Assembly: GCA_903864265.1 (NCBI GenBank)
Contig: CAIPFN010000359.1
Span: forward strand, 1 to 39,913
Reading direction: 5' to 3'
Source of the DNA: an uncultured Bacteroidales bacterium
GTDB taxonomy: Bacteria > Bacteroidota > Bacteroidia > Bacteroidales > UBA4417
Length of the DNA stretch: 39,913 nucleotides
The notes under the pieces are model-generated. The model ran no database searches and had not been told where the DNA came from. It worked only from the letters and a program-made list of their open reading frames with translations. Below, in pieces: positions 1 through 39,913 of the stretch. Within the stretch, counting starts at the first letter, position 1. The number at the start of each line of letters is the position of its first letter. A program made the translations under genes and the position numbers.

Positions 1-141
1 ACCATACTTATGGATGGTATGGAACAGCATATACACTTCAAAGCATGAGCCGGAAGACCAATCTGGATAAATTCGAGGCCGTAATGTTCGACGACCGCAA
101 AGATCTTAACCATCTTACGCCTGTAGAACAGGATCAGGTAA
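1..141. repeat. Terminal direct repeat, copy 1 (identical to 39773-39913); contig circularises
   Basis: ACCATACTTATGGATGGTATGG...CAGGATCAGGTAA is identical at both ends with offset 39772. Confidence 0.97.
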
Positions 142-662
142 TGAGATACAGGTTCGCTTTTGCCAGATGCCTGGATAATCCTGCCATTTCAGATAAATTA
201 CTTCGCGATGAGCTGATGAATGAGTTCGGCATCGGATCGTCGCAGGCTTACGTAGATATTTCGAATATTAAAGTGATCCTCCCGAATATAAGGAACGCGG
301 GTAAAGAATGGATGCGCTATTTATTCAATGAAGAGATAAGAGCTAACATCGCGAAGTGTAAGGATGATGAAGGAAATATTACTGACGTCGATAAACACAG
401 AAAAGCACTTGATGTACTTGCAAAGTACAATAAACTTGATCAGAAGGATACTGATCAATTGCCATGGGATGATATTATCCCTGTGCAGATAGAACCTACC
501 AGTGATCCTACCGTTCTCGGTATAACTCCTCTGGCTAATAAGGAGGAAGTGATCCGTAAACTTTACGAAAAATACAAGGGAGATATCGAAGTTGAAGATA
601 TCGATTACCAGGAAATGAACGACAGGAATGAGCCAGGAAAAGAAACAGATCTATTTCAATAA
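45..662 (+). CDS. Putative terminase small subunit / DNA-packaging protein
   Basis: 205 aa, directly upstream of and overlapping TerL; ATGA overlap with the upstream glycosyltransferase across the circular junction. Assignment mainly by position. Confidence 0.6.
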   Translation: MSRKTNLDKFEAVMFDDRKDLNHLTPVEQDQVMRYRFAFARCLDNPAISDKLLRDELMNEFGIGSSQAYVDISNIKVILPNIRNAGKEWMRYLFNEEIRANIAKCKDDEGNITDVDKHRKALDVLAKYNKLDQKDTDQLPWDDIIPVQIEPTSDPTVLGITPLANKEEVIRKLYEKYKGDIEVEDIDYQEMNDRNEPGKETDLFQ

Positions 663-2253
663 TCCGCAGCTCGAGTTCCGTTATGTTGCGGCGCATACGT
701 CAGTGATTGTCGGAGGCAGGAGACTTGGAAAAGGCCATGGCATCATCGCACCCTGGATGTTGCGCAATGCGCAGCATATGCCGCGGAGCTCGGGAGGAAT
801 TGTAGGAAGTACATTTCAGCAATTGCTTACCAGGACATTACCTGGGACAATGAAAGCCCTGGAAGACATGGGATATATTCGCGATATCCATTATTTTATC
901 GGGAGAAAACCTTCACCGGAATCAGGATTCAGAAAGCCCGTAATTGAGCCCGTGAGTTACGATCATGTGATGAGCTGGTATAATGGGTCAATTAACTATT
1001 TAATCTCGCAGGATGTACCAGGATCGAGTAATTCGCTCACGCTGCAGTCGCTTCTAATTGATGAAGCTAAGTACACAAACTACGACAAGTTAAAAGACGA
1101 AACTTTCCCTGCGAACGGAGGCTATAAAGGTCCGTGGAAAAATTGCCCGTGGCTCAATTCCATCCTGATCACGAGCGACATGCCGACTACTAAAAAAGGC
1201 AGCTGGTTCCTGAATTATAAAAATAAGATGGATCCGGAGCTGATTGATGGGATTAAGTCACTGGTGTATGACATTTATTTACTCAAACAGAAAGAACAGA
1301 CTTCTTATACAATAAGGAGAATAAAGGAAATGTCGCTTCTCCTGGCACAGTTCCGGAGTGTTGCAGTATATTATCGGGAATGGAGTACTATTGAAAACGT
1401 TGAATTGCTTGGAAAGAAGTACATCGCCCAGATGAAGCGGGATCTTCCTCCGCTTGTATTCATGACTTCGATCATGAGCATTCGCCCTGGTAAACTTAAA
1501 GATGGATTTTACCCGGCTCTGCGTGAATCGGTTCATTACTATACTGCATTTGATAACAGCTATCTTCAGAATTTAGATTATGATTTTGATAAAGCCCGCA
1601 TGCAAGACTGCCGGCAGGATGCTGATGTGGATTTATCGCGGCCGATTTGTATTGCATTCGATTATAACTCAAATATAAACTGGCTTGTTGCCGGTCAGCA
1701 GCATGGCATTAAAGCTTTGGTCCTGAAATCATTTTATGTGAAGTATCAGCGTAAGCTTCGCGAAGTTGTTGATGATTTCTGCAATTATTACCGGCATCAC
1801 CGCTCCAGGGAAGTTGTTATTTATTACGATAGCACGGCGCTAGGATCTAACTATGCCGTAAGCGACGAAGATTTCATATCAGTAATCTGCAGCCAGTTTG
1901 AAAAGAACGGCTGGAACGTGCAGCGCCAGCATATTGGAGGAACTCTTAAACACAATGAGAAATACCTTATCATCGACCAGGGATTAAAAGGTCAGAAATA
2001 TCTGATGCCACAAATTAACGCTCCAAATAATGAAGCGTTAAAACTTGGCCTCGAACATTGCGGAGTTAAGATCGGTCCACTTGGTTTTCAAAAAGATAAA
2101 TCAGGAGAAAAACTAGCCGAAACCGAGGAAGATCTTCTCGAAAATAGAACCGATGGTACAGATGCTTTCGATACGTTGATGCTTGGAATGTTTTTCTATC
2201 CAAACCAAAGCTATTCAAGCTCATCAAGTGGCGGAACTTCTACCTTTTTATAA
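628..2253 (+). CDS. terL: Terminase large subunit
   Basis: 541 aa; P-loop-like GGRRLGKGH, LLIDEAK Walker B-like, nuclease-like acidic segments (AFDYNSN, YYDST, DGTDAFDTLMLG). Confidence 0.85.
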   Translation: MSQEKKQIYFNNPQLEFRYVAAHTSVIVGGRRLGKGHGIIAPWMLRNAQHMPRSSGGIVGSTFQQLLTRTLPGTMKALEDMGYIRDIHYFIGRKPSPESGFRKPVIEPVSYDHVMSWYNGSINYLISQDVPGSSNSLTLQSLLIDEAKYTNYDKLKDETFPANGGYKGPWKNCPWLNSILITSDMPTTKKGSWFLNYKNKMDPELIDGIKSLVYDIYLLKQKEQTSYTIRRIKEMSLLLAQFRSVAVYYREWSTIENVELLGKKYIAQMKRDLPPLVFMTSIMSIRPGKLKDGFYPALRESVHYYTAFDNSYLQNLDYDFDKARMQDCRQDADVDLSRPICIAFDYNSNINWLVAGQQHGIKALVLKSFYVKYQRKLREVVDDFCNYYRHHRSREVVIYYDSTALGSNYAVSDEDFISVICSQFEKNGWNVQRQHIGGTLKHNEKYLIIDQGLKGQKYLMPQINAPNNEALKLGLEHCGVKIGPLGFQKDKSGEKLAETEEDLLENRTDGTDAFDTLMLGMFFYPNQSYSSSSSGGTSTFL

Positions 2254-2536
2254 TTTATTTTATCTTCTTTTATTTATCTCAGAAAATTCCGGCTTATCAA
2301 AAAGTAATTTGCTGTTTAATAGCCTAAAAAGTCTAAAAACAGTTAGGATTATTCCATTTTTCAGAATCTAGACCCCGCACCGCGCTGAAACGTGTCGGTG
2401 AATACCATTTTCGAATTTTACGATATATGCATGTCATGATTAATATATAATTATTCTAAATAATTAGTTACGGAACCCATTATTCATCTCGTAATTACCA
2501 TTTTATTATATTGCATATATTTAAATGCTTCATAAG

Positions 2537-2926
2537 ATGAAAAGAATCATGGTTTCAATCTTTGTTTTGATTTGTGTTTACGCGCAATGTCAGACTACGA
2601 ATAAATCATACTCACCTTTTAAATTAAAGAGTGGGCAGATATTAAAAGTAGGTGATACAATTCACCTGGTTAAAGGATCAATGCCGGATGGTACATTCAG
2701 ATGCGGAATACTGTTGCAAAACAAATGGGTTGAAGACTACGGCAATGCTCCACTGGTTTATCTTGGCAAGACTTATGCGAAGAAATTTTATATCATTAAT
2801 TACTTTATTACTCATAAGATTGGATCAGGGCTTACTTATGCGGCATTTACAATAAATAATAGATATCGGGCTGAACTTCTCATTGAGTGCGCTATAGCTT
2901 CCGGTGAAATTAATCTACATAAATAA
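2537..2926 (+). CDS. Small exported protein, unknown function (moron candidate)
   Basis: N-terminal signal peptide MKRIMVSIFVLICVYAQCQT; isolated between intergenic regions; start refined from 2525. Confidence 0.6.
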   Translation: MKRIMVSIFVLICVYAQCQTTNKSYSPFKLKSGQILKVGDTIHLVKGSMPDGTFRCGILLQNKWVEDYGNAPLVYLGKTYAKKFYIINYFITHKIGSGLTYAAFTINNRYRAELLIECAIASGEINLHK

Positions 2927-2928
2927 AT

Positions 2929-2962
2929 GTCCTTTACGTTTTTTCATTGCTGCTTAATTTAG
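2929..2962 (+). promoter_or_regulatory. Putative phage late promoter (variant spacing)
   Basis: GTCCTTTA (2929-2936), N18, TAATTTAG (2955-2962), upstream of ORF 3008. Confidence 0.5.
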
Positions 2963-3007
2963 CAACTCTTTACAATTCACATCAGTGAAAACTAAATTAA
3001 TCAACAA

Positions 3008-3409
3008 ATGAAAAAGTTTATGCTTTGCATGCTTGTCATGCTGCTTGGCGTTGCCTTGCAATCATTCGCGCACACGCGAACACACGCTCCTCCTGTTGCC
3101 GTGGCCCTGAGCTTCGGACAGACGCAGCCGGATCAGGCTGCAATCAATGTAATAAGTGAAAAAACGTTTACCTGCAACCATTACATTATCCAGGCGCTTC
3201 CACAGGCGCGGGCTGTTCTGGTGCAAAACGTTTCATCTGCTGACCTTCCTAAGCCTCCCGATCTTTATAGTAATTTGCTTATAAAAATTCAACTTAAACG
3301 GATAGATGCGCTGGAGCGATCGGCAGTAATCAATAGTATCGGCTTTATCAGAACGATTTCACCTTCCAATGCAGATCCCTATAATCTAAGTCAGCTGATC
3401 AGGATCTAA
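3008..3409 (+). CDS. Small exported protein, unknown function (moron candidate)
   Basis: Signal peptide MKKFMLCMLVMLLGVALQSFA; promoter-like element upstream, terminator downstream. Confidence 0.6.
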   Translation: MKKFMLCMLVMLLGVALQSFAHTRTHAPPVAVALSFGQTQPDQAAINVISEKTFTCNHYIIQALPQARAVLVQNVSSADLPKPPDLYSNLLIKIQLKRIDALERSAVINSIGFIRTISPSNADPYNLSQLIRI

Positions 3410-3435
3410 CGACAGATAAAAATAATAGCATAACA

Positions 3436-3467
3436 AAGCCCTGCCTCCATGGCAGGGCTTTTCTTTT
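3436..3467 (+). terminator. Rho-independent terminator
   Basis: AAGCCCTGCC-TCCAT-GGCAGGGCTT followed by TTCTTTT. Confidence 0.9.
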
Positions 3468-3502
3468 GTCCTTTACCAAAATCGCCGCCCGCTGTATCAT
3501 TG
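3468..3502 (+). promoter_or_regulatory. Putative phage late promoter
   Basis: GTCCTTTA (3468-3475), N19, TATCATTG (3495-3502). Confidence 0.7.
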
Positions 3503-3519
3503 CCGTAAACTTTATAGCA

Positions 3520-3747
3520 ATGTCCATCATCCTTATCAATCAACTCCATAAACTTATCGAGCATGGCGAATTCTCCATCGGTTTCGTAGCAGAATCGGGC
3601 GAAATCATTCATGCCAAACGGGCCATCTGCACCAGCTGGCATTCGGCCGGACGAACGATGAATATCAAGTTCCTGGATTCGAAAGAAATCCGCACCATCC
3701 GCCGCTGCACAATCATTGCCTTTAACGATCAGGAGGTAGCATTATGA
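3520..3747 (+). CDS. Small phage protein upstream of portal
   Basis: Start refined from 3466: the upstream TTG lies inside the promoter motif; ATG at 3520 is downstream of the -7-like box. Overlaps portal start by ATGA. Confidence 0.55.
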   Translation: MSIILINQLHKLIEHGEFSIGFVAESGEIIHAKRAICTSWHSAGRTMNIKFLDSKEIRTIRRCTIIAFNDQEVAL

Positions 3748-5114
3748 GTGAAACATTTGATATCGGTACAATTACCGTTATACCCGAAGCCAGCCTGGCC
3801 ATATTCCAGGACGACAGCCGCGATGTGTTCGACGAACCGGAACGCTTTATCACCGTAGGAGGCGAACGCATCGTTCCCTGGGGAATTTCGAATAACCGCC
3901 CTGCCGAAGTAATGCATAAGATTTCCAAAAGCGAAGTCGTTTCCTCCAATCTCGACCTGAATATCCGCATATGTTACGGACAAGGCATAAAGCCAATGAT
4001 GCGGAAAGTAGAGAACGAAAAGATCCGCTTCGTGGAATGCGAGGATCCCCGCGTAAATGCATTTTTCGAAGATAACGATATCGCCGGTTATTTCCTCGAA
4101 CAATGCACCGACCTGCAGGCGTTTTTTAACTGCTTCCCTGAAATCATTCTAAATAAGGGTTTAACCGAAATCGTTTCCCTGCGGTCCAAAGAGGCCGTGT
4201 TCAGCCGCTGGGGAGTATCCGATAAAAATACCGGAGAAATCATTAAGCATTATTATTGCGGCGACTGGGACGATGGCGCCACGGAAAACAATACCGTGAT
4301 GACCAAAGTCCTGAACCGTTACAATCCCTACCGTGATTTAACGAACCGTATTGCAAACAGGACCGTTGGCGTTCCACGCTTCATCGTTCCGCTCAATTTC
4401 CCCACTCCCGGCCGCGTGTATTACCAGCGCCCTCCCTGGTGGTCCATCTTCCGATCCGGTTCGTTCGACTTTGCCGTGATGCTCTGGGAATTCAAGAAAA
4501 ACCTGCTCAAACAGGGCCTCGCCATCCGCTACATAATTTACGTTTCGGATAAGTACTGGGACCAGATCTTCCAGGAGGAAAAGATCGACCGCAACGACCC
4601 GAAAGCCGTTAAAGATCGCAAAGAAATAGAATTTGCCAAATTCCGCGATTTCCTTTCCAACGAAAAGAACGCCGGGAAAGGCATCATAGCACTGAAGAAA
4701 ATGATCGCTTCCGGAACCAGCGCCATCGAGGAAAAATATATCACTATCGAGGAAATCAAAACAGGCGCCAAGGGAGGCGAATACCTCGAGGATAGTTCCG
4801 AAGTAAACAGCACCCTGAGCTATGCCATGAGCGTGTACACACAGCTGATCGGTTCCACGCCCGGGAAGACCGGCGGCAGCCTTTCGGGCACCGATAAGCG
4901 CGAAATGTACATGATCAAGTCGGCCCTTATGAAACCATACCGCGACCGCCTTATCCGACCGCTTCAGCTGATCAAGCGCTTCAACAAATGGCCCGAAGAA
5001 TTAGTTTTTACGGTGCCCGATTACGAGTTCACCACGCTCGATAAGAACAAATCTGGCAAACAAATGAACGACAATACACCCGATCCAAACTCTATAGCCG
5101 ATGTTAATCAATAG
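3744..5114 (+). CDS. Putative portal protein
   Basis: 456 aa; position between terminase and connector genes; portal-like size and C-terminal region (SGTDKREMYMIKSALMKPYRDRLIRPL). Confidence 0.65.
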   Translation: MSETFDIGTITVIPEASLAIFQDDSRDVFDEPERFITVGGERIVPWGISNNRPAEVMHKISKSEVVSSNLDLNIRICYGQGIKPMMRKVENEKIRFVECEDPRVNAFFEDNDIAGYFLEQCTDLQAFFNCFPEIILNKGLTEIVSLRSKEAVFSRWGVSDKNTGEIIKHYYCGDWDDGATENNTVMTKVLNRYNPYRDLTNRIANRTVGVPRFIVPLNFPTPGRVYYQRPPWWSIFRSGSFDFAVMLWEFKKNLLKQGLAIRYIIYVSDKYWDQIFQEEKIDRNDPKAVKDRKEIEFAKFRDFLSNEKNAGKGIIALKKMIASGTSAIEEKYITIEEIKTGAKGGEYLEDSSEVNSTLSYAMSVYTQLIGSTPGKTGGSLSGTDKREMYMIKSALMKPYRDRLIRPLQLIKRFNKWPEELVFTVPDYEFTTLDKNKSGKQMNDNTPDPNSIADVNQ

Positions 5115-5970
5115 CATAGAACAACTCAAAGCGTACATTCCCACGGTGATGGGATCCAGTCTCGATCGTTACAGCGTTTTTCTGGAATCGGCAGAGCAAT
5201 ACCTGCTTACCGAACTCATCGGCGAAACCCTGTTCGATAAACTTTCGACCGTGGCAGCCAACCCGGATGCCGAACCTCCCATCGAGGCCAATACGCCGGA
5301 TCCGAAACTGCTCCGCCATTGCGAACAGATCGTTTGCCTGAAAGGTTACCTGGATGCCATCCCGATGCTCGACCTGGTGGAAACCGATACCGGCTTCGCG
5401 GTTACCTCCAACCCGAACCTGGCGCCGGCTTCGCAGCAACGCGTGGCCGCCCTGGTGAAAGGGCTCGAAATACGCCTAAGCGACAGCATAGAATTGCTTT
5501 TATCGTTCCTCGAGACGAGCATTGATCACCTCGGGGACTGGGCCGGTTGCAAAGCCTACACGCTCAACCACGACAGCTTCATCTTCACGCTTACCGAATT
5601 CCGGCGCTATGCCAGGTATGAAGGTTCGCACCTCGAATGGAAGAAAGATTTGTACAAGGTTACCCAGGCCATGATGATGATCCGCAACGTGATCAGCTCA
5701 GAACTTACCGACCTTATCCTGCAGCAGCTGAAAGAGAATTCGCTCAGCGACGTTAACCAGGCGATTATTGAACCGCTCCGCCACGCGTTGGCCGCTTTTA
5801 TTACAGGCTCCGACCCGATGGGCATGAACATGCTCAGCAAAGCCCGAAATATTCTCCTGGCTTCGGTGGACGATTATCCCGAATTCAAAGCCAGCAAGAT
5901 CTACACCGACTGGCTCGCACAGCTTCCTGTTGACGTAAACACGCAATCCATTGCCAATTTCGGCGTATGA
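5101..5970 (+). CDS. Head-completion/connector-like protein (resembles DUF6712-type Bacteroidota phage proteins)
   Basis: 289 aa, overlaps portal; family resemblance from memory only. Confidence 0.4.
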   Translation: MLINSIEQLKAYIPTVMGSSLDRYSVFLESAEQYLLTELIGETLFDKLSTVAANPDAEPPIEANTPDPKLLRHCEQIVCLKGYLDAIPMLDLVETDTGFAVTSNPNLAPASQQRVAALVKGLEIRLSDSIELLLSFLETSIDHLGDWAGCKAYTLNHDSFIFTLTEFRRYARYEGSHLEWKKDLYKVTQAMMMIRNVISSELTDLILQQLKENSLSDVNQAIIEPLRHALAAFITGSDPMGMNMLSKARNILLASVDDYPEFKASKIYTDWLAQLPVDVNTQSIANFGV

Positions 5971-6734
5971 GCAACCAGGTGATCCATATCACGCTTCCCG
6001 AACGCTGGGACCAGCTCAGCGAAAAGCAGCTCGAGTTTGTCGCTAAGCTGCTGCTGCGCGAAATCCCGGCCGTGGAAATGATCACCCGCTGCTTTTTCAA
6101 TTTCACCGGCATCAAAATCCTGCATAAGGACCCGGTGATGCTCGACGGCGAACTCTGTTACCTGTTCAAGAAATACCACGTAGGGCGCTTCCCGCTCGAC
6201 GTGGATCTTACCGCTTCCATCATACAGCGCCTGGAGTGGCTAACAGGTGAGGTTACCTTATTCGCCAACCCGGCAGCCATTAAGCATTACACCGGGTGCC
6301 ACTTCAAGCTGTATGGTGTTACGCTCGAGGAATGGCTTATCGCCGACCAGATGTACATCGCCTTTGCCAAAACGAAGGACCCGAAATTCCTGGATAAGAT
6401 GCTGGCTGTTTTTTACACCAAAGCCGGCGAAAAATGGAACGCCGATACATCGCTCAAAAGCCGCGAAAAGCGTTTCCGCCGCGTGCCGCGCTTCCGCAAA
6501 TACCTGGTCTTTCTCTGGTACACTTCCGTGAAGCTCTGGCTTAAATCGGAATACCGTTTCCTGTTCACACCGCCGGAAAGCAAAGGCAGCCAGTCGCCAA
6601 ATGAGTATGTCCTGGGCTTGCTTTCAGCTTTGAACGAAGGCGACGTTACGCACAACCCAGCGCTAAAAGCCACCGATTGCCACGAGGTGTTTTACGAGCT
6701 TAACCGCAAAATCGAAAAATCTTTAAACTTCTGA
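5967..6734 (+). CDS. Conserved phage structural/assembly protein
   Basis: 255 aa, translationally coupled (ATGA) to the upstream gene. Confidence 0.45.
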   Translation: MSNQVIHITLPERWDQLSEKQLEFVAKLLLREIPAVEMITRCFFNFTGIKILHKDPVMLDGELCYLFKKYHVGRFPLDVDLTASIIQRLEWLTGEVTLFANPAAIKHYTGCHFKLYGVTLEEWLIADQMYIAFAKTKDPKFLDKMLAVFYTKAGEKWNADTSLKSREKRFRRVPRFRKYLVFLWYTSVKLWLKSEYRFLFTPPESKGSQSPNEYVLGLLSALNEGDVTHNPALKATDCHEVFYELNRKIEKSLNF

Positions 6735-6741
6735 AATAACC

Positions 6742-6768
6742 CGTCACCCTGAGCGAAGTCGAAGGGTT
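6742..6768. repeat. Dispersed REP-like repeat unit (CGTCACCCTGAGCGAAGTCGAAGGGTT)
   Basis: Imperfect inverted repeat ACCCT...AGGGT matching a motif I recall as common in many environmental bacterial genomes. Confidence 0.5.
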
Positions 6769-6788
6769 TAACTCAAAATACAAAAGCC

Positions 6789-7223
6789 ATGTTCAATGCG
6801 TTTGAATATTTCCAAACCATCTTCGAAGCAGTCGGCCTGCTGAAGATCTATAAAGCCTCCGGCATTGCTTCCGTTGAAGAGCTGCTTTCTGATCTCAAAA
6901 ACAATCCCGAAAACTGCCTGGTGGTCCGCGACTCCGGCGACGGCCATCTCGACTTTAAGGACCGCCGCCTCGATACCGGCTACCATACCCTGTATATCTT
7001 CCAGCGCGGGAAATTTAACGACCACAGCGCCAACCTGGCAGCCAAGCGTGCCGCCATGGCAAAAGCCATTACCCTGTTTACGCTGATGAAAAAGGACGCG
7101 CAGAGCTTTAACCAGCCGGCTTACGGTTTCGACGACAGCCGCGTGGATTACGCCGAAATTGGTCCCATCGGCCTCAATTACTACGGCTATTCCTTTTCAT
7201 TTACCATGGAGCATAGTTTTTAA
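6789..7223 (+). CDS. Phage neck/tail-completion-like protein
   Basis: 144 aa; position between head connectors and tail genes. Confidence 0.4.
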   Translation: MFNAFEYFQTIFEAVGLLKIYKASGIASVEELLSDLKNNPENCLVVRDSGDGHLDFKDRRLDTGYHTLYIFQRGKFNDHSANLAAKRAAMAKAITLFTLMKKDAQSFNQPAYGFDDSRVDYAEIGPIGLNYYGYSFSFTMEHSF

Positions 7224-7264
7224 TTTTTTCTTATCTTGCATGGTCTAACTTAATATTATTGACC

Positions 7265-7441
7265 ATGGGAATTATTATTCTTTATCTCGTAATTGGATTT
7301 ATTTACTTCGTACCATCATTTAATGCCTACAAAAGGCCAGAGTTCTGGGCAACATTTGTCGTTAATCTTTTATTTGGATGGACAGTTGTTGGATGGATAA
7401 TAGCCCTGGTTATGAGCTGGCATAAAAATGAAAAAAAATAA
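7265..7441 (+). CDS. Superinfection immunity protein (Imm-like, PF14373 family)
   Basis: Two TM segments with the family-like pattern FVPSFNAYKRPEFWATFVVNLLFGWTVVGWIIALVMSW. Start refined to ATG 7265 (track start 7259 is TTG). Confidence 0.75.
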   Translation: MGIIILYLVIGFIYFVPSFNAYKRPEFWATFVVNLLFGWTVVGWIIALVMSWHKNEKK

Positions 7442-7487
7442 ACATCACTCAGCATCAATTTTACATTTTCATTGTATATTTACCCTA

Positions 7488-7511
7488 TCGTTTAGCCAGA
7501 CATCTAAACGA
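7488..7511 (+). promoter_or_regulatory. Leader hairpin upstream of antirepressor
   Basis: TCGTTTAG-CCAGACAT-CTAAACGA, perfect 8-bp stem. Confidence 0.75.
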
Positions 7512-7531
7512 AGTTCCGATACGACCAAACC

Positions 7532-7702
7532 ATGTCCAGAGTTCATATTACGTACTTAATAGGGGAAACCCTCGTTTATCTTGGCTCAGCAATGAGCCAG
7601 AAGCCTTGGTCGGCTTTGGAACGGATGAGCGAGGGTTTCCCCATTAAGGAGACAAATTATGGAAACGACAGTAACCACTGTTGCCCGTGTCAACGAAGTT
7701 GA
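7532..7702 (+). CDS. Possible leader ORF (56 aa) overlapping the antirepressor start; absent from the ORF track
   Basis: ATG 7532 to TGA 7700-7702: MSRVHITYLIGETLVYLGSAMSQKPWSALERMSEGFPIKETNYGNDSNHCCPCQRS; out of frame with ORF 7659. Confidence 0.35.
   Translation: MSRVHITYLIGETLVYLGSAMSQKPWSALERMSEGFPIKETNYGNDSNHCCPCQRS
7555..7648 (+). ncRNA. Structured leader element (three-way-junction fold) upstream of antirepressor
   Basis: P1: CTTAAT(a)GGGGAAACCCTCG (7555-7574) with CGAGGGTTTCCCCATTAAG (7630-7648); P2: TGGCTCA-GCAA-TGAGCCA (7582-7599); P3: AAGCC-TTGGTC-GGCTT (7601-7616). Confidence 0.7.
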
Positions 7703-8222
7703 CATTCAAATCATCATGAACGGCGAAAAACAAGTTGCCGTTAAACCAATTTGCCAGGCTCTTGGCATCGCATTCGAAGCCCAATTTGTAAAGCTGAAAA
7801 CTGATCCGATTTTGAGTTCAGTTGTTATGACCAGCATAACAACTGGATCGGATAAAAAGCAGTACGAAATGGTCACCATTCCGCTTAAATTTGTTTTTGG
7901 ATGGTTGTTTCGTATCGACAGCCGCAACGTAAAACCCGAAGCCAGGGAAGTTGTGTTAAAATATCAGTTGGAATGTTACAACGCCCTTTACAACTACTTT
8001 ACCCGTCACGACGAATACCTGGAGTGGCGCGATAAGGTTATCGCCGAAAGGCTCACGCTCTATGATGCCGCCCGGTTGGAATTCCGCGACGCAAAGGATA
8101 AAGTGCAGGATGCCCGCGACCTGCTCAACGAAGCCCGCAAAATTACCGAGGAAGCTTATTTTGCAGATAAGGACCAGCTGCGTATCCAGTTTGGTGAAGA
8201 AAGCGAGGTAACCAATGCCTGA
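7659..8222 (+). CDS. Phage antirepressor, P22 Ant N-terminal-domain type
   Basis: N-terminus VDIQIIMNGEKQVAVKPICQALGIAFEAQFVKLKTDPILSSVV...MVTIPLKFVFGWLFRID fits PF10547-type antirepressors. Confidence 0.8.
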   Translation: METTVTTVARVNEVDIQIIMNGEKQVAVKPICQALGIAFEAQFVKLKTDPILSSVVMTSITTGSDKKQYEMVTIPLKFVFGWLFRIDSRNVKPEAREVVLKYQLECYNALYNYFTRHDEYLEWRDKVIAERLTLYDAARLEFRDAKDKVQDARDLLNEARKITEEAYFADKDQLRIQFGEESEVTNA

Positions 8223-8463
8223 AGCCAAAAACATCATGCACATAGGCAAAGTGGTTCTCCAGGACGAATGCCTTCACTATATCGAAACATTGCAGGAAAA
8301 TGATAACGAAGGTATCGACAGCCGTACGCGAACCATGCTCGAAGCTATCATGTTTCTGACCATACTTCGCGAAGGATTAGGAACAGGTAAAAAAGACCGG
8401 TTCGAATATGTAATTGAAAGCCTGGCCCATATGTCCGAAGAATTCGAACAACTCAAAGCATGA
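8215..8463 (+). CDS. Small hypothetical protein co-transcribed with antirepressor
   Basis: 82 aa, overlaps antirepressor stop; followed by terminator. Confidence 0.5.
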   Translation: MPEAKNIMHIGKVVLQDECLHYIETLQENDNEGIDSRTRTMLEAIMFLTILREGLGTGKKDRFEYVIESLAHMSEEFEQLKA

Positions 8464-8503
8464 TAATATAAGCGTATCCATTGCAGGATTCCCCACGCTT
8501 ATC

Positions 8504-8534
8504 AGCCCCGCCCACAAAGCGGGGCTTTTGTTTT
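8504..8534 (+). terminator. Rho-independent terminator
   Basis: AGCCCCGC-CCACAAA-GCGGGGCT then TTTGTTTT. Confidence 0.9.
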
Positions 8535-8570
8535 GTCCTTTACCCTGATGTGCAAACACGTTTAATTTGT
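8535..8570 (+). promoter_or_regulatory. Putative phage late promoter
   Basis: GTCCTTTA (8535-8542), N19, TTAATTTG (8562-8569). Confidence 0.65.
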
Positions 8571-8626
8571 TTCATCCTAAAACGGAACTTGATGAACTTT
8601 CAACTTTATAAACTTTCAACTTATTT

Positions 8627-9052
8627 ATGAGTGAAAATACCAATATTAAACTTACCGTCGAAGCCTGGGCCGATATCGTGATAAAGGAATTTATCAAAAA
8701 GGCCAATGCCCTCAATATCGGCAGTTCCGGCGCTTCGATGAACAGTTTTGTAAATACCGTTTACACGGCAGCCGGTGGCGATCCTTCGCGCGTGGTGTTC
8801 GCTTTCGAGTGGTATTTGAAGATGGTCGATTACGGCGTAGGAAAGCATGTGAGCCTTGCCGATCGCGACGGCATGATCGCCGGTGGAATGACACGCCGCC
8901 GCCCGAAGCCCTGGTTTACCGATACCTTTTACAAGCAGCTAGAAGTGCTCCGCCACCTGCTCGAGGAAAAGAACGCGCTGGGCATCGAGCGTTTCGTGGT
9001 GCGGAACATAGAGGACAATGCCGATTTCGGCTTTAATGAAATTAACGTATGA
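8627..9052 (+). CDS. Tail protein upstream of tape measure
   Basis: 141 aa, ATGA overlap with the tape measure gene. Confidence 0.5.
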   Translation: MSENTNIKLTVEAWADIVIKEFIKKANALNIGSSGASMNSFVNTVYTAAGGDPSRVVFAFEWYLKMVDYGVGKHVSLADRDGMIAGGMTRRRPKPWFTDTFYKQLEVLRHLLEEKNALGIERFVVRNIEDNADFGFNEINV

Positions 9053-12021
9053 GCAAACAGGCGAAAGTAGATGTAATCATAAACGGCGAACAGGCCAAAG
9101 CCGCATTGAAGGAAATACAAACTCAGCTGGCCGGCGTAAAAGCCATGCGCGATAAAGCCATGACCGATGGCGATGTAAAAGGATTCAACCAGCTGAATGC
9201 CGAATTCAAAAAACTTACTACCGAAGCCACAAAACTTAGCAGACAGACACTCGATGTAAACGATGTATTGAAAAACCTTTCTTCCGCATCTGTACGAGAA
9301 CTGCAGGGCGCTTTCCAGCAATTAAATAGGGAATTGATTGCAATGAAGCGTAATGATCCTGGATATAACGAAAAAAAGGTACAGGTACAGGCGCTTAAGA
9401 AAGAACTCGATAGTGCATCGGGTAGTATCAGGAACCAGGGGATGACTTTTAGCGAATTAAAGTCGAAAGCCATCGTGTGGGCTGCTGCCATTATGGCTGT
9501 AGGTTATGCATTTAAAAAATTGTATGATGCTTACGAAGAACAAAGAGTTGCTGATAAACGACTTCTTTTTGCTGTAAATGGAAATATTGATGCTTTTCAA
9601 CAACTAAATGAACAATCGAGTAAATTACAGCAGGCAACAGGTATTGATGATTCTGTAATAAGTCAGATACAAATGCTTGGTGTGCAAAGTGGTAAAAGTA
9701 CCGCAGATGTTAAAAAAATTACTGAAGCTGCCATTGAATTATCTTCTATTACCGGTGAAGATCTTCAGGGTTCATTTTTACAGTTGAATGGTACATTTGC
9801 TGGTAAACTCGGAAAATCACTTCCTCGTTTGTCAGCAGATTTTAAAGATTTAACAAAGGAGCAACTTGCTAATGGAGCAGCTATTGATATGGTGCTTCAA
9901 AAATATGGCGGAACAGCTGCCGAAAGCGCAACATCCTTATCTAAAATGACTCAAGCCTGGGGAGAATTTATGGAATCTCTGGGTGGTGGTACAACCGGTC
10001 CTATTAACTGGGTAATTGAGAAAATGACCTATTTATTAAAACTATATAAAATTGGTGCCGATGTATTATTATCATTTGGTGGTAATGTTCGGGCATGGGA
10101 AGCACAACAGGAAGGAATTCAATCTACTACCGAAAGTGTTAACAGATTTCGTGAAGCTATAGAAAAATCGAAACCTTCCGTTTCTGAACTTAAAAAACAA
10201 AGAGATGAGCTAACTGAAGGATTAAAAAAACAAGAAGATGCACTTAAAAATTCAAATAATTTATCTGGAGTCGCTGAGCAGCTGGAAAAGAATTCTATAA
10301 ATACGATTAAATCGAAAATAGCAGTTCTGAATGAATTGATTAACCCTCAAAAAAAAGCTCCTGATCCCAATGCGGATAAAGCACTGGAAGATGCTTATAA
10401 ACAAGAACAAACAATAGCCATCCAGGCACGTGATGCAGCCATTGCAATCGAAATGGAAGGTTACAAGAAAGAACTGGATACATTACATTCTGCTTATGCT
10501 GATAAACGCGAAGCAATTTTACATGAGCTTGCAACAAATAAAAAATTAACTGTAGCTCAAAAAGATGAATTAAATGCAACTCTTATCAGTCTCGATACAA
10601 AATATGTACAGGATGCTGATAAGCTTGCAAAAGAGAGAGATTTAAAACAACTCCAATACGACAAACAACTTATCGAATTGAAATTGGCGGATACCCGAGA
10701 AGGTTCAGTTGAAGAATATCAATTGGAAAAACAATTGCTTGATAACAGTATGCAAATTGAAATAGCTTCGGTTACTGGCACCGAAGCGCAAAAGGCAGCT
10801 CTGACAAAATCTATTCGTGCAAAATATGCCAGGCAACAGGCCGATGCTGATGAGAAATACAGTTTGCAATTCCTCGATGAACGCTTAAAGAAGGAAATTA
10901 CAAATCTTACCGATGCCGAACAAAAAAAAGAAGCGGCCTTAAAGCAAAAACGCGCTGATGGTACGATTTCGCAAAAGGAATTTCATAAAGAATGGATTGC
11001 ATTACAAAATCAATTTACAAAAGATAGTCTGCAAATTGCCATAGGCAAAGCTGAACGTGAAATTGAAATAATAAAAAAAGCCGGTGGCGATGTAACGCAG
11101 GCAGAACAAGATTTAGCGGCATTACGTTTTAAATATGAATCAGTAGGAACTGATACCGGTGATGGCAGTAAGGATAAAACGAAATATACGGCTGAACAGG
11201 CCGGTCGCGATGCCATTGATGCAGCTACAACAATTGCAAATACAGAATTTCAGATATCCAGGGATAAAAACCAACGCATTCTGGACGATAAGCTTAATTC
11301 GATTGCTAAGGAGCGCGATGCTGAATTGTCAAATAAAAATCTGACCGAAGCCCAGAAAGATGCAATCAATAAAAAATACGATGCCCAGGAACGGGCAGTT
11401 AAAAAAGCAGCCTGGGAAAAACAGCACAAGGCTGATATTGCACAGGCATGGGTAAACCTGGCATTAATGGTTGGTAAGGCAGCTATTAATATGTGGCCGG
11501 TACCGGCTATCCCAATGATGGCCGCAGCTGCAATAGAAGGAGGCATGCAAGTTGCTGCAGTAACTGCACAAAAGGTTCCTGAATTTCAATTTGGCGGATA
11601 TACGGATAAAGATACCAACGACAGCAAACCAACCGGTATCGTACACGCCAACGAATTTATAGGCTCAGCCCAAGCCGTACGCAACCCATCCGTGAAAAAG
11701 ATTTTCGATATCATCGATTACGCGCAGAAATCGGGGACCATCTCGCAGATAGACCTGCCGGCGGTAATTGCTTCCACCACGTATAAAGGCAGGCAGTCGG
11801 GAGGTTATGCTTCCGATACAGACAGTGTAACACCCGGTGCCGGGAAAGTATTCAATTCTGTTCAGCCGGATAAAAACAATGCCTTGGCCCGGGCGCTAGA
11901 CCGCGTCTCCAATGTGCTGGAGAAAGTTGAGAAAGATGGCGTAAAAGGGAAATGGGTGTATTTCGATTTCGAAAAGATAAAGGCCGAGAAAGACAACATG
12001 GAATCATCAACAAATATGTAA
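9049..12021 (+). CDS. Tail tape measure protein
   Basis: 990 aa, longest tail-module ORF; extended Lys/Glu/Ala-rich coiled coil; hydrophobic Ala-rich segment WVNLALMVGKAAINMWPVPAIPMMAAAAIEGG. Confidence 0.8.
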   Translation: MSKQAKVDVIINGEQAKAALKEIQTQLAGVKAMRDKAMTDGDVKGFNQLNAEFKKLTTEATKLSRQTLDVNDVLKNLSSASVRELQGAFQQLNRELIAMKRNDPGYNEKKVQVQALKKELDSASGSIRNQGMTFSELKSKAIVWAAAIMAVGYAFKKLYDAYEEQRVADKRLLFAVNGNIDAFQQLNEQSSKLQQATGIDDSVISQIQMLGVQSGKSTADVKKITEAAIELSSITGEDLQGSFLQLNGTFAGKLGKSLPRLSADFKDLTKEQLANGAAIDMVLQKYGGTAAESATSLSKMTQAWGEFMESLGGGTTGPINWVIEKMTYLLKLYKIGADVLLSFGGNVRAWEAQQEGIQSTTESVNRFREAIEKSKPSVSELKKQRDELTEGLKKQEDALKNSNNLSGVAEQLEKNSINTIKSKIAVLNELINPQKKAPDPNADKALEDAYKQEQTIAIQARDAAIAIEMEGYKKELDTLHSAYADKREAILHELATNKKLTVAQKDELNATLISLDTKYVQDADKLAKERDLKQLQYDKQLIELKLADTREGSVEEYQLEKQLLDNSMQIEIASVTGTEAQKAALTKSIRAKYARQQADADEKYSLQFLDERLKKEITNLTDAEQKKEAALKQKRADGTISQKEFHKEWIALQNQFTKDSLQIAIGKAEREIEIIKKAGGDVTQAEQDLAALRFKYESVGTDTGDGSKDKTKYTAEQAGRDAIDAATTIANTEFQISRDKNQRILDDKLNSIAKERDAELSNKNLTEAQKDAINKKYDAQERAVKKAAWEKQHKADIAQAWVNLALMVGKAAINMWPVPAIPMMAAAAIEGGMQVAAVTAQKVPEFQFGGYTDKDTNDSKPTGIVHANEFIGSAQAVRNPSVKKIFDIIDYAQKSGTISQIDLPAVIASTTYKGRQSGGYASDTDSVTPGAGKVFNSVQPDKNNALARALDRVSNVLEKVEKDGVKGKWVYFDFEKIKAEKDNMESSTNM

Positions 12022-12038
12022 CTAATCAGCAATCACCA

Positions 12039-13178
12039 ATGTTAACTATACTTCAGCACCCGGCATTTCTCATACAATCGCAGCAACCGGTCGTATTCAA
12101 AGTACAAAGCGATGCAACCGGTTCGCCCCTGCGCATCGGCGGCGGCGTTACATCCGATTCGGGTGGCGATATCATCCCGGCCGATGGCGATAAAAAGGCA
12201 ACATTCGAACTCTCCGACTGGCTCCAGGGATTAATCACCGAGCGGGGTAAAACAGCCAACGTGCCGGCTGTTTATTCAGGAGTTCCCAGGCAGCTCACAT
12301 TTTCCTTCCTGGAATGGATCGGAAACCCACAGGCGACTGGCGACGATATCGAAACGCCCACTTACTGGCTGCTCGATGGCCGTGTGCCGGCATCCATATC
12401 CCAGGCATTTTATGCCGCGCATGCCAGCCTTCTCGCTTACCTGGTAAGCACAAAACGCTTCCTCAGCTGGTGGCCTGCAGGCGAAACCCGGAAAGTACTT
12501 CCACTGCAGCACGAATTTCTGAATTTTTTGCAGCTCTCCAGCCAATCACCCATCACCATCACGCTGAAGCTGCTGCTCACCTTTACCGATGCTACCTCGG
12601 CCGAACAAACGGCCTTTACCGTGCTCAACTGCGCATATATGCAGTTGGTTTATTTCCCTACCGGAGCTACGCAATTGGGTATTCCGATCATCATGTCTTC
12701 GGCCTACCCGGATAAAATGCTGGCCAGCTATTCCGTTTATGTTAAATCAGGATCTTCACTTATAAGTGAAGTTGTGAAATACCAGGTCGACGATGCTTGG
12801 TACCAGAACCCGAGGTTCCTGTGGGTGCGCAATGGCTTTGGTTTATGGGAAGTACTGCTATGCACCGGGCAGGCCAGCCAGGAAAATGAGATTAAGCCCG
12901 AGCAGGCCATTACCGATGGACAATCGCTGCCCGATAAGCTGAACTGGAAAACTACTAAAACCGACGCGGTGAAAGTTAACACCGGGTTTAAACCGGAAGC
13001 CGTCATGCAATGGATTTCGGATCTCGATTTCCGCGAAGCTTACGAGATGATCGGGGGCAACCTGGTACCCATCGTAATGCATGATCTGAAACTTCCGGTC
13101 GTGCATGATGGAATTTACCAATACTCCGCAGATCTGGAGTATGAGTATGTACATTACGAAAACATTGAACAGGGATGA
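12039..13178 (+). CDS. Distal tail / baseplate-associated protein
   Basis: Directly after tape measure; start refined to ATG 12039 (track start 11952 overlaps TMP). Confidence 0.5.
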   Translation: MLTILQHPAFLIQSQQPVVFKVQSDATGSPLRIGGGVTSDSGGDIIPADGDKKATFELSDWLQGLITERGKTANVPAVYSGVPRQLTFSFLEWIGNPQATGDDIETPTYWLLDGRVPASISQAFYAAHASLLAYLVSTKRFLSWWPAGETRKVLPLQHEFLNFLQLSSQSPITITLKLLLTFTDATSAEQTAFTVLNCAYMQLVYFPTGATQLGIPIIMSSAYPDKMLASYSVYVKSGSSLISEVVKYQVDDAWYQNPRFLWVRNGFGLWEVLLCTGQASQENEIKPEQAITDGQSLPDKLNWKTTKTDAVKVNTGFKPEAVMQWISDLDFREAYEMIGGNLVPIVMHDLKLPVVHDGIYQYSADLEYEYVHYENIEQG

Positions 13179-13936
13179 GCACGATTTTAATTTCAAATGT
13201 TCCCGGAAAAATACCCACAGTTAACCAACTGGATAGGACGGATTCCGGATTAGGGTATAACCGAGCAGATGGCTTAATTTATGCTTTGCGTGTGGTAGGT
13301 AGCTTTAAATCTGTAGTTGCCATCAACGGTACAAATCCACCTGTTATTGTTCCTGCAGGAGATTTCAAAGGCACAGCGACACTCGTTACCAATCCCGGAA
13401 GCCCTACATCCGATGAGTGGTGGAGCGCCACTGAAGTTGGTGTATACACGCATTTTGGTAACATCGTAGTATCTACAATGACTGAGGTATTTAATTACCT
13501 GAAATGGACCCAGGCAACTACATCCTGGAGCGTGGAGACTGTTAATGTGCATTCGGAAACAGTTATAATACCTCGTATTATCGAATTGAAGGTGGTAAGT
13601 GATATTCTTAATCCCCTTGTTGGTGATGGGAAACTAATCTTCTGCATTCCCCAGGAACTGAATGGCATGATACTCTCCAGGGCGCATTGTTACCTTACTA
13701 CCTCCGCTGTAGGAGTTACAACATTACAATTGAGGAATATCACAACTACGCACGATATGCTTATTACCAGGATCACAATAGATTCAGGCGAACTTACAAG
13801 TTATACAGCTGCAGCAGCACCGGTAATCAACCCGGCATACCGGCAGGTTTTCACCGGTGATCTTATCGCGGTTGATATTGACACTGTGGCCGAAGCAAGT
13901 AAAGGATTAGGAGTCATTTTAACATTTAACGCATGA
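13175..13936 (+). CDS. Putative tail fibre/adhesion protein
   Basis: 253 aa beta-rich, in tail module; ATGA coupling. Confidence 0.45.
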   Translation: MSTILISNVPGKIPTVNQLDRTDSGLGYNRADGLIYALRVVGSFKSVVAINGTNPPVIVPAGDFKGTATLVTNPGSPTSDEWWSATEVGVYTHFGNIVVSTMTEVFNYLKWTQATTSWSVETVNVHSETVIIPRIIELKVVSDILNPLVGDGKLIFCIPQELNGMILSRAHCYLTTSAVGVTTLQLRNITTTHDMLITRITIDSGELTSYTAAAAPVINPAYRQVFTGDLIAVDIDTVAEASKGLGVILTFNA

Positions 13937-13940
13937 AATT

Positions 13941-14384
13941 ATGAGTAAGACAGATGCATTCGAAATATCGATATTAAGTCATATATTCAAAAATACTGCC
14001 TTGGCGAATATAGGAGATAGCTCGGGATTACAGCCGTCAGCTGCAGCAGGAAATTTATATGTTGCTCTATTCACAACAGCCACAACGGTAAACGATTCAT
14101 CCGCTGGTACAGAATGCGCATATACAGGTTATGCACGCGTTGCCGTTGTTCGTTCTGCAACCGGATGGAATGTTACAATTGGCCTTGGCCAGGCCAGTAA
14201 TGCGGCTCCAATAACATTTCCGCCATGTTCGGCTGGCGCTGAAACAGTCGCGTATTTTGCAATCTATACTGCTTTAACCGGGGGAGACAGAATATTATGG
14301 GGACAATTAAATGTTGCTTTACCTGTAGTTGTTGGAGTAACACCTGAATTTAGTACCGGTGCTCTTGCTTTTATTGAGGATTAA
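13941..14384 (+). CDS. Phage tail fibre-like protein
   Basis: NLYVALFTTATTVNDSSAGTECAYTGYARVAV... resembles small tail-fibre proteins (LYVGLF...GTE...GYAR pattern). Confidence 0.6.
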   Translation: MSKTDAFEISILSHIFKNTALANIGDSSGLQPSAAAGNLYVALFTTATTVNDSSAGTECAYTGYARVAVVRSATGWNVTIGLGQASNAAPITFPPCSAGAETVAYFAIYTALTGGDRILWGQLNVALPVVVGVTPEFSTGALAFIED

Positions 14385-15088
14385 TGGGAAATTTATCTGG
14401 ATATAACATAGGTGGCACTGGGAGTGTAGCTGATCTGTTTGTACAGAGCCAGATCAAAAGGCGTGAGAATATTTCTACCTATCAAACTGCCAATATAAAA
14501 AACAGGAGCAATCTACAGGGGACATCCTTTATTTCTCTTGATTCACATACAATTGCAAAAGGTCAAAATGCCATTAATTTTACTGTAGGTTATAATTTAG
14601 TGCAAACAACTGCTAATCTTTCAGGACAAATAACATCCCTTAAAGTTCTTGTATATGTTCCGAATTTGCCGCTCCTGGCTTCAGGCAACATTAAAGCTTA
14701 CATTTATTCAGTAGACCTTAATGGAAATCCGAATAACCTTCTCTATGAATCGGAGAATTCATTGGATATAAGTACACTCAATGTTACTTACACTTACCCT
14801 GAATTTAATTTCATTAATGCTTTAGTTGATGGAAGAATAGCTGTCGGATTTGGAATCATTAATTCCGTACAAGCTGAAGGATTGGTGGCACTTATTTGCC
14901 AATATGAACCGTTGATAAATGGATATATCTACGGTAATTGCTTCAATAAGCATAAGATTACAGGTGCTGTCGTTGATTATTATGGTGGACTCATGGACTT
15001 ATCTGTAATAATTACATTTCTTGCTAAATCAGCAAGCGGAATCATGCTCGATCGCAGTTCATTCACTCCACAAATCACATTTTTATAA
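14384..15088 (+). CDS. Putative tail fibre / receptor-binding protein
   Basis: 234 aa, tail-module position, one-base overlap with the previous ORF. Confidence 0.4.
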   Translation: MGNLSGYNIGGTGSVADLFVQSQIKRRENISTYQTANIKNRSNLQGTSFISLDSHTIAKGQNAINFTVGYNLVQTTANLSGQITSLKVLVYVPNLPLLASGNIKAYIYSVDLNGNPNNLLYESENSLDISTLNVTYTYPEFNFINALVDGRIAVGFGIINSVQAEGLVALICQYEPLINGYIYGNCFNKHKITGAVVDYYGGLMDLSVIITFLAKSASGIMLDRSSFTPQITFL

Positions 15089-15090
15089 TT

Positions 15091-15125
15091 GTCCTTTAAC
15101 AACAATTCAATCAGGATTATAATTG
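15091..15125 (+). promoter_or_regulatory. Putative phage late promoter
   Basis: GTCCTTTA (15091-15098), N19, TATAATTG (15118-15125). Confidence 0.7.
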
Positions 15126-15143
15126 CAACACATACAATAGAAC

Positions 15144-16562
15144 ATGAGCCTCGATCTTACAAAAGCCATCAGCGACCACAAGTTAATCCGGGAAATATAC
15201 AGCATCATGGCTACGGGTATTAATCCGCCGCCGCTTAACCTGGACCAGTTAAATAGTACTAATAAATATGTAAAAGAAATCTACCGTCTACAATCGGGAG
15301 GACAGGAGTTTTCAGTTCTTGATTTTAATGCAGGAAACAGCACAATAAAATATCTCAGGGAAATCTATAGGCTAATGGCCAAAGATATTATTCCGCCTCC
15401 TTTGGATATCAATGCTGCCCTGAGCTGCAACAAACTTCTAAAGGAGATTTACAGGATGATAGCAGGTGAAAATGCTGCACTGGATATTAATAGTTCGCAT
15501 TCGATTAATAAATATTTAAAAGCAATATATCAACTTTTAGCAAATGGGAACCCTTCTGAAAATTTTCTTATAGGAGCCTATACATCCGAAGATGGTAATT
15601 ATGTTTTAATCAATACAGATAAAAATATAATGCTTCCAGCCAAAGATGACATAGTTATTAAGGAAGATGGAGTACCCGTTTCTATTTTATCAATAGAAAT
15701 ATATAATGAAAAATCTATCAAAGTTATAATGAGTAATGCTTTATTACCTGGCTCAGATTTAAGTCTTACTTTATTAAATAGTATCGATATTATTGAAGAT
15801 GGAGAAATTGCTCCGGTATTAGATTATCCGATTGATAATCTTATAGTTCAGCATCTTTCATTTTTGCAAATAGTAGATGTTAAATTAAGTGAGCTTGGAG
15901 ATTATATTGATATAATCTTTAATGAGGCTTTTTTATTCGAATATACTGATACTACAGGTTTTGATATCACATCTTCATTGGGGATATATATTGAAGGATT
16001 TTCTATAATAGAAGATAATATCCTAAGGTTAAATATAGGTTGTGAAAATTTACTCTTCTATACTGATATTTTTACTTTATCCTATACTCAAAAAAAAGGT
16101 ATTATAGTAACAAATGAAGAAGGGGTTGAATTAGCTGCTTTTTCTGAATTATCTATTGAGAATACACTTTGGGAACCTCTTGGTATAACTCCAATAGAAT
16201 CTGATTATGCTATGGTGAGCGTTATAGATAATCCCATTGCTCAGTATTTTATCACTCCAGCTAGTAGAAATCCTTATATTGAAATTGTCCAATCAAATAC
16301 AGGGAGTTTTCTACCCGGAAGAGGTGTACAGATTATTGGGGATGGTAATATACTGGATGTTAATGATTCTGATTTTGTTAATCAAGCAGGTGATATATTT
16401 AGATGTACTGTAGATCAAACTAATGGAGAATTTATAAAATTTGTGATTGAGATTATTCCATTTGATGAGAATACATTAGTAGACTTGGATAGTAATGGTA
16501 TCTATGTAACAGCAACACATGGGACAGATCAGGCAATTGGGTTAATAACTTTGACAATTTAA
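15144..16562 (+). CDS. Repeat-containing putative tail/receptor-binding protein
   Basis: 472 aa; five N-terminal repeats of about 30 aa with LDINxxxSxNKYLKEIYRLMA-like consensus, then a beta-rich AT-rich-coded C-terminus. Confidence 0.5.
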   Translation: MSLDLTKAISDHKLIREIYSIMATGINPPPLNLDQLNSTNKYVKEIYRLQSGGQEFSVLDFNAGNSTIKYLREIYRLMAKDIIPPPLDINAALSCNKLLKEIYRMIAGENAALDINSSHSINKYLKAIYQLLANGNPSENFLIGAYTSEDGNYVLINTDKNIMLPAKDDIVIKEDGVPVSILSIEIYNEKSIKVIMSNALLPGSDLSLTLLNSIDIIEDGEIAPVLDYPIDNLIVQHLSFLQIVDVKLSELGDYIDIIFNEAFLFEYTDTTGFDITSSLGIYIEGFSIIEDNILRLNIGCENLLFYTDIFTLSYTQKKGIIVTNEEGVELAAFSELSIENTLWEPLGITPIESDYAMVSVIDNPIAQYFITPASRNPYIEIVQSNTGSFLPGRGVQIIGDGNILDVNDSDFVNQAGDIFRCTVDQTNGEFIKFVIEIIPFDENTLVDLDSNGIYVTATHGTDQAIGLITLTI

Positions 16563-16613
16563 AATTATGATCAGAATAATTTTTTAACCGAATAATCCTT
16601 CTGAATCTTTTAA

Positions 16614-16645
16614 AAAAGCCCTGAACCCGTCAGGGCTTTTCTTTT
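16614..16645 (+). terminator. Rho-independent terminator
   Basis: AAAAGCCCTGA-ACCCG-TCAGGGCTTTT then CTTTT. Confidence 0.9.
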
Positions 16646-16680
16646 GTCCTTTAACAAAACCACATTCTAAATTATCATTG
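16646..16680 (+). promoter_or_regulatory. Putative phage late promoter
   Basis: GTCCTTTA (16646-16653), N19, TATCATTG (16673-16680). Confidence 0.7.
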
Positions 16681-16700
16681 CTTATCTAAAAACATAAGCA

Positions 16701-17378
16701 ATGAAAAAATTACTGATTATCCTGCTCCTCTTCATCGCAATAGGAGTATCCGGACAGGTTACCTGCCCGCCAACAGTTGCACATCTTTATTTTAATGTTC
16801 CCAAACCGCTTGTGCTGAATCAGAAGATTGGTTCAGTAAAAATCTGCGATCCTGATGCAGGGCAACATGATACGCTTGAAATTTTACCAGGCACATCTTC
16901 CAACTTATTCGGCTTGCTTGGAAATGACATCCTGGTAAGTAATTCCTCCACGATCAACAGCAGCACTGCAGCCACCTATTCCATCACGCTCAGGGCGTCG
17001 GATAATGGTTCTCCTCCCCTGTTTACAACGGCCATTGTGACATTTACCATTACCCAGGATAACGTTCCACCGGCGGTGGTAAACCAGGTATTTTATATTA
17101 AAGCTTCAGGAACAAATCCGGTGACCTTTGGTCCATTCCTGGCAACGGACCGCAATTTCGGTACAACACTATCCTATGCCATCGTATATGGCAATTCCGA
17201 GAATTTCTTTTCCATCAACCAGGCAACCGGTTATATTACAATGAAAGGCACGGCCGGTAAAACGTTTAAATCGTCGCGAACCTGGAATCTGATCATTGCC
17301 GTAACGGACACGCCTGTGGTATCCGGTGGCAAGACGAATACGGTTAAAGCCTGGGCTAAAATAACAGTCACGAAATAG
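16701..17378 (+). CDS. Exported cadherin-like repeat protein
   Basis: Signal peptide MKKLLIILLLFIAIGVSGQ; two cadherin-like segments (TYSITLRASDNGSPPL; FSINQATGYITMKG...WNLIIAVTD). Confidence 0.6.
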   Translation: MKKLLIILLLFIAIGVSGQVTCPPTVAHLYFNVPKPLVLNQKIGSVKICDPDAGQHDTLEILPGTSSNLFGLLGNDILVSNSSTINSSTAATYSITLRASDNGSPPLFTTAIVTFTITQDNVPPAVVNQVFYIKASGTNPVTFGPFLATDRNFGTTLSYAIVYGNSENFFSINQATGYITMKGTAGKTFKSSRTWNLIIAVTDTPVVSGGKTNTVKAWAKITVTK

Positions 17379-17379
17379 C

Positions 17380-18270
17380 ATGGCCTACGGTATAATCGAA
17401 TATGATGCTGCGGGTCTTCCAAAATGTGAACTGTGTGGCGAATATTTTAACAGGGTCGTATCGCATGTGCGTCAGAAACACGATTTAACGGCACGGGAAT
17501 ATAAGAAGCAATTCGGTTTTGATGTGAGTAAAGGAATTTGCAGTGCCGAAAGCAGTTTGCTTACCCGCGAAAAAACACTTTCAAATTACGATAAATGTAT
17601 CAGTCGAAACATTATAGGTCATAACCACAAATTTAAAAAACACCACAAAGGACGCACGCGCGACCAGGTATCGGAACAAACCAGGATTATGCTCCGTAAA
17701 CGGCTTGAAGGTGTTGATCAGGAAAAAGTTAAAGCACACTGCAGCTTACTTGGACTATCCGGGATAGGTAATAAGGCAAAGCGCTACAAACGATTAAGGG
17801 CAGGACGAACCGAATTTTTTGATACAGAACTTGTAAAAAACCGAAACCGTTTACTTGCTCATTTTGATGAAGAAATTGTAAGCTGGACGATAGATGAAGC
17901 GCTACGTTGCCATGCGAACTGGAATCCGAAACGATGCGGGATGCATACCTGGTTGTATTCTATTGCAAATCATCTGAAGCTGCAGCATGAATTTAAAAAG
18001 GAACGACTTACCTATATTGAGGATTATTCCCGCATGGCTTCGTATTCGATATGCAGCCAGGAACCTTCACACGACTCGAAACTTATAACTAAATGCATGG
18101 GCGAACTTACCGAACGGCAGCGCGAAGTAATCCGCCTGCTGAGCGAAGGGTATAAAGTGGGAGAACTGGCCGTACGTTATGCGAAAACGCCAAAGGCTAT
18201 GAAAGCCTATGTATGGAGCATAAGGCAGTTATTTCGCGGGAAACTGATTGAAAATGATATTATGGTTTAA
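17380..18270 (+). CDS. MucR/Ros-like C2H2 zinc finger fused to sigma-70-like regions 2 and 4
   Basis: N-term CELCGEYFNRVVSHVRQKHDLTAREYKKQFG; middle NWNPKRCGMHTWLYSIANHLKLQHEFKKER (ECF region-2-like); C-term LTERQREVIRLLSEGYKVGELAVRYAKTPKAMKAYVWSIRQLFRGKL (region 4 HTH). Confidence 0.75.
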   Translation: MAYGIIEYDAAGLPKCELCGEYFNRVVSHVRQKHDLTAREYKKQFGFDVSKGICSAESSLLTREKTLSNYDKCISRNIIGHNHKFKKHHKGRTRDQVSEQTRIMLRKRLEGVDQEKVKAHCSLLGLSGIGNKAKRYKRLRAGRTEFFDTELVKNRNRLLAHFDEEIVSWTIDEALRCHANWNPKRCGMHTWLYSIANHLKLQHEFKKERLTYIEDYSRMASYSICSQEPSHDSKLITKCMGELTERQREVIRLLSEGYKVGELAVRYAKTPKAMKAYVWSIRQLFRGKLIENDIMV

Positions 18271-18280
18271 TAATGCGTTT

Positions 18281-20512
18281 ATGAAATTAATTATAGGTAA
18301 TTCCAATATTCCTTTAGCAACAGGCATCAGCCTTCCGCTTGTTCTCCGTTCGCCACTTTTCGACACCAGCGACGGCAAAACCCCGGGAAGTTTTATCTTT
18401 AATTTTAATCTTCCGGCAACGCCTGATCTTCGTCGACAATTTGGACAGGCTCACCGGACACTTCGCGGCGGAAGGGCAACGGCAACGCTGCCATATAAAT
18501 TAAAAGATGGAAGTTTAAAATACGAAGGAACCTGCACACTTATAGAAGCCGATTCAGATTCATACTCAATTAGTTTTGCGGTCGAAAATGGTGATCTGGC
18601 ATTTGCGTTAAAAGATAAAACGTTGAAAGATCTTGATCTGGGGGGAGACATACCTGTAGCAGATGTTTTTTCGCTTGCAAATATGCCCACCGAGGGAGAT
18701 TTGATAAATATTCAAACGGATCACGAACAGCATTTCGCGGGTACTTTTAATTCTGGATTGATAATCCAGGATCTTACCAATTCAATGAGTAGTAATGGTG
18801 GAATTTTTACAGCTCCTAATGCCGTATCGTTGACTCTTCGCCTGAAGATTATTTATCATTACCTGGATGGTAATTGCCTGTTGCGTTTAAAGGTAAACGG
18901 TATTGATGCAGTTGTTTTGACAATGAATGATAAATCAATCTATTGGGCCGAATTGAATGAATCTATTGCATTGAATTTATCGGCAGGAGATGTAGTTTCG
19001 ATCTATTTTGATTTAATTACAACCTATGATGCATTACATAATGGATGGTATCTGTATTATAAAATGGGTAAGGGAGGATTCATTGAATTTTCATCTGTGA
19101 ATATATTCAATATGGCATGCCAGGGGAATCAGAATACGTTTGATTTTGCCATTTTCCCGGTCGAAAATCCTGAGTTTTTTACCAATTTCCCGGATGATCA
19201 TTTCATGCTAGATAATCGAAGCCTAAAGGAATTATATTCGAAATATTTTCCGGTACAGAATTATTACAAGGATGGACAATTTTCGATGATCCTGGGAGGA
19301 CACCTGGAGGGAGAATATTTAAGCGCATCAAATTTGTTTACTCCATTCGTTTATTTTAATACCCTTTTAAATAAAATCTCTGCAGCTGCCGGGTACCGCA
19401 TTTTAAACAGCCCATATACCGGAAACGAATCGACTGCGAACAGCCATTACAATGCTGTTCTATATTATCCTTTTGCCGAAAATACCTATCTGGAAAGCGA
19501 TACACATATTGCTCCAGTAAAGCCAACTTTTAATCTCATTGACCATGTTCCGGCCATGAGCCAGATCGAGTTCCTTCGCGAAGCTGCCAAGGTAGCCGGC
19601 ATGCGTCTGGTGGTAAGTAACAATGAGCGTACCATTACCTTTGTTTCGCTTCAGGATCAGATAAATCTAGCGCCAAAACAATTCCCGGGAATTCTTCAGG
19701 CAAATCCATTGATAAAAGTATCCCCTGAATACAAAGGCATTAAGTTCGAATTTAAAAAAGCGCCGCGCGATAATTACATTGCCGGTCACCTTAAGGAAAT
19801 TGATCCGACAATCGTGTATAAAGGTTCTGTCGCCAATCCTCACGATCTTTTTGCCATAACAGGTCAGAAAATAAACGATTGTTATCTGATGCTGGCCGTA
19901 AACGAATTATATGTCTGGAGATACGATCCCAAAACATACCAGGTTGGCTGGATGTTCTACAGTACGAACTTTTTTCTTTCATACCAGGAAGGCGTAGAAC
20001 CATTCCTTACCATAAGCAACGAATTTTGCCCGCTCCTTACCCATGCAACAATGGATAATACGGTTGTATCTGCCGTTGAACGCGGTTGGCTTATACCAGT
20101 AACCTCGCAGCCGGGTATTATGGAAGGCGTTCCGAATACCGATAACGAATTCAGCAAACAGATCTTGTTTTACCGTGGTATGCAACTCGATGGACAAGGG
20201 AATCTATACCCGCTCGGGACACCTGGAAATAAGAACTTCAACAACGATATTTTCGGTTTCAGTGTTGCTCTTTGTGCTGCCGGAGATTCCGCTAATATGT
20301 ATCTCGCCCACAAAACCTTTATGAATTGGCTGGCCTATGATGCAAAGCCGGTTACATATAAGGCAATATTTACGCGCGGCCAGCTCGCGGCCACTAAACT
20401 GCATGAGCCCTACATTGATACACACGGCGTTGTTTTCCTGATAAAAGAAATCCGCATCAATTTGATGACCGATGGATTGAGCATTGCCGAAATGGATATC
20501 TATACCAGGTAA
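18281..20512 (+). CDS. Large tail / baseplate protein
   Basis: About 743 aa, tail module just upstream of lysis genes; start refined to ATG 18281. Confidence 0.55.
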   Translation: MKLIIGNSNIPLATGISLPLVLRSPLFDTSDGKTPGSFIFNFNLPATPDLRRQFGQAHRTLRGGRATATLPYKLKDGSLKYEGTCTLIEADSDSYSISFAVENGDLAFALKDKTLKDLDLGGDIPVADVFSLANMPTEGDLINIQTDHEQHFAGTFNSGLIIQDLTNSMSSNGGIFTAPNAVSLTLRLKIIYHYLDGNCLLRLKVNGIDAVVLTMNDKSIYWAELNESIALNLSAGDVVSIYFDLITTYDALHNGWYLYYKMGKGGFIEFSSVNIFNMACQGNQNTFDFAIFPVENPEFFTNFPDDHFMLDNRSLKELYSKYFPVQNYYKDGQFSMILGGHLEGEYLSASNLFTPFVYFNTLLNKISAAAGYRILNSPYTGNESTANSHYNAVLYYPFAENTYLESDTHIAPVKPTFNLIDHVPAMSQIEFLREAAKVAGMRLVVSNNERTITFVSLQDQINLAPKQFPGILQANPLIKVSPEYKGIKFEFKKAPRDNYIAGHLKEIDPTIVYKGSVANPHDLFAITGQKINDCYLMLAVNELYVWRYDPKTYQVGWMFYSTNFFLSYQEGVEPFLTISNEFCPLLTHATMDNTVVSAVERGWLIPVTSQPGIMEGVPNTDNEFSKQILFYRGMQLDGQGNLYPLGTPGNKNFNNDIFGFSVALCAAGDSANMYLAHKTFMNWLAYDAKPVTYKAIFTRGQLAATKLHEPYIDTHGVVFLIKEIRINLMTDGLSIAEMDIYTR

Positions 20513-20516
20513 TAAT

Positions 20517-20552
20517 GTCCTTTATATAAATATAAGTAAAAGTGTAATTTGT
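20517..20552 (+). promoter_or_regulatory. Putative phage late promoter (lysis operon)
   Basis: GTCCTTTA (20517-20524), N19, GTAATTTG (20544-20551). Confidence 0.6.
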
Positions 20553-20558
20553 AATAAA

Positions 20559-21023
20559 ATGAAAAACATGTACAGGATCCCCTACATCATTCATCAGATT
20601 TGCGCTACAATAGTTCAGATTTTTGCATTTGTAATTCTTTATCTCACTCCTATTGCCAACTATGTTCATATTGTCCTGGTGCTGATTGCTATCGACCTGA
20701 TCACGGGTATCTATGCATCGCTCAAAGAAGGACAGAAATTCGAAGCGAGGAAACTTCGTGACACGGTGGAAAAATTTGTCTTTTATGCGCTGGCAATAAT
20801 ATCAGCATATATGCTGCAGCGTATTATTTCGGAAGGTGTTGAACTTCCCAGGATAGTAGCGATATATATAGCCAGTATCGAAGTAAAATCAATTTACGAA
20901 AACATCAGCCGGATCACTAAAACTGATTTAGCAATGGCGCTTTGGGAAACGCTGAAAACAAAACTTGATGCCCTAATGAGTAATATGAAAGAAAAAAATA
21001 GCCAGGCAAATGACAAAGCTTAA
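20559..21023 (+). CDS. Phage holin family protein
   Basis: TM segments and DLITGIYASLKEGQKFEARKLRDTVEKFVFYALAIISAYMLQ, holin_4-like; upstream of amidase. Confidence 0.75.
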   Translation: MKNMYRIPYIIHQICATIVQIFAFVILYLTPIANYVHIVLVLIAIDLITGIYASLKEGQKFEARKLRDTVEKFVFYALAIISAYMLQRIISEGVELPRIVAIYIASIEVKSIYENISRITKTDLAMALWETLKTKLDALMSNMKEKNSQANDKA

Positions 21024-21492
21024 ATACCTCGTAATTCATTGTACGGCCACCCCTGAAGGCCGAGAAGTAACTAGTGAACAGATACGTCACTGGCACCTCG
21101 ATCCTCCTCCTGCAGGCCGCGGATGGCGTCAGGTAGGTTATACTGACCTTATTAACCTGAACGGAGGCGTTGAACGCCTGGTAGCGAATAACGAAGACGC
21201 CAATGTGGATTCCTGGGAAATCACGAACGGCGTCGAAGGAATCAATTCCATCTGCCGGCATGTCGTTTATGCCGGTGGTTTAACAGCTGATGCCAAATCG
21301 CCGAAAGATACCCGGACGAATGATCAGAAGGTGGCCATGATCAAATACGTTCGCGAATTCCTGGTAAAGAATCCGCAAGCATTGGTAGCCGGTCACAACC
21401 AGTTCGCACAAAAAGCCTGTCCTTCCTTCAATGTGCCTGCATGGCTTAAAGCCATCGGAATTAATTCAAAGAACATTTATATCCACCTGTAA
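21010..21492 (+). CDS. N-acetylmuramoyl-L-alanine amidase (endolysin)
   Basis: KYLVIHCTATPEGREVTSEQIRHWHLDPPPAGRGWRQVGYTDLI...VAGHNQFAQKACPSFNVPAWL: Amidase_2 pattern. Confidence 0.88.
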   Translation: MTKLKYLVIHCTATPEGREVTSEQIRHWHLDPPPAGRGWRQVGYTDLINLNGGVERLVANNEDANVDSWEITNGVEGINSICRHVVYAGGLTADAKSPKDTRTNDQKVAMIKYVREFLVKNPQALVAGHNQFAQKACPSFNVPAWLKAIGINSKNIYIHL

Positions 21493-22082
21493 TGAAAAAA
21501 TACTTCAGTTCAATCGCTTTTATCATTCTGGGAGCCGTTATTATGGCCGCGCTGATGAGGGAATGCGATCACCAATCCGAAACAATCAAATGGAAAGCGA
21601 TTACATCCGTTAAGGATTCAATCGTTGAAATTCCTGTGGATAAAACGCATGATAAGCCAGCTCCAACAGATAAACACGATACCGTTATCCGTGAAGTTGA
21701 TTCAGCCGCTATCCGGAATAATGCAATTGTTACGTTTTACGCTTACAATGCCAGGTATGAATATGATCTCCCGATTCTCGATGACTCAACCGGAAAATAT
21801 AACCTGGTCACATCAGTGCAATTCAATCAACTGGGAAAATACAGGCTGGTAGGCCATGGTTATGTGAAATACCGCATCAAAACAACCGAAAGAACCATTC
21901 CTGCCATAACAAGGAATAAAGTGTTTATAGGGGCTTCTTTGGCTTCGGACAGGATTTATCTTTCCACGTCGGCAGATCTTTACCTGGTCACAAAGCGCGA
22001 TAATCTTTACCAGGCATCTATCGATCCATTTAAGCATATTTATAAGGCCGGTACCGCCGTAAAAATAAGACTCCGGAAGTAG
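21492..22082 (+). CDS. Membrane-anchored lysis accessory protein (spanin-like candidate)
   Basis: Single N-terminal TM, gene placement after endolysin. Confidence 0.4.
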   Translation: MKKYFSSIAFIILGAVIMAALMRECDHQSETIKWKAITSVKDSIVEIPVDKTHDKPAPTDKHDTVIREVDSAAIRNNAIVTFYAYNARYEYDLPILDDSTGKYNLVTSVQFNQLGKYRLVGHGYVKYRIKTTERTIPAITRNKVFIGASLASDRIYLSTSADLYLVTKRDNLYQASIDPFKHIYKAGTAVKIRLRK

Positions 22083-22117
22083 GAATAAGAGCGTTCTTTG
22101 ATTTTTTCGATTCCTGG

Positions 22118-22152
22118 AACGGGCTGCAGCAATGTGGCCCGTTTTATTTTTT
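22118..22152. terminator. Terminator between convergent lysis and integrase genes
   Basis: AACGGGC-TGCAGCAATGTG-GCCCGTT followed by TTATTTTTTC. Confidence 0.7.
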
Positions 22153-23343
22153 CAGCTGGCTCAGGAACGCCGGACGGAAATCCATAACCTTCTGCGACTT
22201 TTCACCGAAATGCTGGTGAACATACCGAATCGTACTTTCGACAGAGGTATGTCCCAGGTGAGATTTTACTTCAGCGATCGTTGCTCCGCTCTCCAGGAGT
22301 TTACCCGCTCCGGTATGTTTGAAGCTGTAAAACTTATATAACTGCGATAAATTAAGCGCATCCCTGTGTGTTGCAAACCTGTTCGTAAAATGATTCTTAC
22401 CATGTGGCTCAGTACCTGGTATTCCCTTTTTCCCGAAAACATAAAAATTTCGCTGGTATCCCATGAGTTTAAAATCGTGACAAAGCTCGAGCATTGCATC
22501 CGGCATTGAAATACGCCTGGCGCCGGTCTTACCGGTATCAATCCGGATATAAATCCGCTGGTTATGAAAATCGATATCCTCTATTTTCATAAGGCGCAAT
22601 TCATTCCCGGGCCTGCAGCATAAATAAAATTCGAACAGGCTGGCCAGGAACATCTGGGGATCATTTATCGCCACATAATTAAGGAAAGTTACCATGTCTT
22701 CGTCCATAATCGGCCTGGCGGCCATATCCTTTGTCTTTTTTCCCCTGGGGAGATCTTCCATGGGAATGGTTTCAACAATCTTTTTTTTCTTGAAATACTG
22801 GAACATCATGCCCACATTCTGCCGGTATTTATTGATCGTAATGCGGTCCAGTTTGCGATCGTTCACCAGGTAGTTGAAAAAATCCTTCACCATATCGTTT
22901 GTTATTTCAAACGGCCGGATATTATTCAATCCTTTATTCTCCAGGTATTGGCAGAACAGGCGGATCTTTGAGTTATAGGACTCATAACTCTTGGGAGAAA
23001 TCTCCTGTTTTTTCTCCAGGAGAAACTGCGACATGTACTTCCGGAGATGGTTGAAGTCCTTCTTATTCGCGCCCCAGTGCGCTTTTACCTGGCCGTATTC
23101 GATCTCATCGGTATAGATGTATTTTGTTTTGTCCCATGGGCGCCAACCGCTGGTGAGCTTTCGGGTATAATATTCGATCAGCTCATCGGCATATTTTCGC
23201 TTTTCGGGATCCGGTTTATTTTTAAATCCCTTATAAACGCGAAATCGCTGCATCAATCCTTTTGGATTAAAGCAGCGATATTCAACAAACCATCCCGTAT
23301 CTCCCGATACCAAATAAGGCAAAACAACTTCGACGTTTTTCAT
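22144..23343 (-). CDS. int: Tyrosine recombinase / phage integrase
   Basis: CCRPGNELRLMKIEDID (Arg I), YSFKHTGAGKLLESGATIAEVKSHLGHTSVESTIRYVH (box II with catalytic Tyr). Confidence 0.92.
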   Translation of the reverse strand: MKNVEVVLPYLVSGDTGWFVEYRCFNPKGLMQRFRVYKGFKNKPDPEKRKYADELIEYYTRKLTSGWRPWDKTKYIYTDEIEYGQVKAHWGANKKDFNHLRKYMSQFLLEKKQEISPKSYESYNSKIRLFCQYLENKGLNNIRPFEITNDMVKDFFNYLVNDRKLDRITINKYRQNVGMMFQYFKKKKIVETIPMEDLPRGKKTKDMAARPIMDEDMVTFLNYVAINDPQMFLASLFEFYLCCRPGNELRLMKIEDIDFHNQRIYIRIDTGKTGARRISMPDAMLELCHDFKLMGYQRNFYVFGKKGIPGTEPHGKNHFTNRFATHRDALNLSQLYKFYSFKHTGAGKLLESGATIAEVKSHLGHTSVESTIRYVHQHFGEKSQKVMDFRPAFLSQLKK

Positions 23344-23358
23344 TTTTCAAGTTATTCT

Positions 23359-23376
23359 GCGTCCCCACGCCATAAC
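23359..23376. repeat. 18-bp direct repeat copy 1
   Basis: GCGTCCCCACGCCATAAC, identical to 24861-24878. Confidence 0.95.
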
Positions 23377-23605
23377 TTTTTGTCTGAAAAACCTGTCTAT
23401 TTTTTCATTCAATTCCTGGAAGTCCCTATTAACGGTACTTTCCGGGGTTTTGTGGAGCGTATGGGAAGCGTATAATTACTCCAAACCATGCAGCTGGTCA
23501 GCTACTTACAATTTGTCTGTTTTGTATTTTTTTGATCTCATACTTTACTTTTTGTCTGGAAATTAATCTTTACAGCTTATTATATTTACTATGTATAACC
23601 TTAAG

Positions 23606-23968
23606 TTAGCCTGAATTTGACTTCCTTGATGGTGGTGATACTCCTATTTCCCTATTCAACTGCGCAATAATTTTTTCTTTATGATGTAGTTGTTCTTTCA
23701 AAGTCTCAATAATGCCATCCTTTTTTAAGCAATCCTTGCAATCTCCATATTTTTCTATTGGTTCAGCAACTGATGTATATTTTTCACCGAAAAAATAAGA
23801 GATAGGAATTCTAAGGTGACTCGATAGAATTTCAAGATCCTTTACCGTAAATGTTTGATTATTAAGTTTATTATCCAAACCTGTTACGGTAACGCCTAAT
23901 ATCTCTGCGAATTCCTTCCGTGTTAATCTGAATTTATTTTTAAGTAAGGTTAACTTGCTGTAATCCAT
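23606..23968 (-). CDS. XRE-family HTH repressor (CI-like)
   Basis: LTRKEFAEILGVTVTGLDNKLNNQTFTVKDLEILSSHLRIPISYFFG; C-terminal coiled coil; CxxC. Confidence 0.8.
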   Translation of the reverse strand: MDYSKLTLLKNKFRLTRKEFAEILGVTVTGLDNKLNNQTFTVKDLEILSSHLRIPISYFFGEKYTSVAEPIEKYGDCKDCLKKDGIIETLKEQLHHKEKIIAQLNREIGVSPPSRKSNSG

Positions 23969-23978
23969 TGACTTTTAA

Positions 23979-24021
23979 TTAGAATTATTCTAAATATAGA
24001 TTTATTTCTACTTAAAAGTAG
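23979..24021. promoter_or_regulatory. Operator region between repressor and Cro-like gene
   Basis: Palindromes TTAGAATTATTCTAA (23979-23993) and CTACTTAAAAGTAG (24008-24021). Confidence 0.6.
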
Positions 24022-24104
24022 AGTTTACTTGACTTTTGAGTATTAATTAGTTTACATTCGCATTGTAAAAATTACAACTTTTAACAGAACAATACAATCA
24101 AAAG

Positions 24105-24317
24105 ATGGATTTCTCCGGAAAATTAAACTTTACAGACTATTACAAAAGCTACTCAGAATCTCAGGGTGAACTGCGCCGAAGGATATGTGACAGGCTGGAA
24201 ATAAGCTTCAAAACATTCTATAATAAAATGAATGGAAATTCATGGACAACAATAGAACTGGAAGCTATTGAAAAAATAGTAAACGATTTGAATACCGAAC
24301 TTTCAAATGCATTCTGA
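24105..24317 (+). CDS. Small HTH (Cro-like) regulator
   Basis: 70 aa, RRRICDRLEISFKTFYNKMNGNSWTTIELEAIEKI; divergent from repressor. Confidence 0.55.
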   Translation: MDFSGKLNFTDYYKSYSESQGELRRRICDRLEISFKTFYNKMNGNSWTTIELEAIEKIVNDLNTELSNAF

Positions 24318-24858
24318 TATGAGCAAAGAAATCTATTGGAACGAAACCCGGAATGTTCTTCTAACCGAAGTCATCGAAACCGCTAAAAATATGCGCCTGG
24401 ATGAATGGCCGGGTGAAGATATTCAGCGATACGATTCTGAAATTGCCAGTCAGCGGCCTAAGGTATATAAAGCCCTCTGTGAAGGGTTTGGTTATGGTCC
24501 GCAATTCGCTTTCAACAGGGTTTACCAGTTCTCGGCCTGTAATTTTTCCACGCACGACGGCCGGGCCGATATCGGTGTCGACTGGCTGTTCACGGTCGAA
24601 CGTGTGCCCTGCCCTGTGAGGCATAAATGCAGTGCCGGTTATTGCTCCAACGAAAACATGCTTTCCGTAAGGGAAACGGAGATCGTTAGATTATTCGCCC
24701 AGGGCTGTGACGAAGACTCGATAGCCGTGAAGCTTTTCATTGCGCGCTCAACCGTGCACAACCACATGACGAATATCTACCACAAATTAGGTCTGTCAGG
24801 AAATACCCATCCCGAACGCCTGTTGCTGAGCTACGCCTATTCAAACAAAATAATCTAA
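24307..24858 (+). CDS. LuxR-type HTH regulator with Cys-rich linker
   Basis: LSVRETEIVRLFAQGCDEDSIAVKLFIARSTVHNHMTNIYHKLGL is a GerE/LuxR HTH; preceded by CPVRHKCSAGYC. Confidence 0.8.
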   Translation: MHSDMSKEIYWNETRNVLLTEVIETAKNMRLDEWPGEDIQRYDSEIASQRPKVYKALCEGFGYGPQFAFNRVYQFSACNFSTHDGRADIGVDWLFTVERVPCPVRHKCSAGYCSNENMLSVRETEIVRLFAQGCDEDSIAVKLFIARSTVHNHMTNIYHKLGLSGNTHPERLLLSYAYSNKII

Positions 24859-24860
24859 CC

Positions 24861-24878
24861 GCGTCCCCACGCCATAAC
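24861..24878. repeat. 18-bp direct repeat copy 2
   Basis: GCGTCCCCACGCCATAAC. Confidence 0.95.
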
Positions 24879-24888
24879 AATCAGAATC

Positions 24889-25071
24889 ATGAAAAGAAAA
24901 ATGTCCCTTTTTCGCGTGTACTATTCCATGATCGTGAATGGTACCGAGTATCCCAAAGATGCACCGTTTTCAGCTGTTTCAACCGATGATGCCGAAAAGC
25001 AGCTGGAGGCCAAATTAAAAGTCTACGGCGTGACTGATTACAAAATCAAAGAAACCCTTAAAGAATCCTGA
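24889..25071 (+). CDS. Small early protein, unknown
   Basis: 60 aa in a compact same-strand series. Confidence 0.5.
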   Translation: MKRKMSLFRVYYSMIVNGTEYPKDAPFSAVSTDDAEKQLEAKLKVYGVTDYKIKETLKES

Positions 25072-25072
25072 C

Positions 25073-25315
25073 ATGAACGAAGACAGCGCATTGAAAATTT
25101 ACCGCGAGCTCTCGATATCTCAGTGCTCGTACAGCAGAACGCTAAAACAGATCAGGAAGGATCTGAACCGTATCAAATATCCTTTTCAGTCACGCAAAAG
25201 CCTGCTTCACGAAGAGCAGCGCATCCTGGAGATGAAGCAATCCGTCGATCTCTCCATCGAAAAAATGGCCGATAACCTCGATAGTTCAATGCTCAAACAA
25301 TTAGGCATATGCTGA
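25073..25315 (+). CDS. Small early protein, unknown
   Basis: 80 aa; overlaps next ORF. Confidence 0.5.
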   Translation: MNEDSALKIYRELSISQCSYSRTLKQIRKDLNRIKYPFQSRKSLLHEEQRILEMKQSVDLSIEKMADNLDSSMLKQLGIC

Positions 25316-25563
25316 ATCCGGCGATCATCTTACTTATTATCCTGGGCAGCGCTTTCGTGCTGCTGGTCCTGAGGACCATTTATCTGAACAAGAAAACAGA
25401 TCATTTCAGGAAGAATGTGGAAGTAGGAATGCTTTGCCGTTTCTACGTTAAGGAAGAAAAAAGGATTGGTGTCGTATCTACATATAACGATGGAGATATG
25501 ATCGTAACCGACGAATACAACGACATACATCTTTTGGAAACTTCAGAAATCTACCCGGTATGA
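25309..25563 (+). CDS. Small membrane-anchored protein
   Basis: N-terminal TM AIILLIILGSAFVLLVL. Confidence 0.5.
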   Translation: MLNPAIILLIILGSAFVLLVLRTIYLNKKTDHFRKNVEVGMLCRFYVKEEKRIGVVSTYNDGDMIVTDEYNDIHLLETSEIYPV

Positions 25564-25751
25564 CTTATCTACACGTCGAATCCAAGCCATTGCTCCAGAT
25601 CCTGCTCGATTCCTGCAAGGTGAATTTATCGTGCAAAAAAGCAGCTATCGAAGCAAAGCCCGACGATCTCTCCGACCTGAAATGGAAGGTAGCCTATATC
25701 CGGGAGCTGCAGCAGCTTCACGATCATATCGAGGGATTGTTACGAAAATAG
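25560..25751 (+). CDS. Small hypothetical protein
   Basis: 63 aa, ATGA-type overlap with previous ORF. Confidence 0.45.
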   Translation: MTYLHVESKPLLQILLDSCKVNLSCKKAAIEAKPDDLSDLKWKVAYIRELQQLHDHIEGLLRK

Positions 25752-25758
25752 TAAGGTC

Positions 25759-26208
25759 ATGTACAAATATGAAATCGTTCCGGATGGTACCGGCTTCTCT
25801 GTCGGTATTACATTTTCGATAAACTCGAAGCAGGTGGAAAGCATCAACCCTTTTTTCTTCAGCGGCGACGATGCATATACCTATGTCGAAAAACATATGA
25901 CGCGCTGGATCCACGATACGCTGGTAAAAATCGTGAGTCATTCCGAAAACGTGAAGCATTGCTCCTTTAACGGCGAATACAAGAATAAACGTCGCAAGAT
26001 GGCCAGCAACCGCCTGAAGGCTTACATCAGAACTTCCGAAACTGAAACTTTGCGCGGAATTACAATGCAGGTACTCAATTATGAGCAAGATCTGCGCGCC
26101 ATTCTTCCTTTTCCAACAAACCCATCTTACCAGAAATCCCTTAATAAACTCGACGACCTGGTAAGTGTCTGTTTACGCATCCGCAAACAATTAAAAAAAG
26201 CAATTTAA
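25759..26208 (+). CDS. Hypothetical early protein
   Basis: 149 aa, same-strand operon. Confidence 0.5.
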   Translation: MYKYEIVPDGTGFSVGITFSINSKQVESINPFFFSGDDAYTYVEKHMTRWIHDTLVKIVSHSENVKHCSFNGEYKNKRRKMASNRLKAYIRTSETETLRGITMQVLNYEQDLRAILPFPTNPSYQKSLNKLDDLVSVCLRIRKQLKKAI

Positions 26209-26210
26209 AA

Positions 26211-26429
26211 ATGGGAACAGAAATCAGCAGCGCAATTCACTTGCATATCAGCGATTATCAAATAATTGAAAAGGCATTATTGGCATTAAGTAAGAAAAAT
26301 AAAGGTAATGCGGCAAAAACTAAAACAGGTTATGGCACATGCAAAAGTGCTGATAAGCATGATAATCTTATAGCAGAAGCGGAACGTTGCGAAGAAATTA
26401 TTGCATTGCTTTCTGAAGAATTTTCTTGA
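26211..26429 (+). CDS. Small hypothetical protein
   Basis: 72 aa, overlaps next ORF start. Confidence 0.45.
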   Translation: MGTEISSAIHLHISDYQIIEKALLALSKKNKGNAAKTKTGYGTCKSADKHDNLIAEAERCEEIIALLSEEFS

Positions 26430-26653
26430 ATCATTTTGCCATGTTATCAAAATCAGAAGCGAATCAACTTCAAAATAATGGCCGCATAATCTTACGATCG
26501 CAAATAATAAAAGGAAAATGGGTAATCGTATGCAAAACTTTAAAAGGAGCCTGGTCGCGATACACCAGTGAATGGTATGATTCTCAATTAATGGCCGATT
26601 CAGCCATTCTTAGTCTTGCAGAAAATGATCCAAAAATTTATCACTATAAATAA
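26426..26653 (+). CDS. Small hypothetical protein
   Basis: 75 aa, coupled to upstream ORF. Confidence 0.45.
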   Translation: MNHFAMLSKSEANQLQNNGRIILRSQIIKGKWVIVCKTLKGAWSRYTSEWYDSQLMADSAILSLAENDPKIYHYK

Positions 26654-26657
26654 TTCA

Positions 26658-27476
26658 ATGAGCTATCAGAAATTATACTGGCCAAAAGGCGCCGAAAAAT
26701 ATCTCCGGGATAATTACTGCAGGTTTACTACCAAAGAACTTGCCGGTCAGTTTGGGATTACTTATAACCAGGTTAAGAGAAAAGTCATGGAGATGGGATT
26801 GAGAAAAATAGCAGACGAAACAAAATGGAGCAAAGGAGCAATTACATACCTGGTCAACAATTACAAGAATACACGCACGGATATCCTGGCTGAAGCTTTC
26901 AAAATTACAATCTGGCAGGTATATCGGAAAGCGCACCAGCTTGGCCTGATTAAAAGTGAAGCATTTAATGGTTCTGTCCAAAATGGAAGGCTGAATAATC
27001 TTACAGAATCCGGTAAGCGATACAGATTTCCCAAAGGACATATTCCCGCGAATAAGGGAAAGAAAATGACGCCTGAACTTTATGAACGCGCCAGGCAAAC
27101 AATGTTTAAACCTGGACAAGTGCCACAAAATACACTCATCGACGGAATGATTGTTACCAGGCATAATCACAAGGAAAGGGATAGTAAACCATATAAATGG
27201 ATCCGGATTTCAAAAATGAACTGGGAAATGCTACATGTATATAACTGGAAGCAGGTAAACGGCCCGGTTCCGAAGGGAATGATTATCGTTTTCAAAAATG
27301 GAGATACGCTTAATTGCGAAGTGGACAACCTGGAGCTGATCACCAGGCGCGAAAACATGCATAGGAATACGATTCACCGGTATCCGAATGAAATTAAACA
27401 GGTGATCAGAACACTCGAGAAGTTAAACAAAACAATCAGAAATCATGAGCAACAACAATCTGCAGGCACTGCGTAA
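26658..27476 (+). CDS. HNH-like protein with tandem N-terminal HTH repeats
   Basis: Two HTH-like repeats (KGAEKYLRDNYCRFTTKELAGQFGITYNQVKRKVMEMGL / KGAITYLVNNYKNTRTDILAEAFKITIWQVYRKAHQLGL) and RFPKGHIPANKGKKM...NGPVPKGMIIVFKNGDTLNCEVDNLELITRREN. Confidence 0.7.
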   Translation: MSYQKLYWPKGAEKYLRDNYCRFTTKELAGQFGITYNQVKRKVMEMGLRKIADETKWSKGAITYLVNNYKNTRTDILAEAFKITIWQVYRKAHQLGLIKSEAFNGSVQNGRLNNLTESGKRYRFPKGHIPANKGKKMTPELYERARQTMFKPGQVPQNTLIDGMIVTRHNHKERDSKPYKWIRISKMNWEMLHVYNWKQVNGPVPKGMIIVFKNGDTLNCEVDNLELITRRENMHRNTIHRYPNEIKQVIRTLEKLNKTIRNHEQQQSAGTA

Positions 27477-27723
27477 TCACCTCTTTGATGTGATCGAAAG
27501 ATTAAAAGAATCGAACGATCCGTCAGCGGATACAAAAGACACGATAAGCCTGGAAATAGCAAAAGAGATAACCGAAGCTGCAAAGGTTATCGTCAACTCC
27601 TCTAAGATAGAAGTTGATTTCCTTAGAGTAGCTGAAAAATTGGATAGTTCAGATAAACTGGTCCATAACATGAATCAAACCGGATTTTTTTTAACTGATG
27701 GATCAACACAAACAAAAAAATGA
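27445..27723 (+). CDS. Small hypothetical protein
   Basis: 92 aa, overlaps flanking genes as in a phage early operon. Confidence 0.45.
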   Translation: MSNNNLQALRNHLFDVIERLKESNDPSADTKDTISLEIAKEITEAAKVIVNSSKIEVDFLRVAEKLDSSDKLVHNMNQTGFFLTDGSTQTKK

Positions 27724-28148
27724 GCAAAAAGCACCCCAAAAACCCAACCACCACCGGCACATCCTATTTCCCTGATCAGAAAAAAGGCCAGCTGATCAGC
27801 ATAAAATACCGCCCGAATAATCCCTGCTTCTGCGGTTTCGGAAAGAAGCAAAAACGATGCTGCGGCGACAAAAACCGATTCATGTCCTCAAACCCAAAAC
27901 CAAATGAGCAAATTATTCAGAAAATCAAGATTGCTGCTGAAGCTCCAGTTTTACCTGCTGAAACTCCAGTTCCTGTACCTGTTATACCTGATAATAATGA
28001 TCCTGCCGCAATGCACGGCAACAAGCCCAAACGCGCGAAGGTATCAACCAAGTCACCACCGCAGGATCCATTACCGCCTCGACCGGTCGAGCATGCGGTA
28101 CCGCGACGTAAGAGGAAAGGATTACTTCCTGTACAACCGGCCGAATAA
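27720..28148 (+). CDS. SEC-C metal-binding motif protein
   Basis: NNPCFCGFGKKQKRCCGDK matches the SEC-C pattern; Pro-rich tail. Confidence 0.7.
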   Translation: MSKKHPKNPTTTGTSYFPDQKKGQLISIKYRPNNPCFCGFGKKQKRCCGDKNRFMSSNPKPNEQIIQKIKIAAEAPVLPAETPVPVPVIPDNNDPAAMHGNKPKRAKVSTKSPPQDPLPPRPVEHAVPRRKRKGLLPVQPAE

Positions 28149-28197
28149 GGTATACTAACTTTTAACTTTTAATTTTTCACTTTTCACTACCCTACCA

Positions 28198-31100
28198 ATG
28201 CTGATCCCCGACGATAAAAAAGCCGAAATTCTCCAGAAATCCGATGTTTTCGATGTGCTTTCCGATTTCCTCGACCTTAAAAAATCAGGCAGCGCCTACG
28301 TGTGCGAATGTCCCATGTGCCACGCTTCCGGAAAAGGCAAAGGACTCCAGGTCACAAAGGCGAAAGGCATTTACAAATGTTTCGGCTGTGGCTTTGGCGG
28401 AAACACTGCAGTAAGTTACCTGCTCGAAGTCGAAAAAAAGAGTTACCCGGATGCGCTGAAATGGCTGGCCGATAAATACAATATCGTTATCGAGGATGGC
28501 CATCCCAAAGGACCACAACGCAAACTCAATAAAAAGCCTGAAACCTTCCGGGACAAACAGCTGAAGCTTTCCGGTATCCCGGATGCTCAGCAAAAGGCAA
28601 CCGTATGGGACGGCGATAAGCAGATTATTGTCGATACCTACGTCGCCGGTACCAGGAACGAATATTACCAGCTCGATTTCTCGAAGGAGACCGACATGAT
28701 CATCTGGTATTACAACCTCGAAGGCCGGCCGGTGATGTACCAAAAACCCAAGAGTACCAAAACCGAACACCTCTACCGGGTCCGCTGGCAGAACCCGAGC
28801 CTGCATTGCGACAAGAGCGGACGTCCGATGAAATATTCATCGCCCTACGGAAGCGGGTCGCATCTGTATATTCCCGAAATGATCAGGCAGATGTACCGCG
28901 ATAAGCGCGTGATAAAACGCCTGTACGTGCAGGAAGGCGAAAAAAAGACGGATAAGTCCTGCATGCATGGTCTGCCAAGCGTGGGCATCATGGGCATCCA
29001 CAACATCGCTTCGGAAGGGAAACTGCCTTACGAATTCCAGCAGATCATAAAGGATTGCCACGTGCAGGAAGTAATGCTCCTGCTCGATGCCGATTGTTAC
29101 GACCTGGGACAAAACCTGCTCCCGGGCGAACGCGTTGATAAGCGTCCCTACAGCTTTTTCTATGCTGTAAGGAATTTCCGGGAATACTTCAAAGCTTTCG
29201 AGAATGAAGGAATCTATCTCGAGATCTATTTCGGCCACGTGAAGCCCAACGAGAAGCACGACAAAGGCATCGACGACCTGTTGACAAATACCCTTACCGG
29301 CAGGGAAATCGCTCTCATGGATGACGTAAACCGGTCGGTGCTCATGAAGGATGGATCGGGCGAATTCGTACAGGTGCATAAGATCTCCACCATGGCCGAT
29401 CTGAAGCTTCTCGAGCTGTGGAACCTTCACAATACCGAATCGTTCGCCAGGCGTTACAAAACGGAACTTTCGGTGCTTCCTGAATTCCTGATCGGGAAAC
29501 ACAAATGGCGCTTCGACGAAAACGGGAAGCTCGAGCCGGCACAGCCGCTGCAGGAAGATGAGATCTACTTCGAAAAGATCACCAGGCGCACACGCGGCGG
29601 CGACGATTACGACACCTTCAAATTCAAATACCGGAAGTGCTATAAATTCCTCAGCCGGCGCGGTTTCGGCCGCTACGAATACGGCGGCCAGGATAAATAC
29701 ACCTGGGTGCATATCGAGAACCGGATCGTAAAGGAAATCGTTCCGCATAAAGTGCGCGATTACGTGCTCGAGTTTACCGAGGCCATCGCCGAGCAGGCCG
29801 ATATCGACGAAGTGATGGACATGTTTTTCCGCGGCTCAAAAATGTATTTGGGCCCCGACAGCCTCAGCCATCTCTCTTATGTATATCCGCATTTTGAGAC
29901 TTCTGAAAAGGATTCACAGATCATGTTTTTCCGCGATAAATACTGGATGATCACGGCCGAAGGCATTGAAGAGCATCCCATGGGCGACCTGAAGCATATG
30001 GTGTGGAAGGATAAGGTGCGGGAATTTGATGCCAGGCTCGTAGCGAAGGAATTCAACGTGGTTACGCGCATCGACGACGACTTCCTGAAGGCGAACCCGG
30101 CGAAAGCTGCAATGCTTGAGGACTACAAAGGGCAGTTTGATATCATTGCTTCCAAAGAAGCCAGGGAATGCCATTTCCAGCAGTTCCTGATCAACACCGG
30201 CGAATTCTTCTGGGATAAATTCATCGATAACAAGGAGGGCTGGAAACCAAAGCTCGAGAACGGCAAGCCGGTGGATACCCGCTCGCTGGCCGAGAAATTT
30301 GAAACAAACCTGCATTTCCTGAGCAAAACGACCGCATTCGGGTTCCTGCTGCATCATTACCGTGATAAGAGCTGCGAGAAAGCTGTGATAGGCATGGATG
30401 GCAAGATTGGCGTAGTAGGCGACTCGAACGGCCGCTCAGGGAAAAGTATTTTCGGTTTCGGCCTGGCGGAAGTCGTGCCTCAGCATGTGATCCCAGGGAA
30501 GGCCAAGGACCTGATGGAAGATAAGTTCCTCCTGGAGGGCGTTACCGAGAAAACGGAAAACATCTTCATCAACGACGTGCGCGCCAATTTCGATTTTGAA
30601 TTCCTGTTTCCGCTTATCGAGGACAAGCTCGTGATCAACGCCAAGGGCTCGCAGAAATACACCCTGCCCAAATCATCCATCCAGAAGTTCTACATTGCCA
30701 CGAACCACGCCATCAACGGCGACACCGGGTCGTACCGGGACCGGCAACACCTGATCGCCTTCAGCGATTACTACAACGAAAATCATAAGCCGGTTGATGA
30801 TTTTGGCGTAACCTTTTTCGATGCCTGGGACGACATCCAGCGCAACCTGTTTTACAATTACGCGGCCTATGCCTTGCATCTTTATTTCAAGGCCGCCAGG
30901 ATGGGTTGGGGCGTGAATGGTTCCGGTCTCATCCAGTGCCCGGTGCAGCGCCTCGAACGCCGTAAGCTGCGGCAGTTTATCGGCGAAACATTCCTCACCT
31001 GGGCCGACGAATATTACGGCGCCGGCGACGATATCCGTGAAGCCGATATCGGGCAGGATCCGGGTACCGGTCTCCCGATCACGAATTCCCATATCAACAC

Positions 31101-31323
31101 ACGCATCTTCCGGAAGGAATTATGGGACGATTTTATCGAGAACAATAAGCAGGAAAGCAAGTATATGAACGCCCATAAATTCAAGAAAAAACTCATCGCC
31201 TGGTGCAAGTTCCGCGGCCTGGCTTTCAATCCGCAGAAACAGGAATTCGACGGCATGATAAGCGACGATAAATCGGGCGGAAAGGAATTTTTTACGGTTG
31301 CAAATTCGAGGTATGCTTTATGA
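28198..31323 (+). CDS. CHC2-type primase fused to SF3/D5-like helicase
   Basis: CECPMCHASGKGKGLQVTKAKGIYKCFGCGFGG zinc finger; TOPRIM-like region; Walker A GDSNGRSGKS, Walker B IFINDVR, FYIATNH. Confidence 0.85.
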   Translation: MLIPDDKKAEILQKSDVFDVLSDFLDLKKSGSAYVCECPMCHASGKGKGLQVTKAKGIYKCFGCGFGGNTAVSYLLEVEKKSYPDALKWLADKYNIVIEDGHPKGPQRKLNKKPETFRDKQLKLSGIPDAQQKATVWDGDKQIIVDTYVAGTRNEYYQLDFSKETDMIIWYYNLEGRPVMYQKPKSTKTEHLYRVRWQNPSLHCDKSGRPMKYSSPYGSGSHLYIPEMIRQMYRDKRVIKRLYVQEGEKKTDKSCMHGLPSVGIMGIHNIASEGKLPYEFQQIIKDCHVQEVMLLLDADCYDLGQNLLPGERVDKRPYSFFYAVRNFREYFKAFENEGIYLEIYFGHVKPNEKHDKGIDDLLTNTLTGREIALMDDVNRSVLMKDGSGEFVQVHKISTMADLKLLELWNLHNTESFARRYKTELSVLPEFLIGKHKWRFDENGKLEPAQPLQEDEIYFEKITRRTRGGDDYDTFKFKYRKCYKFLSRRGFGRYEYGGQDKYTWVHIENRIVKEIVPHKVRDYVLEFTEAIAEQADIDEVMDMFFRGSKMYLGPDSLSHLSYVYPHFETSEKDSQIMFFRDKYWMITAEGIEEHPMGDLKHMVWKDKVREFDARLVAKEFNVVTRIDDDFLKANPAKAAMLEDYKGQFDIIASKEARECHFQQFLINTGEFFWDKFIDNKEGWKPKLENGKPVDTRSLAEKFETNLHFLSKTTAFGFLLHHYRDKSCEKAVIGMDGKIGVVGDSNGRSGKSIFGFGLAEVVPQHVIPGKAKDLMEDKFLLEGVTEKTENIFINDVRANFDFEFLFPLIEDKLVINAKGSQKYTLPKSSIQKFYIATNHAINGDTGSYRDRQHLIAFSDYYNENHKPVDDFGVTFFDAWDDIQRNLFYNYAAYALHLYFKAARMGWGVNGSGLIQCPVQRLERRKLRQFIGETFLTWADEYYGAGDDIREADIGQDPGTGLPITNSHINTRIFRKELWDDFIENNKQESKYMNAHKFKKKLIAWCKFRGLAFNPQKQEFDGMISDDKSGGKEFFTVANSRYAL

Positions 31324-32006
31324 AAAATGCTGTGAAAACACAAAAAACAGAACATCCAATCTTATTCAGTACGTCCATGGTTCAGGCAATTCTGAAAGGC
31401 CAAAAAACGAAGACCAGGAGAATTTTAAAGGTTAAAGGATGCAAATCATTTATTCCTGCTCCTTCACAAGACTGGGATGTTGAAACCCTGATCAAATGGG
31501 GCGCTTTGGATAAGTGTAATTATGGAAAGATCGGAGACAAACTTTGGGTGCGCGAAACATTTGAAGAAGGATGCATGGGTGATTATATATATAAGGCCGA
31601 TCGTTCTGAACTTGAAATAAAGCAATATAAAGAATGCGGCTATACATGGAAGCCCTCCATCTATATGCCTAAAAAAGCTGCAAGGATCTGGTTGCAGATT
31701 GAATCTTTGAAAATTGAACGATTGCAGGATATCAGCGAAGATGATGCTAAATCTGAAGGAATAAAAAGAGCTTTTTATGATGACGAATATCATTACCTGG
31801 TATATCCACCAAAAGAAAAAAACAAAGGCTTATTTGCTGGTCCGTGCAGAATAGATGGATCATATGTTTCAGTTAACAGTGCTTTCGGAGGTTATACACC
31901 AGCTACATATTCTTTTCATTCATTATGGGATTCCATCAATGGTGGTGGTAATTGGGATAAAAACCCATGGGTATGGGTAATCGAGTTTAAACGAATTAAT
32001 TTATAA
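31320..32006 (+). CDS. ASCH/PUA-like domain protein
   Basis: ILFSTSMVQAILKGQKTKTRRILK...GDKLWVRETFEE pattern. Confidence 0.75.
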   Translation: MKNAVKTQKTEHPILFSTSMVQAILKGQKTKTRRILKVKGCKSFIPAPSQDWDVETLIKWGALDKCNYGKIGDKLWVRETFEEGCMGDYIYKADRSELEIKQYKECGYTWKPSIYMPKKAARIWLQIESLKIERLQDISEDDAKSEGIKRAFYDDEYHYLVYPPKEKNKGLFAGPCRIDGSYVSVNSAFGGYTPATYSFHSLWDSINGGGNWDKNPWVWVIEFKRINL

Positions 32007-32009
32007 TTT

Positions 32010-32429
32010 ATGGAAACAAAAACAGCCTATAAAGGTCCAACCCTCGGCTCACTGCTGGAAGCTCCTGCAGAACCGGTCATAACACTTCAGCAGGCCGATC
32101 CTGCGCAATGGATGTTCCATACCTTCCGCAATGCCTGGGACTGGTGCGAAGCGCTCTCAGAAGCCGACAAACAATACCTGGCCGATGTTATTTCATTCGT
32201 GAAGGATCTGCCGGAAGCTGTAACGCTTATCAGCTCCAAGGTAAAGACTGAGAACCAGGAAATCTTTTACCGCTCATGCAGCTACGCGATGATCATGTAT
32301 AGCCTGTTTAACCAGGTAACATTTAATTCGGATTACACGGCGCTGAAACGCATTCCATATCTGCCTGAGATTGCGATAGAAATCCCTGCAGGGGAATTAG
32401 TGGAGGAAAATGAAGCTATAAACAGTTAA
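32010..32429 (+). CDS. Hypothetical protein
   Basis: 139 aa in same operon. Confidence 0.5.
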   Translation: METKTAYKGPTLGSLLEAPAEPVITLQQADPAQWMFHTFRNAWDWCEALSEADKQYLADVISFVKDLPEAVTLISSKVKTENQEIFYRSCSYAMIMYSLFNQVTFNSDYTALKRIPYLPEIAIEIPAGELVEENEAINS

Positions 32430-32439
32430 TTAAGCGAAC

Positions 32440-32661
32440 ATGGCAAAGAAAAGAAGCTTACAAATCGACGTTCGGGGCCCCATGCCGGATCATGAGGATA
32501 TTATCGAAATGACTTTATCTGTCGATGGCCGCGACTGCAGGATATATACTTCCAGGGCAAATTATAAAGCGCTCATTTTTGATGGTGTATTTATTCGGGA
32601 TGGTAATGAGCGCGACAGTGCAAATATGCTGAATACGACGAATGTTTATTTAGAGCAATAA
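32440..32661 (+). CDS. Hypothetical protein
   Basis: 73 aa in same operon. Confidence 0.45.
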   Translation: MAKKRSLQIDVRGPMPDHEDIIEMTLSVDGRDCRIYTSRANYKALIFDGVFIRDGNERDSANMLNTTNVYLEQ

Positions 32662-32711
32662 TTTATATAAAATAAAGCCCTGGGCGGGCATTGTAAAACC
32701 CACAAACAAAT

Positions 32712-33020
32712 ATGGATGAAAGCTTAAATTTTGGACAGGCTGTTGAAGCCTTAAAACAGGGTAAAAGAGTATCACGACAACAATGGGAGAATGAAGATGG
32801 TATCTTCTTTATTTTCGAACAAGTACCGTCAGAGATAGGATTAGAAATTATTCCTAAAATGCAATCCCTTCCTCAATCTGTTAAAGATGAATTTGTCAAG
32901 CGAGGCGAAAGTATCCGATACTGCAATCAGTTGGCAATGGTAGATCCTGACAATACGATCACTGGTTGGGATGCCGGAGCTTCTGATATATTAGCAGAAG
33001 ATTGGTGCATACTCGACTAA
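32712..33020 (+). CDS. DUF2829 / Tad2-like protein (candidate Thoeris anti-defence)
   Basis: LNFGQAVEALKQGKRVSRQQWE...NTITGWDAGASDILAEDWCILD matches the DUF2829 pattern (FgeAlealkxGkkvxRxgW ... WxxSxxDxxAeDW). Confidence 0.78.
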   Translation: MDESLNFGQAVEALKQGKRVSRQQWENEDGIFFIFEQVPSEIGLEIIPKMQSLPQSVKDEFVKRGESIRYCNQLAMVDPDNTITGWDAGASDILAEDWCILD

Positions 33021-33050
33021 CCAACGATGCGACACCCGTCGCATCGTTGG
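33021..33050. terminator. Perfect 13-bp hairpin downstream of DUF2829 gene (no T-tract)
   Basis: CCAACGATGCGAC-ACCC-GTCGCATCGTTGG. Confidence 0.55.
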
Positions 33051-33091
33051 ATAATTAATCATGAGCGCGCAGCGCGAATTCCTTAATCCTT

Positions 33092-33116
33092 AGCCCGCCC
33101 TTCGCGGGCTTTTTTA
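33092..33116 (+). terminator. Rho-independent terminator
   Basis: AGCCCGC-CCTTC-GCGGGCT then TTTTTT. Confidence 0.9.
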
Positions 33117-33119
33117 ATC

Positions 33120-33145
33120 CTCCGCACTTTGTGCGGAGACCTTTT
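33120..33145 (+). terminator. Second tandem terminator hairpin
   Basis: CTCCGCAC-TTT-GTGCGGAG then ACCTTTT. Confidence 0.65.
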
Positions 33146-33361
33146 AACTTTCTTCAAAAAGTGTACGCCCCCGCCACCCCCTTTATGTTTGTGAATTAAT
33201 TTTAGTGCAATTGAACAGAGGAAAATTTGTAAGTCGTTGGCTAATAAATATATATAAATACTTATATAATACTCTCTTTTTAAGAAGATACTTCATTAAA
33301 AATAGGAAAAAAATCGTGCATTTGTTTTTTAGTACAATACGCTGATTATCAATAGCACTTT

Positions 33362-33411
33362 CGTACTAGTACGTACAATCACGTACGAATATCGGATTCG
33401 TGCAGCACGAA
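33362..33411. repeat. Phased CGTAC repeats and palindromes (iteron/operator/ori candidate)
   Basis: CGTAC at 33362, 33372, 33382; palindromes CGTACTAGTACG (33362-33373) and TTCGTGCAGCACGAA (33397-33411). Confidence 0.7.
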
Positions 33412-33618
33412 AAAATATAATATACTAATATTTAGCGAATTATAAAAATAACTGATATTTTGCACTCCTGTACTAAAATTTTACCGTTTTTCTGCAAGTC
33501 CAACTAACAAGCCAACCAGTCACCAATCACTAATCACAAATTACCATCACATTTTTTCGAAAAAGCCCTTTTATTTCCTTATTTATCCTTGCAACTTTGC
33601 TTTAAATAGTGTATATAA

Positions 33619-34119
33619 ATGGGATGTGATTCAGTAACTTACCGTACCATTAACCTGGAACTAAAGAAGCCCTGGTATCTCAATTATCTTAAATATGTTT
33701 TCGGCGACGATTCAGAGCCGATAAAGATCAACCGGAACGAAGAAATCGGCCAATACTTATTCTCCAGGGTGCGCACGGCGCAATTCCCGGTACAGATCAT
33801 GCTCGACCGTCCGTACGTGAAGCTGATCATGCCCAATAATGAATTGGACACGGCCAAGTATAAATTCATGTACTATTCGGCCGAGGATGTGATCCGGATA
33901 AGCGATTACATCGAAAGCATGGCATACATCGATCTGCGTTCCATGATCGCGACCGGTTCCATCGACCTGGAGATGGATAAAAAAACGGTGATGTCGATCT
34001 ATTCCCAGCTCATTTATGGCGACGATCGCTACGAAACATTGAAGAAAGATGAGTACCGGAAGCGGAAAAAAATGAAACTTTGGTTGCAAAAGACAGCTAA
34101 AGAGTTTGGTTACAGGTAG
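33619..34119 (+). CDS. Conserved phage hypothetical protein
   Basis: 166 aa at the start of the head module. Confidence 0.5.
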   Translation: MGCDSVTYRTINLELKKPWYLNYLKYVFGDDSEPIKINRNEEIGQYLFSRVRTAQFPVQIMLDRPYVKLIMPNNELDTAKYKFMYYSAEDVIRISDYIESMAYIDLRSMIATGSIDLEMDKKTVMSIYSQLIYGDDRYETLKKDEYRKRKKMKLWLQKTAKEFGYR

Positions 34120-34190
34120 TTAATAAAAAATTCTGCCATATGTCCCCTGTAGAGGGACAAACAACAGATAAAACCATAAAATCTCATAAA

Positions 34191-34571
34191 ATGATCATCC
34201 TGGCACTCGATTACAAATTCACCGAAAACGGGACCTGGGTCCCCATCCCGATACAACAATATTCAGGATCATTCGTCGAACAACCCGAACAAACCGATGC
34301 CGGCATCCTGATGTCAGCGGAAGTTACCGCATACATGCCGGTGATCGATGATACCAAAAATGCAATGGTCGGTCAGCTGAACCGCCGTCCGGCTATTTTC
34401 CGGGTAACAGATGCCTGCAACCATTATTTTGAAATCGGCAGCGATGCCGAGCTGGCTGTTTTTTCGGGATCGGAAAAAATAGGTCCTAACCCTGGCGTTG
34501 CCTATGGCTGGGATATCAAGATTACATGCCTTTCTGTGTTGGGTGCAAAAATGTCGTCCTTTACCAATTAG
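34191..34571 (+). CDS. Phage virion-associated protein (putative)
   Basis: Start refined from 34140 (a hairpin lies at 34141-34159); upstream of protease. Confidence 0.4.
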   Translation: MIILALDYKFTENGTWVPIPIQQYSGSFVEQPEQTDAGILMSAEVTAYMPVIDDTKNAMVGQLNRRPAIFRVTDACNHYFEIGSDAELAVFSGSEKIGPNPGVAYGWDIKITCLSVLGAKMSSFTN

Positions 34572-34590
34572 CCTTACCGATTTATCATTG
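34556..34590 (+). promoter_or_regulatory. Putative phage late promoter (head operon)
   Basis: GTCCTTTA (34556-34563), N19, TATCATTG (34583-34590). Confidence 0.7.
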
Positions 34591-34606
34591 TGCATAATAC
34601 CGCGCA

Positions 34607-35854
34607 ATGATTCAACCTCATTTCATATCTGCCATTTTAAACGAGCCCTGGGCAATTTCAGAAATCCATGCTTTAGGCTTATCTTCATTATTATCCCGGA
34701 TTTTCGATCCTAAAATCGAATTCGAAAAAGGTTCTCCCTCGCTGCCTTCGCTTCATGCTGCTTCCTCACCGACTGCCGGTCCCGCTTCCCGGGGATCGGC
34801 AGTAGGTGATCCTGGCGTTAAACAGATCCAGGTCATTACCATTTCCGGTCCGCTCATGAAAAACGACCAATACTGCGGACCTGCCGGAATGAAAAGCATG
34901 GGTAACTGGATAAAGCAGGCCGATAAGGATCCCGGCGTAGATGGCATTCTGCTCGTGATCGATTCGCCTGGCGGAACCGTCAGCGGTACCGAAGATCTGG
35001 GCGCTATCATTAAAGGCACCAAAAAACCTATCGTGGCATACGTCGAAGATCTTGCAGCTTCAGCCGGTTACTGGCTGGCCTGCAACTGCGATGAGATCAT
35101 TGCCAATACGACCACAGCCCAGGTAGGATCCATCGGCGTACTTCTTTCATTTATGGACATACAGCCGGCGCTCGAACGCGAAGGCGTTGTTTTTCATACC
35201 ATCACCGCTCCCCAGAGCACGGAGAAAACCGCCATGTTCGACAAGATCCGGGCAGGCGAATACGAAGAATACAAAAACACAGTACTGGCGCCACTGGCAG
35301 CAAAATTCATCGATACGGTAACGGGCAACCGTGCCAACGTTAACGAATCCCAGACCAAAGGCGCTGTTTACTTCGCCAAAGATGTAATCGGCTCCCTGGT
35401 CGACAGCATCGGCACATTCGACCAGGCGCTGCAGCGTGTTGCAGAACTGGCCACTCCATCCGCCACCTTTAATCCACCAAATACAACCATGACAAAACCT
35501 GAATTGAAGCGGCTTGCAAAAGCTGCAGCTATTCCGCATTTCGAAACTGCGGATGGCACGATTTCGCTTTCGGCCGAGAATGCACTGGATGTTGAGTCCG
35601 CCCTCGAAGCGCACGAAACGGCCCAGGAAGATCTCCAGGCTAAAGTGGATGCTTCTACCAATCAGCAGGCGAGAATTACTGAACTTGAAGGAAACCTCAA
35701 GACAGCCAACGACCGCATTGCCGAACTCTCAAAGGAACCCGGAGCAGATACGGCAACTGTAGATAAAAATACAGACGCAAATGAGGGCCTTCAGACCGAA
35801 GGAAATTTCTGGTCGCGGTATTTTGCACTTGCACCCAAACCTAAAACCAAATAA
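34607..35854 (+). CDS. S49-family prohead protease with C-terminal scaffold-like extension
   Basis: LLVIDSPGGTVSG, AYVEDLAASAGYWLA, QVGSIGVLLSFMD; C-terminal coiled coil. Confidence 0.85.
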   Translation: MIQPHFISAILNEPWAISEIHALGLSSLLSRIFDPKIEFEKGSPSLPSLHAASSPTAGPASRGSAVGDPGVKQIQVITISGPLMKNDQYCGPAGMKSMGNWIKQADKDPGVDGILLVIDSPGGTVSGTEDLGAIIKGTKKPIVAYVEDLAASAGYWLACNCDEIIANTTTAQVGSIGVLLSFMDIQPALEREGVVFHTITAPQSTEKTAMFDKIRAGEYEEYKNTVLAPLAAKFIDTVTGNRANVNESQTKGAVYFAKDVIGSLVDSIGTFDQALQRVAELATPSATFNPPNTTMTKPELKRLAKAAAIPHFETADGTISLSAENALDVESALEAHETAQEDLQAKVDASTNQQARITELEGNLKTANDRIAELSKEPGADTATVDKNTDANEGLQTEGNFWSRYFALAPKPKTK

Positions 35855-35858
35855 TCCA

Positions 35859-36827
35859 GTGGCAATCACAATCAATCAAACACTGATCGACGCAGGTATT
35901 CAATACCGCAAAGATCTCCTCACTATGCCGGTTGCACAGCTGGCTGAAGTGGCCCAGTTTATGACCATCAAAACCGGCGTACAGGGAAAAATCATCGGAG
36001 GTATCCTGAATACCAACGCTGAGCTTCGCCCTTATAAAACGGATAAGAATGTTCAGACTGACGGCACAACCATCGAGCCCTACGAATCGGAGAATTACCT
36101 GGGCGATGTTGTGAAAGAATTCGACCCGAATGCAATTTTGGGTACACTCTACACCGAAATTACGGCTAAAAAACCTAGCGAGCGCGAAATCGCACGTATG
36201 GTTGCCCTCGGGATGGCCGCAAAAGTTGGCGAGGCATTGTACGATGAGCTGTTTACAGCCGTCCGCAATGTAGCCGGAACAACCACCCACGATCTTTTCG
36301 ACGGGTTTTCGACACTGGCCGCAAAAGCCATCATTGCCGGAACGCTTTCCGCTGCAAAGAAAAATTACCAGGATCTTACCGAAACCACCATCACCACCAG
36401 CAACTGCGGTGAAGTTCTGAAAGCTGCCTATCGTAACTGCAATAAGCTGTTCAAGAAAAAAGCCAATGTTTTCCTCTACCTCCCGACTTCCATCCTGGAG
36501 ATGTACGAAGACTGGTACCAGGTGGAGTATGGAACAGCTCCATGGAATGCCGGATTCCAGCAGAGGAAACTTGTTGGTTCGTCCGAAAAATGCACCTTCG
36601 TTCCGCTCGCCAACATGGAAGACCAGGACTATATGTTCTTTTCTGTTAGCGACAACATGCAGATCCTTGTTGACCAGGAATCGGATAAAGAGATTGCAAG
36701 AATTCGTGAGTGCGACAACCCAAAGGCTGTTCAGTTCTTCATGATGTCTTACTTCGGAACCGGTTACGACAACCTGGACAAAGCATTCATCAACGTTCTT
36801 GAATTCACCACCGAATCCGATAGCTAA
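35859..36827 (+). CDS. Major capsid protein (GTG start)
   Basis: Directly after protease/scaffold; VAITINQTLIDAGIQYRKDLL...; GTG at 35859 follows the TAA of the protease gene. Assignment largely by synteny. Confidence 0.7.
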   Translation: MAITINQTLIDAGIQYRKDLLTMPVAQLAEVAQFMTIKTGVQGKIIGGILNTNAELRPYKTDKNVQTDGTTIEPYESENYLGDVVKEFDPNAILGTLYTEITAKKPSEREIARMVALGMAAKVGEALYDELFTAVRNVAGTTTHDLFDGFSTLAAKAIIAGTLSAAKKNYQDLTETTITTSNCGEVLKAAYRNCNKLFKKKANVFLYLPTSILEMYEDWYQVEYGTAPWNAGFQQRKLVGSSEKCTFVPLANMEDQDYMFFSVSDNMQILVDQESDKEIARIRECDNPKAVQFFMMSYFGTGYDNLDKAFINVLEFTTESDS

Positions 36828-36838
36828 ACCCCAGCGAT

Positions 36839-37432
36839 ATGTCAAATTTATTGGAATCATTGGAATGGGCTGACGGACAGATCAACCCTTCAGGCATCGG
36901 AACCACGGTGTATTATGCGCTGAAATCCGAGATCAAGACCATGGCACGTATCGTTCGGACACCTGCTCCTGCGACAGCGGAAGATAACGTGAACCTCGCA
37001 GGAGATCACGAGATGCAACCTGGCAAATTCTTCAAGAAACTTTACACGACTCAGGGAGTCGGGAAAGTATTCTGGGAACCCCTCGGCGAAAAGGACCATA
37101 AGATGTTCCTCAACAAAGGAATGTTTTCCTTTCCCGATATCGGCGTTGAAGCCAGGTCGTTCGCAAAACAGAGCATCAACAGCAATGTTGTGTTCATCGT
37201 GAAGATGCCTCACGAATCGGAGGTCCGTTTTGTGCAGATCGGCGATGCTGATTACGACGTTACCGTGACCATTAAAGGAGATTCAGGCGACAAGCCAGGT
37301 TCTGCAAAGGGCCTTACTTTCGACGTGGAATCGCCTTGCACCACACCGCTTCCCGGTTACGTGGGAGCTATTGTTCTCGAAGATGGTACCCTGGATTGCG
37401 AAACAGGAGAATTCACCGAATCGATATCTTAA
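36839..37432 (+). CDS. Virion structural protein (tail tube or decoration candidate)
   Basis: 197 aa, downstream of capsid. Confidence 0.45.
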   Translation: MSNLLESLEWADGQINPSGIGTTVYYALKSEIKTMARIVRTPAPATAEDNVNLAGDHEMQPGKFFKKLYTTQGVGKVFWEPLGEKDHKMFLNKGMFSFPDIGVEARSFAKQSINSNVVFIVKMPHESEVRFVQIGDADYDVTVTIKGDSGDKPGSAKGLTFDVESPCTTPLPGYVGAIVLEDGTLDCETGEFTESIS

Positions 37433-37449
37433 TTTAAAACTTGATCATC

Positions 37450-37490
37450 AGCCCTGCCTTGTGTTATTTAACCCGGGGCAGGGCTTAATT
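37450..37490 (+). terminator. Terminator-like hairpin after structural gene
   Basis: AGCCCTGCC (37450-37458) ... GGCAGGGCT (37477-37485) then TAATTTT. Confidence 0.55.
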
Positions 37491-37499
37491 TTAAAAAAG

Positions 37500-38306
37500 A
37501 TGGAAAATACAGCACATGAAGAAATAAAAGCATGGATCGATGATCCCGGGCGTTCATTCCAGGCAGGTTACGACCTGTTCGTGAAGTATTCGCGCAATAA
37601 AAACATCATGCTTTACCTGGCCCGGAAACAGGATAACGCAAAATTAGAATATGAGATTAAAAAACTTTACCAGATCCCCGTGCTGAAATCGGACGAGGTT
37701 AAGTTGACCGCACCAATGGGAAGGATTATTTCATCAAACGGGAAAATGGAAAGGGAGCTGCGCAAAGTCAGCGGGCAGCTGGATAAGACTTTCGGTATTA
37801 TCATCGGACACCTGAACAAGATTAACGCGGAAATGCTCCCGGAAGCGCAAAAGAAGATCCATGCCGAGATTTCGGAAGCTTACAAGCTGCAGCGCGTTTA
37901 CCATGAAAAAATGAAGCTCGCCGTTACGGTTGAAGATCGTAAAGCAGCCCGCGAAGAAATCGTGAAACTCGACGACTTGATATCAGATGGCTGGAAAGGA
38001 CTGGATGCGTTCATTAAATCGGGCGATAAAGTTCCGGCCAAAGCAAAAGCCGTTACGGCGCTCGAGATGAGCAAAGAGATCAACGCCTGCAGGAGCTACA
38101 TTTCGCGCGGCATCAACGATCTCGAAAAACTCGACGAAAAGAAAAAGGGAAAACGCATCGCAGAAATGAAGGTGCGGATTGAAAAACTTGTTTCCTACGA
38201 TGCACCTGTTACAGGAGAAACGCGCAGCGAGCTGATCCGGCTCGGCATCATCGCGAAAAATGCACCGCTTCAGGCTGAAGCTCCGATTGCCGTTAAAGAG
38301 TTATAA
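37500..38306 (+). CDS. Coiled-coil protein, unknown
   Basis: About 268 aa from ATG 37500; highly helical, charged. Confidence 0.5.
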   Translation: MENTAHEEIKAWIDDPGRSFQAGYDLFVKYSRNKNIMLYLARKQDNAKLEYEIKKLYQIPVLKSDEVKLTAPMGRIISSNGKMERELRKVSGQLDKTFGIIIGHLNKINAEMLPEAQKKIHAEISEAYKLQRVYHEKMKLAVTVEDRKAAREEIVKLDDLISDGWKGLDAFIKSGDKVPAKAKAVTALEMSKEINACRSYISRGINDLEKLDEKKKGKRIAEMKVRIEKLVSYDAPVTGETRSELIRLGIIAKNAPLQAEAPIAVKEL

Positions 38307-38320
38307 GTAAAAATGATTTT

Positions 38321-39820
38321 ATGTATAATAATGAGCAGGTCACATTCAACATGGCCACCATGCCTGCACGCGTCGAAGCTTTGCAGGATACTGTTTTAAC
38401 GATCCTTCCCCAGTGTGATCTGCTCAATATTTACCTCAATAACTTCGATGAAGTGCCGGCCTTCCTGGTGCATCCGAAAATAAAAACCTTCCTGGGGAAA
38501 AAACACAAGGGAGATCTCGGAGATGTCGGGAAATTCTATAAAGTAGCGAACCAGAAAGGATACATCTTCACTGTTGACGACAAAATATTGTACCCTCCCG
38601 ATTATGTACGTAAGATGGTTCAGACCATTGAGCGCACCGGGAGAAAAGCCGCTGTTTCGAACCATGGCCATAACTTTCATACAAACAGGCCATCCAGCTC
38701 TTATTACTTTGATATCGCCAAAGCATTTCATTACCAGTCGGCCAGCGAACTGACGTTTGTGCATAATGTCGGGACCGGTGTACTGGCATTCCACAGCGAT
38801 ACGCTTATGCTGGATTTATCCTGGTTCCCGCATTCGAATATGACTGATATTTATTTCAGCCTGGAGTGCCAGAAGCGGAATATCCCGCTGGTCATCCACC
38901 CGCACGCGAAAGGATGGCTGAAGTTGGGAACCAAACACGACGAGAATTTCTCAATACACGCTTTTTGTAACAGGAAAGACGGGTTTCAGACGAAGGTAAT
39001 CAATGCTTTCTCCTGGAAGATTATAAGCTGCAAAGTAGAACCGTTATTCCCGGTCAGAATCGGATTCGAAGAAAGCCTGGAAGTACGGATAGGTGAACTG
39101 AACTGCAGCGTTTTTTCGCCTGAACTGGCCGTAATTGTGCCTGTTTTCAATAACCTGGAATTCACGCGCAAGCTTATCGAAGGTTTAAAGCAAAATACCT
39201 TTTCTCCTTATACACTTATAATCATTGATGATGCCTCCACGGATGGTACTATTGAGTATATAAGTAAGCTGAAAGCGACAGTTCCGCTTATTTACTACTA
39301 TAATGAAGTTAACAGGGGCGTTAATTATTCCTGGAACAAGGGAATCCGCATTGCCAGAAGCATAGGAGCCGAATATATGGCAATACTGAACAACGACCTG
39401 GAGTTAGCGCCCAAATGGGATCTTCCGCTTAAAAATAAGCTGGATGATGAAAACATAGGAATCGTGAGCCCTTATTCCACTTATGGCAACCAGTTACACA
39501 GGAGATTCCCCCTGGTGGGATCGGTAAACCCTTTGGGACTTGAAATTTTGGGTTGCTGTTTCATGTTCAGGAGCAGTTTGATCGATCGTATCGGTTATGT
39601 TCCTGAAGATTTACGGCATTATTATGGCGATAACTGGTTCCAGGATATCACAAAAGAGGCCGGCATGCAGGTCGTTTATGCGCCGGAAAGCCGGGTGCAT
39701 CATTATTACCAGCAAACAACTAGCAAAACGCGGCAGAATGAAATTGTAACCCACGATAAAAAGGCTTATGAAACCATACTTATGGATGGTATGGAACAGC
39801 ATATACACTTCAAAGCATGA
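38321..39820 (+). CDS. Two-domain glycosyltransferase (C-terminal GT2)
   Basis: C-terminal LAVIVPVFNNLEFTRKLIEGL...LIIIDDASTDGTIEY...AILNNDLELAPKWD; N-terminal domain has GYIFTVDDKILYPPDYV. Confidence 0.82.
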   Translation: MYNNEQVTFNMATMPARVEALQDTVLTILPQCDLLNIYLNNFDEVPAFLVHPKIKTFLGKKHKGDLGDVGKFYKVANQKGYIFTVDDKILYPPDYVRKMVQTIERTGRKAAVSNHGHNFHTNRPSSSYYFDIAKAFHYQSASELTFVHNVGTGVLAFHSDTLMLDLSWFPHSNMTDIYFSLECQKRNIPLVIHPHAKGWLKLGTKHDENFSIHAFCNRKDGFQTKVINAFSWKIISCKVEPLFPVRIGFEESLEVRIGELNCSVFSPELAVIVPVFNNLEFTRKLIEGLKQNTFSPYTLIIIDDASTDGTIEYISKLKATVPLIYYYNEVNRGVNYSWNKGIRIARSIGAEYMAILNNDLELAPKWDLPLKNKLDDENIGIVSPYSTYGNQLHRRFPLVGSVNPLGLEILGCCFMFRSSLIDRIGYVPEDLRHYYGDNWFQDITKEAGMQVVYAPESRVHHYYQQTTSKTRQNEIVTHDKKAYETILMDGMEQHIHFKA

Positions 39821-39913
39821 GCCGGAAGACCAATCTGGATAAATTCGAGGCCGTAATGTTCGACGACCGCAAAGATCTTAACCATCTTACGCCTGTAGAA
39901 CAGGATCAGGTAA
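39773..39913. repeat. Terminal direct repeat, copy 2
   Basis: Identical to 1-141 by direct comparison. Confidence 0.97.

Follow-up and report, generated by a model that had tools for sequence, protein, structure and literature searches.

The leader RNA ahead of the antirepressor-like gene in the window (the whole analyzed stretch of 39,913 nucleotides) was assigned by comparative searches to a conserved family of RNAs from Bacteroidota phages. In the window it spans positions 7488 to 7651; this and all features of the leader and its cassette given below are on the plus strand. The family comprises 17 members, namely the window, 14 IMG/VR phage loci and two bacterial genomes (covariance model). 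Since the hairpin P3 and the two long-range helices PK1 and PK2 are all kept in every relative, the RNA is regarded as one pseudoknotted fold on a three-way junction. The function that we favor, by a modest measure, is that of an attenuator acting in cis and coupled to translation, which would be locked by the pseudoknot and would control a phage cassette made up of a promoter, the RNA, one or a few small genes and a terminator. Whether the antirepressor gene is switched on probably depends on the RNA fold itself.

Identification of the RNA family

Homologs of the antirepressor were collected first by a protein search of IMG/VR and Bacteroidales genomes, and the same RNA was seen upstream of several of them when the upstream regions were inspected. 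The set was enlarged by DNA-pattern scans of IMG/VR and by a covariance model (R1) built from five sequences, resulting in the first 15 distinct members (the window, L009, L011, L012, L013, L014, L015, L016, L026, L040, L092, L097, L098, L100 and L106). A second model (R2), which contained no information on PK1 or PK2, identified L113 (E = 7.5e-19) and L114 (E = 4.7e-13) in 395 genomes of the same order. The orientation of the RNA is constant in all members, and the leader segment is present as a single copy in its genome.

Four model hits (G675, G737, G725 and G821; L103, L104, L115 and L116) were rejected as simple hairpins without P2/P3 or pseudoknots, and two pattern hits (L107 and L108) were chance matches without a model match. 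The hairpin at L115:1500-1575, located in an unrelated Bacteroidota genome, has the same GGGGAAACCCTT/AAGGGTTTCCCC arms without P2/P3 or pseudoknot and is probably a repeat or a terminator.

Rfam 15 gave zero matches at gathering score in the window and in L002 and L004-L008, which have related antirepressor genes but other leaders. The window was the one class A locus (this RNA family) in that scan, and its class A relatives were recognized with the covariance models built here. At relaxed thresholds, the Rfam search returned chance hits and nothing else. A comparison with Rfam, including the C4 antisense RNA, had been suggested by the sequence-only reading, a first inspection of the letters and open reading frames; it yielded zero gathering matches in the window. 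The leader had no match in the phage database using blastn, and no description of the RNA was found in the open-access literature on antirepressors with pseudoknots and on structured phage RNAs in Bacteroidetes. The cultured Polaribacter phage Leef_1 carries a related antirepressor and lacks such an RNA. As judged from these sequence and literature searches, with no Rfam 15 match to the window, the family appears to be previously undescribed.

Fold and covariation of the three-way junction

The region 7550-7655 folds at −59.0 kcal/mol compared to −28.3 ± 3.2 kcal/mol for shuffled sequences (z = −9.6). The main stem (7555-7574/7630-7648, with a bulged A7561) extends inwards through 7575-7580/7624-7629 to a total of 25 bp and forms P1. 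Its 5′ strand (7555-7580, CTTAAT-A-GGGGAAACCCTCGTTTATC) is supported by folds and covariation, and the base ATTAAG (7643-7648) of its 3′ strand (7624-7648) overlaps the Shine-Dalgarno sequence of the main gene. P1 encloses two hairpins, P2 (7582-7599) with a GNRA tetraloop (GCAA) and P3 (7601-7616). A GNRA loop (GCAA or GAAA) is visible in P2 of most members. The 6-nt loop of P3, TTGGTC (7606-7611), is the 3′ strand of PK2 and carries a YUNR (U-turn) motif. The main stem with its bulged A, the GCAA hairpin, the second hairpin and the 5′ hairpin described below had all been recognized by the sequence-only reading, and each is found in the sequence at the positions it gave.

For the 36 pairs of P1, P2 and P3 in 15 sequences, 97.9% of all cells are paired compared to 76.5% in shuffles, in an alignment that was fitted to the covariance model and therefore somewhat favors the structure, although R1 was built from just five of the 15 members. 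Changes on both sides were observed for 24 of these 36 pairs, the number of double-changed cells was 109 (33.7 in shuffles) and the covariation score was 0.640 (0.223 in shuffles). None of 500 shuffles matched the alignment in any of five structure measures. When the pairing partners were slid by one to three columns, at most 58% of the cells were paired. Among the single helices, helix 1 of P1 is paired in 95.5% of the cells and shows compensatory changes, P2 has changes on both sides in 6/6 pairs and P3 in 5/5 pairs, the latter with 100% of the cells paired. The P1-P3 three-way junction is conserved. This comparative evidence (0/500 structure shuffles, and 0/20000 permutations for each of PK1 and PK2, see below) excludes chance. 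The prediction of an elaborate structured leader RNA was thereby borne out, and the absence of covariation, which had been named as an outcome that would speak against it, did not occur.

The pseudoknot helices PK1 and PK2

PK1 is formed by GTTCC (7513-7517) and GGAAC (7618-7622) and was present in 15 of the 15 members tested, with 13 sequences. It connects the joint between P3 and P1 to a strand 4-6 nt upstream of the PK2 strand. PK2, likewise found in 15/15 members (8 sequences), pairs the P3 loop with the strand directly ahead of the leader start codon; in the window, the helix consists of (C)GACCAA (7522-7528), which ends 3 nt before the leader start, and TTGGTC(G) (7606-7612). Between the 3′ strands of the two helices lies GGCTT (7612-7616), which serves as the 3′ strand of P3.

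Both helices vary in sequence. The variants include GACCAA/TTGGTC, CGCCAA/TTGGCG, TCAAGT/ACTTGA, ACGAG/CTCGT and GACTAA/TTAGTC for PK2 and GTTCC/GGAAC, CGTCA/TGACG, GAGTC/GACTC, TAAGC/GCTTA and TGCTA/TAGCA for PK1. The mean helix lengths of cognate strands were 6.7 and 5.1 bp, compared to 4.2 and 3.3 bp for non-cognate combinations. The observed sum was reached in 0 of 20000 permutations of the 15 members for PK1 and in 0 of 20000 for PK2, and in 1/20000 and 0/20000 when only distinct types were considered. In addition, both helices were found in the two members not used in defining them, L113 (CGACCAA/TTGGTCG and CTTAG/CTAAG) and L114 (CCGCCAA/TTGGCGG and CTACC/GGTAG).

The sequence-only reading had described a single 14-bp helix between 7513-7528 and 7606-7622 that crosses the main stem. 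The crossing pairing is real, but it consists of two helices instead of one. That reading had also left a choice between mutually exclusive folds and a pseudoknot, of which the pseudoknot was confirmed; bistable alternative folds are not needed and were ruled out, as P3 and PK1/PK2 are conserved together and coexist in all relatives.

The P3 loop reads UUGGCG in 9 of the 17 members, and different loops with a YUNR motif occur elsewhere in the family. In a title cited in PMC10724649, a UUGGCG loop motif is named in connection with antisense binding for the plasmid ColIb-P9. The likeness is probably a convergence on a U-turn loop.

Promoter, 5′ end and strand of the RNA

A −7 box of the Bacteroidota type TAnnTTTG was identified at 7475-7482 (TATATTTA) and assigned to the promoter of the cassette. 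In the window it deviates from the consensus at the last base and is accompanied by a weak −33 box. Boxes that match TAnnTTTG or come close to it are present at a fixed distance from P1 in 14 of 15 members, 76-81 nt upstream of P1 in those with the 5′ hairpin and 42-50 nt in those without it. Because of this fixed placement, transcripts should begin at the 5′ hairpin (P0) or at PK1, the starts being derived from the position of the box.

P0 (7488-7511) folds 7488-7495 onto 7504-7511 (8 bp) and is limited to 11 members, which form a subgroup with an extended 5′ end. Pairing is possible between its loop (7499-7503) and the leader start region (7532-7536), as the sequence-only reading had noted for the window. 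The contact reads GACAT/ATGTC in the window and L026 and GAACAT/ATGTTC in L009, L015 and L113. It recurs with covariation in only part of the P0 subgroup (498/20000 permutations, approximately 0.025) and is therefore suggestive only.

In P1, 83 of 396 pairs are G-U pairs on the plus strand. Since the opposite strand would have A-C mismatches at these places, the plus-strand RNA is the selected molecule. The covariance model scores the window at 106.9 bits on the plus strand and 30.5 bits on the minus strand. No conserved promoter for an antisense RNA was found on the minus strand.

The leader ORF and the Shine-Dalgarno sequence of the main gene

The leader ORF (7532-7702, 56 codons) overlaps the RNA structure and also extends 44 nt into the main gene. 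An overlap of this frame with the structure and, usually, with the downstream gene is found in the family as well, in agreement with the sequence-only reading. The leader start codon is located 0-5 nt after PK2 in 15/15 members (ATG; TTG in L092), and in 14/15 the frame runs past P1 without a stop. The 10 members that start in frame 0 all have this frame open, compared to none of the five that start elsewhere (Fisher exact 1/3003, 15 members, phylogeny not corrected), and the openness therefore follows the frame of the start codon. As L106 has a leader stop inside P3 (+52) and L114 lacks an ATG beside PK2, reading through to the Shine-Dalgarno sequence is not universal. The leader stop is located at most about 80 nt from the main start, on either side, in 15/15 members. 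The synonymous fraction of the leader was 0.16 in frame and 0.21/0.22 in the other frames; this, together with the frame relative to P1 that varies among members, rules out the leader peptide as a real small protein.

The Shine-Dalgarno sequence AAGGAG of the main gene (7646-7651) was identified from the sequence and is partly paired in P1 according to the folds. The region is fully paired by the base of P1 in L013, L014, L016, L026 and L092 and partly in the window, where the occlusion is partial because only AAG of AAGGAG is paired. The pairing between the P1 base and this region is maintained through compensatory changes (helix 1 of the alignment, and folds). It had been proposed that the 3′ strand of the main stem reaches toward the antirepressor start, and ATTAAG at its base indeed overlaps AAGGAG.

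Cassette, cargo and genomic setting

The main gene (7659-8222) encodes an antirepressor-like protein with a P22_AR N-terminal domain (PF10547; hmmscan E = 4e-30), and P22 Ant was among the tblastn hits of this protein. It is followed by a second gene (8215-8463) for a protein of 82 aa with no Pfam family, homologs of which are located after the antirepressor gene in L016, L026 and, as a fragment, L009. A hairpin resembling an intrinsic terminator (8504-8526; AGCCCCGCCCACAAAGCGGGGCT and TTTGTTTTGT) closes the cassette, which thus consists of promoter, RNA, two genes and terminator amid late genes in the window. The leader itself is flanked by an Imm_superinfect gene and the P22_AR_N gene, within the region of the virion genes. 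The former, directly upstream of the cassette (7265-7441), encodes a superinfection-immunity membrane protein (PF14373, E = 6e-13).

An antirepressor is present in the cassette of 11 of the 17 members, directly after the RNA in 5 and after a small gene in 6, a share that is biased upwards because most members were found through the antirepressor. The RNA is not limited to antirepressor genes, since it heads other small genes in 6 of 17 members. The cargo of L092 (9899-10078), L106 (1380-1574) and L114 (1958-2152) belongs to a shared family of approximately 60 residues with the motif LW....(M/V)(I/V)LV.(D/E)D.F; the L106 protein had no Pfam match. The operon of L097 carries a KilA-N protein.

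The placement of the cassette was compared between the window (7400-8530), L012, L014, L016, L026 and L094. In some phages it precedes the tape-measure gene, whereas in others it lies between the terminase and portal genes. This varied placement in related phages indicates that RNA and cargo move as a cassette, like a movable moron. The window carries an exact terminal direct repeat of 141 bases (1-141 and 39773-39913) and therefore probably represents the complete circular genome of a phage, with a size of approximately 39.8 kb. The contig was binned with a 3.6-Mb assembly.

A second class of structured leaders precedes the same antirepressor gene at L007:3809-3985, L008:3810-3990 and L002:3798-3990. 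It has a promoter-proximal long stem and a crossing nested GCCGCG/CGCGGC (or GCGTTG/CAACGC) helix, followed by a T-run. Its P1 3′ strand could alternatively pair with the antirepressor start, and an exact ATGTCAAAAGAG repeat is present in L002. This class had no Rfam match, and no further copies of the motif of L007 and L008 were found.

Proposed mechanism and alternative explanations

In the proposed attenuator, PK1 and PK2 would tie the 5′ end to the P3 loop and the P3-P1 joint and occlude the site at which ribosomes enter the leader ORF, 0-5 nt ahead of its start codon. The main-gene Shine-Dalgarno sequence is at the same time paired with the base of P1, so that the folded RNA would represent the OFF state. 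A ribosome could start on the leader ORF before P3 is transcribed, or once PK1/PK2 have been opened by something; transcription kinetics alone could suffice to open the pseudoknot. By passing the 5′ strand of P1 and P2/P3, this ribosome would open P1, and the main gene would then be initiated through coupling or reinitiation. The act of leader translation, not its peptide, would be under selection. Much more tentatively, the RNA might be a portable control module heading swappable late-region cassettes of Bacteroidota phages, with a kinetic lock that requires no trans factor. Ribosomes would then load on the leader only during the approximately 75-90 nt of transcription before P3 appears, after which the pseudoknot would shut the leader permanently, and each transcript would be translated once or a few times.

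The main rival, although we regard it as unlikely, is a transcription attenuator, in which the upper P1 stem and a U-run form an intrinsic terminator. Translation of the leader would keep this stem from forming, so that transcription could continue into the cassette, and termination would yield a stable RNA of some 130-160 nt. In 16 of 17 members the upper stem, with an energy of −23 to −41 kcal/mol when P2/P3 are included, is followed by 4-6 T, and the output may therefore be transcription termination instead of translation in most relatives. Moreover, the fourth T faces a G and is kept as a G-U pair in 14/15 members, although G-C pairs better (columns 17/103). However, the window has just TTT, then CCCC, the stem encloses a branched loop of approximately 60 nt, which is unusual in terminators, and the main-gene Shine-Dalgarno sequence extends into the base of this stem, an overlap for which a pure terminator would have no need. 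Less likely again is a switch of the kind known from riboswitches, autogenous leaders and antisense-controlled plasmid replicons, with a metabolite ligand, a phage protein (e.g., the antirepressor) or an antisense RNA binding the pseudoknot or the P3 loop. It would fit the compact fold, the GNRA tetraloop, the loop-based pseudoknot and the YUNR motif of the P3 loop, the UUGGCG of 9/17 members being the antisense-binding motif of ColIb-P9 as named in the title cited in PMC10724649. A ligand pocket or a fixed protein site is argued against by the pseudoknot sequences, which vary freely, and by the lack of a strongly conserved unpaired core beyond the AAA of P1 and the loops; no conserved promoter for an antisense partner was found on the minus strand. 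Because the cargo varies, the antirepressor cannot simply regulate itself in every member.

An element without any switch, in which the pseudoknot protects the 5′ end of the messenger or the RNA acts in trans, is improbable. The position of PK1 at the 5′ end in compact members, and the 5′ hairpin added in others, would suit it, but the fixed leader start codon, the frame-tracking ORF and the paired Shine-Dalgarno sequence would be left unexplained. It is hardly conceivable that the element is a DNA palindrome (invertible element, miniature transposon or recombination site) which folds incidentally, as might be assumed from the long near-perfect inverted repeat and the 30.5 bits of the reverse strand. 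The strand-specific G-U pairs, the constant orientation in all members and the pseudoknot covariation outside the palindrome all contradict it, and the strand asymmetry (106.9 compared to 30.5 bits) together with the single copy in its genome led to the rejection of a palindrome or mobile element.

Comparison with known systems

The leader works most like the control of C4-icd-ant and of IncI repZ and is a member of neither, since it has no RF01695 match, the order of its elements is reversed and its helices act in cis. In the C4 system, two stretches of the RNA pair with the ribosome-entry region of an upstream frame, and ant depends on that frame. Similarly, the leader RNA and an overlapping upstream frame (7532-7702) are placed ahead of and into the antirepressor gene (7659-8222), and the complementary stretches pair at the ribosome-entry region of this frame, 0-5 nt before its start. 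The resemblance in logic to P1/P7 that had been pointed out is thus supported, without an Rfam or C4 match: C4 (RF01695) gave no match at E values up to 5 in 7300-7900 and no gathering-level match in the window, L002 and L004-L008. Unlike in C4, the complementary stretches are downstream of their targets in the same molecule and form a pseudoknot, a reversal of the C4 order; the leader peptide is not conserved, the cargo goes beyond ant and the phylum is another one. The P1 antirepressor operon, C4 repression and Icd have been described (PMC8201110, PMC8198154), and C4 is a processed 77-nt antisense RNA according to a title cited in PMC8546580.

With the IncI-alpha/IncB repZ leaders, as far as they are represented by the titles on the ColIb-P9/pMU720 repZ (repA) leader pseudoknot cited in PMC10724649, the RNA appears to share a leader frame, a Shine-Dalgarno-sequestering stem, a UUGGCG/YUNR loop and a long-range pseudoknot to CGCC(AA). 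The PK partner is located upstream of the leader start in all members tested and should inhibit, and an antisense promoter was not found on the minus strand of the leader RNA loci. In repZ of IncI/IncB plasmids, by contrast, the loop is upstream, its partner lies just before the main-gene Shine-Dalgarno sequence and the pseudoknot activates. The sar RNA of P22 is a separate antisense RNA controlling ant. By analogy, the leader would likewise act at the RNA level on a P22_AR-type antirepressor situated among late genes, but with its control elements in cis. In classical attenuators (trp, erm), the structure that forms depends on whether the leader ORF is translated. The proposed mechanism would be analogous in this respect, and differs in that the leader peptide sequence is irrelevant and that the leader's own start would be locked by the pseudoknot.

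Significance of the leader RNA family

The family adds a well-supported RNA with tertiary structure in a phylum for which little is known of RNA-based control. In P1/P7 and P22, the antirepressors are under the control of antisense RNAs. An unrelated group of phages appears to use a self-contained pseudoknot instead, which suggests that RNA locks on antirepressors have been invented repeatedly, and this lock appears to be reused for other genes of the cassettes. The architecture of two locks, on the leader start and on the main-gene Shine-Dalgarno sequence, could give a compact expression-control part for Bacteroidota.

Follow-up and report, generated by a model that had tools for sequence, protein, structure and literature searches.

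A zinc finger-sigma fusion as a probable accessory late regulator in a Bacteroidota phage, and a late promoter shared with phages that lack it

The window, the whole stretch of 39,913 nucleotides analysed here, carries inside its late tail operon a gene that joins a Ros/MucR-type zinc finger to an ECF-sigma-like module. The explanation judged probable as a whole is that this fusion is an accessory late regulator, and that the late promoters of the phage are served by the host primary sigma factor together with a phage activator, the candidate for which is the product of ORF 33619. The explanation draws on computed fold, homology and synteny, on a swap of the DNA-binding domain between relatives, on the anatomy and distribution of the late promoter and on the finding that most phages with this promoter lack the sigma. 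A sequence-only reading of the locus had taken the fusion for the late sigma factor itself, directing RNA polymerase to GTCCTTTA promoters, with its finger possibly reading the GTCC of the motif, in an autoamplifying switch. The distribution and anatomy of the promoter argue against that model.

The window, contig C359 in a Bacteroidota assembly that is itself incomplete, has a 141-bp repeat common to both ends (1-141 and 39773-39913). It therefore probably represents an entire phage genome of about 39.77 kb, circular or circularly permuted. A glycosyltransferase family 2 gene (38321-39820) lies within the head/terminase region and is conserved in the relatives G425, G426 and G427. An antirepressor-like gene with a P22_AR N-terminal domain (7659-8222) is situated in the late region, between the portal and tail genes.

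Table 1. Positions in the window of the fusion, its neighbours, the late promoter copies and the candidate activators
Feature	Position	Strand	Evidence or remark
Fusion ORF, 296 aa: Ros/MucR-type zinc finger, basic linker, ECF-sigma-like module	17380..18270	+	
Finger, residues 16-55	17425..17544	+	Pfam ROS_MUCR E=2.8e-4, below cut-off; ligands read from sequence
Region-2-like part, residues 145-205, shortened	17812..17994	+	hhalign to G425/G426, alignment; pLDDT mostly 67-84
Region-4-like HTH, residues 235-289	18082..18246	+	Sigma70_r4_2 E=0.0023; Foldseek 3hug_K TM(target) 0.71, 2.4 A
Upstream neighbour: signal-peptide-like start, cadherin domain	16701..17378	+	Pfam Cadherin E=1.6e-12
Downstream neighbour: 754-aa tail-region gene	18248..20512	+	conserved in G425, G426, G427
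Late promoter copy	2929..2963	+	
Late promoter copy, upstream of ORF 3466/3514 and portal 3744	3468..3502	+	
Late promoter copy, upstream of ORF 8627 and tape measure	8535..8569	+	
Late promoter copy, upstream of ORF 15144	15091..15125	+	
Late promoter GTCCTTTA-N19-TATCATTG before ORF 16701 and sigma gene	16646..16680	+	perfect dyad TCATTGCTTAT/ATAAGCAATGA
Late promoter copy, upstream of holin-like ORF	20517..20551	+	
Late promoter upstream of head maturation protease (ORF 34607)	34556..34590	+	
LuxR/GerE early regulator, second, weaker candidate activator	24307..24858	+	Pfam GerE E=1.7e-12
Candidate late activator, 166 aa	33619..34119	+	promoter downstream in 20/20 records; model pLDDT 86

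Architecture of the fusion and exchange of its head

The fusion gene is an intact open reading frame with an ATG start, its extent being as first read. It begins 2 nt past the upstream neighbour and overlaps the downstream one. An identical 4,094-bp contig in a second MAG covers it, and a genome-contig search with the protein returned only an identical copy. An assembly artefact is an unlikely source of the fusion, given this second contig and the syntenic homologues in two other phages.

A Ros/MucR-like finger had been proposed at the N-terminus and is borne out by a Pfam match below the cut-off and by the translation, in which C16, C19, H29 and H34 are the ligands of a CxxC-N9-HxxxxH pattern. 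This pattern, followed by an LTxxEYxxxFG motif, is shared with the Ros/MucR zinc-finger regulators (PF05443). Unlike in those regulators, the finger scores under the Pfam threshold (21.4 bits against a gathering cut-off of 25.4) and is joined to a sigma module rather than standing alone. A homing endonuclease composed of a finger and a basic linker was also considered; it was dropped, as the Pfam and PHROG results are without a nuclease domain.

The sigma half of the protein is real. PHROG, hhalign and Foldseek place an ECF-sigma module at residues 145-293; PHROG 1740 ('RNA polymerase sigma factor') matches residues 161-289 with E=2.6e-5, and in a single-sequence search the C-terminal half matches Bacteroidota host ECF-like proteins with E down to 2.5e-5. 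Pfam Sigma70_r4_2 (PF08281) reaches 18 bits against a cut-off of 25.7, and Sigma70_r2 (PF04542) gives no Pfam match in the window protein even at E<=10. The AlphaFold model has low overall confidence (pLDDT 49.5) and an unreliable N-terminal half, but better values, mostly 63-85, in the sigma half. It displays the overall two-domain ECF-sigma fold, and its top PDB matches in Foldseek are nearly all ECF sigmas (SigL, SigH, SigE, SigW, AlgU and SigK; best E=7.5e-4, prob 1.0). The presence of ECF regions 2 and 4 in the C-terminal half, claimed from the sequence, is thus supported, including by the structure prediction proposed as a check. This layout is that of the ECF (group IV) sigma factors (PF04542/PF08281), from which the fusion differs in its additional N-terminal DNA-binding domain of about 140 aa and in a degenerate region 2.

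Sigma activity of the window fusion is uncertain because the shortened region 2 reads EIVSWT at the site of the core-binding motif DLxQxT (region 2.2), where relatives have DLAQET or DLVQDT; the protein may not bind core polymerase at all. These changes, together with the failure of Pfam to detect Sigma70_r2, favour a reading in which the window fusion is no longer a working sigma but a DNA-binding protein with a sigma fold that may act, late in infection, as a block on transcription or on RNA polymerase. However, the relatives keep a canonical region 2, and the aromatic/hydrophobic HTWLYSIAN core is kept in the window fusion itself. Such a non-sigma role is a serious possibility that falls short of likely, and it is the main rival to control of a small regulon by the fusion, the reading preferred below.

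Two relatives found via the capsid gene, G425 and G426, encode sigma proteins of 242 and 239 aa at the same position of the tail cassette. Both proteins pass Pfam for Sigma70_r2 and HTH_3, and that of G426 also for Sigma70_r4_2. Their sigma half aligns to window residues 145-293 (hhalign 97.1%, E=6e-11), but it is joined to an XRE helix-turn-helix instead of a zinc finger. The DNA-binding head is exchanged between relatives, while the genomic slot is constant. In the close relative G427, the syntenic slot holds another gene, without a sigma fusion. Single-sequence searches with the fusion protein found nothing in viral contigs and, in phage records, only a match of the finger in Microbacterium phage Min1. 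When the full-length XRE-sigma protein was searched against 399 Bacteroidota genomes, none of the matches listed spanned the N-terminal head with an open frame, and those listed resemble ordinary host ECFs. A profile of the three sigma halves run against all fetched records revealed no further member; the next-best matches were weak and mostly LuxR-type.

The late promoter and its distribution

In the window, GTCCTTTA occurs in 7 copies against 1.0 expected, all on the + (late) strand, and GTCCTTTA-N17-21-TAnnnTTG occurs 4 times against 0.01 expected. The copy at 16646 stands 55 nt before ORF 16701, which the sigma gene directly follows; the fusion does lie downstream of a GTCCTTTA promoter, as had been stated, with one gene in between.

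Many GTCCTTT promoters, both in the window (16646-16710, 34556-34610) and in relatives, have a dyad running from the -7 box past the expected start site and often reaching the start codon, for example TCATTGCTTAT...ATAAGCAATGA. The sequences vary and the symmetry is kept. A dyad score of at least 8 was found for 20% of 85 promoter sites versus 1.3% of shuffles. Furthermore, a terminator-tail-like GGGCTTTTCTTTT / GGGCTTTTGTTTT tract directly precedes three late promoters of the window (3431-3481, 8522-8542 and 16611-16661), so that the end of one transcription unit appears to be insulated from the start of the next.

Relatives were gathered by TerL, MCP and ORF 33619, and six phage records related by TerL were added. 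Most relatives are metagenomic contigs, some of them incomplete; end repeats mark only the window and G422. Among 22 Bacteroidota phages, 118 copies of GTCCTTT are located on the late strand, and 73% of them have a TA...TTG-like box at offset 27, compared with no more than 8% at each of the other offsets examined. The columns 27-34 nt after the G of GTCCTTT read TAnnTTTG in these phages, no downstream box having been required. In an unbiased count of upstream 7-mers, GTCCTTT came first in BT-TP2 and in the window, and it shared third place in Leef_1 and the P. gingivalis prophage. The + strand copies stand 39-69 nt before an annotated gene in Leef_1 (L146; 6/6), the P. gingivalis prophage (L150; 4/4) and BT-TP2 (L151; 5/5). 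Judged from these sequences, the promoter is real, marks late genes and is spread far wider than this phage. No promoter site was found in the TerL relatives G405, G409, G410, G416 and G421 or in Flavobacterium phage 6H. A limited search of the open-access literature gave no description of a GTCCTTT promoter or of late promoters in Bacteroides phages.

The primary-sigma promoter of Bacteroidota comprises TTTG at -33 and TAnnTTTG at -7, the latter box extending from -12 to -5 (PMC7366714; PMC9723704). The late promoter of the phages resembles it in the -7 half and in overall spacing; it differs in the addition of GTCC upstream of the -33 position and in the replacement of TTTG by TTTN. Since the -7 half equals the host box, GTCCTTTN would fall at about -39 to -32, with its TTT overlapping the host -33 box. 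The late promoter is presumably active and used by the host primary sigma factor, whereas an ECF sigma is not expected to read the TAnnTTTG half.

Of the 22 promoter-bearing phages, only 3 carry the sigma fusion, namely the window, G425 and G426. In the other 19, the box follows 72 of 97 late-strand GTCCTTT copies versus 6 of 62 on the opposite strand (p=2.7e-16). These carriers include G422 with its end repeats, the close relative G427, Leef_1, the P. gingivalis prophage and BT-TP2. For relatives known from incomplete metagenomic contigs, the sigma gene may fall outside the assembled sequence. The search for co-occurrence of fusion and motif, suggested with the first reading, has thus yielded relatives with the motif and without the protein. 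For the fusion to be the late sigma, its region 4 and finger would have to read GTCCTTTA in an autoamplifying loop, and the other phages would have to use unrelated readers. A GTCCTTTA promoter upstream of the gene and a genuine sigma fold agree with this. Nevertheless, the model is very unlikely, because the 19 phages keep the promoter without the fusion and because the region-4 recognition helices of the three sigmas differ while their promoters are identical. The -7 box moreover belongs to the host primary sigma, and the gene sits inside the operon that it must start. On these grounds the link between the fusion and the GTCCTTTA promoter is unsupported, the fusion is rejected as the reader of GTCC, and the autoamplifying late switch is largely refuted.

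T4 gp55 and SPO1 gp33/gp34 are phage late sigma factors. Like them, the fusion is a phage-borne sigma-like protein; unlike them, it is encoded within the late operon and absent from most of the phages that share its late promoter. As the gene lies in the late tail operon downstream of the 16646 promoter, it is likely to be a late-expressed accessory gene, a product and target of the late switch rather than its master.

Candidate readers of the GTCC box

The best candidate for the late activator is the product of ORF 33619, which lies two genes ahead of the head protease gene. Pfam assigns it to no family and PHROG gives no significant match; a PHROG scan of its distant homologues was likewise without an informative match. 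Its model has no PDB match and no recognised DNA-binding fold, and it matches an uncharacterised protein of Leef_1 (TM 0.60). Apart from the window, 19 phage contigs or prophages have a homologue, and in all 20 records a promoter stands 935-1128 bp downstream of the start of the family gene, always with a spacer of 19. The best promoter scores beside the family are 12-14, where the opposite strand gives 8-10, and only 12 of 1,000 shuffles reached 12. Weak homologues occupy the same place in the P. gingivalis prophage (E=9e-6), Leef_1 (3e-4) and, barely, BT-TP2 (0.3). Phage G413 has a weak homologue and the promoter at 4/5 sites; the six records named above that lack the promoter have no clear homologue; G415 and G406 have one promoter site each, with no homologue detected. 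This association makes the protein a candidate and does not amount to proof, because shared ancestry confounds it and a search with the family itself supplied about half of the records.

Two other accounts of the GTCC box were weighed. The early LuxR/GerE-type protein might read it in place of the ORF 33619 product. It has an HTH DNA-binding domain, and similar proteins occur in 14 of the records searched. However, such a protein is also present in Flavobacterium phage 6H, which is devoid of these promoters, and is undetected in the P. gingivalis prophage and BT-TP2, which have them; its recognition helix also varies between phages with the same box. This alternative appears quite improbable. 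The second account dispenses with a phage activator: the box would be part of a strong variant of the host-sigma promoter, switched on by replication or by loss of a repressor. The host-type -7 box and the overlap of TTT with the host -33 position are consistent with it. Against it, the GTCC box is not a usual host element in the window's assembly, where only one other loose match occurs, with a spacer of 21 rather than 19, and the box is absent from the five TerL relatives that also have no detectable ORF 33619 homologue. It is accordingly considered unlikely. The ORF 33619 product remains the preferred candidate.

Proposed role of the fusion

In the preferred explanation, host RNA polymerase with the host primary sigma would most likely read TAnnTTTG at the late promoters, and a phage activator, possibly the ORF 33619 product, would read the GTCC box that immediately precedes the -33 position. 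The fusion gene would probably be transcribed from the 16646 promoter and so be one target of the late switch. It occupies a variable slot of the tail cassette, in which relatives hold the XRE version or an unrelated gene. Made late, its product would be an accessory regulator of transcription in which a separate N-terminal DNA-binding domain is attached to an ECF-sigma-like module with regions 2 and 4. It would divert RNA polymerase to a small number of further promoters, in the phage or the host, picked by that N-terminal domain. Control of a small regulon chosen by the head is judged the most likely function.

According to PMC9429907, Bacillus phages carry sporulation-type sigma factors that may act on host genes. 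The fusion would be comparable as a phage sigma that may target host genes rather than phage late genes; it differs in being ECF-like and in Bacteroidota, whereas the factors described there are sporulation-type and in Bacillota. A broader generalisation can be put forward tentatively. There might be a class of phage ECF sigmas, made late and fitted with exchangeable heads (zinc finger or XRE), in which the head and not the promoter boxes decides where host RNA polymerase is tethered. The main late programme would meanwhile rest with a phylum-wide GTCCTTT promoter and its own activator family, that of ORF 33619.

The domain-swapped sigma fusion is a separate and small novelty, in which the head changes between close relatives and the slot stays. 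Taking it for the late master would have named the wrong late regulator. The late promoter appears to be common to tailed phages of Bacteroidota, including those of Bacteroides, Porphyromonas and Polaribacter, and with a shared promoter and a candidate activator at a fixed place before the head genes, late control in these phages would become directly testable.
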